Positions 1 through 57,531 of a stretch of 57,531 nucleotides of DNA are shown piece after piece. The stretch comes from Lautropia sp. SCN 69-89 (GTDB lineage Bacteria; Pseudomonadota; Gammaproteobacteria; Burkholderiales; Burkholderiaceae_E): NCBI GenBank assembly GCA_001724855.1, contig MEED01000044.1, positions 1 through 57,531 of the forward strand, in the 5' to 3' direction. The notes under the pieces were generated by a model. It was given only the letters and a program-made list of their open reading frames with translations, made no database searches and was not told where the DNA came from. The stretch's first letter is position 1, and each line of letters opens with the position of its first letter. The position numbers and the translations under genes were made by a program.

Positions 1-531
1 GGCGCCGACGTGCCCGCGTTCGTGTTCGGACGCCGTGCCTTCGCGACGGGCATCGGCGAGCGCCTGCACGCGCTGCCCGCCGAGCCCGCGTGCTTCGTGG
101 TCGTCGCCCCTGCCGTCGAGGTGCCGACCGGGGCGGTGTTCGCCTCCGCGGAATTGACACGAAATACGAAACCGCTCAAAATCTCCGGTCTTTCGCGAGG
201 GCGGTCCGTCTATCGCGGGAAGAACGATCTCGAACCGGTGGTATGTGCGGCCTGGCCGCGCGTTGCCCGAGCGCTCGCCGCGCTGAAACACGCAGCCGAC
301 TCGGCAGGCGCGGACGGGCGGCTCGCCCGAATGACCGGCTCGGGAGCCTGTGTGTTCTGTCCCGTCGACGACGAACCGGTCGCCGCATCGATCCGGAAAC
401 GGCTCGCGCGGCAGGCGGTCGGATCGGTGTTCGTGGTCCGTTCGCTGGATCGGCATCCGCTCTCCGACTGGTCGTTCTGCCGGGGGCCCGCCCCTGGGCA
501 GCGCGACCCGGACCGACAGGGCGCCACGTAA
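1..531 (+). CDS. ispE: 4-diphosphocytidyl-2-C-methyl-D-erythritol kinase, C-terminal part (5' truncated by window)
   Basis: The frame is open from base 1 to a TAA at 529-531, so the N-terminal half lies outside the window. IspE is a GHMP-family kinase that phosphorylates the 2-hydroxyl of CDP-methylerythritol in the MEP route to isoprenoids, in the cytosol. Recognisable C-terminal motifs are GADVPAFVFGRRAFATGIGE at the left edge, NDLEPVV in the middle, and the glycine-rich SGACVF segment that forms part of the ATP/substrate site. It lies just upstream of tRNA-Gln and prs, an order I associate with beta- and gammaproteobacteria, where ispE is often followed by prs. The last 30 or so residues are Arg/Pro rich and less typical. 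Confidence 0.85.
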   Translation, partial: GADVPAFVFGRRAFATGIGERLHALPAEPACFVVVAPAVEVPTGAVFASAELTRNTKPLKISGLSRGRSVYRGKNDLEPVVCAAWPRVARALAALKHAADSAGADGRLARMTGSGACVFCPVDDEPVAASIRKRLARQAVGSVFVVRSLDRHPLSDWSFCRGPAPGQRDPDRQGAT

Positions 532-560
532 CGGCTCCGCGCGGCCCGATGACAGACCAC

Positions 561-637
561 TGGGGAGTCGCCAAGTTGGTTAAGGCACCGGATTTTGATT
601 CCGGCATTCGAGGGTTCGAATCCTTCCTCCCCAGCCA
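561..637 (+). tRNA. tRNA-Gln (anticodon TTG)
   Basis: A full cloverleaf is visible. The acceptor stem is TGGGGAG (561-567) with CTCCCCA (627-633), followed by discriminator G634 and an encoded CCA at 635-637. The anticodon stem CCGGA (588-592) pairs with TCCGG (600-604), and the loop TTTTGAT gives anticodon TTG at 595-597. The T-arm contains GGTTCGAATCC. The sequence closely resembles enterobacterial tRNA-Gln. It sits between ispE and prs. Confidence 0.97.
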
Positions 638-644
638 ACTTCTC

Positions 645-668
645 CAGTCCGGCGCCTGAGCCGGACTG
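645..668 (+). promoter_or_regulatory. hairpin between tRNA-Gln and prs
   Basis: CAGTCCGGC (645-653) and GCCGGACTG (660-668) form a perfect 9-bp stem with a 6-nt loop, starting 7 nt after the tRNA CCA end. There is no T-tract, so it is not a classical terminator. It may guide 3' processing of the tRNA or separate tRNA and prs transcripts. The function is inferred. Confidence 0.45.
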
Positions 669-714
669 CCAGCCGAGAGCCGCGCCAGTGCAGGCCTACC
701 GAAGGAACGCCGAC

Positions 715-1668
715 GTGATCGACCCGGAAGGGTTGATGATCTTCACGGGCAACGCCAACCCCCGGTTGGCGGCCGACGTCGCGCGCCACCTGTACATCAA
801 CCTCGGCAAGGCCAAGGTCAGCCACTTCTCCGACGGCGAGGTGATGGTCGAGATCCTCGAGAACGTCCGCGGCAAGGACGTGTTCGTGCTGCAATCGACG
901 TGCGCGCCGACCAACGACCACCTGATGGAAGTGATGATCATGGTCGACGCGCTCAAGCGCGCGTCGGCCGGCCGGATCACCGCGGCGCTGCCCTACTTCG
1001 GCTACGCGCGCCAGGACCGCCGGGTGCGCTCGACGCGCGTGGCGATCAGCGCGAAGGTGGTTGCGAACATGCTGGAGACCGCCGGCGTCGATCGCGTCCT
1101 CACGATGGACCTGCACGCCGAGCAGATCCAGGGCTTCTTCGACATCCCGGTCGACAACGTGTACGCGGCGCCGCTGCTGCTCGCCGACGTGCACAAGCAG
1201 CAGTTCGACAACCTGCTGGTCGTCTCGCCCGACGTCGGCGGCGTCGTGCGCGCGCGCGCCCTCGCCAAGCGCCTCGACTCCGACCTGGCGATCATCGACA
1301 AGCGGCGCCCGAAGGCGAACGTCGCCGAGGTGATGAACATCATCGGCGACGTCGAGGGGCGCACCTGCGTCATCATGGACGACATCGTCGACACCGCGAA
1401 CACGCTGGTCAAGGCGGCCGCCGCGCTCAAGGAGCACGGCGCGAAGCGCGTGGTCGCCTACTGCACGCACGCGGTGCTGTCGGGCGGCGCGCCTGCCCGG
1501 ATCGCGCAATCGAACCTCGACGAACTGGTGGTCACCGACACGATCCCGTTGTCCGCCGAGGCCGAGGCCTGCGAGCGCATCCGCGTGCTGTCGTGCGCGC
1601 AACTGCTGGCCGAGACGATCCTGCGCATCAATCGCGCCGACTCGGTCTCTTCGCTGTTCGTGGACTGA
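715..1668 (+). CDS. prs: ribose-phosphate pyrophosphokinase
   Basis: Makes PRPP from ribose-5-phosphate and ATP for purine, pyrimidine, histidine, tryptophan and NAD synthesis; cytosolic hexamer. With the GTG start at 715 the protein is 317 residues, matching the family (E. coli about 315). The start is chosen because AAGGAA lies about 8 nt upstream and the N-terminus then reads like the family, with [17 protein letters not shown]. In-frame alternatives are GTG 688 and ATG 736. Class I signatures are visible: the flexible-loop region [13 protein letters not shown], the divalent-cation motif [17 protein letters not shown], and the PRPP-binding motif [12 protein letters not shown] near residue 220. 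It is followed after 131 bp by rplY. Confidence 0.97.
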
Positions 1669-1799
1669 GCGCCGGGCAAGCGCCGGCCGCGCAGCTGCCG
1701 CAGCGAGCGATTTACTGGTGCCGGGGGCTTCGGCCTGCCGGCGTGTGTGGATACCCTGCCGTTCTGGTCGCGGACGCAGGGCTGATGAAAGGAAGAACG

Positions 1800-2429
1800 A
1801 TGAAAGTCGTTGCCAAGACCCGCAAGGAGCAGGGTTCCGGTGCGAGCCGCCGCCTGCGTCGTGCCGGCCTCGTGCCGGGAATCGTCTATGGCGGCAAGGG
1901 CGCTGCCACGCCCGTGTCGATCGAGCACAACCCGCTGTACCACTCGCTTCGCGTCGAAGCGTTCCACTCGTCGATCCTCGACATGGACCTCGACGGTGCA
2001 AGGGAACGCGTGCTGCTGCGCGACGTGCAATGGCACGCCTACAAGCCGCAGGTCGTGCACATCGACTTCCAGCGCGTCGCCGCCGACGAGAAGATCACCG
2101 TCAAGGTGCCGCTGCACTTCGTGAACCAGGAGATCTCGCCGGCGGTCAAGCTGTCGGCCGGCATCGTCGGCCACGTGGTCAACGAAGTCGAGATCAGCTG
2201 CCTGCCCGACGACCTGCCGAGCTTCATCGAAGTCGACCTGGCCAACCTCGAGGCCGGCAAGGCGGTGCACTTCAGCGAGATCGCGTTCCCGAAGGGCGTC
2301 ACGCCGGTCGCGCACGCCGGCGACGACCCGGTGATCGTGACGGTCACGATCCCGGGCGCGGCAGAGGAGGAGCCGGCGGCCCCGGCTGCGGCATCCGCGC
2401 CAGCCGCGGCGCCTGCCGCGAAGAAGTGA
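1800..2429 (+). CDS. rplY: 50S ribosomal protein L25 / general stress protein Ctc
   Basis: Binds 5S rRNA in the large ribosomal subunit. The 209-residue product has the N-terminal L25 beta-barrel ([46 protein letters not shown]) followed by the TL5/CTC-type C-terminal domain (about residues 100-190) and an Ala/Pro-rich tail. The two-domain length is usual for betaproteobacteria. ATG 1800 is preferred over the in-frame ATG at 1785 because GAAAGGAAG then serves as the ribosome binding site. In many relatives rplY is followed directly by pth; here a terminator, an exporter gene and a regulator gene lie between them. Confidence 0.96.
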
Positions 2430-2454
2430 CGACGGCCCGCCAGGCCGGACACCG

Positions 2455-2483
2455 AAAAGGCCCGGGCCAGTCCCGGGCCTTTT
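2455..2483 (+). terminator. Rho-independent terminator after rplY
   Basis: AAAAGGCCCGGG (2455-2466) and CCCGGGCCTTTT (2472-2483) form a perfect 12-bp stem around a 5-nt loop, ending in a short T run. It lies 26 bp past the rplY stop and 20 bp before the exporter start, so it ends the prs/rplY transcript. Confidence 0.85.
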
Positions 2484-2502
2484 CGTTGCGCGAGGCGCTG
2501 CG

Positions 2503-3747
2503 ATGAATCCCGATGCCGCAACGATCTGGCGCGCGCCGCGCTGGACGCTCGCGGTGCTGCTCGCGGCGCTGGGGATGCTCGGCCCGTTCTCGATCGACAC
2601 GTACATCCCGGCCTTCTCGGGCATTGCGCGTGCGCTCGACGCGACGCCGGTAGAGATGCAGCAGACGCTGTCTGCCTACCTGTTCGGCTTCGCGTTCATG
2701 AACCTCTTCCACGGCGCGCTGGCCGACAGCTTCGGCCGGCGGCCCGTGGTCCTGTGGGGCGTCGGCGTGTTCACGCTGGCCTCGGTCGGCTGCGCGCTGT
2801 CGCCCACCATCGGCTGGCTGGTGCTCTTCCGGGCGCTGCAGGGGCTGTCCACGGGCGCCGGCATCGTCGTGTCGCGCGCGGTCATCCGCGACATGTTTCC
2901 CCCGGAGGAAGCGCAACGGGTGATGTCGCAGGTGACGATCTATTTCGGCGTCGCGCCGGCCATTGCGCCGATCATCGGCGGCTGGCTGTTCGTCCACGCG
3001 GACTGGCACGCGATCTTCTGGTTGCTGGCCGCGATCGGCGTGCTGCTGTGGCTGGGCAACTGGAAGTTCCTGCCCGAGACGCTGCACCCCGCGCACCGCC
3101 AGCCGTTCGAGGTGTCCCACCTGATGCGCGGCTACTCGCAGCTGCTGTCGAATCCGCGCTTCCTGCTGCTGGCACTCGCCAGCGGCGTGCCGTTCAACGG
3201 CATGTTCCTGTACGTGCTGTCGGCGCCGGAGTTCCTCGGCACGCACCTGCGGCTCGCGCCGACCGAGTTCTTCTGGTTCTTCGTGCTGACGATCGCCGGC
3301 ATCATGTCGGGTGCCTGGGTCAGCGGCAGGCTGGCCGGGCGCGTGCTGCCGCGACACCAGATCCGCTACGGTTTTGCCGTCATGTTCACGGTGGGGACGC
3401 TGAACCTGCTGGCGAACCTGCTGTTCGAGGCTCACGTCGGCTGGGCGCTGATTCCGCTGGCGCTGTTCGCGTTCGGCTGGGCGCTGAACGTGCCGGTGGT
3501 CACGCTGATGGTGCTCGACCTGTTCCCGACGCGCCGCGGCATGGCCTCGTCGCTGCAGGCCGTGGTGGCCAGCGTCGCCAACGGGCTGGTCGCCGGCGTG
3601 ATCGCACCGGTCGTCATGCATTCGACGGTCGCGCTCGCTGCCACGTCGCTCGCGATGCTGTGCGTCGGCCTGTTCGCGTGGCTGTACCTCCGGCGGCGCT
3701 GGCCGGACACGGTCAGGATGGCCGGGGCGCAAACGCCGCCAGCCTGA
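2503..3747 (+). CDS. MFS multidrug exporter, Bcr/CflA family
   Basis: A 414-residue, very hydrophobic inner-membrane protein with about 12 predicted helices, the normal size for DHA1 drug:proton antiporters. The Bcr/CflA signature is clear: GPFSIDTYIPAF in helix 1, the loop 2-3 motif GALADSFGRRPV, RALQGLSTGAGIVVSRAVIRDMF in helices 4-5, and APIIGGWLF in helix 5. Members of this family export bicyclomycin, chloramphenicol or sulfonamides, or amino acids and peptides; the substrate here cannot be read from sequence. It starts 20 bp after the rplY terminator and is convergent with the LuxR-type regulator, with a 22-bp gap. That pairing may be regulatory but is not shown. Confidence 0.88.
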   Translation: MNPDAATIWRAPRWTLAVLLAALGMLGPFSIDTYIPAFSGIARALDATPVEMQQTLSAYLFGFAFMNLFHGALADSFGRRPVVLWGVGVFTLASVGCALSPTIGWLVLFRALQGLSTGAGIVVSRAVIRDMFPPEEAQRVMSQVTIYFGVAPAIAPIIGGWLFVHADWHAIFWLLAAIGVLLWLGNWKFLPETLHPAHRQPFEVSHLMRGYSQLLSNPRFLLLALASGVPFNGMFLYVLSAPEFLGTHLRLAPTEFFWFFVLTIAGIMSGAWVSGRLAGRVLPRHQIRYGFAVMFTVGTLNLLANLLFEAHVGWALIPLALFAFGWALNVPVVTLMVLDLFPTRRGMASSLQAVVASVANGLVAGVIAPVVMHSTVALAATSLAMLCVGLFAWLYLRRRWPDTVRMAGAQTPPA

Positions 3748-3769
3748 GCGCGCGGCCCCGGCAGGCCAC

Positions 3770-6505
3770 TCAGTGTCCCGAGCCGAGGTAACGGGCAATC
3801 ACCTCGCCGCGCGTGTGCACGCCGAGCTTGCCGATGATGTTGGCGACGTGGCGCTTGACCGTGTGCAGGCTGATGTCGAGCGTCAACGCGATCCGCTTGT
3901 TGCTCGCCCCCTTGACGATCAGCGCGATCACTTCGCGCTCGCGTGCGGTGAGTTCGTCGATCGTCGCGAGGCCCGGCGCCGCCGAACGGGCGGGCCCCAC
4001 CGGGCAGACGGCCGGCCTCAGTTCGCAGTACCGCTCGACCAGCGCCAGCCAGGCCAGCCGCCGCGGATGAGCGCGGTCGATCCGGTCGGCCAGGCCCACG
4101 ACGAGCTCGGGACGCTCGAACAGCAGCGCGCCGAACCGGCCCGCTTCGAGCACGTCGTCGAGCAGCTCGGTGGCGAGTGCCTGTGCGCCGTCCGTGTCCC
4201 CGTTGCGCGCCAGCGCGTCGACCATGGCCAGGCGCACGTCGCCGCCGATCGCCAAGAGCGGATAGCGCCGCTGTGCGTCGGCCACCTCGCGCAGGAGCCC
4301 TATCGCCCGCGGCCAGTCGCCGTCCTGGTAGGCGACCATGGCCTCCGCCCAGCCGCGCGCACCGGCCATGAAGGGCCACTCGGACTCGCGGAACGCGGTC
4401 AGCAGCCGCGCATACGCGTTGCGCAGGCCCGCTTCGTTGCCGTTGCTCCAGTGGATCCGCGCCATCAGGTACAGGTAGGTCCCGACCCAGGCGTTGCGAC
4501 TGCCCATGGTCATCGCCTGGCCGCTGCGGATCACCTCCTGGAGCAGTTCGATCGCCTCGGCGGCGCGCCCGGAGATCGACAGCAGCATCGCACGCACCAC
4601 GTACAGGTCGACGGTCAGTGCCCGGAACGCGCGCCAGCGCTCGACGTCGACCCAGATCGACTCGACCAGGTCGCTCGCGCGCTCGACGTCGCCCTCCCAC
4701 AGCGCGGTCCACGCGGCCAGCACGGTGGCGTGGGCGAACGCGAGGTTGTCGGGCCGTGCGTCGAGTGCGATCACCAGCGCGTGAAAGCGCCGGAACAGCT
4801 CGTTGAATGCCGGCGTGCCGACGAAGTGCGAGCGGATGCGCTCGGCGAGCCGCATGCACAGCTCGAGCGACCCGATCCGCTCGGCCAGTTCCATCGTCGT
4901 GCGCAGCGCCGCCGACGCCTCGGCCGGGCGACCGGTCGCGTTGAACAGCCAGGCGCGCTCGAGCGCCAGTTCGGCCTGCAATTCCGGCTCGAGCCCGGTG
5001 TCGTCGATGCGCTCGAGCCGTTCTGCCGCCGCCTGCACGTCGCCGGTGTAGCTCACCAGGCGCGCGAGCAACAGCAGGCTGCGAACCGCGCGCACGCGGT
5101 CGCCGATCGCCTGGAAGCCCTGCCACGCCAGCTCGAGGCTGGTTCGCCCGTCGTCGACGGTGTTTCGATGCCAGGCCAGCAGGCCTGCGACCCAGTGCGC
5201 CTGCACGTCGTTGCCCGTGCCGGCCTCCGCCAAGGTTCGCAGCGCCTGCGCCACCGCGTCGGCGTGCCCGCGGCGCAGCAAGGCCTCGGCGTGGCCTCCC
5301 AGCAGGTCGAGCGCGCGGCCGGGCTCGCCGGCCTCGATCGCGTGGCGGACGGCGCGCAGCGGCTCGTCGGCGATCGACGCTGCGCGCAGGTTCAGCTCGC
5401 GCCACGCCTGCGGCGCCTCGCGCCGCAGGCGCGCATTCAGGAAGTCGCGGAACAGGTCGTGCATCCGGACCAGCGGACGGGACGCGTCGAGCACCGTGAC
5501 GAACAGGTTGCGCTGGATCAGCTGGTCGATCATCGCGAGGCTGTCGACGCGGCCGCTCAATTGCGTGCAACCCGGTGGATCGAGCTCGTCGAGCACGCAG
5601 CAGACCGACACGAACGCCGACAGCTCGGGCGGCAGCTTCGCGAGCACCTCCTCGGCCAGGTATTCGAAGACCTGCTCGTCGCCCGGCACCAGGCTGCCGG
5701 CGGAACCCGCGTGCGCCGCGTCGCCATGGCGGTCGCCGGCGGCGAGCAGCCTCAATCCGGCGATCCAGCCCTGCGAGCGACGAACCCACGCCTGCGACAG
5801 CTGGTCGGACGACGCCTCGCCGAGCCGCGCGAGAAACGCGGTGGCTTCGTCGGGAGAAAAGCGCAGCCTCGACTGCTGGAATTCCGCGACCCGTCCCGCG
5901 GCGCGACGCCGCGCAAGCGGCAGCCGCGGCTGTTCGCGCGAGGCCATCACGCAGGCGACCTGCTCGGGCGGCAGATCGATGAAGTGGTCGAGCCATTTCC
6001 ACGTGACCGCGTCGTCGATCACGTGCAGGTCGTCCCACACCCAGACGAAGCGTGCGACGTCGGCCTCGGCCAGCCAGCCGGCGACTTCGGCGGCCGCGGC
6101 CCGTGCGCCCGCCTCGCTCGATCCGACCATGCGGGTCAGCGTGTCGGCGTCGAGCGGCTCGGCGTGATCGAGCGTTGCATTGATCGAATCGACCAGCACC
6201 CGGAACAGGCGCACAGGCGAGCGATCGAGGCGGTCGACCGCGATCCACGCCAGCGCCCAGTCGTCGGGCGGCGTCGCGAGGGCTTGCGCGAGCGCGGTCG
6301 TCTTGCCGAAGCCGGCGCCGGCTACGACCAGCACGAGGTGCGTCTCGGCGATCGCCTCGAGCATCGCCCGCGACAGGCGAGCGCGTTCGAGCAGCCGCGG
6401 TCGCAGCGACGGTACCTTGAAGCGGTTGCCCGCAACGACACGGGTCGCCGGGACCGGCGACCTCGCGCCGGCGGGCAGCGGAGTTCGACCCTCGGTCGAT
6501 GGCAA
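3770..6505 (-). CDS. MalT/LAL-type ATP-dependent LuxR transcriptional regulator
   Basis: A large (about 911 aa) cytosolic regulator with MalT architecture. It has an N-terminal NTPase domain with Walker A GAGFGKTT near residue 63 and a Walker B-like FVWVWDDLHVID, a long helical TPR-like middle (about 380-830), and a C-terminal LuxR helix-turn-helix (LTAREREVIALIVKGASNKRIA, then SLHTVKRHVANIIGKLGVHTR). Such proteins bind an inducer and ATP, oligomerise and activate target promoters. The inducer is unknown; the neighbouring MFS exporter is a candidate target. The start is uncertain: TTG at 6505 follows a G-rich stretch and retains the conserved KVPSLRPRLLERARL beginning, whereas an upstream ATG at 6655 would run antisense over the pth start. 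Confidence 0.82.
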   Translation of the reverse strand: MPSTEGRTPLPAGARSPVPATRVVAGNRFKVPSLRPRLLERARLSRAMLEAIAETHLVLVVAGAGFGKTTALAQALATPPDDWALAWIAVDRLDRSPVRLFRVLVDSINATLDHAEPLDADTLTRMVGSSEAGARAAAAEVAGWLAEADVARFVWVWDDLHVIDDAVTWKWLDHFIDLPPEQVACVMASREQPRLPLARRRAAGRVAEFQQSRLRFSPDEATAFLARLGEASSDQLSQAWVRRSQGWIAGLRLLAAGDRHGDAAHAGSAGSLVPGDEQVFEYLAEEVLAKLPPELSAFVSVCCVLDELDPPGCTQLSGRVDSLAMIDQLIQRNLFVTVLDASRPLVRMHDLFRDFLNARLRREAPQAWRELNLRAASIADEPLRAVRHAIEAGEPGRALDLLGGHAEALLRRGHADAVAQALRTLAEAGTGNDVQAHWVAGLLAWHRNTVDDGRTSLELAWQGFQAIGDRVRAVRSLLLLARLVSYTGDVQAAAERLERIDDTGLEPELQAELALERAWLFNATGRPAEASAALRTTMELAERIGSLELCMRLAERIRSHFVGTPAFNELFRRFHALVIALDARPDNLAFAHATVLAAWTALWEGDVERASDLVESIWVDVERWRAFRALTVDLYVVRAMLLSISGRAAEAIELLQEVIRSGQAMTMGSRNAWVGTYLYLMARIHWSNGNEAGLRNAYARLLTAFRESEWPFMAGARGWAEAMVAYQDGDWPRAIGLLREVADAQRRYPLLAIGGDVRLAMVDALARNGDTDGAQALATELLDDVLEAGRFGALLFERPELVVGLADRIDRAHPRRLAWLALVERYCELRPAVCPVGPARSAAPGLATIDELTAREREVIALIVKGASNKRIALTLDISLHTVKRHVANIIGKLGVHTRGEVIARYLGSGH

Positions 6506-6644
6506 GCTCGTCCCCCCGGTTGGCCGGACGTCGTGCGTCGGCCTCGATCGTCGATCATAGCGGATCGGGCGCGGCGCGTGGATTCCTCTACACTTCGGGC
6601 CGGCGACCCGCCTGCTCCCCCGGCATGCGCCGGGCAACACACGG

Positions 6645-7232
6645 ATGAACGGCATTCGACTGATCGTCGGACTGGGCAATCCCGGCCCCGAACACGAACT
6701 CGACCGGCACAACGCCGGGTTCTGGTTCGTCGACGCCGCCGCCCGGGTGCACGGCGCATCGCTGGCGCGCGAGGGCAAGTTCCACGGCGACGTGGGTCGC
6801 GCGCGCATCGGCGGCGAACCGGTGTTCCTGCTCGAGCCCGCCACGTGGATGAACCGCTCGGGCCAGGCGGTGGCGGCGCTGGCCCACTTCTACCGGATCG
6901 CGCCAGAGGAGATCCTCGTCGTCCACGACGAGCTCGACCTGCTGCCGGGCCAGGCGAAGATGAAGAAGGGCGGCGGGCACGCGGGCCACAACGGCCTGAA
7001 GGACATCCAGGCGCGGCTCGGCAGCGCCGATTTCTGGCGCTTGCGCCTCGGCATCGGCCATCCGCGCACACTCGAATTGAACCAGGAAGTGGCCGACTTC
7101 GTGCTGCACCGGCCGACCCGCGACCAGCAGACGGCCATCGACGACGCGATCGCGCGCGCGCTCGATTGCCTGCCGGACGCGGCCGCTGGCCGGCTCGAAG
7201 CCGCCATGATGAAGCTGCACACGCGAAAATAA
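6645..7232 (+). CDS. pth: peptidyl-tRNA hydrolase
   Basis: Cleaves the ester bond of peptidyl-tRNAs released from stalled ribosomes. At 195 residues it has the usual length. The active-site residues of the Pth fold are visible: N12 in VGLGNPG, catalytic H22 in RHNAG, N70 in TWMNRSG, D95 in VHDELD and N116 in GHNGL. It begins 139 bp from the likely start of the divergent regulator and is followed, 9 bp after its stop, by the SET-domain gene, suggesting co-transcription. Confidence 0.97.
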
Positions 7233-7241
7233 CGGAGTCCC

Positions 7242-7718
7242 ATGCCAGCCCGAATCGTCACCCGCCGATCGCCCATCCACGGCAACGGCGTCTTCGCAGC
7301 CGCCGACATCCCCGCCGGCGCGCGGCTGATCCAGTACAAGGGCCGGCTGCTCACCCACGCGCAGAGCGACGAGCTCTACGGCGGCGAGACCGACAGCGGC
7401 CACACCTTCCTGTTCTCGCTCAACGACGACTACGTGATCGACGCGAACCGGCAGGGCAACGGCGCCCGCTGGATCAACCACAGCTGCGCGCCGAACTGCG
7501 AGGCGGTCCTCGACGAGGATCCCGGCGGCGACCCGCGCCGCGACCGGGTCTTCATCGAATCGATCCGCGACATCCGCCAGGGCGAGGAACTGACCTACAA
7601 CTACGGCATCGTGCTCGACGTGCCGCACACGCAGGCGATGAAGCGGATCTGGGCCTGTCGCTGCGGCGCGCCGCAGTGCTCGGGGACCCTGCTGCAGCCC
7701 AAGCGCAGGCGCGCCTGA
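7242..7718 (+). CDS. SET-domain protein-lysine methyltransferase-like protein
   Basis: A 158-residue protein consisting of little more than a SET domain. It begins with SPIHGNGVFAAADIPAG, has the SET core INHSCAPNCEA and the catalytic-tyrosine motif EELTYNYG, and ends with a post-SET zinc motif (CRCG then CSGT). These use S-adenosylmethionine to methylate lysines. Bacterial members are scattered and their substrates are mostly unknown. A ribosome binding site (GGAG) precedes the ATG and the gene follows pth closely. It is convergent with spoVR, and a two-copy 15-bp direct repeat lies in the junction (about 7720-7750). Confidence 0.85.
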   Translation: MPARIVTRRSPIHGNGVFAAADIPAGARLIQYKGRLLTHAQSDELYGGETDSGHTFLFSLNDDYVIDANRQGNGARWINHSCAPNCEAVLDEDPGGDPRRDRVFIESIRDIRQGEELTYNYGIVLDVPHTQAMKRIWACRCGAPQCSGTLLQPKRRRA

Positions 7719-7745
7719 GCCGCCGGACCGTCAACCGCCGGACCG

Positions 7746-9275
7746 TCAGCCGTCGCCCCACCGCCGCCGGGCCCCGCGGCGTTCGCCGACCGTTTCGACG
7801 ATTCCGTCGGCCTCCTGCTGCTCCAGCCGGACGGTGAATCCCCACAGGTACGCGAGGTGGTCGAGCACCGCCTCGCAGTCGGCCTCCGCCAGCGGGCGCC
7901 GCTCACGCACGAAGTGGCGCAGCGTCAGCGACCGGTCGCCGCGCAGGTCGACGTTCCAGACCTGGACGTCGGGCTCTCGGCTGCCCAGGTTGTACTGCTC
8001 GGAGAGCAGCTGGCGCAGCGCGCGGTAGCCGCGCTCGTCGTGGATCGCGTCGATCTTCAGCTTCTCCCGGCTGTCGTCGTCGAGCACCGCGAAGAAGCGG
8101 AACTCGCGCATCAGCCGCGGCGACAGGTACTGCGCGACGAAGCTCTCGTCCTTGAAGTTGCGCATCGCGAAGTCGAAGGCCTTTCGCCAATCCGAACCCG
8201 CGATGTCGGGGAACCACTGGCGGTCCTCGTCGGTCGGTGCCTCGCAGATGCGCCGGATGTCGCGCCACATCGCGAAGCCGAGCGCGTACGGATTGATGCC
8301 GGAGTAGTGCGGGCTGTTGTACGGCGGCTGGTAGACGACGTTGGTGTGCGACTGCAGGAACTCGAGCATGAACCCGTCGGAGAGCAGCCCGTCGTCGTAC
8401 ATCGTGTTGAGCAGCGTGTAGTGCCAGAACGTCGCCCAGCCCTCGTTCATCACCTGCGTCTGCCGCTGCGGGTAGAAATACTGCCCGATCTTGCGGATGA
8501 TCCGGACCACCTCGCGCTGCCACGGCTCGAGCAGCGGCGCGTGCTTCTCGACGAAGTAGAGCAGGTTCTCCTCGGGCTCCTCGGGCCAGCGGCGCTCGCG
8601 CCGCTCCTCGGCCTTCTCGATCGACGGCGGCAGCGTGCGCCACAGGTCGTTGACCTGCGCCTGCAGGTACTCCGCGCGCTCCTCCTGGCGCAGTTTCTCC
8701 TTCTCGAGCGACAGCTTCGGCGCGCGCTGGTAGCGGTCGACGCCGAGGTTCACCAGCGCATGGCACGCGTCGATCAGCCGCTCGACCGCCACCTCGCCGT
8801 GACGCTCCTCGCACTCGGCGATGTAGTTGCGGGCGAACACGAGGTAGTCGATGATCGCGTCCGCGCTGGTCCACTGCCGGAACAGGTGGTTGCCCTTGAA
8901 GAACGAGTTGTGCCCGTACGCGGCGTGCGCGATCACCAGCGCCTGCATCGGCAACGTGTTCTCCTCCATCAGGTAGGCGATGCACGGGTTCGAGTTGATG
9001 ACGATCTCGTAGGCCAATCCCATCTGGCCGCGCCGGTAGCGGTTCTCGGTCGCCAGGAAGTGCTTGCCGAACGACCAGTGGTGGTAGTAGACGGGCATGC
9101 CGCTCGACGCGTAGGCGTCCATCATCTGCTCGGCGCTGATGATCTCGACGAGATGCGGGTACACGTCGAGACCGTAGCGCCGCGCCACGGCGCCGATCGC
9201 CTCGTCGTAGCGCTCGATCGCCTCGAAGCTCCACTCGGAGCTGTCCGGCAGCCGCGCCTCGTGCGCCTGCGTCAT
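7746..9275 (-). CDS. SpoVR family protein (YcgB-like)
   Basis: A 509-residue cytosolic protein of the SpoVR/YcgB family, needed for spore cortex formation in Bacillus but of undefined biochemical role in Gram-negatives. Family landmarks include SSGMPVYYHHWSFGKHF, YEIVINSNPCIAYLMEEN, MNEGWATFWHYTLLN and the Tyr/Pro-rich segment NPYALGFAMWRDIRRI. The ATG at 9275 overlaps the yeaH stop codon (ATGA), so it is the third gene of the minus-strand trio PrkA, YeaH, SpoVR, a conserved module in proteobacteria often linked to stationary phase or nitrogen stress. The enzyme activity is unknown. Confidence 0.93.
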   Translation of the reverse strand: MTQAHEARLPDSSEWSFEAIERYDEAIGAVARRYGLDVYPHLVEIISAEQMMDAYASSGMPVYYHHWSFGKHFLATENRYRRGQMGLAYEIVINSNPCIAYLMEENTLPMQALVIAHAAYGHNSFFKGNHLFRQWTSADAIIDYLVFARNYIAECEERHGEVAVERLIDACHALVNLGVDRYQRAPKLSLEKEKLRQEERAEYLQAQVNDLWRTLPPSIEKAEERRERRWPEEPEENLLYFVEKHAPLLEPWQREVVRIIRKIGQYFYPQRQTQVMNEGWATFWHYTLLNTMYDDGLLSDGFMLEFLQSHTNVVYQPPYNSPHYSGINPYALGFAMWRDIRRICEAPTDEDRQWFPDIAGSDWRKAFDFAMRNFKDESFVAQYLSPRLMREFRFFAVLDDDSREKLKIDAIHDERGYRALRQLLSEQYNLGSREPDVQVWNVDLRGDRSLTLRHFVRERRPLAEADCEAVLDHLAYLWGFTVRLEQQEADGIVETVGERRGARRRWGDG

Positions 9276-10552
9276 GCGGCGCCCGCCTGCGCGCGCTTGC
9301 GGAACAGCTCGCGAAACACCGGATAGATGTCGGCCACGCCGCCGATCCGCTGCATCGCGAAGCGACCGGGGTGTGCCGCGCGCAGCTTCTCGTACTCGCG
9401 CCACAGGTTCTGCGGGTCGCCCTGGCTGATCTCGATGTACGCGAAGTACTGGCACGACGGCAGGATCGACTCGTCGATCAGCGTGCGGCACAACGGCGAG
9501 TCGTCGTTCCAGTTGTCGCCGTCGGAGGCCTGCGCGACGTAGATGTTCCACTGGCTCGACGAATAGCGCTCGGCGACGATGTCGCGCGCCAGTTCCAGCG
9601 CGCTGGACACCACCGTGCCGCCGGTTTCGCGCGAGCCGAAGAACTCGGCCTCGTCGACCTCGCTGGCCGTCGTGTGGTGGCGGATGAAGACGACGTCGAT
9701 GCGCTCGTAGTTGCGATCCAGGAACAGGTACAGCAACATGAAGAAGCGCTTGGCGATGCTCTTGCGCTCCTCGTCCATCGACCCGGACACGTCCATGATG
9801 CAGAACATCACCGCCTGCGTGGTCGGCTCGGGCACGCGCACGCGGTGGCGGTAGCGCAGGTCGAAGGTGTCGATGAACGGGATCGCCTCGATCTTCGCTC
9901 TCAGTCGCGCGATCTCGGCCCGCAGCGTCACGACTTCCGGGTCGGCGTCTCCACGAGCCTGCACCAGGCGAGCGAGCTCCTCCTCGAGCTCGTGCAGCCG
10001 CCGCCCGTAGGGTCCGCCGGCCGCGATGCGCCGCCCGGCCGCGCCGCGCATCGTGCGCGTCAGGCTGATGTTGGTCGGCACGCCGCTCTGCGTATAGCCG
10101 GCCGGCACCCGCCTCGTCTGCTCGATGCGCGCCAGCTGCCGCTTGACGAGGTTGGGCAGCGCCAGTTCGTCGAAGAAGATGTCGAGGAACTCCTCGCGGG
10201 TCAGCGTGAACGCGAAGTCGTCGAGGCCCTCGCCCTCGTTGCTGGCCTGCCCCCGTCCCGCGGCGCCCTCGCCCTGTTCCGGGCGATCGACCTCGTCGCC
10301 TGCGGCGAAGCGGTCGTTGCCCGGGTGCACGTGTTCGCGCACGCCGCCGCGACCGTGCGCGAACTGGGGTTCGGCGATGTCGCGCCCCGGGATGCCGATC
10401 TTCTCGCCGTTCTCGAGGTCGCGGATCCCCCGCCTGGACACCGCATCGGACACCGCCTGCCGGATCTGCGCCTTGAAGCGGCGGATGAACCGGCTCCGGT
10501 TGACCGAGCTGCGGTTGCGGCTGTCGAAGCGCCGGTCGACGATGCGCAGCAT
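9272..10552 (-). CDS. YeaH/YhbH family protein (DUF444)
   Basis: A 426-residue protein of the DUF444 family with a von Willebrand A-like fold. A MIDAS-type metal site is visible as DVSGSMDE (D254, S256, S258). The N-terminus (RIVDRRFDSRNRSSVNRSRF) is typical, and the middle (about 55-115) is Gly/Glu-rich and probably disordered. It follows the PrkA kinase gene by 7 bp and overlaps spoVR by 4 bp. In enterobacteria the orthologue pairs with kinase YeaG in nutrient-stress adaptation. A role as partner or scaffold for the kinase is inferred from context. Confidence 0.92.
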   Translation of the reverse strand: MLRIVDRRFDSRNRSSVNRSRFIRRFKAQIRQAVSDAVSRRGIRDLENGEKIGIPGRDIAEPQFAHGRGGVREHVHPGNDRFAAGDEVDRPEQGEGAAGRGQASNEGEGLDDFAFTLTREEFLDIFFDELALPNLVKRQLARIEQTRRVPAGYTQSGVPTNISLTRTMRGAAGRRIAAGGPYGRRLHELEEELARLVQARGDADPEVVTLRAEIARLRAKIEAIPFIDTFDLRYRHRVRVPEPTTQAVMFCIMDVSGSMDEERKSIAKRFFMLLYLFLDRNYERIDVVFIRHHTTASEVDEAEFFGSRETGGTVVSSALELARDIVAERYSSSQWNIYVAQASDGDNWNDDSPLCRTLIDESILPSCQYFAYIEISQGDPQNLWREYEKLRAAHPGRFAMQRIGGVADIYPVFRELFRKRAQAGAA

Positions 10553-10559
10553 CAGTGCC

Positions 10560-12455
10560 TCACGACGACTTCCTGACCCGCAGGTACCACTCGCAGAGCA
10601 GCCGGACCTGTTTCTCGGTGTAGCCGCGGGCGATCATACGGTTCACGAAGTCCTGGTGCTTCTTCTGGTCGTCGGCGCTGGCCTTGGCGTTGAACGAGAT
10701 GACCGGCAGCAATTCCTCGGTGTTCGAGAACATCTTCTTCTCGATCACCGCGCGCAGCTTCTCGTAGCTGGTCCACGACGGGCTCTTTCCGTCCTGCGCC
10801 GCGCGCGCGCGCAGCACGAAGTTGACGACCTCGTTCCGGAAGTCCTTCGGGTTCGAGATGCCGGCCGGCTTCTCGATCTTCTCGAGCATCTCGCCGGTGT
10901 GCGGGTCGCGGAACTCCTGGTCCTGGATCCAGAAGTCGGCGTAGGTGACATAACGCTCGAAGATGTTCTGCCCGTATTCCGAGTAGCTCTCGAGGTACGC
11001 GGTCTGGATCTCCTTGCCGATGAATTCGGCATAGCGCGGGGACAGGTACTCCTTGATGAACCGCAGGTAGCGCTCCTCGACCTCGGGCTGGAACTGCTCC
11101 TGGCCGATCTGCTGCTCGAGCACGTACATCAGGTGAACCGGATTGGCGGCCACCTCGCGATGGTCGAAGTTGAACACGCGCGACAGGATCTTGAACGCGA
11201 ACCGCGTCGACAGCCCGGTCATGCCCTCGTCGACGCCCGCGTAGTCGCGGTACTCCTGGTAGCTCTTGGCCTTCGGGTCGGTGTCCTTCAGATTCTCGCC
11301 GTCGTAGACGCGCATCTTCGAGTAGATCGACGAGTTCTCCGGTTCCTTCAGCCGGGACAGCACCGAGAACTGCGCCATCATCCGCAGCGTGTCGGGCGCG
11401 CACGGCGCCTGCGACAGCGACGAGTTGTCGAGCAGCTTCTCGTAGATGCGCATCTCGTCGGACACGCGCAGCGAGTACGGCACCTTGACGATGTAGATGC
11501 GGTCGAGGAAGGCTTCGTTGTTGCGGTTGTTGCGGAACGACAGCCACTCGGCCTCGTTCGAGTGCGCGAGGATCAAGCCGTCGAACGGGATCGCGCCGAA
11601 GCCCTCGGTGCCCTTGTAGTTGCCCTCCTGCGTCGCGGTCAGCAGCGGGTGAAGCACCTTGATCGGCGCCTTGAACATCTCGACGAACTCGAGCACGCCG
11701 CGGTTGGCCAGGCACAGTCCGCCCGAGTAGCTGTAGCAGTCCGGGTCGTTCTGCGAGAAGGTCTCGAGCTTGCGAATGTCGACCTTGCCGACCAGCGACG
11801 AGATGTCCTGGTTGTTCTCGTCGCCCGGCTCGGTCTTGGACACCGCAAGCTGCGCGAGGACCGACGGACGCAGCCTGACGACACGGAACTTCGTGATGTC
11901 GCCACCGAACTCGTGCAGTCGCTTGACCGCCCACGGGCTCATGATCGTCGTCAGGTAGCGGCGCGGGATGCCGTAGTCTTCCTCGAGGATCTGCGCGTCC
12001 TCGTCGGGCCTGAACAGCCCCAGCGGCGATTCGTGGACCGGCGAGCCCTTGATCGCGTAGAACGGCACTTTCTCGATCAGCGACTTCAGCTTCTCGGCCA
12101 GCGAGCTCTTGCCGCCGCCGACCGGCCCGAGCAGGTAGAGAATCTGCTTCTTCTCCTCGAGTCCCTGCGCGGCGTGGCGAAAGTACGAGACGATGTTCTC
12201 GATCACCTCCTCCATGCCGTAGAAGTCGGCGAAGGCGGGGTAGATCTTCAGGACCTTGTTGGCGAAGATCCGCGAGCGGCGCGGATCGAGCCGCGTGTCG
12301 AGCAGTTCGGGTTCGCCGATCGCCATCAGCATCCGCTCTGCGACGCTCGCGTAGGCCGTCGGGTCGCTGCGGCACAGGTCCAGGTACTCCCGGACCGACA
12401 TCTCCTCTTCCTGGGCCGCTTCGAATCGGCTCTGGTAGCGGGCGAAGATCGTCAT
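10560..12455 (-). CDS. PrkA family serine protein kinase (YeaG-like)
   Basis: A 631-residue protein combining an AAA+-type ATPase domain (Walker A GPVGGGKSS near residue 110) with the C-terminal PrkA kinase domain, the full length of the family. E. coli YeaG and B. subtilis PrkA belong here and act in sporulation or starvation responses; whether they act mainly as kinases or as AAA proteases is debated. The ATG at 12455 is preceded by a strong AGGAGG site. It is the first gene of the PrkA, YeaH, SpoVR operon. A TATAAA box on the minus strand about 100 bp upstream could be its promoter. Confidence 0.94.
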   Translation of the reverse strand: MTIFARYQSRFEAAQEEEMSVREYLDLCRSDPTAYASVAERMLMAIGEPELLDTRLDPRRSRIFANKVLKIYPAFADFYGMEEVIENIVSYFRHAAQGLEEKKQILYLLGPVGGGKSSLAEKLKSLIEKVPFYAIKGSPVHESPLGLFRPDEDAQILEEDYGIPRRYLTTIMSPWAVKRLHEFGGDITKFRVVRLRPSVLAQLAVSKTEPGDENNQDISSLVGKVDIRKLETFSQNDPDCYSYSGGLCLANRGVLEFVEMFKAPIKVLHPLLTATQEGNYKGTEGFGAIPFDGLILAHSNEAEWLSFRNNRNNEAFLDRIYIVKVPYSLRVSDEMRIYEKLLDNSSLSQAPCAPDTLRMMAQFSVLSRLKEPENSSIYSKMRVYDGENLKDTDPKAKSYQEYRDYAGVDEGMTGLSTRFAFKILSRVFNFDHREVAANPVHLMYVLEQQIGQEQFQPEVEERYLRFIKEYLSPRYAEFIGKEIQTAYLESYSEYGQNIFERYVTYADFWIQDQEFRDPHTGEMLEKIEKPAGISNPKDFRNEVVNFVLRARAAQDGKSPSWTSYEKLRAVIEKKMFSNTEELLPVISFNAKASADDQKKHQDFVNRMIARGYTEKQVRLLCEWYLRVRKSS

Positions 12456-12554
12456 CTGTCTACCTCCTTCGGTCGGCGCCGTGCGGCGAACCCGCCCTGC
12501 GCAACGCCGTCCGGTTCAGTCTTCCGGTTGCGAGCCTCCGTTGGTCTTTTGTTG

Positions 12555-12560
12555 TTTATA
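12555..12560 (-). promoter_or_regulatory. possible -10 element for the prkA-yeaH-spoVR operon
   Basis: On the minus strand CTATAAA stands out in an AT-rich patch of the 182-bp gap between leuD and the kinase gene, about 100 nt upstream of the kinase ATG. No convincing -35 is present, which would fit a stress-sigma (RpoS) type promoter. Enterobacterial yeaGH is RpoS dependent. The assignment is tentative. Confidence 0.3.
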
Positions 12561-12637
12561 GTCCTTTACGGTTCGGCCCGTCGAATGGTTGACCCGGCGA
12601 AGGGCCGACCGCGCACAGGGTTTGCACCGATCGTGCA

Positions 12638-13276
12638 TCATGCGAGCCACGGATGCTCGGCCAGTCGCCGGGCCTCGAAGGCGCGGATCGCGTCGCGACG
12701 CTGAAGCGTTCGCTCGATCTCGTCCCATCCCGCGAGCAAGGACTGCTTCGAGCGCGCATCCAGGTCGAACCCGAAGCGGCGCTCGCCGGCCGCGAGCCAC
12801 TGGCCTGGCAGGTCGATCACCACTTCGGGCACGACCTGCGCGCGGGCCCAGGCGAACAGCGCGTCGACGTCGGACGCGCGCAGCGCGATCGCCAGCAGGC
12901 CATTGGCGAGCGCGTTGCCGGCGAAGATCGACGCGAAGCTCGGCGCGACGATCGCGCGGATACCGAAGTCGCGCAACGCCCACGCCGCGTGCTCGCGGCT
13001 CGATCCGCAGCCGAAGTTCTCGCGGGCCAGCAGCACCGTGGCGTGGCGATAGGGTTCCCGATTGAGCACGAAGTCCGGGTTCTCGCGTCGACGCGAGTGA
13101 TCACTATCGAGATCGCCCGGATCGAGGTAGCGCCAGTTGTCGAACAGGATCTGGCCGAAACCGCTGGCAGCGATCGAACGGCCGTACTGCTTGGGGAAGA
13201 TCGCGTCGGTGTCGACGTTGGCGAGGTCCAGCGGCGCGACGACGCCGCGATGCGTGACGAAGGGCGCAGGCCTCAT
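12638..13276 (-). CDS. leuD: 3-isopropylmalate dehydratase small subunit
   Basis: The 212-residue swivel-domain subunit of the leucine-pathway isomerase, which interconverts 2- and 3-isopropylmalate with LeuC. Characteristic segments are LANVDTDAIFPKQY at the N-terminus, RENFGCGSSREHAAWAL around the substrate loop, and PSFASIFAGNALANGLL. The partner leuC and the dehydrogenase leuB are not in the window, so the gene is separated from the usual leuCDB cluster. Its start lies 24 bp downstream of the 5'-nucleotidase stop on the same strand, so the two may be co-transcribed. It could instead serve a related hydro-lyase with a large subunit elsewhere, but leuD is most likely. Confidence 0.9.
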   Translation of the reverse strand: MRPAPFVTHRGVVAPLDLANVDTDAIFPKQYGRSIAASGFGQILFDNWRYLDPGDLDSDHSRRRENPDFVLNREPYRHATVLLARENFGCGSSREHAAWALRDFGIRAIVAPSFASIFAGNALANGLLAIALRASDVDALFAWARAQVVPEVVIDLPGQWLAAGERRFGFDLDARSKQSLLAGWDEIERTLQRRDAIRAFEARRLAEHPWLA

Positions 13277-13300
13277 GCGCCTGCCGCCCGGCCGCAGGCC

Positions 13301-14236
13301 TCAGCGGCCATTGGCGATTCCCGCCGGCACGTGCCCGGCCGGCCCGAAGCGCGCTGCCGACTCGCAGTGCCCGGTCTGGTCGTCGAAGAAGAAGTCCGGC
13401 TCGAACTCCTTCAGGAACGGCCCCTTGGCCAGCCCGCCGAGGAACATCGCCTCGTCGACCTCGATTCCCCAGTCCATCAGCGTGCGGATCGCGCGCTCGT
13501 GGGCCGGCGCGCTGCGCGCGGTCACCAGCGCGGTGCGGATGCGCACCGGTGCGCCGGCTCCGGGCGCGCCTGGCCTGTCGTCCTCGTGCTGCAGCCTGTG
13601 CAGCGCTTCCAGCAGCGGCTTGAACGGGCCCGGTGGCAGTGGCAGCGCCACCCGATCCGCCTCGTGGCGCTGGAACGCGTCGAGCCCGCCGGACTGGAAC
13701 ACGCGCTCGGACTCGTCGGAGAACAGCACCGCGTCGCCGTCGAACGCGATCCGGATCTCGTCGGGGTGCGACTCGGAGGCCTTCACCGACTCGGGAAACA
13801 CCCGTGCCGCCGGAATCCCGGCGTCGAGCGCCGCCCCGACGTCTTCGGCGTTGGCCGACAGGAACAGGTTGGCCTTCAGCGGCGCGAGATAGCGCCACGG
13901 TGCCCGCCCGCGCGTGAACACGCCGCGCTCGAGCCGCAAGCCGGCCTGCTGGGCCGAGCGGAACACGCGCAGGCCGCTGACCGGGTCGTTGCGCGAGACC
14001 ACGACGACCTCGATGCGCCGCTGCGCCTCCGGCCGCCCCGGCGGGTCGAACTGCAGCAGCTTGCGCACCAGCGCCCAGGCGACGCCCGGCTGTGCGCTGA
14101 CGTCGAGGCGCTCGCGCTGAAGCGCCATGTAGGCCGCGTCGTCGTCGCGCTCGAAGACGCGGTTCTCTTCTTCGAAGTCGAACACCGCGCGCGACGAAAT
14201 CGCGACGACCAGCTTCCCTTCCAGCGATGCAGGCAT
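13301..14236 (-). CDS. cytosolic 5'-nucleotidase, NT5C1A-like family
   Basis: A 311-residue protein matching the bacterial relatives of eukaryotic cytosolic 5'-nucleotidase I. Landmarks are KLVVAISSRAVFDFEEEN at the start, VVVVSRNDPVSGLRVF, LFLSANAEDV, IAFDGDAVLFSDE (a HAD-like DGDAV motif) and the C-terminal FFDDQTGHC. Such enzymes hydrolyse nucleoside monophosphates such as AMP; substrate preference here is unknown. ATG 14236 is chosen because the conserved part begins there. It precedes leuD on the minus strand and is divergent from ychF. Confidence 0.85.
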   Translation of the reverse strand: MPASLEGKLVVAISSRAVFDFEEENRVFERDDDAAYMALQRERLDVSAQPGVAWALVRKLLQFDPPGRPEAQRRIEVVVVSRNDPVSGLRVFRSAQQAGLRLERGVFTRGRAPWRYLAPLKANLFLSANAEDVGAALDAGIPAARVFPESVKASESHPDEIRIAFDGDAVLFSDESERVFQSGGLDAFQRHEADRVALPLPPGPFKPLLEALHRLQHEDDRPGAPGAGAPVRIRTALVTARSAPAHERAIRTLMDWGIEVDEAMFLGGLAKGPFLKEFEPDFFFDDQTGHCESAARFGPAGHVPAGIANGR

Positions 14237-14378
14237 GATCGCCAAGCGTAGGGACTGCCGGCCGTTTGCGCAAACGGGGGAGCAGCCGCGGGCCGAACGG
14301 GCGCCGGGACGCCGGGCGGCGCTCTGCGACAATGGCGGTTTGCCTTCATCCGGCCGCCTTCATCCGGTCGCCTTTACC

Positions 14379-14414
14379 GGCGACCTGAGCGGCGACCTGA
14401 GCGGCGACCTGAGC
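14379..14414 (+). repeat. 12-bp direct repeat, three copies, in the ychF leader
   Basis: GGCGACCTGAGC is repeated three times without interruption (14379-14390, 14391-14402, 14403-14414), immediately upstream of ychF. Just before it (14341-14370) a CCTTCATCCGG motif is also duplicated. The repeats lie in the probable 5' leader, so copy number may be variable. Confidence 0.85.
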
Positions 14415-14439
14415 GGCGGCCAGCCCGGAGTCCCCCAGC

Positions 14440-15534
14440 ATGTCCCTGAAATGCGGCATCGTCGGCCTGCCGAACGTCGGCAAGTCGACCCTGTTCAATG
14501 CGTTGACCAAGGCCGGCATCTCGGCCGAGAACTACCCGTTCTGCACGATCGAGCCCAACGTCGGCATCGTCGAGGTGCCCGATCCCCGGCTCGACGCGCT
14601 GGCGACGATCGTCAAGCCGCAGCGGGTGCTGCCGGCCACCGTCGAGTTCGTCGACATCGCCGGGCTGGTCGCGGGCGCGTCGAAGGGCGAAGGGCTGGGC
14701 AACCAGTTCCTCGCCAACATCCGCGAGACCGACGCGATCGTCCACGTCGTGCGTTGCTTCGAGGACGAGAACGTGGTGCACGTGAGCGGAAAGATCGACC
14801 CGCTGTCGGACATCGAGGTGATCGACACCGAGCTCGCTCTGGCCGACCTGGCCACCGTCGAGAAGGCGCTCGTGCGCTACGGCAAGGTCGCGCGCGCCGG
14901 CGGCGACAAGGAGGCGCAGCGGCTGGTGGCGGTGCTCGACAAGTGCATGGCGGTGCTCGACCAGGCGAAGCCGGTACGCTCGCTCGACCTCTACGACGAG
15001 GAGAAGGCGGTGCTCAGGCCGCTGTGCCTGATCACCGCCAAGCCGACGATGTACGTGGCCAACGTGCGCGAGGACGGCTTCGAGGGCAACCCGCACCTCG
15101 ACGCCGTGCGCCGCCACGCCGAAGCCGAGGGCTCGATCGTCGTGCCGGTGTGCGCGGCGATCGAGGCCGAGATCGCCGACCTGCCCGACGAGGACAAGGC
15201 CGTGTTCCTCGCCGACATGGGGATGGACGAGCCGGGGCTCGACCGCGTGATCCGCGCCGCGTTCTCGCTGCTCGGCCTGCAGACCTACTTCACCGCCGGC
15301 GTAAAGGAGGTCCGCGCGTGGACCGTGCCGGTCGGCGCCACCGCGCCGCAGGCGGCGGGCGTGATCCACACCGACTTCGAGCGCGGCTTCATCCGCGCAG
15401 AGACCATCGCCTACGAGGACTTCATCGCCCTGGGCGGCGAGGCCGGTGCGAAGGAGAAAGGGAAGATGCGGCTGGAAGGCAAGGACTACGTCGTCCGGGA
15501 CGGCGACGTGATGCACTTCCGGTTCAACGTCTGA
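14440..15534 (+). CDS. ychF: redox-regulated ribosome-binding ATPase YchF
   Basis: An Obg-family P-loop ATPase (364 aa, normal length) associated with ribosomes and the oxidative-stress response. The G1 loop [14 protein letters not shown] starts near residue 9. The family-specific motifs [32 protein letters not shown] and the ATP-preference motif in place of NKXD are as expected, and the C-terminal TGS domain ends in [11 protein letters not shown]. It is often adjacent to pth in proteobacteria; here the two are about 7 kb apart. Confidence 0.97.
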
Positions 15535-15609
15535 GCGGGATCACATGGATCAACGTGCCGTCTGCGCGCTCCTGCCCTCGGGCCGCAACATGACTCGTCG
15601 GGCGGGCCC

Positions 15610-15650
15610 GATGCTATCGTTTGACGATGCTAACGTCTTACGATAGCATC
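15610..15650 (+). promoter_or_regulatory. palindromic operator and embedded promoter of higBA
   Basis: A 17-bp inverted repeat with two mismatches (15610-15626 and 15634-15650) surrounds a 7-nt centre; the outer 11 bp (GATGCTATCGT and ACGATAGCATC) are perfect. TTGACG at 15621-15626 and TAGCAT at 15644-15649, 17 bp apart, form a plausible promoter inside it, so repressor binding would block RNA polymerase. This is the classic layout for HigA autoregulation. Confidence 0.75.
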
Positions 15651-15655
15651 TTGCC

Positions 15656-15943
15656 GTGGCGATCGCATCGTTCCGCTGCAGGGATACCGAGGCGCTGTTT
15701 GGCGGGCAGCGGGTCGCGCGGTTCAGGAACATCGAATCGGTAGCGATGCGCAAGCTGGCGATGCTGAACCGGGTTGCTCGGGTCGTGGAGTTGCGCATCC
15801 CTCCCAACAATCGGCTGGAGGCGCTCGAGGGAGATCGCCGCGGCCAGTGGAGCATCCGCATCAACGACCAATGGCGCCTTTGCTTTCGCTTCGCCGGCGG
15901 GCGCGCCACGGATGTCGAGATCGTCGATTACCACCGGGGATGA
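15656..15943 (+). CDS. higB: HigB/RelE-family toxin
   Basis: A 95-residue RelE-superfamily toxin, expected to be a ribosome-dependent mRNA endonuclease. It matches the HigB-2 type: SFRCRDTEALFGG at the start, ELRIPPNNRLEALEGDR, and the terminal block QWSIRINDQWRLCFRF ending in VEIVDYHRG. The GTG at 15656 fits the family N-terminus. No Shine-Dalgarno sequence is present between the predicted promoter and the start, so a leaderless message is possible. Its stop overlaps the antitoxin ATG (ATGA). Toxin-first order is typical for HigBA. Confidence 0.9.
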   Translation: MAIASFRCRDTEALFGGQRVARFRNIESVAMRKLAMLNRVARVVELRIPPNNRLEALEGDRRGQWSIRINDQWRLCFRFAGGRATDVEIVDYHRG

Positions 15944-16242
15944 ACATGCGAAAAGTGCCATATCCCACACCGGGCGAGATCCTGCGCGAGGAGTTTCTTG
16001 ATCCCATGAGCATTTCGGCGTATCGGCTGGCCAAGGAAATCGGCGTGCCGCAAATGCGTATCAGCGAAATTATTGCCGGCAAGCGTGGGATCACTGTGGA
16101 TACCGGGCTGCGCTTGTCGCGCTATTTCGGGCTGAACGACGGCTTCTGGACCGGCCTGCAGCTCGACTACGAATCCGCGCGCGTCAAAGACGAGTTGGCG
16201 GAGGAACTGGACCGGATCAAGCCACTGCGGGACGCAGCCTGA
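15940..16242 (+). CDS. higA: HigA-family antitoxin with XRE helix-turn-helix
   Basis: A 100-residue antitoxin that should neutralise HigB and repress the operon. The helix-turn-helix is visible as SAYRLAKEIGVPQMRISEIIAGKRGIT, preceded by the HigA hallmark HPGEILREEFLxP (here TPGEILREEFLDPM). ATG 15940 overlaps the toxin stop; ATG 15946, six bases later with GGGGA upstream, is an equally good start. The C-terminal part (LDYESARVKDELAEELDRI) is the usual helical tail. It likely binds the palindrome at 15610-15650. Confidence 0.9.
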   Translation: MNMRKVPYPTPGEILREEFLDPMSISAYRLAKEIGVPQMRISEIIAGKRGITVDTGLRLSRYFGLNDGFWTGLQLDYESARVKDELAEELDRIKPLRDAA

Positions 16243-16325
16243 ATCCTTCGGCATTCGAGCCTCGAATCGGGTACGAGAGCGGGTGCGAAGCGCGCCGCCC
16301 CTGCTGCACGGCGGGGTGACTGCGC

Positions 16326-16331
16326 TATACT
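16326..16331 (+). promoter_or_regulatory. -10 element of the cobalamin operon
   Basis: TATACT at 16326-16331 lies 7 nt before the first conserved base of the riboswitch, so transcription would begin almost exactly at the aptamer. No good -35 is visible. Confidence 0.5.
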
Positions 16332-16337
16332 GCGCCC

Positions 16338-16545
16338 CGTTGGTGCCTGGCCCGCGCGTCGTTGCGGGCCGGGGTAAACGGGAAGCAGGATGGCAGGGCC
16401 CCCCCGGGGCCGACGCCTGACCTGCGCTGCCCCCGCAACGGTAAGCGGAAGGAGTGCCTCGGCACCCCGGCTCGCATTCACGGTCACTGGAGGACTCGTT
16501 CTCCGGGAAGGCCTTGCGAGTACTTCCGCCAGCCCGGATACCGGC
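16338..16545 (+). ncRNA. cobalamin (AdoCbl-type) riboswitch
   Basis: The conserved cobalamin aptamer blocks occur in order: TTGGTGCC at the 5' side, GGGTAAACGGGAAGCAGG, GACGCCTGACCTGC, the nearly invariant GCTGCCCCCGCAACGGTAAG followed by GGAAGGAGTGCC, CACTGG, CTCCGGGAAGGC and the closing GCCAGCCCGGATACCGGCC. Binding of adenosylcobalamin should shut off expression of the downstream uptake and synthesis operon. It is followed by a 92-nt expression platform before btuB. Outside the aptamer, the 16243-16637 gap holds only the -10 box and the platform hairpins. Confidence 0.97.
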
Positions 16546-16558
16546 CAGCACGGAGACT

Positions 16559-16575
16559 GCGCTCCAGGGGAGCGC
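16559..16575 (+). promoter_or_regulatory. hairpin in riboswitch expression platform
   Basis: GCGCTCC (16559-16565) and GGAGCGC (16569-16575) form a 7-bp stem with a 3-nt loop, 14 nt after the aptamer. A second small stem (GATC with GATC, near 16596-16610) follows before the btuB ATG. Neither has a T-tract, so control is more likely translational or Rho-dependent than intrinsic termination. Confidence 0.4.
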
Positions 16576-16637
16576 GGTCGTTACGCCCATGCACGATCGG
16601 GGAAGATCGTTTGGGCAACGCAACGTACTGCCATCCA

Positions 16638-18491
16638 ATGAACAAGAGTCCCTCGCGCGCGCCGCTGGCCGCGCTTCCGCTGGCGATCGCGGCCGGCTTC
16701 GCTTCGTCCTCGTTTCCCGCACTGGCCGCCGGTCCGGCCGCGCTTCACCCCGTCGTGGTCACCGCCACCCGCATCGAGCAGCCGCTCGCCGACGTCGTGG
16801 CCGACGTCAGCATCGTCGACCGCGAAACGATCGAGCGCAGTGGCGCCTCGACCCTCGCCGACGTGCTGTCGCAACTGCCCGGCATCTCGCTGACGCGCAA
16901 CGGCGGCCCCGGTTCCGCCACCAGCGTGCACCTGCGCGGCGGCGACAACCGCTTCACCGCGCTCTACGTCGATGGCGTGCGCGTCGACTCGCAATCGACC
17001 GGCGGCGCGAGCTGGAACGCGATTCCGCTGGCGCAGATCGAGCGCATCGAGGTGCTGCGCGGGCCGGCCGCCGCGGTCTACGGATCGGACGCGCTCGCGG
17101 GCGTCGTGCAGGTGTTCACGCGCCGCGGCGAAGGCGCGGCCGCGCCCTTCGTCAACCTCGGTCTCGGGTCGCTCGGCACGCGCAAGCTCGACGCCGGGAT
17201 CGGCGGTGCGGGCGCCGGGTTCGACTGGTCGGTCGCGGTCGGCCGTGAGACCAGCGACGGCTTCAACTCGCAGCCGGCCGGCAACCCCGACCGCGACGGC
17301 TACCGCAGCACGTCGGCCAGCGCGAGCCTGGGCTGGCAGGTCTCTCCCGCGCACCGCATCGAGGCAAGTGCGCTGGCGAGCCGCATGCACTCGCAGTACG
17401 ACGCGTTCGCGTCGACCGGCGACGACCGCACGCGCAGCGCCGTGCGCACGCTCGGCCTGAACTGGCTCGCGAAGTGGTCCGACACCTGGAGCACCCGGAT
17501 CGGCATGAGCCAGGGCAGCGACCGCTACGAGGACCTCCCCTGGGCCTACGTCACCGACACCGTCGTCACCGGCTACCTGTGGCACAACGCGTGGAAGCTC
17601 GGCGCCGGCAGGCTCACGGCCGATCTGGAGCGGCGCGAGGACCGGCTCGACAACGCGTCGACGACGCCGGCGATCACGCGACGCGCACAGAACGCGCTCG
17701 CGCTCGGCTACGGGCTGCGCGCTGGCGCGCACACGCTGCAGCTCAACGCGCGCCACGACGCCGACAGCGAATTCGGCGGGCACACGACCGCCGGCGCCGG
17801 CTACGCGTACGCATTCGCGCCGAACTGGCGCGCGACGGCGTCGACCGGCACGGCGTTCCGCGCGCCGACGCTGTTCCAGCGCTTCAGCCCCTACGGCACG
17901 TCGAGCCTGCGGCCCGAAAAGGGACGCAGCATGGAACTGGGCGCTCGCTACGCCGCCAACGGCAACGCGTTCGGCGCCACCGTCTACCGCAACCGGGTCA
18001 CCGACCTCATCAGCTGGGTGCCGGGCACGGGTCCGTGCCTGAACGGCGCCAGCACGTCGTGGTTCCCGGGCTGCTACGGGAACACCGCGCGTGCCGACAT
18101 CGCCGGTGTCACGCTGAGCGGCGAAACGCGCGTCGGTTCGGTGCGCCTCACCGCGTCGCTGGACTGGATGGATCCGGAGAACGCCGCCACCGGCAAGGTG
18201 CTGCAGCGGCGCGCGCGCCGGCAGGCCACGCTCGGCGCCGCGACCCGCGTCGCCAACTGGGAAGTCGGCGTGCAGACGCAACTGGTCGGCGCACGTTTCG
18301 ACGACGCCGCCAACACGGTGCGACTCCCCGGCTACGGCGTCTTGAACCTGCACGCATCGACGCGGCTTCACCGCGACTGGACCCTGCTCGCCCGGGTCGA
18401 CAACGCGGGCGACAAGGCGTACCAGACCGCCTGGGGATACGCGACTGCGGGACGCACGCTGTACCTCGGGCTGAACTGGGCGGCGCGCTGA
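16638..18491 (+). CDS. btuB: TonB-dependent outer-membrane cobalamin receptor
   Basis: A 617-residue TonB-dependent receptor, the length of E. coli BtuB, probably importing vitamin B12 and other corrinoids across the outer membrane. It has a Sec signal peptide (about residues 1-31, ending ALAA), a TonB box HPVVVTATR, a plug domain with LADVLSQLPGISL, YVDGVRVDSQS and IERIEVLRGPAAAVYGSDALAGVVQV, and a C-terminal barrel ending YLGLNWAAR. The substrate follows from the cobalamin riboswitch directly upstream and the btuFCD and cob genes downstream. Confidence 0.95.
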   Translation: MNKSPSRAPLAALPLAIAAGFASSSFPALAAGPAALHPVVVTATRIEQPLADVVADVSIVDRETIERSGASTLADVLSQLPGISLTRNGGPGSATSVHLRGGDNRFTALYVDGVRVDSQSTGGASWNAIPLAQIERIEVLRGPAAAVYGSDALAGVVQVFTRRGEGAAAPFVNLGLGSLGTRKLDAGIGGAGAGFDWSVAVGRETSDGFNSQPAGNPDRDGYRSTSASASLGWQVSPAHRIEASALASRMHSQYDAFASTGDDRTRSAVRTLGLNWLAKWSDTWSTRIGMSQGSDRYEDLPWAYVTDTVVTGYLWHNAWKLGAGRLTADLERREDRLDNASTTPAITRRAQNALALGYGLRAGAHTLQLNARHDADSEFGGHTTAGAGYAYAFAPNWRATASTGTAFRAPTLFQRFSPYGTSSLRPEKGRSMELGARYAANGNAFGATVYRNRVTDLISWVPGTGPCLNGASTSWFPGCYGNTARADIAGVTLSGETRVGSVRLTASLDWMDPENAATGKVLQRRARRQATLGAATRVANWEVGVQTQLVGARFDDAANTVRLPGYGVLNLHASTRLHRDWTLLARVDNAGDKAYQTAWGYATAGRTLYLGLNWAAR

Positions 18492-18503
18492 CACGCCGTG
18501 CCG

Positions 18504-19169
18504 ATGAACCGGCCCCCGTCCCTGCCCACCCCCGATTCGCCCGCGGCGACGCTCGCGCGCAGCGAACTGATCCTGGGCGGGCAGAAGAGCGGCAAGTCGC
18601 GCCGCGCGGAATCGCTCGCGCGCGCGTGGCTGGACGGGGCGCCGGGACGGCGCGGGGTGCTCGTCGCGACCGCGGTGGCGGGCGACGACGAAATGGGCGC
18701 GCGCATCGGGCGCCACCGCGCGGACCGCGCGCGACGCGTCCCGGCCCTGGCCACGGTCGAGGAGCCGCAGCGGCTCGCGCAGGCGATCCGCGCGCACAGC
18801 GACGCCGACACGCTGGTCGTCGTCGATTGCCTGGTGCTGTGGCTGGCCAACCGGCTGATGCCCGCCGGGGAGGCGATCGGGAACCCGGCCGGCGGCGCGA
18901 TCGATGACGCGATCGACGATGCGATCGACGGCACAGCCGACGGCACAACCGACCACGCGATCGACGAACTCGCGGACGCGGTGCGCGCGGCGCGCGGACC
19001 GCTGGTGCTGGTGAGCAACGAGATCGGCCTGGGCGTGATTCCGCTCGGGCGCGAAGTCCGCACCTTCGTCGATGCGCTCGGTTGCCTGAACCAGGCGATG
19101 GCGCAGGCTTGCGAGCGCGTGACGCTGATGGCGGCCGGGTTGCCGCTCGCGCTGAAGGAGCCGGCGTGA
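18504..19169 (+). CDS. cobU: adenosylcobinamide kinase / adenosylcobinamide-phosphate guanylyltransferase
   Basis: Phosphorylates adenosylcobinamide and transfers GMP from GTP to give AdoCbi-GDP. The P-loop is GGQKSGKSRRAE, followed by LVATAVAGDDEMGARIGRHRADR with the GMP-accepting histidine region, VVDCLVLWLANRL, and LVSNEIGLGVIPLGREVR. ATG 18504 is preferred; GTG 18498 is two codons upstream. An in-frame 12-bp repeat tract (18897-18968) inserts an acidic AIDD-like stretch between the WLANRL motif and the SNEIG motif. The gene ends in a GTGA overlap with btuF. Confidence 0.93.
   Translation: MNRPPSLPTPDSPAATLARSELILGGQKSGKSRRAESLARAWLDGAPGRRGVLVATAVAGDDEMGARIGRHRADRARRVPALATVEEPQRLAQAIRAHSDADTLVVVDCLVLWLANRLMPAGEAIGNPAGGAIDDAIDDAIDGTADGTTDHAIDELADAVRAARGPLVLVSNEIGLGVIPLGREVRTFVDALGCLNQAMAQACERVTLMAAGLPLALKEPA
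18897..18968 (+). repeat. in-frame 12-bp tandem repeat, six units, inside cobU
   Basis: Units of the form GCGATCGACGAT run from 18897 to 18968 with the first, second, third and sixth close to consensus. They encode AIDD, AIDD, AIDG, TADG, TTDH, AIDE. The tract replaces a loop that is short in CobU of model organisms, so it is probably tolerated length variation produced by slippage. Confidence 0.85.
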
Positions 19170-20119
19170 AGCGACAGCGGCACGCGTCGAAGCGGGCAAA
19201 GGCACCGTGGATCACGACGGCGGTCGCGACGGCGACCGCGAAGCCGCTCGCGGCACTGGCGTTCGCGCTCGCGCTCGCAGCGCCCGCGTCGGCAGCGGGC
19301 ATCGTCGACGACCGTGGGCGCACGGTCGAGATCGCAGCGCCGCCGCAGCGCATCGTCAGCATCCTGCCGTCGCTCGCCGAGATGGTGTGCCGGCTCGACC
19401 GCTGCGAGCGGCTGGTCGGCGTGGACCGCTACACCGACTGGCCGGCGCAGGCGGCGCGGTTGCCGCGCGTCGGCGGCGGCATCGACCCGAACATCGAGGC
19501 GATCGTCGCGCTGCGCCCGGACCTCGTGCTCGCCGGCACTTCGTCGCGCGGCATCGACCGGCTCGAGAGCCTCGGCATCCGCGTGCTCGCGTTCGACCCG
19601 AACACGCACGCCGACGTCGAGCGCATCCTCGGCGCACTCGGCGTCGTGCTGGGCCGCGACGACGCTCAGCGCATCTGGCGCGAGATCGACGACGGCGTGT
19701 CCGCCGCGGCGCGCTCGCTGCCGCCCGAAGCGCGCGGCGCGCGCGTCTATTTCGAGGTCAACGCCGGCCCCTACGGCGCGAGCGAGGCGTCGTTCATCGG
19801 CGAGACCCTCGCTCGCCTGGGCGCACGCAACATCCTGCCCGCCCGCCTCGGCGCGTTTCCGAAGCTCAATCCGGAGTACGTCGTGCGCGCCGACCCCGAG
19901 GTGATCATCATCGGGCAGCGCAGCGCCGAGGGACTGGCGCAGCGCCCCGGGTGGAGCGGCATGCGCGCGATCCGCGAGGGACGCGTGTGCCTGTTCCTGG
20001 CGCACGAGTCCGACGTGCTGGTGCGCCCCGGTCCGCGGATGGCCGAGGCGGCGCGCATGATGGCCGAATGCCTGCGGCAGAAGGCGCCGCGCCGGCGCGG
20101 CGAAGGCGATTCGCGATGA
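19166..20119 (+). CDS. btuF: periplasmic cobalamin-binding protein of the BtuFCD ABC importer
   Basis: A 317-residue cluster A-II substrate-binding protein. A signal peptide with a long basic N-region ends near residue 44 (ALAAPASAA). The mature part starts VDDRGRTVEIAAPPQRIVSILPSLAEMV and contains VGVDRYTDWPA, LRPDLVLAGTS, the long connecting helix region, and HESDVLVRPGPRMAEAARMMAE. These are BtuF/FecB-fold landmarks. The GTG start at 19166 overlaps the cobU stop, and the ATGA at its end overlaps btuC. It delivers corrinoid from the periplasm to BtuCD. Confidence 0.93.
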   Translation: MKRQRHASKRAKAPWITTAVATATAKPLAALAFALALAAPASAAGIVDDRGRTVEIAAPPQRIVSILPSLAEMVCRLDRCERLVGVDRYTDWPAQAARLPRVGGGIDPNIEAIVALRPDLVLAGTSSRGIDRLESLGIRVLAFDPNTHADVERILGALGVVLGRDDAQRIWREIDDGVSAAARSLPPEARGARVYFEVNAGPYGASEASFIGETLARLGARNILPARLGAFPKLNPEYVVRADPEVIIIGQRSAEGLAQRPGWSGMRAIREGRVCLFLAHESDVLVRPGPRMAEAARMMAECLRQKAPRRRGEGDSR

Positions 20120-21192
20120 ACCTGCGGCGCGCGTCGCTGATGACCTGGGTGCTGGTGGTCGCCAGCGCGGCGCTGGTCGCGCTCGGCACGGCGGTCGGCA
20201 GCGTCGGTTTCGAGAATCTGCTGCCGGCCCTGCTCGACCCGAACGCCGAACCGGCGCAGCGGCAGCTGGCGCAGCAGATCGTCTGGGAGATGCGCGTTCC
20301 GCGCACGCTCGGCGCGTGGGCCGCCGGGGCGCTGCTGGGACTCGCCGGCGCAATCGCGCAGGGCCTGTTCCGCAACCCGCTGGCGGACCCCTACCTGCTC
20401 GGCAGCGCGTCGGGGGCGTCGCTGGGCGTCGCGCTCGCGCTCGCGGCCATCGGCGGCGCCGCGGGGATGCTGGGCGGCGCCGACACCGGGGTGCGGATCG
20501 GCATCAGCGCGAACACGCTGTGGGTGCGGCTCGGGCTCACCGGCGCCGCCTTCGTCGGCGCGGTGCTGGCGGTGCTGCTGACGCTGGCGCTGGCGCGCGG
20601 GGTCGGGCACACGCTGCGGCTGCTGCTGGCCGGTGTGATCGTCGGAATGGTGCTGGGAGCGCTCGCGTCGCTGGTGCTGCTGTTCACGCCCGACTCGCTG
20701 CAGGCGATGCAGGCGTTCATGCTCGGTTCTACCGGCAGCGTCGGCTGGACTTCGTGGGCGCTGATGTTCGGCGCGTGGTGCGTGTGCCTCGCGGTGGCCT
20801 GGCCGCTCGCGCGCGTGCTCGACGGCCTGAGCCTGGGCGAGTCGACTGCGGCGAGCCTCGGGCTGCCGCTGGCGCCGTTGCGCGGCGCGCTGGTCGCCGT
20901 GCTGGCGCTGGCCACCGGCACCGCGGTTGCGCAGACCGGACTCATTGCCTTCGTCGGCCTGGCCGCGCCGCACCTGGTGCGCGCGGTCGCGAAGGTCGCG
21001 CATCGTCGATTGATGCTGCTCGCGAGCCTGATGGGCGCGGTGCTGCTGGCAGCAGCCGACCTGCTCGCGCGCTGGGTCATTGCGCCGCAGGAACTCCCGG
21101 TCGGGGTGCTCACCGCGGTGCTCGGCGGCGGCTACCTGCTGTGGCTGATGCATCGCGGCACGCGCGTGCGCAACGCCGGAGGCAAGCTGTGA
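20116..21192 (+). CDS. btuC: cobalamin ABC transporter permease
   Basis: A 358-residue FecCD/BtuC-type permease with about 10 hydrophobic helices. Family motifs are [48 protein letters not shown] near the N-terminus, [31 protein letters not shown] (coupling-helix region) and [16 protein letters not shown], with [17 protein letters not shown] at the end. ATG 20116 overlaps the btuF stop and its own stop overlaps the btuD GTG. It works as a homodimer with two BtuD subunits. Confidence 0.95.
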
Positions 21193-21953
21193 GCGCGCCC
21201 GCGTTGCGCGCCGCCGGCATCGTCGCCAGCCTGGGCGGGGTCGAGATCCTGCACGGACTCGACCTGTCGCTGCGCGCCGGGGCATGGACCAGCATCGTCG
21301 GTCCCAACGGCGCCGGCAAGTCGACGCTGCTGAAGGTGCTCGCGGGCCTGCTGCCGCACGCCGGGCAGGTCGATCTGCTCGGCCGCCCGTGGCACGAGCG
21401 CACGCGCACCGCGCGCGCGCGCGTGCTCGCGTGGCTCGGCCAGAGCGAGGGCGCAGCCGAGGACCTGACCGTGTACGACGTCGCGATGCTCGGGCGCCTG
21501 CCGCACCAGCCGTGGCTCGCGGCGCCGAGCGCGGCCGACCACGCGGCGGTCGAGGCGGCGCTGCGCGCGACGCACGCGTGGGGGTGGCGCGAGCGCGCGC
21601 TGGGCGCGCTCTCCGGCGGCGAGCGCCAGCGCGTGCTCCTCGCCCGCGCACTGGCCGTGCAGGCGCAGGTGCTGCTGATGGACGAACCGCTCGCGAACCT
21701 GGATCCGCCGCACCAGGCCGACTGGCTCGCGCTGGTGCGCGACCTGGTCGCTGGGGGACGCACCGTGGTCAGCGTGCTGCACGAGATCACGCTCGCGCTG
21801 CACGCCGACGACCTCGTCGTCATGCAGTCGGGACGCGTGCTGCACCACGGCGGCTGCGCCGACCCCGCTTCGCATCGCGCGGTCGAGCGCGTGTTCGAGC
21901 ACCGGGTCTCGATTCATGCGCTGGCCGGCCAGTGGGTCGCGCTGCCGGCCTGA
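21189..21953 (+). CDS. btuD: cobalamin ABC transporter ATP-binding protein
   Basis: The 254-residue ATPase of the importer. Walker A is [12 protein letters not shown] near residue 38, the Q-loop is WLGQSEG, the signature is [15 protein letters not shown], Walker B is [13 protein letters not shown] and the H-loop histidine lies in [12 protein letters not shown]. The start is a GTG overlapping the btuC stop. A 44-bp gap, the largest so far in the operon, separates it from cobO. Confidence 0.95.
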
Positions 21954-21997
21954 GCCGTCGCCCCCCACTTCCCGCTTCCTCGAACGCACTGCCGACC

Positions 21998-22567
21998 ATG
22001 CAGATCGAATCCCCGCCCGACCGGCACGCCGCCGGACGCCCGGCCGGCGAGCGGCGCGGATTGCTGATCGTCCACACGGGCGACGGCAAGGGCAAGAGCA
22101 CCGCGGCATTCGGGCTCGCACTGCGCGCGTTCGGCCGCGGAAAGCTCGTCAGGATCTACCAGTTCATGAAGGTGCCTTCGGCGCGTTTCGGCGAGCACCG
22201 CGCGTTCGAGACGCTCGGCCTGCCGATCGAGGGACTCGGGGACGGATTCAGCTGGAAGAGCCGCGACCTGGAGCACTCCGCCGAACTCGCGCGCGCGGGC
22301 TGGGAGCGGGCGGCCGCGACCATCGCCGGCGGCGAGCATTTCATGGTGGTGCTCGACGAGATCACTTATCCGCTGCGCTTCGGTTGGCTGCCGCTCGAGC
22401 CGGTGGTCGAGGCCTTGCGCCAGCGCCCCCCGCACGTGCACGTCGTCCTGACCGGGCGACAGGCGCCGGACGAGCTGCTGGCGATCGCCGACACCGTCAC
22501 CGAGATGCGGATGAAGCGTCACCACTTCCAGGCCGGCGTGCCGGCACAGCGCGGCATCGAGGATTGA
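21998..22567 (+). CDS. cobO: cob(I)yrinic acid a,c-diamide adenosyltransferase
   Basis: A 189-residue CobA/CobO/BtuR-type adenosyltransferase that transfers the 5'-deoxyadenosyl group of ATP to Co(I) corrinoids. The unusual P-loop [19 protein letters not shown] is diagnostic, followed by RIYQFMKV, the Walker B-like [15 protein letters not shown] and [11 protein letters not shown], ending in [20 protein letters not shown], which is the family's usual C-terminus. It adenosylates imported corrinoid before nucleotide-loop assembly, and the AdoCbl product is the ligand of the riboswitch. Confidence 0.95.
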
Positions 22568-22571
22568 ACGC

Positions 22572-23510
22572 GTGATCGACGCGACGATCTTCGCCGGTGC
22601 GATCGCAATCGCGATGACGCTCGACCGCGCCATCGGCCAGCCGCCTGCCCGCCTGCACCCGGTGGTCGCGATCGGCCGCTACCTCGAACTGGCCGGTTCG
22701 GGGCTGACGGCGCTGTCGCCGCGGCGCGCGTTGGTCGCGGGCGCGGCCGCGTGGCTCGCTGCTGCGCTCCCGCTGGCGGCATCGGGCTGGTGGCTCGAGC
22801 GCGCGATGGCCGCCTGGTTGATGCCCGCGGGCGGACTCATCGGCGCGCTCGCCGGTGCGCTGTGGCTGGGCCTGCTGCTGTGGCCGCTGCTGGCGTGGCG
22901 CATGCTGCGCGACGAGGTCGACGCGGTCGAGCGCGCGCTGGCGGACGGGCTCGCCGAAGGTCGCGCGCGCGTCGCGATGCTCGCCAGCCGCGACACGTCG
23001 ACGCTGCAACCTGCCGAGGTGCGCGAAACGGCGATCGAGTCGCTCGCCGAGAACCTGTGCGACTCGGTCGTCGCGCCGCTGTTCTGGTTCGCGCTCGCCG
23101 GGTTGCCGGGTGCGATCGTCTATCGCTTCGCGAACACGGCCGACGCGATGTGGGGCTACCGTGGACGCTGGGAGTGGGCGGGCAAATGGGCGGCGCGCGC
23201 CGACGACCTGCTGTCGTGGCTGCCGGCGCGGATCACGGCGCTGCTGCTGGCACCGGCGCCGCGCAGCTGGCCCGCCCTCGCGCGAATGGCCGCGCTCACG
23301 CCGTCGCCCAACGGCGGCTGGCCGATGGCGGCAATGGCGATGGGGCTGGGCGTGAGGTTGGCGAAACCCGGCATCTACTGCCTCAACGACGCCGCGCGCC
23401 CGCCGCGTGCGGCCGACACGGCGCGCGCGATCGGCCGCGCGACGACCGCGGTGCGGCTCGGGGTCGCGGCGATGGCGATGCTCGCGCTGGTCGCGCGAGG
23501 TGCGTGGTGA
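22572..23510 (+). CDS. cbiB: adenosylcobinamide-phosphate synthase
   Basis: A 312-residue integral membrane protein (CbiB, called CobD in Pseudomonas) that attaches aminopropanol phosphate to adenosylcobyric acid. Motifs include LDRAIGQPPARLHPVVAIGR at the N-terminus, LQPAEVRETAIESLAENLCDSVVAPLFWFALAGLPGA, YRFANTADAMWGYR and PNGGWPMAAMAMGLGVRL. About 4-5 hydrophobic segments are seen. It starts with GTG 4 bp after cobO and its stop overlaps the cobD GTG. Confidence 0.93.
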   Translation: MIDATIFAGAIAIAMTLDRAIGQPPARLHPVVAIGRYLELAGSGLTALSPRRALVAGAAAWLAAALPLAASGWWLERAMAAWLMPAGGLIGALAGALWLGLLLWPLLAWRMLRDEVDAVERALADGLAEGRARVAMLASRDTSTLQPAEVRETAIESLAENLCDSVVAPLFWFALAGLPGAIVYRFANTADAMWGYRGRWEWAGKWAARADDLLSWLPARITALLLAPAPRSWPALARMAALTPSPNGGWPMAAMAMGLGVRLAKPGIYCLNDAARPPRAADTARAIGRATTAVRLGVAAMAMLALVARGAW

Positions 23511-24646
23511 CGCCGCCTGCCCGTGCGATCCGCGCGACCCGCGACGCGGGAGCCGACACCGGTTTCGACGCGGCCGGTATCGCATGTCCGTGGGCCGGCG
23601 AACGCGAGCCGCACGGCGGGCCGGATGCACAGGGCCCGGCTCGCTTCGACTTCTCGAGCAACGGCAACGCCGCGGGTCCGTTGCGTTCGGTCGCGCGCGC
23701 GGTGCGTTGCGCCGATCGCAGCCGTTACCCGGACCCCGGATACAACGCGTTGCGGGAACGCCTCGCCGCCGCGCACGACGTCGATCCCGCGCGCGTCGTG
23801 ATCGCGGGCAGCGCGAGCGAATTCGTGCACCGGATCACGCACGGGCTGGCGCTGCGCGGGCGTGCGCGGCGCGCACTCGTTCCCGAGCCCGGCTACCAGG
23901 AGTATCGCGACGCCGCGGCACTCGACGGCCTCGCGGTCTCGGCGTCGGCGGCGGCCGCGTGGGCGGCGCCGCACGGCGGCGACCTGCTGTGGCTCACCGA
24001 ACCCGCCAGTCCGAGCGGCGCAACCGCGATCGGCGCGCTCGGCGCCGGCATCGCGCGCGCCCGCCGCGCCGGCGCCGTCGTCGTGATCGACCTCGCCTAC
24101 CAGCCGCTGCGCCTCGACGGGCAAGCGTTGCCGGCCGAAGTCGACGACGCCTGGCAGCTGTGGTCGCCGAACAAGGCCTGCGGAATGACCGGCGTGCGCG
24201 GCGCCTACGCGATCGCGCCGCGCGGCACCGAAGCCAGCGCCGCCGCACTGCGCGCGCGGGCGCCGTCGTGGGTCACCGGCGTCGACGGGGTCGCGCTGCT
24301 CGAAGCGTTCGCCGGCGCACAGGCGCAGGACGAGCTCGCGCGCAGCCTCGCGCGCTTGCGCCGGTGGCGCTCAGCGCTCGCCGCGCTGCTGAAGGCGGCA
24401 GGTTGGCAGACGCGCGAAGCGGCGAGCGTGACGCCGTTCTTCATGGCGCGGTCGCCGGCGCCGATCGACTTCGCGGCGTTGCGCGCCCGCGGCATCAAGC
24501 TGCGCGACACGACGAGCATGGGCGCGCCGGGCTGGGTGCGAGTGTCGGCGCAACCGCCGCTGGCGCTGGCGGCGCTCGCCGAGGCGATCGGCAGACCCGC
24601 GGCGAGCCTGCGAACCGGCGCACGCGTCGCGGGAGATTCGCAGTGA
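23507..24646 (+). CDS. cobD: threonine-phosphate decarboxylase
   Basis: A 379-residue fold-type I PLP enzyme (CobD in Salmonella, CobC in Pseudomonas) that makes (R)-1-aminopropan-2-yl phosphate for the nucleotide loop. The aminotransferase-like core shows [58 protein letters not shown] and the PLP-lysine motif [16 protein letters not shown]. It functions next to CbiB, which uses its product. GTG start and stop are both in 4-bp overlaps. Histidinol-phosphate aminotransferases are related, but the context decides. Confidence 0.9.
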
Positions 24647-26145
24647 GCGCGCGCGCGGTGATGGTGCTGGGCTGCACCAGCGGCGCCGGCAAGAGCTGGA
24701 TCGCCACGGCGCTGTGCCGCTGGTACGCGCGGCAGGGCCTGCGGGTGGCGCCGTTCAAGGCGCAGAACATGAGCAACCACGCCCGGGTGGTGACGATCGC
24801 CGGCGCGCGCACGCACGGCGAGATCGGCAGCGCGCAGTACTTCCAGGCGCTCGCCGCGCGCGCGACGCCGCAGGTGCGCATGAACCCGGTGCTGCTCAAG
24901 CCCGAGACCGACCGGCGCAGCCAGGTCGTCGTGATGGGCGAGCCGCGGCCGGAGCTGCTCGAAGTCGGCTGGCGCGAGCGTTCGGCGCTGCTGTGGCGCA
25001 CCGCCGCCGAGGCGCTCGAGAGTCTGCGCGACGAGTTCGACCTGGTCGTTCTCGAAGGCGCCGGCTCGCCGGCCGAGATCAACCTCGCCGCCTCCGACTA
25101 TGTCAACACGCGCTCGGCGCTCGCCGCGGCGGCCGCCTGCCTGCTGGTGGCCGACATCGACCGCGGCGGCGCGTTCGCACACCTGTACGGAACCCACGCG
25201 CTGATGGACGAGCGGCTGCGACCGCAGGTGCGCGGCTTCGTGCTGAACCGCTTTCGCGGCGACGCCGGGCTGCTCGCGCCGGGCCCGGAGGAGCTCGAGC
25301 GCCTCACCGGCGTGCCGACGGTGGCGGTGGTGCCGATGCTGCGCGAGCACGGCCTGCCCGAGGAAGACGAGGTGCCGCGTGCCGGCGCGAACGACGACGG
25401 GCCGCGCGTGGTGGTCGTGTGCGCGCCGCACGCGAGCAACCTCGACGAGTTCGAGCCGCTGCGCGCGGCGCCGGTGGCGCTGTCGTTCTCGCGCGATGCC
25501 CGCGAAATCGCCGGCGCCGACTGGCTGGTCCTGCCGGGCAGCAAGCACACGCGCGCCGATCTCGCGTGGCTGCGCGCCAACGGCGTCGACGCCGCGATTC
25601 GCGCGCACGCCGCGGCCGGCAAGCCGCTGCTCGCGATCTGCGGCGGCATGCAGATCGCCGGGGTCGCGATCGACGATCCGCACGGCATCGAGGGGGGCGC
25701 CGCCGGCGGCGACGCGGGCCTCGCCCTGCTGCCGCTCGCGACGCGCTTCGAGCCCGCGAAGCGGCTCGCGCGTGCGCGCTATCGCTTCGCCGCGCTGCGA
25801 GGCGCATGGGCCCCGTTGTCGGGCATCGAGATCGACGGCTACGAGATCCGTCAGGGTCGCAGCCGGCGGGTCGAACTCCCGTCGGGCGCCGGCGACGACG
25901 CGGCGGTTGCGGCGACCGCGTGCGACGCCACGCTGGCCCCCGACGACCCGGCCACTCCGGTCGCGCTGCAGCGCGGCTCGGTGCTCGGCCTCTATCCGCA
26001 CGGCCTGTTCGAGAATCCGGGGGTCGTGCGCGCGCTGTTCGGCGCGCACGGCGATCCGCTCGAGCAGGCGTTCGAGCGCCTCGCCGACCAGGTCGACGAG
26101 AGCTTCGCCCCCGGTTTCCTGATGTCCTTGCTGGAGAAGACATGA
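24643..26145 (+). CDS. cobQ: adenosylcobyric acid synthase (glutamine-hydrolysing)
   Basis: A 500-residue CobQ/CbiP amidotransferase that amidates positions b, d, e and g of adenosylcobyrinic acid a,c-diamide. The N-terminal synthetase domain carries the P-loop-like [29 protein letters not shown] and [13 protein letters not shown]. The C-terminal glutaminase domain has the nucleophile cysteine in [10 protein letters not shown] and the catalytic histidine in [10 protein letters not shown]. CobQ acts on precursors, so its presence without corrin-ring genes implies either ring synthesis elsewhere in the genome or salvage of incomplete corrinoids. Confidence 0.95.
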
Positions 26146-27209
26146 GCCTGCCCGCACCCAACCCCGTTCCCGCCCTGCGACTGCCGACCGTCGCGCCGCT
26201 CGCCGATTCCGCGCTCGAAGCGCGCCTGCAGCACCTGATCGACCGCAAGACCAAGCCGACCGGCGCGCTCGGACGCATCGAGCGGCTCGCACTGCAGATC
26301 GGATTGATCCTGCGCAGCGAGCGCCCGGTGCTGGATGCGCCGCAGATGCTGGTGTTCGCCGCCGACCACGGCATCGCCGCGCAGGGCGTGTCCGCCTACC
26401 CGCAGGAAGTCACCTGGCAGATGGTCGAGAACATGCTCGCGGGCGGCGCGGCGATCAACGTCTTCTCGCGCCAGATGGGGCTCGCGCTGACGCTGGTCGA
26501 CGCCGGGGTCGCGCACGACTTCGCGCCGCGCGCCGGGCTCGTGACGCGCAAGATCGCGCACGGCACGCGCGACGCGAGCGTCGAGCCGGCAATGACGACG
26601 GACGAGTGCATCCGCGCGCTCGAGGCCGGCCGCGAGCTGGTGCGCGCGCTGCCCGGCAACGCGGTGCTGTTCGGCGAGATGGGCATCGCGAACACGTCGA
26701 GCGCGGCGCTGCTGCTGGCGAAGTTCGCCGGCGTGCCGCTGTCGGCCGCCGTCGGGCGCGGCACCGGACTCGACGACGCCGGCCTCGCGCGCAAGCGCGA
26801 GGTGCTCGAGCGCGCGCTCGCGCGCCACGCGGGCGCCACCGAGCCGCTCGACGTGCTCGCGGCGCTCGGCGGCTTCGAGATCGCGATGATGGCCGGCGCG
26901 ATGCTGCAGGCGGCCTCCGAGCGGCGCGTCGTCGTCGTCGACGGCTTCATCACCGGCGCCGCGCAGCTGGCCGCGCGCGCGCTCGCGCCGCAGGTGCACG
27001 ACTACTGCGTGTTCTCGCACCTCGGCGCCGAGCACGGCCACGCGGCGCTGATCGGCGCGCTGAAGGCCGAGCCGCTGCTCGCGATGGGGTTGCGCCTCGG
27101 CGAAGGCAGCGGCGCGGCGCTCGCGTGGCCGCTGGTCGACGCCGCCGCACGGATGCTCGCCGAGATGGCGAGCTTCGAGTCGGCCGGCGTGGCCGATCGC
27201 GACGCCTGA
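26142..27209 (+). CDS. cobT: nicotinate-nucleotide--dimethylbenzimidazole phosphoribosyltransferase
   Basis: A 355-residue CobT that makes alpha-ribazole phosphate from nicotinate mononucleotide and the lower-ligand base. Landmarks: [79 protein letters not shown], and the catalytic-glutamate motif [15 protein letters not shown] near the C-terminus. The ATG overlaps the cobQ stop. Dimethylbenzimidazole synthase (bluB) is not in this window. Confidence 0.96.
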
Positions 27210-27236
27210 CGCGCGACGGCGCCGGACGCGAAGACG

Positions 27237-28085
27237 ATGCGCGCATTCGTGCACGAACTGCGCCTCCTCGCGGTGGCGCTGCAGTTCCTGACCCGCATCC
27301 CGGTGCCGCTGCGCCGCTTCGATCCGCAGTGGCTGCACCACAGCGCGCGCCACTTTCCGGCTGTCGGCATGCTGGTGGGCGCGTTCGGCGCCTGCGTCCT
27401 CGCGGGCGCATCGCTGATCTGGCCGGCGCCGGTCGCGGTGCTCGCGTCGATGGCGGCCACCGCGTGGCTCACCGGAGGGTTTCACGAGGACGGGCTCGCC
27501 GACACCTGCGACGGGCTCGGCGGCGCCGTGTCGCGCGAGCGCGCGCTCGAGATCATGAAGGACTCGCGGCTCGGCAGCTACGGCGCGCTCGGCCTCGCGT
27601 TCACGCTCGCGCTGAAGGCGGCGGCGCTGGTCGCGCTCGCAGCGCATTCGATCGCGGTGGCCGCAGGGGCGCTCGTGTTCGCGCACGCCGCGTCGCGCGC
27701 CTGCGCGGTCGTGCTGATGGGGGCGCTGCCCTACGCGGGCGACGTCGACCACGCGAAGGCCAAGCCGATGGCTCGGCCCGCCGGCGCGCTCGCGCCGGCA
27801 GTGGCGCTCGGCTGGACGCTCGCGCTCGCCGCCGCCGTCGCGCTCGCGGGCTCCGGCGCCGCCGCCGCGCGCGTCCTGCCGGATGAGCTTGCTGCCATCG
27901 TGCCAGTCGCCCTGCCGGTCGCGCTTGCCGCCGCCCTGCTCGCCACCGTCGCCGTCACGGCGTTGTGCGGCCGGTGGCTGCGCCGCCGCCTGGGCGGCTA
28001 CACTGGCGACACGCTGGGGGCGACCCAGCAATGGACCGAATTGTCGATCTACCTGGCGCTCGCTGCGCTCCTGCTCCCGGCATGA
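27237..28085 (+). CDS. cobS: adenosylcobinamide-GDP ribazoletransferase (cobalamin synthase)
   Basis: A 282-residue polytopic membrane enzyme joining AdoCbi-GDP and alpha-ribazole (phosphate), the last assembly step. The diagnostic motif GGFHEDGLADTCDGLGG (residues about 80-96), QFLTRIPVPLRRFDP near the N-terminus, and the C-terminal RRLGGYTGDTLGATQQWTEL are all present. It has about six to seven hydrophobic helices. It follows cobT by 27 bp and overlaps cobC at ATGA. Confidence 0.95.
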   Translation: MRAFVHELRLLAVALQFLTRIPVPLRRFDPQWLHHSARHFPAVGMLVGAFGACVLAGASLIWPAPVAVLASMAATAWLTGGFHEDGLADTCDGLGGAVSRERALEIMKDSRLGSYGALGLAFTLALKAAALVALAAHSIAVAAGALVFAHAASRACAVVLMGALPYAGDVDHAKAKPMARPAGALAPAVALGWTLALAAAVALAGSGAAAARVLPDELAAIVPVALPVALAAALLATVAVTALCGRWLRRRLGGYTGDTLGATQQWTELSIYLALAALLLPA

Positions 28086-28654
28086 CGCTCGACCTCTGGA
28101 TCTGGCGCCACCCGCGCCCCGACGACGCGCAGGGACGCTGCATCGGCCGCACCGACCTCGCGGTCGACCCGCGGCGCGCGGCGCGGCTCGCGTACCGGAT
28201 CGCGACGGCCGCGCGGCGCAACGGCCTGCCGCGCGAAGTCTGGACCTCGCCGCTGCGACGCTGCGCGGACGCCGGGCGCGCACTGGCGCGGCTCGGCTTC
28301 GCGCACCGGATCGACGAGCGCCTCGCCGAGTTCGACTTCGGCGCGTGGGACGGGCGCCGCTGGTCCGACATCGATCGTGACGAGTTCTCCGCGTGGGACC
28401 GCGACTTCTCGGGCCACCGCCCCGGCGGTGGCGAATCGGTCACGCTGCTGATGGCGCGCGCGCGCTCGTTCCTGCACGAGCGCGCCGCGGGCGCCGACCC
28501 GGCAGGCGCGCTGCTGGTCGTCGGCCATGCCGGATGGATCAACGCGGCCCGGCTCTCGCGCCCGCCCGCTCGCGGGTCGGACTGGCCGCCCATCGCCTCC
28601 TACGCGTCGCTGGTGCGGCTGCGCTTCGAGGCTCAGCAGGCCTCGTCTTCCTGA
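28082..28654 (+). CDS. cobC: alpha-ribazole phosphatase, histidine phosphatase family
   Basis: A 190-residue histidine phosphatase that dephosphorylates alpha-ribazole phosphate or adenosylcobalamin phosphate. The phosphohistidine site reads WRHPRP (RHP instead of the common RHG, seen in other CobC proteins as I recall), followed by [29 protein letters not shown] and the second histidine in VVGHAGWIN. It is the last gene of the B12 operon and overlaps the convergent panD 3' end by 22 bp. Confidence 0.88.
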
Positions 28655-29022
28655 GGCGGCACGCCGTCGCGGGAACCGGTGCACCGGTTGCGCTCGTCGA
28701 CGAACACGACGTGCGGCTGGTGCGACGCCTGCTCGGCCTCGGAGAGCATCGCGAAGGTGGCGATGATGACGAGGTCCCCCACCGCCGCTCGCCGCGCCGC
28801 CGAGCCGTTGAGCGAGATCATTCCGCTGCCGCGCTGGCCGCGGATCGCGTAGGTGACGAAGCGCTCGCCGTTGTCGATGTTCCAGACGTGAACCTGCTCG
28901 TTCTCGCGGATGTCGGCCGCGTCGAGCAGGTCCTCGTCGATCGCGCAGGACCCTTCGTAGTGCAGCTCGCAGTGCGTGACCGTGGCGCGGTGGATCTTGG
29001 ACTTCAGGTAGTGGCGGTACAT
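28633..29022 (-). CDS. panD: aspartate 1-decarboxylase
   Basis: Makes beta-alanine for pantothenate and CoA. The 129-residue proenzyme has the self-cleavage site between G24 and S25 ([15 protein letters not shown]), which yields the pyruvoyl cofactor, plus K9, [13 protein letters not shown] and the glycine-rich [14 protein letters not shown]. The last 20 residues ([16 protein letters not shown]) are a short extension overlapping the cobC 3' end. It is divergent from the SIMPL gene across a 128-bp gap in which I see no convincing promoter. Confidence 0.96.
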
Positions 29023-29150
29023 GACAACTTGCCCGGGAAGACGACGTCAGCCCTCCAGCTTACCCGATGACGGGCCCGGCGCCAGCGGACTGCGCTAGCA
29101 TGGCGCGACAGCCCCGGGCCTCGTGACCGGCCCGCAACCCGGGAGACCTC

Positions 29151-29939
29151 ATGCCTGCCGACCCGCACCGACCGCGCGCCACCGGATGCCCTCCCGCCCG
29201 CCGCCGCGCGGTCTCGCTCGCGCTTTGCGCAGCCTTCGCGCTGGGAGCCGGCAGCGTTGCCTCCGGAGCTGCCGCGCAGCCGCCCGCCGGCGAAAATGCG
29301 CCGGCACGGACGGCAGTCGCGCCTCTGCTCAACCTGTCGGCGACCGCCTTCCGCGAGGTGCCTGAGGATCGGGTCACCGTGACGCTGTACGCGGAGCGCG
29401 AGGCGCCGCAAGCCGCCGCGGCGCAGGCGCAGGCGAGCGAAGCGCTGGGGCCGGCGCTCGTGCAATTGAAGTCGCGCCCCGGGCTGGAAGTTCAGAGCTC
29501 GGGCTACCGCACCGATCCGGTCTGGCAGCAGAGCCGCATCGTCGGCTGGCGCACGCGCGGCGCGATCCGGGTCAGCGCACAGCCCTCGGACGACTTCAAC
29601 CGGCTGATCGGAGCAGTCGCGACGCGGCTCAACGTGGAATCCGTGACCTACTGGTTGAGCCGCGACGCGCGACTCGCCGCCGAGCGGGAGCTGATCGCCG
29701 AGGCCGTCGCAGCCTTCCGCGCCAAGGCCGACACCGCCGCGAAGGCGCTCGGATTCGCCGCGTTCGCGGTGCGGGAGGTCTCGATCGACGGCGGCGCGCC
29801 CGTGCATCCGGCACCGCTGCCGAGGGCGGCGCTGTCCCGCGCCGCGGGCGCCGAGGCTGCGCCAGCCCCGCTGCCCGGCGCCGAGGGCCGCACGACGGTC
29901 ACCGTCACCGTCACCGGCACGGTCGCGCTCGGTCCCTGA
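29151..29939 (+). CDS. periplasmic SIMPL-domain protein (DUF541)
   Basis: A 262-residue exported protein. A twin-basic-rich N-region (ARRRA) leads into a hydrophobic signal sequence ending near residue 42 (SGAAAQ). The SIMPL/DUF541 fold shows LSATAFREVPEDRVTVTLYAE, LEVQSSGYRTDPVWQ, GWRTRGAIRVSAQ and VESVTYWLSRDARLAAERELIAEAVAAFRAKADTAAKALGF. Homologues include E. coli YggE; the molecular role is unclear, with links to oxidative stress. GGGAGA precedes the ATG. No operon partner is evident. Confidence 0.85.
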   Translation: MPADPHRPRATGCPPARRRAVSLALCAAFALGAGSVASGAAAQPPAGENAPARTAVAPLLNLSATAFREVPEDRVTVTLYAEREAPQAAAAQAQASEALGPALVQLKSRPGLEVQSSGYRTDPVWQQSRIVGWRTRGAIRVSAQPSDDFNRLIGAVATRLNVESVTYWLSRDARLAAERELIAEAVAAFRAKADTAAKALGFAAFAVREVSIDGGAPVHPAPLPRAALSRAAGAEAAPAPLPGAEGRTTVTVTVTGTVALGP

Positions 29940-30033
29940 GCGCCGAGTCCCCGCCGGCGCGCGCGCCGGTGTGCCGGCATGCGCTTGAAATGTGCGCTCC
30001 ATGCTAATGTTTCGGCAGAGGTTCCGGAGCGCC

Positions 30034-30177
30034 ATGGAAGTCAGGACCGCCCGCTTGACCCTGCCGATCGACCCCGCCGGGAAGGCGGCGTGCGAGGGGC
30101 TGTGCGCGAGCCGGGGCCTGACGCCGGCGCAGGTGGTGCGGCGCCTGATGGGTCGCCCGAGTGGCGGCGCTCGCTGA
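30034..30177 (+). CDS. small ribbon-helix-helix (CopG-like) protein
   Basis: A 47-residue reading frame: a beta-strand-like ARLTLPIDP followed by two helices, KAACEGLCASRGL and PAQVVRRLM. This is the size and pattern of a MetJ/Arc ribbon-helix-helix DNA-binding domain, and I recall similar short CopG-like proteins in Burkholderiales. GGAG lies 5 nt before the ATG. It ends 21 bp before the hyfB start and in the same frame, so it may be the first gene of that operon. It could be an autoregulator or a chance frame; no biochemical role is claimed. Confidence 0.5.
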   Translation: MEVRTARLTLPIDPAGKAACEGLCASRGLTPAQVVRRLMGRPSGGAR

Positions 30178-30198
30178 GCTTCGATCCCCGCTCGACTG

Positions 30199-32175
30199 GT
30201 GGCGTTGGTGGCCGGGTGGCTCGTCGTCGGAGGCGCTGGCGTGTTCGCGCTGCAACGCTTCCGGCTGGTCGCGCATGTGCTGTTTCCCGCCGGCGGGTTG
30301 CTCGGCCTCGCGTTGTTCGCGGTCGCGCTCGCCGCACTGTCCAGCCCAGCGCAGACCGCCGTGCTGCCGGTCGGACTCCCCGGGTTGCCGTTCCACCTGC
30401 GACTGGACTCGCTGTCCGCTTACTTCCTGCTCGTGATCGGCGCCGCGTCGGCGGGCGTGTCTGCCTTTGCGGCCGGCTACTTCAGGCGCGGCGAGGGGAC
30501 GCCGCCCGGCCTGCTCTGCCTGCAATACCACGTCTTTCTCGCCAGCATGGCGATGGTGCTGCTCGCCGACGACGCCTACGCGTTCATGGTCATGTGGGAG
30601 ACGATGGCCCTGTCGTCGTTCTTCCTCGTCACCGCCAACCACCGGATCCCCGAGATCCGCCGCGCGGGCTACGTCTACCTGCTGGTCGCGCACGTCGGCG
30701 CGATCGGCATCCTGATGTGCTTCGGCGTGCTGCAGGCCAACACCGGCGACTACACTTTCGCCAACATGCGCGCGCAGCAGCTGTCGCCCGCGTGGGCGTC
30801 GATCGGCTTCCTGCTGGCGGTGTTCGGCTTCGGCGCCAAGGCCGGGATCGTGCCGCTGCACGTATGGCTTCCGGAGGCGCATCCGGCCGCGCCGTCTCCG
30901 GTGTCGGCGCTGATGAGCGGCGTGATGCTCAAGACCGCGATCTACGGCGTGCTGCGCGTCGCCTTCGACCTGCTGCCGACGCAACTGTGGTGGTGGGGCG
31001 TGCTGCTGCTCGCGCTGGGCCTCGCGAGCGCGCTGTACGGCGTCGTCTTCGCGGCGATCCAGGTCGACATGAAGCGGCTGCTCGCCTATTCGTCGATCGA
31101 GAACATCGGCCTGCTGTTCGCCGCGATCGGCCTCGCGCTGGTCTTCTCCGCATACCGGATGCAGCTGCTGGCGGCTCTCGCGCTGACCGCCTGCCTGTAT
31201 CACGTCGCCAGCCACGCCCTGTTCAAGAGCCTGCTGTTCGTCGGCACCGGATCGGTGCTGCACGCCACAGGCGAACGCAATCTCGGCAAGCTCGGCGGCC
31301 TGATCCGCTTCACGCCGTGGGTCGCCTGGGTGACGCTGGTCGGCGTGCTGGCCAGCGCGGGGCTGCCACCGTTCGCGGGCTTCGTGTCGGAGTGGCTGCT
31401 GCTGCAGAGCTTCCTGTTCACGCCCGGGTTGCCGCATCCGGTGCTGAACATGCTGATTCCGGTCGTGGCGGCGCTGATCGCGCTCGTCGCCGCGCTGGCC
31501 GGCTACACGATGGTCAAGTTCTTCGGCGTGATCTTCCTGGGCCAGCCGCGCGAAGAGCGGCTCGCGCAGGCGCACGACGCGGGCCGCTGGGAGCGCGCGG
31601 GCATGCTGTGGCTGGTAGCCGGCTGCGTCGCGCTCGGGCTGCTGCCGAACCAGTTCATCCAGCTGATCGAGCCGGTGACGCAGTCGCTGGTGCACTCCGG
31701 GCTGAGCGCGACGGTCGCCGCCGACGGGTGGCTGCTTGCGCCGACCGGCGTCGAGCGGGCGAGCTACGGCCCGGTGATCTTCCTGTTCGGCGTCGCAGCG
31801 AGCTTCGCGCTCGCGTGGCTGCTGGTGCGCAGGCTGTACCACGGCCGCGTGCGCCGCGCGCCGCCGTGGGCCTGCGGCTTTCCCTGGCCGAACGCGCGCA
31901 TGCAGGACACGGCCGAGGGCTTCGGGCAGCCGATCCGGCAGATCTTCGAACCGTTCTTCCGGATGCGGCGCGAACTGCCCACCCCGTTCGACGAGCACCC
32001 GCGCTACCGCGTCACCGCCGACGACCCCCTGTGGCACTGGCTGTACCTGCCGATCGCCGCGGCCACCGCGCGGCTCGCGCGGCTGGTCGGCCTGCTGCAG
32101 CAGGGGCGAATCGCCGTCTACCTGATGTACAGCTTCGTCACGCTGGTCGTCATGCTGCTGATGGTGACGCGATGA
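30199..32175 (+). CDS. hyfB: hydrogenase-4 component B-like antiporter-type membrane subunit
   Basis: A 658-residue polytopic protein related to HyfB/HycC and to NuoL-type antiporter subunits of complex I. Charged residues needed for proton transfer are retained: E134 in MWETMAL, K214 in FGAKAGIVPLHVWLPEAHPA with H221, K245 in MLKTAIY and K343 in HALFKSLLF. The C-terminal extension ending at LLMVTR includes a HyfB-like soluble loop. GTG 30199 is the first usable start after the in-frame stop of the preceding small gene. Its stop overlaps hyfC (ATGA). It should form part of the membrane arm of an ion-translocating complex. Confidence 0.9.
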   Translation: MALVAGWLVVGGAGVFALQRFRLVAHVLFPAGGLLGLALFAVALAALSSPAQTAVLPVGLPGLPFHLRLDSLSAYFLLVIGAASAGVSAFAAGYFRRGEGTPPGLLCLQYHVFLASMAMVLLADDAYAFMVMWETMALSSFFLVTANHRIPEIRRAGYVYLLVAHVGAIGILMCFGVLQANTGDYTFANMRAQQLSPAWASIGFLLAVFGFGAKAGIVPLHVWLPEAHPAAPSPVSALMSGVMLKTAIYGVLRVAFDLLPTQLWWWGVLLLALGLASALYGVVFAAIQVDMKRLLAYSSIENIGLLFAAIGLALVFSAYRMQLLAALALTACLYHVASHALFKSLLFVGTGSVLHATGERNLGKLGGLIRFTPWVAWVTLVGVLASAGLPPFAGFVSEWLLLQSFLFTPGLPHPVLNMLIPVVAALIALVAALAGYTMVKFFGVIFLGQPREERLAQAHDAGRWERAGMLWLVAGCVALGLLPNQFIQLIEPVTQSLVHSGLSATVAADGWLLAPTGVERASYGPVIFLFGVAASFALAWLLVRRLYHGRVRRAPPWACGFPWPNARMQDTAEGFGQPIRQIFEPFFRMRRELPTPFDEHPRYRVTADDPLWHWLYLPIAAATARLARLVGLLQQGRIAVYLMYSFVTLVVMLLMVTR

Positions 32176-33122
32176 ACATCGTGTACGCGACACTGTCGCA
32201 GGCGCTCGCCATCGTCGCCGCGCTGCTGCTCGCACCGGCGCTGACCGGATGGGTGAACATGTGCCGGGCCTGGCTGCAGAACCGCTCGGCGCCCAGCCTG
32301 TGGCAGCCCTACCGCACGCTGCACAAGCTGTTCGTCAAGGAGTCGGTCGTCGCCACGCACGCGTCGCCGATCTTTCGCGCGGCGCCCTACATCGTGTTCG
32401 GCTGCATGCTGGTCGCCTGCGCGATCGTGCCGACGCTGTCGACCGACCTGCCGATGTCGACCGCCGCCGACGCGATCGCGCTGGTCGGGCTGCTGGCGCT
32501 CGCGCGTGTCTTCGTGTCGCTGGCCGCAATGGACATCGGCACCGCCTTCGGCACGCTCGGTGCGCGCCGCGAGATGCTGGTCGGCTTCCTCGCCGAACCG
32601 GCGCTCCTGATGGTGCTGTTCTCGGCGTCGCTGATCTCGCAGTCGACGTCGCTGCCGACGATCGTCGAGACGCTCGGCCACCGCGAGCTGGCGATCCACC
32701 CGGTCCTGGCGTTCGCCGGTGTCGCGTTCACGATGGTCTCGCTGGCCGAGAACGCGCGCGTGCCGGTCGACAATCCGGCGACGCACCTCGAGCTGACGAT
32801 GATCCACGAGGCTCTTGTTCTCGAATACTCGGGTCGCCACCTCGCGCTGATCGAGTGGGCGGCCAGCCTGAAGCTGTTCGCGTATTCGTGCATCGGGCTG
32901 GCACTGTTCTTCCCGTGGGGAATCGCCGAGGCCCGCGCTCCGCTCGAACTCGTGCTCGCGCTGCCCGTGCTCGTCGTGAAGCTGGCGATCGGCGGCCTGA
33001 GCCTGGCCGTGCTCGAGACCGCGAGCGCGAAGATGCGCATCTTCCGCGTGCCCGAGTTCCTGGCGACCGCGTTCCTGCTGGCGGTGATCGGGCTGCTGGT
33101 GCACATCCTGCTGGGTGCCTGA
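32172..33122 (+). CDS. hyfC: hydrogenase-4 component C-like membrane subunit (NuoH-type)
   Basis: A 316-residue membrane protein with about eight helices, homologous to HyfC/HycD and NuoH, the subunit that connects the peripheral redox arm to the pump modules. Conserved pieces: NRSAPSLWQPYRTLHKLFVKE near residue 38-58, ALARVFVSLAAMDIGTAFGTLGARREM, and the acidic loop ENARVPVDNPATHLELTMIHEALVLEYSG that corresponds to the E-channel loop of complex I. The charged residues of the loop are intact. It overlaps hyfB and is followed by an 852-bp non-coding gap filled with inverted repeats. Confidence 0.92.
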   Translation: MNIVYATLSQALAIVAALLLAPALTGWVNMCRAWLQNRSAPSLWQPYRTLHKLFVKESVVATHASPIFRAAPYIVFGCMLVACAIVPTLSTDLPMSTAADAIALVGLLALARVFVSLAAMDIGTAFGTLGARREMLVGFLAEPALLMVLFSASLISQSTSLPTIVETLGHRELAIHPVLAFAGVAFTMVSLAENARVPVDNPATHLELTMIHEALVLEYSGRHLALIEWAASLKLFAYSCIGLALFFPWGIAEARAPLELVLALPVLVVKLAIGGLSLAVLETASAKMRIFRVPEFLATAFLLAVIGLLVHILLGA

Positions 33123-33141
33123 CGTGAGCGGCCTCACCCCT

Positions 33142-33564
33142 CCGACGTTGCCGCGTTCGCGCGATTCGGCAGCGGGCCGGCGCCAGCCGCAGCGGGCGGC
33201 CGTGGGGCGCGCTCGGTCGCAACGGGCTCGGGGGCGGCGGGGCCAGGCGCGCCGCGGCGCTCACTGCGGCGGTCGGTGCTGCGCACCGACTTCCCTGCGC
33301 GGCTCGCCTCGGGGTCGCGCGGCGAAACTCGCTGCGCTCGCTGCGCGAGCTCCGCTCGGACAGTCGCCGCGAGTCGGAAGTACGAAGCGCGCTTCGCGCG
33401 CCGACCCCGAGGCTGCGCTGCTCGGCGCCGCAGACATCGCCGCGGCGCGCCTGGCCCTGCCGCCCCCCGGCGCGCTGTGGCCGAGCGCGTCGCCGAGCGA
33501 GCCCCACGGCCGCCCATTGCGGCTGGCGCCGGGTCGCTGCCGAATCGCGCTCGGGAAACGTCGG
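33142..33564 (+). repeat. large nested inverted repeat A1 between hyfC and hyfE
   Basis: Left arm 33142-33259 is complementary to right arm 33438-33564 over about 120 bp with scattered mismatches and indels. The enclosed 178 nt contain an inner stem (CTCGGGGTCG with CGACCCCGAG) and the shared core GCGAAACTCGCTGCGCTCGC followed by TGCGCGAGCTCCGCTCGGAC. The same core recurs in the other three hyf-gap elements. Its orientation here is forward. Confidence 0.85.
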
Positions 33565-33613
33565 TGGCGTTCGTGCGCGGGAGGGAAGCGTTCGCTGCGA
33601 ACGCCGCTACTGT

Positions 33614-33954
33614 GCCTGCAAAGGTGTGGGCCAAGGGGCGCCCAACGGGGCTGGCCGCCGCGTGCCCAGGGGCCCCGGCCCTGCGGCGCCGGCATGCCTG
33701 TGCGCAGCCGAGAAGCGCAGCCGTGCCGGCCCGCGCGCGCAGCGCGCTTCGTACCTCTGACTCGCCCCGAGTGTCCGAGCGGAGCTCGCGCAGCGAGCGT
33801 AACGAGTTTCGCGGCGGGGCCGGCATTGCGAGCATCGGAAGGCACCCCCGCGCAGCGGGGGCAAGCACCGGCAAGCCGGCGCCGCAGGGCCGGGGCCCCT
33901 GGGCGCGCGCCGGCCAGCCCCGTTGGGCGCCCCTTGGCCCACACCTTTGCAGGC
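33614..33954 (+). repeat. large nested inverted repeat A2 between hyfC and hyfE
   Basis: Arms 33614-33693 and 33875-33954 are each 80 bp and complementary at 78 positions. They enclose 181 nt carrying the shared core in reverse orientation (GTCCGAGCGGAGCTCGCGCA) inside an inner stem of GTGCCGGCCC with GGGCCGGCAT. The structure ends 8 nt before the probable hyfE ribosome binding site. The rest of the 33123-33974 gap (short stretches at both ends and 33565-33613) shows nothing else recognisable. Confidence 0.9.
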
Positions 33955-33974
33955 ACCGCGCGGAGCGCCCACCG

Positions 33975-34634
33975 ATGAGCGCCCTGTTCACCCAGTTCAT
34001 CAACCTGCTCGGCGCGCTGCTGCTGCTGCTCGCGTTCGCGATGATCTCGCAGCGGCGGATCCTGTCGCTGATCCACCTGTTCACGCTGCAGGGCGCAACG
34101 CTGGTGGTCGCCACCACCGCGGTCGGCTACGTGACCCAGCAGCCGCACCTGTACGTGTCGGCCGCTTTGACCTTCGTCCTCAAGGTCGTGTTGATTCCGG
34201 TGCTGCTGCACCGCGTGATCGACCGCCTCGACATCCGCTGGGACGTCGAAACGCTGATCAACATCCCGACCACCATGCTGATCGGCATCCTGCTGGTGAT
34301 CTTCTCGTTCAACCTGGCCACGCCGATCGCGCAGCTGTCGTCGTCGATCGCACGCGGGTCGCTGGGCATCGCACTGGCGTGCGTGCTGCTGTCCTTCCTG
34401 ATGATGATCGCCCGCGCGAAGGCGGTGCCGCAGGTGATCGGCTTCCTGTCGATGGAAAACGGCTTGTTCTTCGCGGCGACCTCGGCGACCTACGGCATGC
34501 CGATGGTGGTCGAGTTGGGCATCGCGCTGGACGTGCTGATCGGGGTACTGATCCTCGGCGTGTTCATGTTCCAGATCCGCGAGCAGTTCGACAGCCTGGA
34601 CATCCGGCACCTCGAGCGGCTGAAGGAGGACTGA
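33975..34634 (+). CDS. hyfE: hydrogenase-4 component E-like membrane subunit
   Basis: A 219-residue HyfE homologue with about seven hydrophobic helices; its C-terminal part resembles NuoK. The conserved glutamate is present in MENGLFFAAT (about residue 162). QREFILD-type family motifs appear here as ISQRRILSLIHLFTLQGATL and the C-terminus is FQIREQFDSLDIRHLERLKED. GGAG at 33962-33965 is a fair ribosome binding site. It is isolated from its operon neighbours by two repeat-filled gaps (852 and 803 bp), unlike the usual tight packing of hyf genes. Confidence 0.9.
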   Translation: MSALFTQFINLLGALLLLLAFAMISQRRILSLIHLFTLQGATLVVATTAVGYVTQQPHLYVSAALTFVLKVVLIPVLLHRVIDRLDIRWDVETLINIPTTMLIGILLVIFSFNLATPIAQLSSSIARGSLGIALACVLLSFLMMIARAKAVPQVIGFLSMENGLFFAATSATYGMPMVVELGIALDVLIGVLILGVFMFQIREQFDSLDIRHLERLKED

Positions 34635-34669
34635 GGTGACGGACCTCCCCCTTCGAGCGTTGAGGCGTC

Positions 34670-34989
34670 GCGACGTGCGCTGGCGGCCCGGCGCGACGGC
34701 GTATGGCGTTCGGCCCGAGCGGGCGCGGCAGCCGGCGGCGATGACGGCGGCGGTCGGTGCTGTGCACCGACTACCCTGCGCTGCTCGCCCCGGGGTCGCG
34801 CGGCGAAACTCGCTGCGCTCGCTGCGCGAGCTCCGCTCGGACACTCGCCGCGAGAATGATGAACGAAGCGCGCTTCGCGCGCCGACCCCGAGGCTGCGCT
34901 GCTCGGCACCGCCGGAATCGCCGCCGGCTGCCGCGCCCGCTCGGGCCGAACGCCATACGCCGTCGCGCCGGGCCGCCAGCGCACGTCGC
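34670..34989 (+). repeat. large nested inverted repeat B1 between hyfE and hyfF
   Basis: Arms 34670-34742 and 34917-34989 are a perfect 73-bp inverted repeat. The 174 nt between them hold the shared core in forward orientation within the inner CGGGGTCG / CGACCCCG stem, closely matching the core of element A1, while the outer arms differ from A1. Confidence 0.92.
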
Positions 34990-35084
34990 TCGGCGAACCG
35001 TGACGGTGTTCGCCCCGACGGAGCACGAGTCGGAGCGTGCGTCGCAGCAACCGTGGCGACCACAGCGCGCGCCACCACGGTATC

Positions 35085-35395
35085 GGCAAAGGCTCGGGCC
35101 AGCGCGCAGGCAAAGGGCCGAGCCCGCACGCCGGCCGGCGGTGGCCGGCATGCCTGTGCGCAGCCGAGAAGCGCAGCGGTGCCGGCCCGCGCGCGCAGCG
35201 CGCTTCGTACTTCTGACTCGCCGCGAGTGTCCGAGCGGAGCTCGCGCAGCGAGCGCAGCGAGTTTCGCGGCGGGGCCGGCACTGCGAGCATCGGAGGGAA
35301 CCCCCGCGAAGCGGGGGCAAGCGCCGGCATGCCGGCCACCGCCGGCCGGCGTGCGGGCTCGGCCCTTTGCCTGCGCGCTGGCCCGAGCCTTTGCC
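35085..35395 (+). repeat. large nested inverted repeat B2 between hyfE and hyfF
   Basis: Arms 35085-35153 and 35327-35395 are a perfect 69-bp inverted repeat around 173 nt that contain the shared core in reverse orientation, very similar to the core of A2. The outer arms are unrelated to A2. It ends about 30 nt before the hyfF ribosome binding site. The 34635-35437 gap shows no other feature besides B1 and the 12-bp tandem repeat. Confidence 0.92.
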
Positions 35396-35419
35396 CGAGC
35401 CTTTGCCCGAGCCTTTGCC
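35384..35419 (+). repeat. 12-bp direct repeat, three copies, before hyfF
   Basis: CGAGCCTTTGCC occurs three times in tandem (35384-35395, 35396-35407, 35408-35419). The first copy forms the end of the right arm of element B2, so the tract looks like slippage from the arm. It ends 6 nt before the GGAG of hyfF. Confidence 0.9.
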
Positions 35420-35437
35420 CGCACTGGAGCCACTGAC

Positions 35438-36892
35438 TTGGAAGCGTTGCTGTTCGTGCTCGGGATCCCGCTGGTGGGCGGCGCGGTACTGGCGTTGTGG
35501 GGCCACCGGGACAGTGCGATGGCGCTGAACGTCGCGTTCAGTTTCGGCACGTTCGTGGCCGCGTGCGCGCTGACCGCACAGGTCATCGCCGGCGGCCCGC
35601 TGTTCGTCTGGGAGCGCGAGTTCTACATCGACGCGCTCAACGTGTTCCTGGTCACGCTGACCGCGTTCGTCGGGCTGACCACGGCGATCTTCTCGCGACC
35701 CTACATGCGCGTCGAGCGCGACCACGGCAAGATGACGCCGCCGCGGCTTCGCCTGTACCACGCGATGTACCAGCTCTTCAGTTTCACGATGCTGCTGGCG
35801 CTGATGACCAACAACATGGGCATCCTGTGGGTGGCGATGGAAGCCGCAACACTGACCACCGTGCTGCTGGTCAGCGTCTACCGCACCGCGGCCAGCCTCG
35901 AGGCGGCCTGGAAGTACTTCATCCTGTGCGGCGTCGGCATCGCGCAGGCGCTGTTCGGCACGGTGCTGCTCTACATGGCGGCCGAGAAGGTGATCGGCGC
36001 CGAGGGCGGCGCACTGCTGTGGACCAACCTCGACGCGGTCAAGGCGCAGCTCGACCCGAACATCATCACGCTGGCCTTCGCGTTCCTGTTCATCGGCTAC
36101 GGCACGAAGGTCGGTCTGGTGCCGGTGCACAACTGGCTGCCCGACGCGCACGCCGAGGGCCCGACGCCGGTGTCGGCGGTGCTCTCCGGCCTGCTGCTGA
36201 ACGTGGCGCTCTACGCGATCCTGCGCTGCAAGGTGCTCACCGACGGCGCGCTCGAGAGTCCGCTGGCCGGCCGGATGATGATCGGCTTCGGACTGGTGTC
36301 GGTGGTCGCCGCCGCCTTCCTGCTGACGCGGCAGAAGGACGTCAAGCGGATGTTCGCGTACTCGTCGATCGAGCACATGGGGCTGATGACCTTCGCGTTC
36401 GGCCTGGGCGGGCCGATCGCCAACTTCGCCGGTCTGCTGCACATGACCGTCCATTCTCTGGTCAAGTCGGCGATCTTCTTCGCGGTCGGCCACGCGACGC
36501 AGAAGGCCGGCACGCAGGTGATGGACGACATCCGCGGGCTGATCCGGGTCAGCCCGACGATCGGCTGGGGAATGATGCTGGGGTCGCTGGCGATCCTCGG
36601 CATGCCGCCGTTCGGCGTGTTCGCCAGCGAGTTCCTGATCATCACCACCGCGATGCGCGAACAGCCGTGGGCGACGCCGTTCCTGCTGGTGGCGCTCGGC
36701 GTCGCGTTCGCGTCGGTGTTCGCCCGAGTCCAGCCGATGGTGTTCGGCGACACGAGCCTCGAGCGGCTCGCGCATCGTCCGGCGATGCTGCCGGTGTTCG
36801 TTCACCTGGCGCTCGGGCTGCTGCTCGGGCTCTACGTTCCGCCGTACCTCGACGCTTGGTATCGCGAGGCGGCGCGGATGATCGGGGGCTGA
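35438..36892 (+). CDS. hyfF: hydrogenase-4 component F-like antiporter-type membrane subunit
   Basis: A 484-residue HyfF homologue (NuoN/NuoL family) with about 13-14 helices. The proton-path residues are kept: E135 in WVAMEAATLTTVLL, K224 in YGTKVGLVPVHNWLPDAHAEGPTPVSA with H231, and a lysine in HSLVKSAIFF. The TTG at 35438 is chosen because GGAG lies 8 nt upstream and the N-terminus then aligns with the family (EALLFVLGIPLVGG); no ATG or GTG fits. It is followed 4 bp later by hyfG. A non-ATG start just after a long repeat structure suggests reduced or coupled translation. Confidence 0.9.
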   Translation: MEALLFVLGIPLVGGAVLALWGHRDSAMALNVAFSFGTFVAACALTAQVIAGGPLFVWEREFYIDALNVFLVTLTAFVGLTTAIFSRPYMRVERDHGKMTPPRLRLYHAMYQLFSFTMLLALMTNNMGILWVAMEAATLTTVLLVSVYRTAASLEAAWKYFILCGVGIAQALFGTVLLYMAAEKVIGAEGGALLWTNLDAVKAQLDPNIITLAFAFLFIGYGTKVGLVPVHNWLPDAHAEGPTPVSAVLSGLLLNVALYAILRCKVLTDGALESPLAGRMMIGFGLVSVVAAAFLLTRQKDVKRMFAYSSIEHMGLMTFAFGLGGPIANFAGLLHMTVHSLVKSAIFFAVGHATQKAGTQVMDDIRGLIRVSPTIGWGMMLGSLAILGMPPFGVFASEFLIITTAMREQPWATPFLLVALGVAFASVFARVQPMVFGDTSLERLAHRPAMLPVFVHLALGLLLGLYVPPYLDAWYREAARMIGG

Positions 36893-36896
36893 GAGA

Positions 36897-38570
36897 ATGA
36901 AGCTCGCCGGGCTCGAACTCGCCTTCGATCGTCTGGATGCGCCGCTGCCGATCTGGCGCGCGCGCGTCGCTCCCACCGACTGGCAGCCCGCGGCGCTGGC
37001 GGTGGCGGCGGCAGGCGGACGCCTCGTCGCGTTGTGGGGCAGCGATCGTCGGGCGGCCGCTCGTTCGGGTAGCGGCATGGCGGGCGATCCCGGCGGCGCT
37101 GCGGTCGATGTCGGCGGCGTCGCGGTCGATGTCGGCGGCGCTGCGGTCGATGTCGGCGGCGTCGCGGCCAACGGCGGCTTCGCGGTCTGCGCGGCATACG
37201 CGGTGCGCGACGGACTGGCCTGGCTCGACCTGGCGCTCGACGCCGAGACGCCGGCATTCGTCGACCTCGGCGAGGTCTTTCCGGCCGCGGTGCGCATGCA
37301 GCGCGCGATCACCGACCTGCTGGGGATCGAGGTCCGCAACGCCCGCGACAGCCGCCCCTGGCTGGACCACGGGCTGTGGCCGGCCGGGTTGCGGCCGCTC
37401 GCCGACGCACGCGCCGCACCGGCACCGGCGCCGGGCCCGCAGCACGACGCGCTGCCCGCCGACTATCCGTTCGTGCGCGTCGAAGGCGACGGTGTGCACG
37501 AGATCGCGGTCGGCCCGGTGCACGCCGGAATCATCGAGCCGGGGCACTTCCGCTTCTCCGCGGTCGGCGAGAAAGTGCTGCGACTCGAAGAGCGCCTCGG
37601 CTACACCCACAAGGGCATCGAGCGGCGCTTCACCGAACTGCCGCCGCTCGAAGGACACCGGCTCGCCGGACGCGTGTCGGGCGACTCGACGGTGGCCTTC
37701 GCGTGGGCCTGGTGCATGGCGCTCGAGTCGGCCGCAGGCTGCCGGGTTCCCGAGCGCGCGAAATCGCTGCGCGCGCTGATGCTCGAGCGCGAGCGCGTCG
37801 CCAACCATCTCGGCGACCTCGGCGCGCTCGGCAACGACGCCGGCCTCGCGTTCGGGCTGGCGCAGTTCTCGCGCCTGCGCGAAGACTGGCAGCGGCTGTC
37901 GGCCGACGTGTTCGGCCACCGCTTCATGATGGATCGCGTGGTCCCCGGCGGCGTGGCGGCCGACCCGGCGCCGGCGCAACTCGACTGCATGCGCGCGCAG
38001 TGCGACGCGATCGAGCGCGAGGTGCTCGAACTGCGTGCGATCTACGACGAGCACGCCGGCCTGCAGGACCGCTTCATGGGCACCGGCCGCGTCGCACCGC
38101 CGCTGGCGGCGCAACTGGGCCTGACCGGCCTGGCCGGGCGCGCCAGCGGACAGGCCGCCGACCTGCGCTGCGATCACCCGTGGCCGCCGTACGACCGGCT
38201 GAAGGTGGCGATGGCCACGCAAACCAGCGGCGACGTCGCCGCACGCGTGAACGTGCGCTTCGACGAGGCGATCGAGTCGCTGCGGCTCATCCGCGAGCTG
38301 TGCGCCACGCTGCCCTCGGGCGCACAGCGTGTTGCGCTCGCGCTGCCGGCCAGCGAATCGTTCGGCGCCGGCTGGATCGAGGGTTGGCGCGGCGAATTGT
38401 TCGTCGCGCTCGAGCTCGACGCCGGCGGCGCGATCCGCCGCTGCCACTGCCACGATCCGTCCTGGCAGAACTGGCCGGTGATCGAGCACGCGGTGATCGG
38501 CAACATCGTTCCCGACTTCCCGCTGATCAACAAGTCGTTCAACCTCGCCTATTCGGGACACGACCTCTGA
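36897..38570 (+). CDS. hyfG: hydrogenase large-subunit-like protein lacking Ni-binding cysteines (Ehr-type)
   Basis: A 557-residue NuoC-NuoD-type fusion like HycE/HyfG: residues 1-180 resemble the 30-kDa domain and 190-557 the 49-kDa/[NiFe] large subunit (IIEPGHFRF, YTHKGIERRF, ERERVANHLGDLGALGNDAG). Where active group 4 hydrogenases have RVCGIC this protein has RVSGDS (S261, S264), and where they have DPCYSC it has NLAYSG (A551, G554), so all four Ni ligands are missing. It ends in SFNLAYSGHDL without the maturation-cleaved tail. It cannot bind a normal NiFe centre, so it resembles energy-converting-hydrogenase-related proteins or NuoD. A 21-bp repeat expands residues 67-94. GGGG precedes the ATG. 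Confidence 0.9.
   Translation: MKLAGLELAFDRLDAPLPIWRARVAPTDWQPAALAVAAAGGRLVALWGSDRRAAARSGSGMAGDPGGAAVDVGGVAVDVGGAAVDVGGVAANGGFAVCAAYAVRDGLAWLDLALDAETPAFVDLGEVFPAAVRMQRAITDLLGIEVRNARDSRPWLDHGLWPAGLRPLADARAAPAPAPGPQHDALPADYPFVRVEGDGVHEIAVGPVHAGIIEPGHFRFSAVGEKVLRLEERLGYTHKGIERRFTELPPLEGHRLAGRVSGDSTVAFAWAWCMALESAAGCRVPERAKSLRALMLERERVANHLGDLGALGNDAGLAFGLAQFSRLREDWQRLSADVFGHRFMMDRVVPGGVAADPAPAQLDCMRAQCDAIEREVLELRAIYDEHAGLQDRFMGTGRVAPPLAAQLGLTGLAGRASGQAADLRCDHPWPPYDRLKVAMATQTSGDVAARVNVRFDEAIESLRLIRELCATLPSGAQRVALALPASESFGAGWIEGWRGELFVALELDAGGAIRRCHCHDPSWQNWPVIEHAVIGNIVPDFPLINKSFNLAYSGHDL
37095..37178 (+). repeat. in-frame 21-bp tandem repeat, four units, inside hyfG
   Basis: Units of GGCGCTGCGGTCGATGTCGG C (21 bp) run from 37095 to 37178, alternating GCT and GTC at the third to sixth bases; the fourth unit is degenerate. 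They encode a seven-residue repeat of the AAVDVGG type. It lies in the NuoC-like domain, in a loop absent from the family as I recall it. Confidence 0.85.
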
Positions 38571-38571
38571 C

Positions 38572-39081
38572 ATGTGGAAGATCGCCAGGCAGATCGTTCG
38601 CACCGGCATCCGCACCGAGCCGGCGCCGCGCGCAGCCGAAGCGCCGCGTGCCGAAGTCGAGCGCATCCAGCACGAGATCCTCGAGGTGCTCGGCAAGGCG
38701 CTCGCGATCCGCGCGGTCGATGCCGGTTCGTGCAACGGCTGCGAGCTCGAGATGCACGCGCTGGGCAACCCCTACTACAACGTGGAAGGACTGGGGATCA
38801 GGTTCGTCGCCAGCCCTCGGCATGCCGACATGCTGCTGGTCACCGGACCGGTGTCGCGGCATATGGCGCTTGCGCTGCGGCGCACCTGGGAGGCCACGCC
38901 CGAGCCACGGCTGGTGGTCGCCGTCGGCGACTGCGGCTGCAGCGGCGGCATCTTCGGCGAGAGCTACGCGAGCCTGGGCCGCGTCTCGAACGTGATTCCG
39001 GTCGACGTCGAGGTACCGGGTTGCCCGCCCGCGCCGATCGAGATCCTGCGCGGCATCCTCGCCGCGGTGCGACGCGGGTAG
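38572..39081 (+). CDS. hyfI: hydrogenase-4 component I / NuoB-like [4Fe-4S] small subunit
   Basis: A 169-residue small subunit of the NuoB/HycG/HyfI family. The cluster ligands are present: C54 and C57 in DAGSCNGCELE, C121 and C123 in VGDCGCSGG, and C151 in VPGCPPAPIEI, enough to bind the proximal (N2-like) [4Fe-4S] centre. The N-terminal 50 residues are an amphipathic lead typical for the family. It starts 1 nt after the hyfG stop. It would pass electrons to or from the modified large subunit, yet no ferredoxin-type HyfH or HyfA lies nearby, so its redox partner must be encoded elsewhere or be soluble. Confidence 0.92.
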   Translation: MWKIARQIVRTGIRTEPAPRAAEAPRAEVERIQHEILEVLGKALAIRAVDAGSCNGCELEMHALGNPYYNVEGLGIRFVASPRHADMLLVTGPVSRHMALALRRTWEATPEPRLVVAVGDCGCSGGIFGESYASLGRVSNVIPVDVEVPGCPPAPIEILRGILAAVRRG

Positions 39082-39098
39082 CTCCCTTCGGGGGTACC
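39077..39098 (+). terminator. possible UUCG-capped hairpin at the end of the hyf operon
   Basis: GGTA with TACC and CCC with GGG around a TTCG tetraloop form a hairpin overlapping the hyfI stop codon. No T-tract follows, so intrinsic termination is doubtful. It could stabilise the 3' end or act with the convergent neighbour. Confidence 0.3.
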
Positions 39099-39118
39099 GC
39101 AGCCCCGCGCGAATCGAA

Positions 39119-40264
39119 TCAGCAGGTGCCCGGCACCAGGATGCTGCGGTCGACCTTCTTCACGTCGCGCAGCCCGCAGAAACCCATCGTGATGTCGAGC
39201 TCCTTGCGCAGGATCCCGAGCGCCGTCGTCACACCGGCCTCGCCCATCGCCCCGAGGCCGTAGACGAAGGCGCGGCCGACGTGGACCGCGCGCGCGCCGA
39301 GCGCCAGCGCCTTGATCACGTCCTGCCCGGAGCGAACCCCGCTGTCCAGGTGCACTTCCATGCGGCCACGCACCGCCTCGGCGATCGCCGGCAGCGCGCG
39401 GATCGCCGACAGCGCACCGTCGAGCTGGCGCCCGCCGTGGTTGGACACGATCAGCGCATCGGCACCGCTGGCGATCGCGGGCTCGACGTCCTCGGGATCG
39501 AGGATGCCCTTGAGGATCAGCTTGCCCTTCCACTGGTCGCGCACCCACTTCACGTCGTCCCAGTCGAGGGTCGGATCGAACTGCTGGTTGGTCCACGACG
39601 ACAGCGAGCTCAGGTCGTCGACCCCCTTCGCATGGCCGGCGATGTTGCGGAAGGTGCGCCGCTTCGTGCGCAGCATGCCGAGGCACCAGCGCGGCTTGGT
39701 CGCCAGGTTCAGCAGGTTGGCGAGCGTGGGCCTGGGCGGCGCCGACAGGCCGTTGCGGATGTCCTTGTGCCGCTGCCCCATCACCTGCAGGTCGAGCGTG
39801 AGCACCAGCGCCGGGCACTGCGCCGCGCGCGCCCGCTCGATCAGCCGGGCGATGAAGTCGCGGTCGCGCATCACGTACAACTGGAACCAGAACGGCGCGT
39901 CGGTGTTCTCGGCCACGTCCTCGATCGAGCAGATGCTCATCGTGGACAGCGTGAACGGCACCCCGGCCTTCGCCGCCGCGCGCGCGGCGAGGATCTCGCC
40001 GTCGGCATGCTGCATGCCGGTCAGGCCGACCGGCGCGAGCGCGATCGGCATCGAAACCGGCTGGCCGACCATCGTGCTGACCAGCGAGCGATTGTCGATG
40101 TCGACCGCGACCCGCTGGCGAAGCTTGATCGATGCGAAATCGCTTTCGTTGGCGCGATAGGTGCTTTCGGTCCAGGCCCCCGAGTCGGCGTACTCGTAGA
40201 ACATCTTCGGCACGCGCCGCTTCGCTAGCAGGCGGAGGTCTTCGATGCAGGTGATCACGGGCAT
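39119..40264 (-). CDS. lldD: FMN-dependent alpha-hydroxy-acid (L-lactate) dehydrogenase
   Basis: A 381-residue FMN-binding TIM-barrel enzyme of the LldD/glycolate-oxidase family. Landmarks: MPVITCIEDLRLLAKRRVPKMFYEYADSGAW, ALAPVGLTGMQHADGE, STMSICSIEDVAE, FWFQLYVMRDRDF, and the catalytic-histidine motif IVSNHGGRQLDGA followed by VHLDSGVRSGQDVIKALALGA. It most likely oxidises L-lactate to pyruvate into the quinone pool, although mandelate or glycolate cannot be excluded. ATG 40264 fits family N-termini. An upstream TATAGT on the minus strand near 40300 could be its own -10. It follows glpK on the minus strand after 104 bp and is convergent with hyfI. Confidence 0.88.
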   Translation of the reverse strand: MPVITCIEDLRLLAKRRVPKMFYEYADSGAWTESTYRANESDFASIKLRQRVAVDIDNRSLVSTMVGQPVSMPIALAPVGLTGMQHADGEILAARAAAKAGVPFTLSTMSICSIEDVAENTDAPFWFQLYVMRDRDFIARLIERARAAQCPALVLTLDLQVMGQRHKDIRNGLSAPPRPTLANLLNLATKPRWCLGMLRTKRRTFRNIAGHAKGVDDLSSLSSWTNQQFDPTLDWDDVKWVRDQWKGKLILKGILDPEDVEPAIASGADALIVSNHGGRQLDGALSAIRALPAIAEAVRGRMEVHLDSGVRSGQDVIKALALGARAVHVGRAFVYGLGAMGEAGVTTALGILRKELDITMGFCGLRDVKKVDRSILVPGTC

Positions 40265-40368
40265 GGCAGCGCTCGATCCGGTGGGTGCTGGCGCTGCACT
40301 ATAGAGCATCGCCGCCCCGGCCGGCAGGCCCGCCGCGCCGGCATCGGGGCTGCCGCCGATCGGTCGTC

Positions 40369-41850
<1,482 letters not shown>

Positions 41851-42000
41851 TTCGGGTTGCCTCGACTCGTGGCGTGTCGGCTGGCGATCATACCGTGCGA
41901 GCGCCCGACGATCGCACGCCCTCCTCGATTGGAGGCCATCCTCCAGCCGGCGCGGCTTATCCTTGGGATTCGACCGCCACCCCTCGACGGCAGGTGCCTG

Positions 42001-43419
42001 ATGGACCGCAACGACCACATCCTCGACCTCGGGACGCTGCTGGAGGCCCAGCGCAGCGCCCATCGGCTGGCGCCGTTCCCCGAATGGGACGTGCGCCGCG
42101 ACCGGCTCGAACGGCTGCGCCGCCTGATCGCCGACAACGAAGCCGCGATCGAGGACGCGATCGACGCCGACTTCGGCGGACGGCCACGCATCGAGACGCA
42201 GGTGGCCGAGCTGTTTCCGTCGCTGGCCGAGATCCGCGCCGCGATGCGCGGCGGCCGGCGCTGGATGAAGCCGCGGCACGCCTGGGTGTCGAAGTGGTTC
42301 CTGCCTGCGCGCGCGTGGGTGATGCCGCGCCCGGTCGGCGTCGTCGGCATCATCGTTCCGTGGAACTACCCGCTTTACCTGACGATCGGGCCGCTCGCCT
42401 GCGCACTGGCGGCGGGCAACCGCGCGATGATCAAGCCGTCGGAATACACGCCGTCGTTCTCGGCGCTGCTGCAGCGGCTGGTGGCCGGGTCGTTCTCCGC
42501 CGAGGAGATCGCGGTCGTCACCGGCGGCCCCGAAGTGGCCGCGGCCTTCGCGGGGCTGCCCTTCGATCACCTGCTGTTCACCGGCTCGGGCGGGGTCGGC
42601 CGCAAGGTGATGGCGGCCGCGAGCGCGAACCTCACGCCGGTGACGCTCGAGCTGGGCGGCAAGTCGCCGGCGGTGATCGCGCCCGGCTACTCCATCGAGC
42701 GCGCGGCGGCCCGCATCATGACCGGCAAGCTGCTGAACGCCGGCCAGACCTGCATCGCCCCCGATTACGTGCTGGTGCCGCGAGACGCACTGGCCGCGTT
42801 CGTCGATCGGGCGCGTGCGCAGGCGCAGGCGATGTATCCGGCCGGGCTCGCCGACGCCGACTACTGCAGCATCGTCGATGCGCGCCAGTACGAACGGCTG
42901 CTCGGCTATCTCGACGACGCGACCGCCGGCGGCGTGCAGCCGGTCGAGCTGTTCCGCGGCCCCGCCCGCGACGACGCGGCGCATCGACTGGCTCCAGTCA
43001 TCCTGGTCGATCCGCCACAGTCGCTGGTGGCGATGAAGAACGAGATCTTCGGCCCGATCCTCCCGGTGTTGCCCTACGACCGGCCCGAGGACGCGGTCGC
43101 GTTCGTCAACGCGATGGCGCATCCGCTCGCGCTGTACTGGTTCGACGACGATCGCCGTCGCGCCGAGTGGGCGCTGAAGCAGACCCACGTGGGCGGCGCC
43201 TGCATCAACGAGACGCTGCTGCACGTGGCGCAGGAGGAACTGCCGTTCGGCGGCATCGGGCCCTCGGGCATGGGCCACTACCACGGCAAATGGGGCTTCG
43301 ACACGATGAGCAAGCTCACGCCGGTGTTCAGGCAGTCGCGCCTGAACGGCATGGCGCTGTTCATGCCGCCCTACCGGCCGATCGCGCGCCGGCTGCTCGG
43401 GCTGATGAAGCGCTTCTGA
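42001..43419 (+). CDS. coniferyl-aldehyde-type aldehyde dehydrogenase
   Basis: A 472-residue NAD(P)-dependent aldehyde dehydrogenase. The catalytic cysteine is in [16 protein letters not shown] and the general-base glutamate in [46 protein letters not shown] is the cofactor region. The short length, the -TCIAPDY- sequence and the hydrophobic C-terminus ([18 protein letters not shown]) are typical of the CalB / membrane-associated fatty- or aromatic-aldehyde class rather than betaine or succinate-semialdehyde enzymes. The substrate is not determined. Confidence 0.9.
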
Positions 43420-43441
43420 GCGCGGGCCGCGGAGCCGCGGT

Positions 43442-45577
43442 TCACGCCGGGCTCGATCCCGCGCCGGCCAGCCGCGCGAGCAGCGTCGCCTGCGCCGCGA
43501 CAGCCTTGCCGCGGCGGCGCCTGCGCCGATAACGGCCGTCGCCGTCCATGATCCACGCGTCGACGTTGTCGCGCAGGTGAACCTCGATGCCCTCTTCGAT
43601 CACGCGCTCCCTGAGCTTGCGCTCGCGCACCGGGAACGCGATCTCGACGCGTCGGAACAGGTTGCGGTCCATCCAGTCGGCCGAAGAAAGCCAGACGTCC
43701 TTCTTCCCGCCGTTGTAGAAGTAGAAGACGCGACTGTGCTCGAGGAAGCGCCCGACGATCGAGCGCACCGCGATGTTTTCGGAGAGCTTCGGCACGCCCG
43801 GCCGCAGCGCACAGACGCCGCGCACGATCAGGTCGACCTTCACGCCCGCGGCGCTCGCCTCGTACAGCGCGTCGATCACCGACGGCTCGAGCAGCGCGTT
43901 GATCTTGGCCGCGAGATAGGCCTTCTTGCCGGCACGGGCGTTGGCGGCCTCGCGGCGGATCGACGCGAGCAGCATCTCGTGCAGGCTGAAGGGCGCCTGC
44001 ACCAGCAGCCGCAGCGCCCCGCGCTGGCCGGGCCCGGTGAGCCTGCGGAACACCTCGTGAACGTCGGCGCAGATGTCCTCGTTCGACGTGAACAGCCCGA
44101 AGTCCTCGTAGAGCCGCGCGGTGCCCGGGTGGTAGTTGCCGGTTCCGAGGTGGACGTAGCGGCGCAGCGCCGTGGCCCCCTTCGCCGTTTCCCGGCGCAG
44201 CACCATCGCCATCTTCGCGTGCGTCTTGTGGCCGACGACGCCGTAGACGACGTGCGCCCCCGCCTGCTCGAGCTTGGCCGCCCAGTCGATATTGGTCTGT
44301 TCGTCGAAGCGCGCCATCAGCTCGACCACCACCGTCACTTCCTTGCCCGCGTGCGCGGCGTCGATCAACGCCTGCATCAGCGCCGAATCGGCACCGGTGC
44401 GATAGACGGTCTGCTTGATCGCGACGACGCGGGGATCGCGCGCTGCGCTGACGAGGAACTCCATCACCGGCGCGAACGACTCGTACGGATGGTGAACCAG
44501 GATGTCGCGCTTGCGGATCGCGCCGAAGAGGTCTTTCTCGCGCAGCACCGCCGGCACCGATGGCTCGAACGGCGGATACTTCAGCTGCGGCAGGTCGACC
44601 AGGTCGATCATCTGCTGAAACCGCACCAGATTCACCGGACCGTCGACGCGATAGCAGTCCTGCTCCTCGAGGTCGAACTCGCGAAGCAGGCGTGCGACGA
44701 GCACGTTCGGAGTTCCGGCCGACACCTCCAGGCGCACTTCGTCTCCATACTGGCGCTGGACCAGCTCGCCCTGCAGCGCGGCGCGCAGGTCGGTGACCTC
44801 CTCGTCGTCGACGAACAGGTCGCTGTTGCGCGTGAGCCGGAACTGGTGCGCCGAGCGCACGACGAGACCCGGAAACAGCCGGTCGACGAAGCCCTCGACG
44901 ATCGATGCGAGCGGCATCACGCCGTGCGGCGTGCCGCCGACTTCGGGCGGCACGCGCAGCATCCGCGGCAGCGCGCGCGGCGCCTGCACGATCGCAATGC
45001 CGGCCTTGCGACCGAACGCGTCGTGGCCCTGCAGCTCGACGACGAAATTCAGGCTCTTGTTCAGGATGCGCGGGAAGGGATGGGCCGGGTCGAGTGCGAT
45101 CGGCGTGAGCAACGGCTCGATCTCGGCTTCGAAGACCTTCCAGGCCCACTGCCGCAACGGGTCGTTCCAGCCGGAGCCCCCATGCACCGCCACGCCGTGC
45201 GCGGCCAGTTGCGGAAGGATCGTGCGGCCGAGCAGTTCGTACTGTCGCGCAACCAGCCGGCGGGCACGCTCGTGGATCGCCGCCAGGCTGCGCCGCAGCG
45301 CCGCGCCGTCGCCACGGCCGGCGAGCAACAGCTCCTCGAGCTCCGCCACACGGATCTCGAACAGTTCGTCGAGGTTGCTGCTCACGATCGTGAGGAAGCG
45401 CAACCGCTCGAGCAACGGCACCGATTCGTCCTCGGCCTGCGCCAGCACGCGCTCGTTGAACGCCAGGATGCCGAGCTCGCGGTCGAGCAGTCGCGCATCG
45501 GGCCGCGGCTTCGCGCGCGTGCGTGCGAGCTTGCCCTTGCTGCGTGACGGATCCGTGACCTTGCGCGCGGCGCTCAT
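43442..45577 (-). CDS. ppk: polyphosphate kinase 1
   Basis: A 711-residue PPK1 that reversibly polymerises the gamma-phosphate of ATP into polyphosphate at the inner membrane. The N-terminal domain shows [18 protein letters not shown] and [12 protein letters not shown], and the catalytic domain contains VHHPYESF, the phosphohistidine motif [29 protein letters not shown], and the second essential histidine in [13 protein letters not shown]. The C-terminus has a basic RRRRRRGK stretch. ATG 45577 gives a family-like start. It is divergent from ppx (102-bp gap). Confidence 0.96.
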
Positions 45578-45679
45578 CGATGCCGGAGACGGGACTGCCG
45601 ATCCGCGCACTTTGTCATACTTCGCCTGGTGCAACGTCGCGCCGCCGGTCCACGAATCCTTCCCTCGCACCTCGAACTG

Positions 45680-47179
45680 ATGCCCGGATACCGACTGCTG
45701 GCGGCAGTGGACCTCGGATCGAACAGCTTCAGGCTGCTGATCGGTCGCGTCGAGAGCACGCCGCTCGGCGACCGGGTGCTTCCGCTGGACGGCCTGAAGC
45801 AGACGGTGCGGCTGGCCAGCGGCCTGCGCGACGACGGCAGCCTCGACACCGCATCGCGCCAGCGCGCGCTGACGTCGCTGGCGATGTTCGGCGAACGGCT
45901 GCGCTCGTTCGCGCCCGAGGCGGTGCGCGCGGTGGCCACGAGCACGCTGCGCGTGGCGAGCAACGCCGCGCAGTTCCTCGAAAGCGCCGAGGCCGCGCTC
46001 GGCTTTCCGATCGAGGTCGTCTCCGGACTGGAAGAGGCGCGCCTGATCTACGCCGGCGCCGCGCACGCGCTGCCCAGCGACGGCGTGCCGCGGCTCGTGG
46101 TCGACATCGGGGGCGGCTCCACCGAGTGCATCGTAGGCACCGACATGCGCGCGAGCACGCTCGAATCGGCCCCCGCCGGCTGCGTCGTGCTGTCGACGCG
46201 CCACTTCCCGGATGGCCGCGTCGGCCGCGAGGCGTTCGAGCATGCGTACTACGCGGCGCGCGCAGTGTTCGCGCAGGTGGCCGAACCCTTCGCGCAGCAG
46301 CGCTGGCGCTACGCGGTGGGCACTTCGGGCACCGCGAAGGCACTGTGGCAGGTGGCGCAGGCGCAGTGGGGTGCGGCCGAACTCGACCGCGACTCGCTGG
46401 CGCGCATCCATGCCGCGCTGGTCGCGGCCGGCCACGTCGAGGCGGTGGAGCTGGCCGGCCTGCGCCCCGATCGCCGGCCGGTGCTGGCCGGCGGCCTCGC
46501 AGTGATGATGGCGGTCTTCGACGAGCTGCGCATCGACTCGATGCGCTATTGCGGCGGCGCGCTGCGCCACGGCGTGCTCCACGACCTGCTCGGCCGCAGC
46601 GCGGGGCGCGACACCCGCGCGATCACCGTCGAGCAGATGCTCGCGCGCTACGGCATCGACCGGCGCCACGCGCAGCGGGTCCGCGACACCGCCCTGGCGT
46701 TGTTCGACCAGGGCGCACGCGGCGCGCTCGAGGTGCTGCAGGCGCGCCGGCAGATGCTCGGCTGGGCGGCCGAGCTGGCAGAGGTCGGCCGCTCGATCTC
46801 GCACGAGGGCGCGCACCGGCACTCGGCCTACATCCTCGGCCAGTCGGACATGCCGGGGTTCTCGCGCGACGAACAGGCCGCGCTGGCCACGCTCGCGCTC
46901 GCGCAACTCGGCGGCCTGCGCAAGCTGCGCGGACTGGTCGGAGACGACCTGGGCTGGCTGGAGGTGGTCGCGCTGCGCGTCGCGACGATCCTGCACCGCA
47001 AGCGCGACGAGCAGGAGGTGCCGACGCCTGCGCTGTTCCTGCAGCGCCGCTCGCTGCGCCTGGAGATGCCGAAACAGTGGGCGCGGCGCTTTCCGCTGGC
47101 CCACGAGAGCCTCGTGGACGAAGCCGCGGCCTGGTCCGAGGCGCGCGTGTTCGGGAGATTCGTCTACGAGACGATTTAG
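45680..47179 (+). CDS. ppx: exopolyphosphatase / pppGpp phosphohydrolase
   Basis: A 499-residue Ppx/GppA protein of the ASKHA fold, degrading polyphosphate from the ends. Motifs: LAAVDLGSNSFRLLIGR (phosphate 1), the AVATSTLRVA block, VVDIGGGSTECIVG (phosphate 2), RYAVGTSGTAKAL and the HD-like C-terminal region with GRSISHEGAHRHSAYIL. The divergent arrangement with ppk is usual in Burkholderiales. The 102-bp intergenic region contains TTTGTCATACTTCG, a weak resemblance to one half of a PhoB box, too poor to call. Confidence 0.95.
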   Translation: MPGYRLLAAVDLGSNSFRLLIGRVESTPLGDRVLPLDGLKQTVRLASGLRDDGSLDTASRQRALTSLAMFGERLRSFAPEAVRAVATSTLRVASNAAQFLESAEAALGFPIEVVSGLEEARLIYAGAAHALPSDGVPRLVVDIGGGSTECIVGTDMRASTLESAPAGCVVLSTRHFPDGRVGREAFEHAYYAARAVFAQVAEPFAQQRWRYAVGTSGTAKALWQVAQAQWGAAELDRDSLARIHAALVAAGHVEAVELAGLRPDRRPVLAGGLAVMMAVFDELRIDSMRYCGGALRHGVLHDLLGRSAGRDTRAITVEQMLARYGIDRRHAQRVRDTALALFDQGARGALEVLQARRQMLGWAAELAEVGRSISHEGAHRHSAYILGQSDMPGFSRDEQAALATLALAQLGGLRKLRGLVGDDLGWLEVVALRVATILHRKRDEQEVPTPALFLQRRSLRLEMPKQWARRFPLAHESLVDEAAAWSEARVFGRFVYETI

Positions 47180-47220
47180 GTCCGCGCATGCCTTGTCTTC
47201 GGCGAGGCCTGGCGGGGTCT

Positions 47221-47706
47221 TCAGGCGAGATCGGGCGACATCGCCGCCCGCAGCACCACCTGCTCGCGCCCGTCGCGCTCGCGGCTCGACAGCCACCAGA
47301 TCGCCCCCTTCCTGATGCTCCAGTCGGCCTGCTCGCCCGACAGCAGCAGGCTCGCCAGCCTGCCGAGCGTGGGCTGGTGGCCCACCAGGACGATGCAACG
47401 CGAAGAGGCTCCGGGTGCGCCTTGCTCGCCGAGCGCGGCGATGCAGTCGGCGACGCTGGCGCCGGGTCCGAGCCGCGCGTCGATGCGCGGATCCGCCCGC
47501 AGCGCCTCGGCGGTCTCGAGCGCGCGTACGGCGGGGCTCGCGAGCACCGCATAGCGCTCCGGCAGGCGTGGATGCAGCCAGCGCGCGATGCGTTCGGCCT
47601 GCTTCCGGCCGCGCGCGCTCAGGCGCCGTCGGGCGTCGGCCTCGGCATCGGCCAGCGGGTCACCGGCGTCGGCGTGGCGCCAGACGATCAGGTCCAGATC
47701 GGTCAT
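47221..47706 (-). CDS. sixA: phosphohistidine phosphatase, SixA family
   Basis: A 161-residue histidine phosphatase. It begins LDLIVWRHADAGDP with the catalytic RHA motif, then RRLSARGRKQAERIARWLHPRLP, VLASPAVRALETAEAL, and the second histidine in VLVGHQPTLGRLASLLLSG. SixA removes phosphate from phosphohistidine in phosphotransfer proteins such as ArcB or the nitrogen PTS. ATG 47706 is used; a GTG at 47721 would add five residues. It is convergent with ppx, which leaves 41 bp between them. Confidence 0.88.
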   Translation of the reverse strand: MTDLDLIVWRHADAGDPLADAEADARRRLSARGRKQAERIARWLHPRLPERYAVLASPAVRALETAEALRADPRIDARLGPGASVADCIAALGEQGAPGASSRCIVLVGHQPTLGRLASLLLSGEQADWSIRKGAIWWLSSRERDGREQVVLRAAMSPDLA

Positions 47707-47781
47707 CCGCAGGGCGCCCACGCGGACCTCCCGGCGAGTCTGTCGGCATCGAATCGAGCCGGAAGCGGTTCCAGCGCGCTC

Positions 47782-49206
<1,425 letters not shown>

Positions 49207-49226
<20 letters not shown>

Positions 49227-50534
49227 CGGTCGTTGCCGGCGCAGCCGGGGCGCCCGGCGCAGCCGGAGGGTTCGGCGCGACCGACCCGTCCGCCGCGTCG
49301 CCGTTGCCTACCACCACCGTGACCAGCGTGTCGGCGTGCACGTGGCGCGCGAACGCCGCGCGCACCTGCTCCAGCGTGACCGCCTCGACCCGAGCGGTCC
49401 AGCGATCGAGGTAATCGAGCGGCAGCCGGTAGAAGCCGATCGTCGCGAGGTTGTCGAGGATCTTGCGGTTCGAGTCGATGCGCAGCGCGAAGCCGCCCAC
49501 CAGGTTCGACTTCGCCGCCTGCAGTTCCGCCTCGGTGGGGCCGTCGCGCAGGAAGCGCGCCAGCGTCTCGCGCACCACCCCGAGCGCGACCGCGGTCTGC
49601 CCTCGTTGCGTCTGCAGGCCGATGGTGAACGGCCCCGGCTGCAGCATCGGCGAAAAGTACGAGTAGACACTGTAGGCCAGGCCGCGCTTCTCGCGCACTT
49701 CGTCGTAGAGCCGCGAAACGAAACCGCCGCCGCCGAGCACGTAGTTGCCCACCAGCAGCGGGAAGAAGTCGGGATCGCCGCGCGCCAGCGCGGGCTGGCC
49801 GATCAGGATGTGGCTCTGCGAGGCCGGATGCTCGATGCGCCGCTCGATCGCGTTGGTGGGCGGCACCACCGGGGCGATCGCGCGCGACGCGCCGCCTGCG
49901 GGCAGGTCGCGCGTGAGCTGTTCGGCGATCGCCTGCGCACGCTCGCGGCTGATCGCGCCGATCATCGAGACGACCGCGTCGCGCGCGTCGTAGTAGCCGC
50001 GGTAGAAGGCGACGAGGTCGTCGCGGGTGATCGCAGCCACCGATTCGGGGACGGGGTGCGCGCCGTACGGATGGCTGCCGTACATCGCCCGGTCGAGCGT
50101 GCGCTGCGCGATCGTCTCCGGCTTGGTCTGCGCCTCGCGGATCGCCTGGGGCCGATCGCTTCGTCGAGTTCGGGCTCGCTCACGAGCGTGCGCAGCGTGA
50201 CGCTCGCGCGGTCGTCGCCGGCGCCGCCGCCGCGCTGCGCGCCCACGCGCGCGAAGCCTTCGGAAATCGCCGACTCGGCGAGCCCCGCGGCACCCCGCGC
50301 CAGCATCGAGTTGACCAGCGAGGCCAGGCCCTCGCGCCCGGCCGGGTCGAACCGGCTGCCGGCGTCGAAGTCCAGGCTCACGTCGAGCATCGGGATCGTG
50401 TCGGCACGCACGAAGTAGACGCGCGCGCCGTTCGAAGTGGTCCAGTGCTGGATCGGCAGCGCCGCGTGCGCCGCGACCGACGCGAGCGCGCCGAACACGA
50501 GGAACGCAGCCAGGAAGCGAAGGATGGAACGCAT
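49207..50534 (-). pseudogene. second M16 (pitrilysin-family) peptidase-like gene, frame disrupted
   Basis: The N-terminal part (from ATG 50534) encodes a signal peptide ending SVAAHA, then ALPIQHWTTSNGARVYFVRADTIPMLDVSLDFDAGSRFD and EGLASLVNSMLARG, without the zinc-binding HxxEH, as expected for the inactive partner of an M16 pair. After SEPELDEAI near 50160 the frame is lost. The rest, from AIREAQTKPETIAQRTLDRAMYG to the stop at 49207, continues in another frame. About 20-25 residues normally found here are missing, so an out-of-frame deletion is likely; GCGATC occurs on both sides of it (50140-50145, 50154-50159). Genuine decay or an assembly error are both possible. Confidence 0.85.
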
Positions 50535-50542
50535 CGCGCGGC

Positions 50543-52045
50543 TCACTGGTGACGCGCGCCGGCCGGCGCCTTCTGCGGGGCCTTGTCGGCGAGCGGCTGC
50601 GGCAGCAGCGTGACCACGGTGAGTGCATCGTCGCCGAAATACCTGCCGGCGGCGGCCTGCACCTGGGCGGGAGTGACCGCACGGATGCGCTCGAGGATCC
50701 GGTCGTCGTCGGCGTGCGAGAAGCCCGAGATCTCGAGGCTGCCCATCTCCATGGCCTGCGCCATGATCGAGTCGCGCTTGTAGATCTCGCCGGCGACGTA
50801 CTGGGTCTTGATCCTGCGCAGCTCGTCCTCGCGCACGCCGTCGCGCGCGATCCGGGCGATCTCGGCGCGCAGCGCCTTCTCCACATCGGCAGTGCTGTGC
50901 CCCTTCGCCGGCGTGCCGTCGAGCACGAACAGCGCCGGCCCGCGAGCGACCAGCCCGTAGCTGGCCCCCACCTGGTTGGCCACGCGCGATCCGCGCACGA
51001 TGTCGCGGGTCAGGCGCCCGTTCTCGTCGGCATCGAGCACCGCCGCCAGCACTTCGAGCGCGAACGGCTCGTTGTCGCGCTCGACGTCGGCGAGCCGCGG
51101 CACCTTGAATCCGAGGATCACGTAGGGATTCTCGGCCGGCGCCTCCACCCAGGCGCGACGCAGTCCGCGCTGCTGCGGCTCGGTCTGCGGCTTGCGCTCG
51201 GGCAGCGCATGCGGCTCGATGCGTCCGTAGGTGCGCTCGGCGAGCCGATAGACCTCCTCGCCCGACACGTCGCCGACCACCACCAGGATCGCGTTCGACG
51301 GCGTATACCAGCGGCGATACCAGGCGAGGGCGTCGCTGGCGTGCATCGATTCGAGGTCGCTCATCCAGCCGATCACCGGCACGCGGTACGGCGAGGCAGT
51401 GAATGCAGTGGACATCAGCTGCTCGTAGACCAGCGCCTGCGCGCGATCGTCGGTGCGCAGGCGGCGCTCCTCCATCACGACCTTGATTTCCTTGTCGAAC
51501 TCGCCGGACTCGAACGCCAGGTTCGACATCCGGTCGGCCTCGAGCTTCATCACCTCCGGCAGGTGGCGGCTGCCGATCTGCTGGAAGTAGCCGGTGTAGT
51601 CGCGCGTGGTGAAGGCGTTCTCGCGGCCGCCGAGCGCGGCGACGCGGCGCGAGAATTCGCCGGCCGGCACCGTCTTCGTTCCCTTGAACATCATGTGCTC
51701 GAGCACGTGCGCGACCCCGGTCGTGCCGTTCACCTCGTCCATCGAGCCGACACGGTAGAGCACCAGGTGAACCACGGTCGGCGCGCGCCGGTCCTCGCGC
51801 ACGATGAGCTTCATGCCGTTGGGCAGCGTGCGCTCGAAAACGCCGGACGCCGGCGCGCCGGCCATGGAGGCGGCAGCGGGCGGCCCGCCCTGCGCAGCCC
51901 CGGCGGCCTGCGCTTCGCCGGGTGCCTGCGGAGGCTGCGATGCGGCGCAGGCGCCGAGCAGCGCGGCGACGGCGGTTGCGACGAGGGCACGCGCGAGGCG
52001 GGCGCTGCGCGGGCGCGGACAGGGAACGGCGGACGAAGTCGGCAT
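50543..52045 (-). CDS. M16 zinc metallopeptidase, lipoprotein
   Basis: A 500-residue pitrilysin/insulinase-type peptidase. A signal peptide with lipobox LGAC (C33) predicts lipid anchoring in the periplasm. The zinc motif HVLEH (H113, H117) with downstream glutamates in VVMEERRLRTDDR is intact, and the two-domain M16 layout (second domain from about residue 250) is complete, ending QPLADKAPQK. It is the active member of a pair; the second, inactive-type gene lies 8 bp downstream. It is divergent from ftsY with only 35 bp between starts, so the promoters must overlap coding sequence. Confidence 0.92.
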   Translation of the reverse strand: MPTSSAVPCPRPRSARLARALVATAVAALLGACAASQPPQAPGEAQAAGAAQGGPPAAASMAGAPASGVFERTLPNGMKLIVREDRRAPTVVHLVLYRVGSMDEVNGTTGVAHVLEHMMFKGTKTVPAGEFSRRVAALGGRENAFTTRDYTGYFQQIGSRHLPEVMKLEADRMSNLAFESGEFDKEIKVVMEERRLRTDDRAQALVYEQLMSTAFTASPYRVPVIGWMSDLESMHASDALAWYRRWYTPSNAILVVVGDVSGEEVYRLAERTYGRIEPHALPERKPQTEPQQRGLRRAWVEAPAENPYVILGFKVPRLADVERDNEPFALEVLAAVLDADENGRLTRDIVRGSRVANQVGASYGLVARGPALFVLDGTPAKGHSTADVEKALRAEIARIARDGVREDELRRIKTQYVAGEIYKRDSIMAQAMEMGSLEISGFSHADDDRILERIRAVTPAQVQAAAGRYFGDDALTVVTLLPQPLADKAPQKAPAGARHQ

Positions 52046-52080
52046 CGGCGGCACGGGTAGAATCGAGCCCGAGTGTAGCC

Positions 52081-53211
52081 ATGTTCGGATTCCTACGTCG
52101 CAAGAAGCCCGCGGATGCGGGCGCCGCCCCGACCCCGGTGCCGGCCGCCACCCCGGTGCCGGCCGCCGAACCGGCGACGGTCGGCGCCGCGGAACCGGTC
52201 GCCGTCGAGGCAGCACCACCCACGCTCCCGCCGGCGCCCGAGGCAGGCGAAACGGGGCCGGTCGCGCCCGAAGCAGCGCCGCTGCCGACCCAGGCTCCCG
52301 AGCGCCGCGGCTGGATGAAGCGACTGCGCGAGGGCCTGTCCCGGACCCGCGGCAACCTCGCCGGACTGTTCTCCAACGTGCGCGTCGACGACGCGCTGTT
52401 CGAGGAACTCGAGGCCGCGCTGATTGCCAGCGATGCCGGCGTCGGCACGACCGAGTGGCTGATGCGCGAGCTGCAGCAGCGCGTGCGCCGCGAGCGCCTC
52501 AACGATGGCGAACAGGTTCGGCAGGCGCTGCGCGCGTTGCTCGTCGAACTGCTGAAGCCGCTCGAGCGGCCGATCGACATCGACCGTGCCGAGCCGCTGG
52601 TGCTGATGATCGCGGGGGTCAACGGCGCGGGCAAGACGACCTCGATCGGCAAGCTCGCGCACCATCTGCGGCGCGAAGGCAAGTCGATCCTGCTCGCGGC
52701 TGGCGACACCTTCCGCGCCGCGGCGCGCGAGCAGCTCGCCGAATGGGGCGCGCGCAACCAGGTCGAGGTGATCGCCCAGCAGGGCGGCGACCCGGCCGCG
52801 GTGGGGTTCGACGCGGTGAGTGCGGGCCGCGCGCGGCGCACCGGGGTGGTGATCATCGACACCGCCGGCCGGCTGCCCACGCAGCTGCACCTGATGGAAG
52901 AACTGAAGAAGATCCGCCGCGTGGTCGCCAAGGCGATGGAAGGGGCGCCACACGAGACGCTGCTCGTGCTCGACGGCAACACCGGCCAGAACATGCTCGC
53001 GCAGGTCAAGGCCTTCGACGACGCGGTCGGCCTGTCGGGGCTGATCGTGACGAAGCTCGACGGCACCGCGAAAGGCGGCGCGATCGCGGCGCTGGCCTGG
53101 ACGCGCCGCGAGCGCCCGATCCCGGTCTACTTCGTCGGCGTGGGCGAAGGGATCGAAGACCTGCAGGCCTTCTCCGCCGACGAATTCGCCAGCGCGCTGC
53201 TCGATTCGTAG
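52081..53211 (+). CDS. ftsY: signal recognition particle receptor FtsY
   Basis: A 376-residue SRP receptor GTPase for co-translational membrane targeting. An N-terminal Ala/Pro/Glu-rich A domain (about 10-75, with PAATPVPAAEP repeats) is followed by the helical N domain and the G domain: GVNGAGKTTSIGKLA (G1, near 180), DTFRAAAREQLAEW, DTAGRLPTQLHLMEEL (G3, near 260) and TKLDGTAKGG (G4, near 324). The start ATG is at 52081 and no other start fits. Confidence 0.96.
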   Translation: MFGFLRRKKPADAGAAPTPVPAATPVPAAEPATVGAAEPVAVEAAPPTLPPAPEAGETGPVAPEAAPLPTQAPERRGWMKRLREGLSRTRGNLAGLFSNVRVDDALFEELEAALIASDAGVGTTEWLMRELQQRVRRERLNDGEQVRQALRALLVELLKPLERPIDIDRAEPLVLMIAGVNGAGKTTSIGKLAHHLRREGKSILLAAGDTFRAAAREQLAEWGARNQVEVIAQQGGDPAAVGFDAVSAGRARRTGVVIIDTAGRLPTQLHLMEELKKIRRVVAKAMEGAPHETLLVLDGNTGQNMLAQVKAFDDAVGLSGLIVTKLDGTAKGGAIAALAWTRRERPIPVYFVGVGEGIEDLQAFSADEFASALLDS

Positions 53212-53225
53212 GACAGGGGGCACCG

Positions 53226-54705
53226 ATGGCTGCAGCCGCCTTCGGCTTCGACAACAGCTACGCGCGCGAGCTGCCCGGCTTCTACGTCGCCTGGAAGCCC
53301 GATGCCGTGCCGGCACCGCAGCTGCTGTACCTGAACGCACCGCTGGCCGACGAGCTGGGGCTGGATGCGGCGGCGCTCGCCGGTCCGGAAGGGGCAGCAC
53401 TGTTCGCCGGCAACGTGCTGCCCGAAGGGTCCGAGCCGATCGCGCAGGCCTACGCCGGCCACCAGTTCGGCGGCTTCTCGCCACAGCTCGGCGACGGCCG
53501 GGCACTGCTGCTGGGCGAGATCGTCGATCGCCACGGATGCCGTCGCGACCTCGCCTTCAAGGGCTCGGGCCGCACGCCCTTTTCGCGCGGCGGAGACGGC
53601 AAGGCCGCGGTCGGGCCGATGCTGCGCGAGGTGCTGATCGGCGAGGCGATGCATGCGCTGGGCATTCCCACCACGCGGGCACTCGCGGTCGTGGCCACCG
53701 GTGAACAGGTCTTCCGCGAGCAGGTGCTGCCGGGTGCGGTGCTCACTCGCGTGGCCGCGAGCCACATCCGCGTGGGCACCTTCCAGTTCTTCGCGGCACG
53801 CGGCGAGCACGACCACGTGCGCCGGCTCGCCGACTACACGATCGCAAGGCACGATCCCGCGCTCGCGGGCGAGCCCGGCCGATTCCTGGCGCTGCTGGAC
53901 GCGGTGGTGCGCCGGCAGGCGTCGCTGGTGGCGCAGTGGATGAACGTCGGCTTCATCCACGGCGTGATGAACACCGACAACATGGCACTGTCGGGCGAGA
54001 CGATCGACTACGGTCCCTGCGCCTTCCTCGAGGTCTACGATCCCGACACGGTGTTCAGTTCGATCGACCATGGCGGGCGCTACGCGTTCGGCCGGCAACC
54101 GCAGATCGCGCGCTGGAACCTGGCGCGGTTCGCCGAGTGCCTGGTGCCGCTGATCGCCGGCGAGCCGGAGCGCGCGGTGACCCAGGCCAACGAGGTGCTC
54201 GAACGCTTCCCGGCCCTGCATCGCTCCGCACTGCTGCAGCGGCAGCGCGCCCGGCTGGGGCTGCGCCTTGCGACCCCGGGCGGCGATGCCGAGGACGCCG
54301 CGCTCGCCGACGACTGGCTCGCGCTGCTTCACCGCGAAGGCGTGGACTTCACGCTGGGATGGAGACACCTCGCAGCCGCGGCCGAAGGCCGCGACGACAT
54401 GCTGCGCGCGCTGTTCGCCGATCCGCAGGCGCCGGACCCATGGCTGGCGCGGTGGCGCGCACGCTGCGAGCGCGAGGACGCACAGGGCGCGGGCACGGTG
54501 GCGGCCGCGCGGGCGCGTGCCGAGGCGATGCGCCTCGCAAGCCCGCGAATCATCCCTCGTCACCATCGCGTCGAGGCAGCGCTCGATGCCGCGTCCAGCC
54601 GCGGCGACCTCGCGCTGTTCTCGCGCCTGCTCGACGCGCTGCGCCGGCCTTTCGACGACGACCCGTCGCTCGACGAGTTCGCGCAGCCGGCTCTGCGGCA
54701 CCTAG
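53226..54705 (+). CDS. selO: SelO/YdiU family protein adenylyltransferase, probable frameshift at 3' end
   Basis: A pseudokinase-fold AMPylase that transfers AMP to Ser/Thr/Tyr. The sequence has PQLLYLNAPLADELGL, QAYAGHQFGGFSPQLGDGRALLLGE, FKGSGRTPFSRGGDGKA, MNVGFIHGVMNTDNMALSGETIDYGPCAF and FDHGGR-type SIDHGGRYAFGRQP, all typical. The frame is intact to DEFAQPA (about 54690) but then has no stop for over 700 bp, running antisense through the next gene. In another frame LCGT followed by TAG ends at 54705, which looks like the family's short cysteine-containing tail. A small frame-shifting lesion near 54685-54695 is therefore likely. It follows ftsY by 14 bp. Confidence 0.85.
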
Positions 54706-54738
54706 GACGTGCAGTATGGACGCGCCCGCGCCGGGCAG

Positions 54739-55455
54739 TCAGACGATCGCCACTTCCTGCAGCTGCGCCGCGATGCGCGCGTGGTCGGGCAGGGCCGCGC
54801 CGCGGTCCGCCGCGCGCCCGGAGCCGCGCCCGCCGACGGCCGCCAGCAGGTCGATCTCCGGATGGCGCTCGACGAAGAAGAAGTCGTGCAGCGGATGTCC
54901 GCCCTGCAGCGAGCGCTCGTGCGCCTCGGTCATCAGCCGGTGCGTCGCGGCGCCATGGCCATCGGGCGAGAAGCGCAGCGGCCCGGTCTGCGGATCGCGA
55001 AAACCGAGCCACTCGTACTGATGAGCAGTCGGCTCGCGCACTGCGATCAGCATCGTGTCGACCTGCGCCGCAAGGCAGTAGCGGTGGAACGCCTTCCACA
55101 GCATCAGGCGCACCAGGGTTGCGTTGCGGCCGGGCCGAACCGCGAGGCGCGAGGCCTCGGCGACCGAGCCGGCCTTCAGCGCGGCCGGCAGGTCGATGCG
55201 ATCCTCGATCGCGAGCCGCCCACGTTCGTTCGCGAGGATCCGCAGGCTTCCGAGCGCCGCACCGTCGGTCCGCGACTCGGCCAGCAGCAAGGTGGCGTTC
55301 GGACGCAGGTCCCAGGTCTCGGGCGCGGCGTTCGCCGCCTGGGCGCCGGCGCCGCCCGCCGCGGCCGCCCGCACGGCCAGCACCTTGCGCAGGTCGGCGT
55401 CGGAGCGCGCCACGCGGATCGTGACGGGAAGATGATGGCTGGTTCCGGCTGGCAT
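54739..55455 (-). CDS. FeeM-like GNAT-fold acyltransferase (putative N-acyl amino acid synthase)
   Basis: A 238-residue protein with the pattern of autoinducer-synthase/FeeM-type acyltransferases: TIRVARSDADLRKVLAVR at the N-terminus, ATLLLAESRTDGAALGSLRIL, ERGRLAIEDRIDLPAAL, VAEASRLAVRP and then MLWKAFHRYCLAAQVDTMLIAVREPTAHQYEWLGF. FeeM enzymes join acyl chains from acyl-ACP to amino acids. The product here is unknown and no adjacent acyl-carrier protein is seen. It stands alone between convergent selO and the maiA remnant. Other GNAT functions are possible. Confidence 0.7.
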   Translation of the reverse strand: MPAGTSHHLPVTIRVARSDADLRKVLAVRAAAAGGAGAQAANAAPETWDLRPNATLLLAESRTDGAALGSLRILANERGRLAIEDRIDLPAALKAGSVAEASRLAVRPGRNATLVRLMLWKAFHRYCLAAQVDTMLIAVREPTAHQYEWLGFRDPQTGPLRFSPDGHGAATHRLMTEAHERSLQGGHPLHDFFFVERHPEIDLLAAVGGRGSGRAADRGAALPDHARIAAQLQEVAIV

Positions 55456-55627
55456 GGGCGCTTTCCGCTGTCGCCGCGGTCGGGTCAATGCTATGACGCG
55501 GCAGCTGCAGGCCGGGATCCGCCGGTCGGATCGCCGCAGCCGTTGAGGCGGACGGCCGCGCCGAGAGCGGGCACGCGCGCCGGCGCGGACCGCCGCATCG
55601 AGGTGGGCCGACGCGCCGTGCGGCCCG

Positions 55628-56246
55628 TCAGCGCGCCCGCGCCGCATCGGGCTGCGTCGACGGCTCGGCCTTGCGGAACGCATCGAGCTGCATGCACGCG
55701 TCGAAGATCCGCATCACCGCCGGATAGCGCTCGACCCTGGTCTCGAAGCGGCGCGCATTGAAGATCTGCGGCACCAGGCAGACATCGGCCATCGTCGGCT
55801 GGTCGCCGTGGCAGAAGCGGCCGCTGCCTCCGTCGCCCAGCGCACCAGTGGCGATACCAGTCGGCGATCGCCGCCTCGTCGAGCCCGAGCCGCTCGCGCA
55901 GGTAGTCGAGCACGCGAAGGTTGTTCAGCGGATGGGTTTCGGCCGCGACCAGCAGCGACAGCGAGCGCACCCGGGCACGGCCGAGCGGGTCGGCCGGCAG
56001 CAGCCTCGGTTGCGGCCGGGTCTCGTCCAGGTATTCGATGATCGCCAGCGACTGGGCGATCCGGTGCCCGGCATCGACCAGCGTGGGCACCAGTCCCTGC
56101 GGGTTCACCGCCCGGTAGGGTGCCGCCGCCTGCTCGCCGGCCGGCAGCCAGACCGCCCTGGGTGTCCAGGCCAGGCCCTTCAGGTTCAGCGCGATCCGCA
56201 CCCGGAACGAGGCCGAACTCCGGAAGAAGGTATAAAGCTCGAGCAT
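55628..56246 (-). pseudogene. maiA: maleylacetoacetate isomerase (GST zeta-type), frame disrupted
   Basis: Starting at ATG 56246 (AGGAGG upstream) the sequence encodes a zeta-class GST: LYTFFRSSASFRVRIALNLKG, NPQGLVPTLVDAG, IAQSLAIIEYLDETRPQPRLLP and AAETHPLNNLRVLDYL up to IADWYRHW. Near 55840 the frame changes; the remainder (GDGGSGRFCHGDQPTMADVC through to LDAFRKAEPSTQPDA and a stop at 55628) reads in a different frame. About ten residues of the helix after WYRHW are absent, so a short out-of-frame deletion is likely. The enzyme isomerises maleylacetoacetate in tyrosine/homogentisate breakdown. Confidence 0.85.
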
Positions 56247-56280
56247 TCCAGCCTCCTGGCGCACCAGCCGTCAGGTTTTG

Positions 56281-56307
56281 TTGGCACTCTCGACCAATGA
56301 GTGCTAA
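56281..56307 (+). promoter_or_regulatory. CIRCE element (HrcA operator) overlapping the rpoH promoter
   Basis: TTGGCACTC, nine bases, GAGTGCTAA: an inverted repeat differing from the CIRCE consensus (TTAGCACTC-N9-GAGTGCTAA) at one base. TTGGCA (56281-56286) and TAATGT (56305-56310), 18 bp apart, make a plausible sigma-70 promoter inside it, so HrcA binding would block rpoH transcription. Confidence 0.88.
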
Positions 56308-56412
56308 TGTTGCACTACGCCCGGAACTGACCGGTGGGTCATCAAGACGCAGGGCGCCGACGCCCTGCCGATCCGCCGGCCGCTTCCCCGGGCCGCGAAA
56401 GGAAAAGCGTAC

Positions 56413-57309
56413 ATGTCCAAGCGGAATTCGACTGCCCTCGTGCCCGCCGGCGGACCCGGCGCCATCATGGCATTGCCGGCCGTCGGGAACCTGGACGCCT
56501 ATATCTCGGCGGTACACCGTCTGCCGATGCTCAGCGCCGAACGCGAGGTCGATCTCGCGCGTCGCTACCGCGACCTCCAGGATCTCGACGCTGCGCGCGA
56601 ACTGGTGATGTCGCACCTGAGGCTGGTCGTCTCGGTCGCCCGCCAGTACCTGGGCTACGGCCTGCCGCACGGCGACCTGATCCAGGAAGGCAACATCGGG
56701 CTGATGAAAGCCGTCAAGCGCTTCGACCCGGAGCGCGGCGTGCGACTGGTTTCGTTCGCGCTGCACTGGATCAAGGCCGAGATTCACGAGTACATCCTGA
56801 AGAACTGGCGGATGGTGAAGGTCGCCACGACCAAGGCCCAGCGCAAGCTGTTCTTCAACCTGCGCTCGCACAAGAACGGCGCGCACACGCTCACGCCGGC
56901 CGAGGTCGACGCGATCGCCCGCGAACTGAACGTGCGCGAAAAAGACGTGATCGAGATGGAAACCCGCCTGGGCGGGCAGGATCTCGCGCTCGACGGCCAG
57001 GTGGAAGACGGCGAGGAGAGCTATGCGCCCGCCGCCTGGCTGGCCGCACCGCACTCCGAGCCCACCCAGGTGCTCGAGGCGCGCGAATACGATCGGCTCC
57101 AGAGCGACGGCATCGCCCGGGCCCTCGAGGCGCTCGACGCGCGCAGCCGGCGCATTGTCGAGGCGCGCTGGCTGCGCGACGACACCGAAGGCGGCACGAT
57201 GACGCTGCACCAGCTCGCCGACGAGTTCGGCGTCTCGGCCGAGCGCATCCGCCAGATCGAGGCGAAGGCGCTGCAGAAGATGAAAGGCGCGCTGGCCGCG
57301 TACGTCTAA
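56413..57309 (+). CDS. rpoH: heat-shock sigma factor RpoH (sigma-32)
   Basis: A 298-residue sigma-70-family factor directing heat-shock gene transcription. The RpoH box QRKLFFNLR is at residues 143-151. Region 2 (VMSHLRLVVSVARQYLGYGLPHGDLIQEGNIGLMKAVKRFDPERG, SFALHWIKAEIHEYILKNWRMVK) and region 4 (LADEFGVSAERIRQIEAKALQKMK) are complete. The CIRCE element and a roughly 95-nt leader precede it; leader structure acting as a thermosensor is possible but not shown. It is divergent from the maiA remnant. Confidence 0.97.
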   Translation: MSKRNSTALVPAGGPGAIMALPAVGNLDAYISAVHRLPMLSAEREVDLARRYRDLQDLDAARELVMSHLRLVVSVARQYLGYGLPHGDLIQEGNIGLMKAVKRFDPERGVRLVSFALHWIKAEIHEYILKNWRMVKVATTKAQRKLFFNLRSHKNGAHTLTPAEVDAIARELNVREKDVIEMETRLGGQDLALDGQVEDGEESYAPAAWLAAPHSEPTQVLEAREYDRLQSDGIARALEALDARSRRIVEARWLRDDTEGGTMTLHQLADEFGVSAERIRQIEAKALQKMKGALAAYV

Positions 57310-57336
57310 TTCCATTCGTTCTTTCCTCCCCCTCTT

Positions 57337-57372
57337 TGCCGCCGAAGGGAAACCGAAGGCGGCATTCTTTTT
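57337..57372 (+). terminator. Rho-independent terminator after rpoH
   Basis: TGCCGCC (57337-57343) pairs with GGCGGCA (57358-57364) across a 14-nt loop, followed by TTCTTTTT. It lies 28 bp after the rpoH stop. Confidence 0.8.
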
Positions 57373-57460
57373 GACGTCCTCCCCGAGCGCAATGGACCCG
57401 GCGTCGCCGCGGCAGCCTGCGCGGGTGCCGCACCGCCGGCTTGGGCTATGCTCGGCGCCC

Positions 57461-57531
57461 ATGTCCCCGAGCGCCCGCAGTCCCTTCGCCGCGCGGGCAG
57501 CGGCGATCGGCTGCCTGCTTCTCAACGCCCT
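57461..57531 (+). CDS. start of an unidentified gene, truncated by the window end
   Basis: ATG 57461 opens a frame that runs off the window after 23 codons. The predicted N-terminus (MSPSARSPFAARAAAIGCLLLN) has a basic region followed by a hydrophobic stretch and could be a signal or lipoprotein leader. A TATGCT sequence (57447-57452) upstream could be a -10. I do not recognise the product. Confidence 0.35.
   Translation, partial: MSPSARSPFAARAAAIGCLLLNA

What the first reader, a model, noticed from the sequence alone, without database searches (positions are those of the whole stretch)
33142..35395. Four giant nested inverted repeats fill the only large gaps in the hyf operon
Seen: elements A1 (33142-33564), A2 (33614-33954), B1 (34670-34989) and B2 (35085-35395). 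Outer arms are 118-127 bp (imperfect), 80 bp (78 matched), 73 bp (perfect) and 69 bp (perfect). Arms differ between elements, but all enclose a 173-181-nt core with the same central block (GCGAAACTCGCTGCGCTCGC then TGCGCGAGCTCCGCTCGGAC), forward in A1/B1 and reversed in A2/B2. All other hyf junctions are tight. Each pair precedes one gene start (hyfE, hyfF). Inference: a mobile or self-copying palindromic element, or an RNA structure tuning subunit stoichiometry by RNase III cleavage or translation control. I recall related AAACTCGCTGCGCTCGCT blocks in other Burkholderiales but cannot verify.
Basis: partly seen in the sequence, partly recalled or inferred. Interest (0 to 1): 0.78.

Follow-up and report, generated by a model that had tools for sequence, protein, structure and literature searches.

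The report
Mobile hairpins with self-matching, ever-changing arms
Two copies of a repeated, hairpin-shaped DNA element sit inside a bacterial hydrogenase operon; in related bacteria its centre stays alike while its long arms usually differ from site to site yet still match themselves almost perfectly, which looks like DNA copying re-matching the two halves.

Summary
The four "elements" are two composite units (A1+A2, B1+B2), each a type-1 palindrome, a linker and a type-2 palindrome: copies of an interspersed repeat of Burkholderiaceae, not a hyf device. The hyfC|hyfE junction is empty in 4 of 9 other genus genomes with hyfE, and hyfE|hyfF is tight in 8 of 9. Of 149 type-1 copies, 71 have arms of 24-59 nt and 66 have arms of 62-175 nt. 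Short arms are shared between copies where I could test it. Long arms are private: G005 cores 97% alike carry arms no more alike than unrelated ones, and the same site in another species usually has other arms. Yet arms are ~97% complementary, and where alignable their substitutions are mostly mirrored (84 vs 21, six pairs). G.T mismatches do not exceed A.C, arms are GC-richer than the linker, and the 5' arm has G>C in 61 of 65. Arm matching is therefore probably kept by a DNA-level process, such as intrastrand template switching or hairpin conversion, rather than by RNA function. 59 of 63 long-arm copies directly follow a co-directional gene. Mobilising enzyme and cause of arm growth: unknown.

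The parts
33142..33564 (+). A1: type-1 palindrome, behind the hyfC stop codon (33120-33122); gapped imperfect arms of about 110-133 nt
33267..33430 (+). type-1 core of A1 (conserved; contains small covarying stems)
33565..33611 (.). linker of composite unit A
   Evidence: lies between A1 and A2; same order in other copies
33612..33956 (-). A2: type-2 palindrome (shared central block on the opposite strand), arms ~82-87 nt
34670..34989 (+). B1: type-1 palindrome behind the hyfE stop codon (34632-34634); 73 nt perfect arms
34748..34911 (+). type-1 core of B1 (93% identical to the A1 core)
34990..35084 (.). linker of composite unit B
35085..35395 (-). B2: type-2 palindrome; 70 nt perfect arms
35396..35437 (.). 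right edge of unit B: further CCCGAGCCTTTG repeats, then CACTGGAGCCACTGAC before the hyfF TTG; GGAG..ACTGAC resembles the undisturbed hyfE end (possible target duplication, inference)

Best explanation
SHOWN: the gaps are two copies of a ~0.5-0.85 kb bipartite palindromic repeat (type-1 hairpin, linker, type-2 hairpin) scattered in Burkholderiaceae genomes. Long-arm copies nearly always sit directly behind a gene, in the gene's direction. In part of one genus the arms are long, usually private to a site, GC-rich, and self-complementary although their sequence is free; where arms can still be aligned, most substitutions are mirrored between the two arms. INFERRED: the repeat is a non-autonomous mobile element. 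Its arms are kept matched not by selection on RNA but by a DNA process that rewrites one arm from the other when the strand folds back, either intrastrand template switching at the replication fork or repair/conversion in the folded hairpin. One-sided mutations, slips and block changes thus become two-sided; arms can lengthen and drift while staying palindromes, and the core stays alike among copies by selection or by ectopic conversion. For hyf the insertions are probably incidental: a GGAG and a start codon remain at each right edge, so translation can restart, though coupling to the upstream gene is interrupted.
For: Family and insertion: 11 strong copies in the own genome; core in 21 of 101 related genomes, 17 of the 18 of the genus; hyfC|hyfE 852 nt in G000, 765 in G005, 540 in G009, remnants of 243 (G013) and 84 (G014), empty (2-11 nt) in G015, G006, G002, G010; hyfE|hyfF filled in G000, 137-nt remnant in G013, tight in the other ten rows (G004 not scorable at hyfC|hyfE). 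Private arms: non-orthologous arms 0.57 identical vs 0.53 after shuffling; in G005 12 core pairs at >=97% have arms at 0.60 (max 0.69), whereas in the Rhizobacter MAG 10 such pairs have arms at 0.93. No good source of the window's arms elsewhere in the genome (best 82% over 48 nt, 91% over 32 nt). Mirrored vs unmirrored substitutions: L121/L126 23 vs 3, L127/L138 7 vs 2, L275/L154 20 vs 4 plus 10 mirrored gap columns, L253/L281 18 vs 3, L231/L240 16 vs 5, L126/L233 10 vs 5. Not RNA: G.T 69 vs A.C 77 in arms (p 0.56), 22 vs 28 in the core, where 17 of 30 predicted pairs show two or more Watson-Crick types. GC of arm middles 0.836 vs linker 0.666. 5' arm middle has G>C in 61 of 65 copies, the asymmetry that PMC8794818 (Discussion read) derives for intrastrand template switching. 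Position: 59 of 63 long-arm copies co-directional with the gene just upstream, 0-87 nt behind it; 21 of 22 in G005.
Against: The closest orthologous pair (L271/L268) shows 0 mirrored and 4 unmirrored differences, all in the right arm; this fits 'mutate first, match later' but is no support by itself. Pairs counted for mirroring were chosen because their arms align. The same theory predicts T>A in the 5' arm: type-1 long arms show it weakly (33 vs 18 copies), but short arms and type-2 arms show the opposite (AT skews -0.13, -0.12, -0.21). The G-rich 5' arm may be inherited, since short arms are G-skewed too (0.138). Type-2 arms alone lean to G.T (17 vs 7, p 0.06). DNA-level selection for a cruciform would also give mirrored changes without wobble bias. 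Neighbouring non-coding DNA is also strongly diverged at orthologous sites. No mobilising enzyme was found, no target duplication proved, and most genomes are MAGs.
Confidence: 0.68

Rival explanations
1. The hairpins are functional 3'-UTR RNA structures (RNase III sites, mRNA stabilisers or translation uncouplers), and compensatory selection on the RNA keeps the arms paired.
For: 59 of 63 long-arm copies directly follow a co-directional gene; very stable RNA fold (z -23); type-2 arms lean to G.T over A.C (17 vs 7).
Against: No overall excess of G.T over A.C in arms (69 vs 77) or core (22 vs 28); mirrored gap columns and adjacent multi-base changes; junction empty in genus relatives with open hyfE frames; no Rfam match up to E 1; no terminator-like site inside an element.
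Confidence: 0.12
2. Each arm pair is made anew at transposition, the element re-inserting repeatedly at preferred sites behind genes, so that orthologous sites carry unrelated arms.
For: Orthologous cores are the best match in only 8 of 34 pairs, as if whole elements had been replaced; hyfC|hyfE occupancy needs 2 changes on the hyf tree.
Against: Some paralogs share related, diverged arms (L121/L126 79%, L127/L138 80%), so arms can travel with the element; two orthologous pairs keep closely alike arms; flanking remnants are shared between species at hyfC|hyfE. Concerted evolution of the core explains the first point too.
Confidence: 0.12
3. The arms are assembly or fold-back sequencing artefacts.
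For: One long-arm candidate (G055 contig C71) is a contig-end fold-back that includes coding sequence; contigs C41, C42, C23 and C52 of the own genome end in these repeats.
Against: The window copies are internal; 22 long-arm copies lie inside one 3.73 Mb contig of G005; long arms recur in 10 genus assemblies; arms carry mismatches, and orthologous arms diverge.
Confidence: 0.03
4. Arms grew in this part of the genus because a SbcCD-like (Mre11-Rad50 / YhaO-YhaN-type) hairpin nuclease was lost.
For: A SbcD-like match is found in G001, G003, G008 and G011 (longest arm 49 nt) and in none of the ten clear long-arm genomes.
Against: 16 of 20 named short-arm genomes also lack a match, as does G002; the long-arm genomes placed on the rpoB tree may be one lineage, so it may be one event. 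Fisher p 0.037 ignores this and its table counted 11 long-arm genomes, one more than is clear. All matches within the family lie under the model's cut-off.
Confidence: 0.1

Closest known systems
REP/REPIN elements with RAYT (Y1) transposases
   Same: Palindromic interspersed repeats, mostly downstream of coding regions (PMC3733652, passages seen)
   Different: Far larger, two palindromes per unit, no GTAG tag in the ends read, no Y1_Tnp match in G000, G002, G005 or G006
CGTC-tagged REPs (PMC3733652, passages)
   Same: Many type-1 left ends read GCGTCGCGGCAG; such repeats lack a dedicated transposase
   Different: CGTC-REP stems are 8-9 bp, usually with A-T in the first two pairs and often a CCA tail; here arms are 24-175 nt and G+C-rich
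Bacterial MITEs (recalled definition)
   Same: Repeated palindromic element, present or absent at orthologous sites
   Different: Terminal repeats of MITEs are shared between copies; here long arms are private
Large perfect inverted repeats in bacteria (PMC13155455, passages)
   Same: That survey reports perfect inverted repeats enriched more than 12-fold downstream of transcription ends in Bacteria, and symmetric insertions and deletions in large plasmid repeats
   Different: Surveyed repeats have spacers up to 8 nt; here a ~165-nt conserved core is the spacer and copies form one family
Palindromes kept matched by template switching: Nematomorpha coding palindromes (PMC6649704, abstract and passages), RNA stems (PMC8794818, abstract and Discussion)
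   Same: Inverted repeats whose arms change in concert
   Different: Here dozens of paralogous copies share a core and differ in their arms
Double-hairpin elements of fungal mitochondria (recalled; seen only in a search listing and a reference entry)
   Same: Two-hairpin mobile units
   Different: Organellar and small; arm evolution not compared here

Membership tests
REP/REPIN (RAYT-associated) | Y1 (IS200/IS605-type) transposase in the genome | tested here: not met
   PF01797 sought in 21 genomes, 13 of the 18 of the genus (G000-G012): none in G000, G002, G005, G006; only a match at the cut-off in G010 and one below it in G012 (6 of 21 at E <= 0.001)
REP/REPIN (RAYT-associated) | 20-40 bp palindrome with GTAG tag | tested here: not met
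   Arms 24-175 nt around a ~165 nt core; left ends mostly GCGTCGCG(G/C)CAG
CGTC-tagged REP | 8-9 bp stem, A-T first pairs, CCA tail | tested here: not met
   Ends against the description in PMC3733652
MITE | Repeat present or absent at orthologous sites | tested here: met
MITE | Terminal inverted repeats shared with an autonomous transposon | not tested
   No autonomous relative was sought; only Y1 transposases were searched
MITE | Target site duplication | tested here: inconclusive
   Candidate 7-10 nt duplications at the two hyf sites; none visible to me in the Rhizobacter copies
Intrinsic terminator | G+C-rich hairpin followed by a T run | tested here: not met
   2 terminator-like sites in 33000-35600, both inside genes; shuffles give 0.9
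Known structured RNA (Rfam 15) | Match to a covariance model | tested here: not met
   0 matches at E up to 1
Inverted repeat maintained by template switching | Mirrored (concerted) changes in both arms | tested here: met
   84 mirrored vs 21 unmirrored substitutions in six non-overlapping pairs, five of six with mirrored in excess
Inverted repeat maintained by template switching | 5'-base rule: G>C and T>A in the 5' arm | tested here: inconclusive
   G>C in 61 of 65; T>A 33 vs 18 in type-1 long arms, but A>T in short and type-2 arms
Inverted repeat maintained by template switching | Direct observation of switch events | not testable with these tools
   Needs mutation accumulation or strain-level time series

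The most novel reading that the evidence does not exclude
A class of bacterial mobile palindromes whose arms are free in sequence but continually re-matched by self-templated copying, so that every copy acquires its own private, growing barcode-like stem around a common core; the 5' arm acts as master, and arm length is capped by a hairpin nuclease that this lineage has lost.
Probability: 0.2. Interest if true: 0.82.

Novelty: new variant of a known kind. Interest (0 to 1): 0.6.

Why it matters
Palindrome correction is known from laboratory reporters and isolated loci (partly recalled). Here nature supplies dozens of paralogous palindromes with a common core in several related genomes, so the rate, tract length, direction and composition bias of arm-to-arm copying can be read from sequence. 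It also gives a caution: covariation in a hairpin is not by itself evidence of RNA function, since here it occurs without an excess of wobble intermediates and in arms that have no conserved sequence.

Tried and rejected
Source of the window's arms elsewhere in the own genome: none convincing. RAYT transposase: not found where needed. Rfam: none. Terminators: none in the elements. SbcCD loss as the cause of arm growth: holds inside the genus, fails as a general rule. Arms evolving far faster than neighbouring non-coding DNA: not shown; at orthologous sites the linker (0.62) and the 40 nt upstream (0.70) are also strongly diverged against 0.52 for arm middles. Vertical inheritance of the core at each site: not supported (best match in 8 of 34). 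Target duplication: not resolved.

Literature: eight of ten searches used; nothing in the listings describes this repeat. Searches found 0 papers; two searches listed 12 of 26 and 8 of 1,274, so their lists were partial. Open-licence text only. The survey of inverted repeats in Proteobacteria (PMC5941160) is not held and was seen only as a reference entry.

Own errors and dropped rows: the 'hyfC' probe was in a wrong frame (the true hyfC ends at 33122; PF00146); junction lengths rest on the DNA anchor. In some searches some named contigs were labelled as separate genomes; one search shows that they belong to G002, G009, G010, G012, G013, G015, G017, G006 or the Rhizobacter MAG. One search recounts with corrected labels; the orthologous pairs cited still join different genomes. 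Of 149 type-1 copies, 66 counted as long, 71 as short, 12 as neither. The 12 include L034 of the own genome (99 nt, 100% paired), left out by my rule that arms start within 30 nt of the core. The G055 copy in the 66 is a fold-back artefact, dropped for (65 left). The gene caller is a simple codon-usage scorer trained on five window genes; in 5 of its 59 co-directional cases the reading frame runs up to the arm with no stop in the flank, and at least one call (L035, scored '-') looks wrong by eye.

Full report
WHAT IS THERE. The window is contig C44 of a 3.8 Mb, 70-contig draft genome. Between hyfC (stop 33120-33122) and hyfE (33975-34634), and between hyfE and hyfF (35438-36892), lie 852 and ~803 nt (one search counts 806, including the hyfE stop) where empty relatives have 0-11 nt. 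Each gap holds a type-1 palindrome, a linker and a type-2 palindrome. Type 1 and type 2 share the central block on opposite strands. Arms were verified by repeat search and fold; A1 folds 16 sd below its shuffles as DNA and the B unit 23 sd below as RNA.

A REPEAT FAMILY. The A1 core finds 11 strong copies in the own genome; four other contigs end in them. Of 101 related genomes, 21 have the core at E <= 1e-6: 17 of the 18 of the genus and 4 others of the family, one of these a 40-nt match. In G005 (MAG JAOSJU01, four contigs, 88% complete) 24 type-1 cores were found, nine with a type-2 partner 330-510 nt away.

INSERTION. At hyfC|hyfE the element is present in G000, G005 and G009 (the last with half of type 2), a remnant in G013 and G014, and absent in G006, G015, G002 and G010 and in two rows of other genera (G059, G032); G004 could not be scored because its hyfE match starts late. 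At hyfE|hyfF it is present in G000, a remnant in G013, and absent in the other ten rows. On a hyf tree the hyfC|hyfE state needs two changes. Of 63 long-arm copies with enough flank, 59 follow a co-directional gene at 0-87 nt (p 1e-13 against even odds; copies at one orthologous site are not independent, and in 5 of the 59 no stop was seen before the arm). In G005 alone it is 21 of 22. Short-arm copies: 42 of 62 co-directional, mostly farther away; many of the rest are type-2-bounded copies read from the other side.

ARMS. 149 distinct type-1-core copies were measured. Arms fall in two classes: 71 copies of 24-59 nt, and 66 copies of 62-175 nt with median 92 nt and median pairing 97%. In the Rhizobacter MAG (11 copies) and in G002 (6) the arms are shared between copies: 0.93 identical when cores are at least 94% alike. 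In G005 (22), 12 core pairs at >=97% carry arms at 0.60; unrelated arms score 0.57 and shuffled ones 0.53. Orthologous sites (35 pairs, flanks 80-96% identical) have cores 0.83-0.99 alike and arms 0.39-0.73, except two pairs at 0.88-1.0. The linker and the upstream 40 nt are also much diverged at such sites, so the arms need not be hypermutable: they are free in sequence and constrained to match themselves. Outer ends (GCGTCGCGGCAG; CCTTTGCnCGCGCA) recur in many short- and long-armed copies, so arms probably grew between the ends and the core.

HOW THE ARMS STAY MATCHED. Four-row alignments of two elements (both arms of each) show substitutions common to both arms of one element: 23 mirrored vs 3 not (L121/L126, two sites in one genome), 7 vs 2, 20 vs 4 with 10 mirrored gap columns, 18 vs 3, 16 vs 5; the closest pair L271/L268 has 0 vs 4, all in the right arm. 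Overlapping pairs agree (10 vs 5, 23 vs 6, 20 vs 2). These pairs were picked because they align. If RNA pairing were selected, G.T mismatches on the gene strand should exceed A.C: overall they do not (arms 69 vs 77; core 22 vs 28), although type-2 arms alone lean that way (17 vs 7). The core also covaries (17 of 30 pairs of a predicted structure have at least two Watson-Crick types). Arm middles are 83.6% G+C against 66.6% in the linker. The left (5') arm middle has more G than C in 61 of 65 copies (3 the other way) and more T than A in 33 against 18, but short and type-2 arms have more A than T. PMC8794818 (Discussion) derives a G-C and T-A preference from intrastrand template switching that follows the 5' base; only the G part fits throughout. 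Short arms are G-skewed too, so inheritance is possible. I conclude, at about 0.7, that a DNA-level copying process keeps the arms matched.

WHY LONG ARMS HERE. Ten genus genomes have clear long arms. The six of them with an rpoB row fall in one fork with G002 and G011, unresolved inside. None of the ten has a SbcD-like match, while G001, G003, G008 and G011, with arms up to 49 nt, have one; the G003-type protein itself is in G001, G003, G007 and G008 but not G011. That protein is a metallophosphoesterase followed by an AAA_27 ATPase. But G002 and 16 of 20 named short-arm genomes also lack a match. This is suggestive and confounded with descent.

KNOWN OR NEW. It works like a MITE-type palindromic repeat whose hairpins are maintained by palindrome correction. 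By the tests above it is not a RAYT-linked REP and not a CGTC-REP. Eight literature searches listed no description of this repeat; open-licence text only, some lists partial. Concerted change of inverted-repeat arms is a known idea (PMC6649704 passages; PMC13155455 passages). New here, as far as I could see, is a multi-copy family with a common core and private, long, co-evolving arms.

Noticed in passing
L187, L195, L160, L198 (Rhizobacter MAG JAMLIM01), inside the type-2 half: An ~81-nt second palindromic insert (CACAAGCGGTCC..GGACCGCTTGTG) present in these copies and absent in others.
   Followed up: no
L125, L126, L132 (G005), right of the type-2 core: A different repeat (starting GCCGGTGCAGTGTGCCCGCCTATGCGGCGC or close to it) seems to have landed in or replaced the type-2 half of three copies.
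   Followed up: no
L352 (G055 contig C71, start): Contig-end fold-back: the first ~110 nt are the reverse complement of nearby sequence including coding DNA, an assembly artefact that mimics a long arm.
   Followed up: yes
window 35382-35417: Three tandem copies of CCCGAGCCTTTG at and right of the B2 end, repeating the outer end of its arm.
   Followed up: no
window 33975 and 35438, and orthologs: hyfE starts with ATG in genomes with the insertion or a remnant and with GTG in three of four empty genus genomes (G006, G015, G002); in the window each right edge carries a GGAG before the start codon (read by eye).
   Followed up: partly
L155 (JAHCAM010000073.1, MAG labelled Steroidobacteraceae): A long-arm type-1 copy on a 3.6 kb contig of a MAG from another family, perhaps a mis-binned contig.
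   Followed up: no
L322:1179-5974 (G003): A SbcD-like metallophosphoesterase followed by a 1175-aa AAA_27 ATPase, patchily present in the genus and family.
   Followed up: partly
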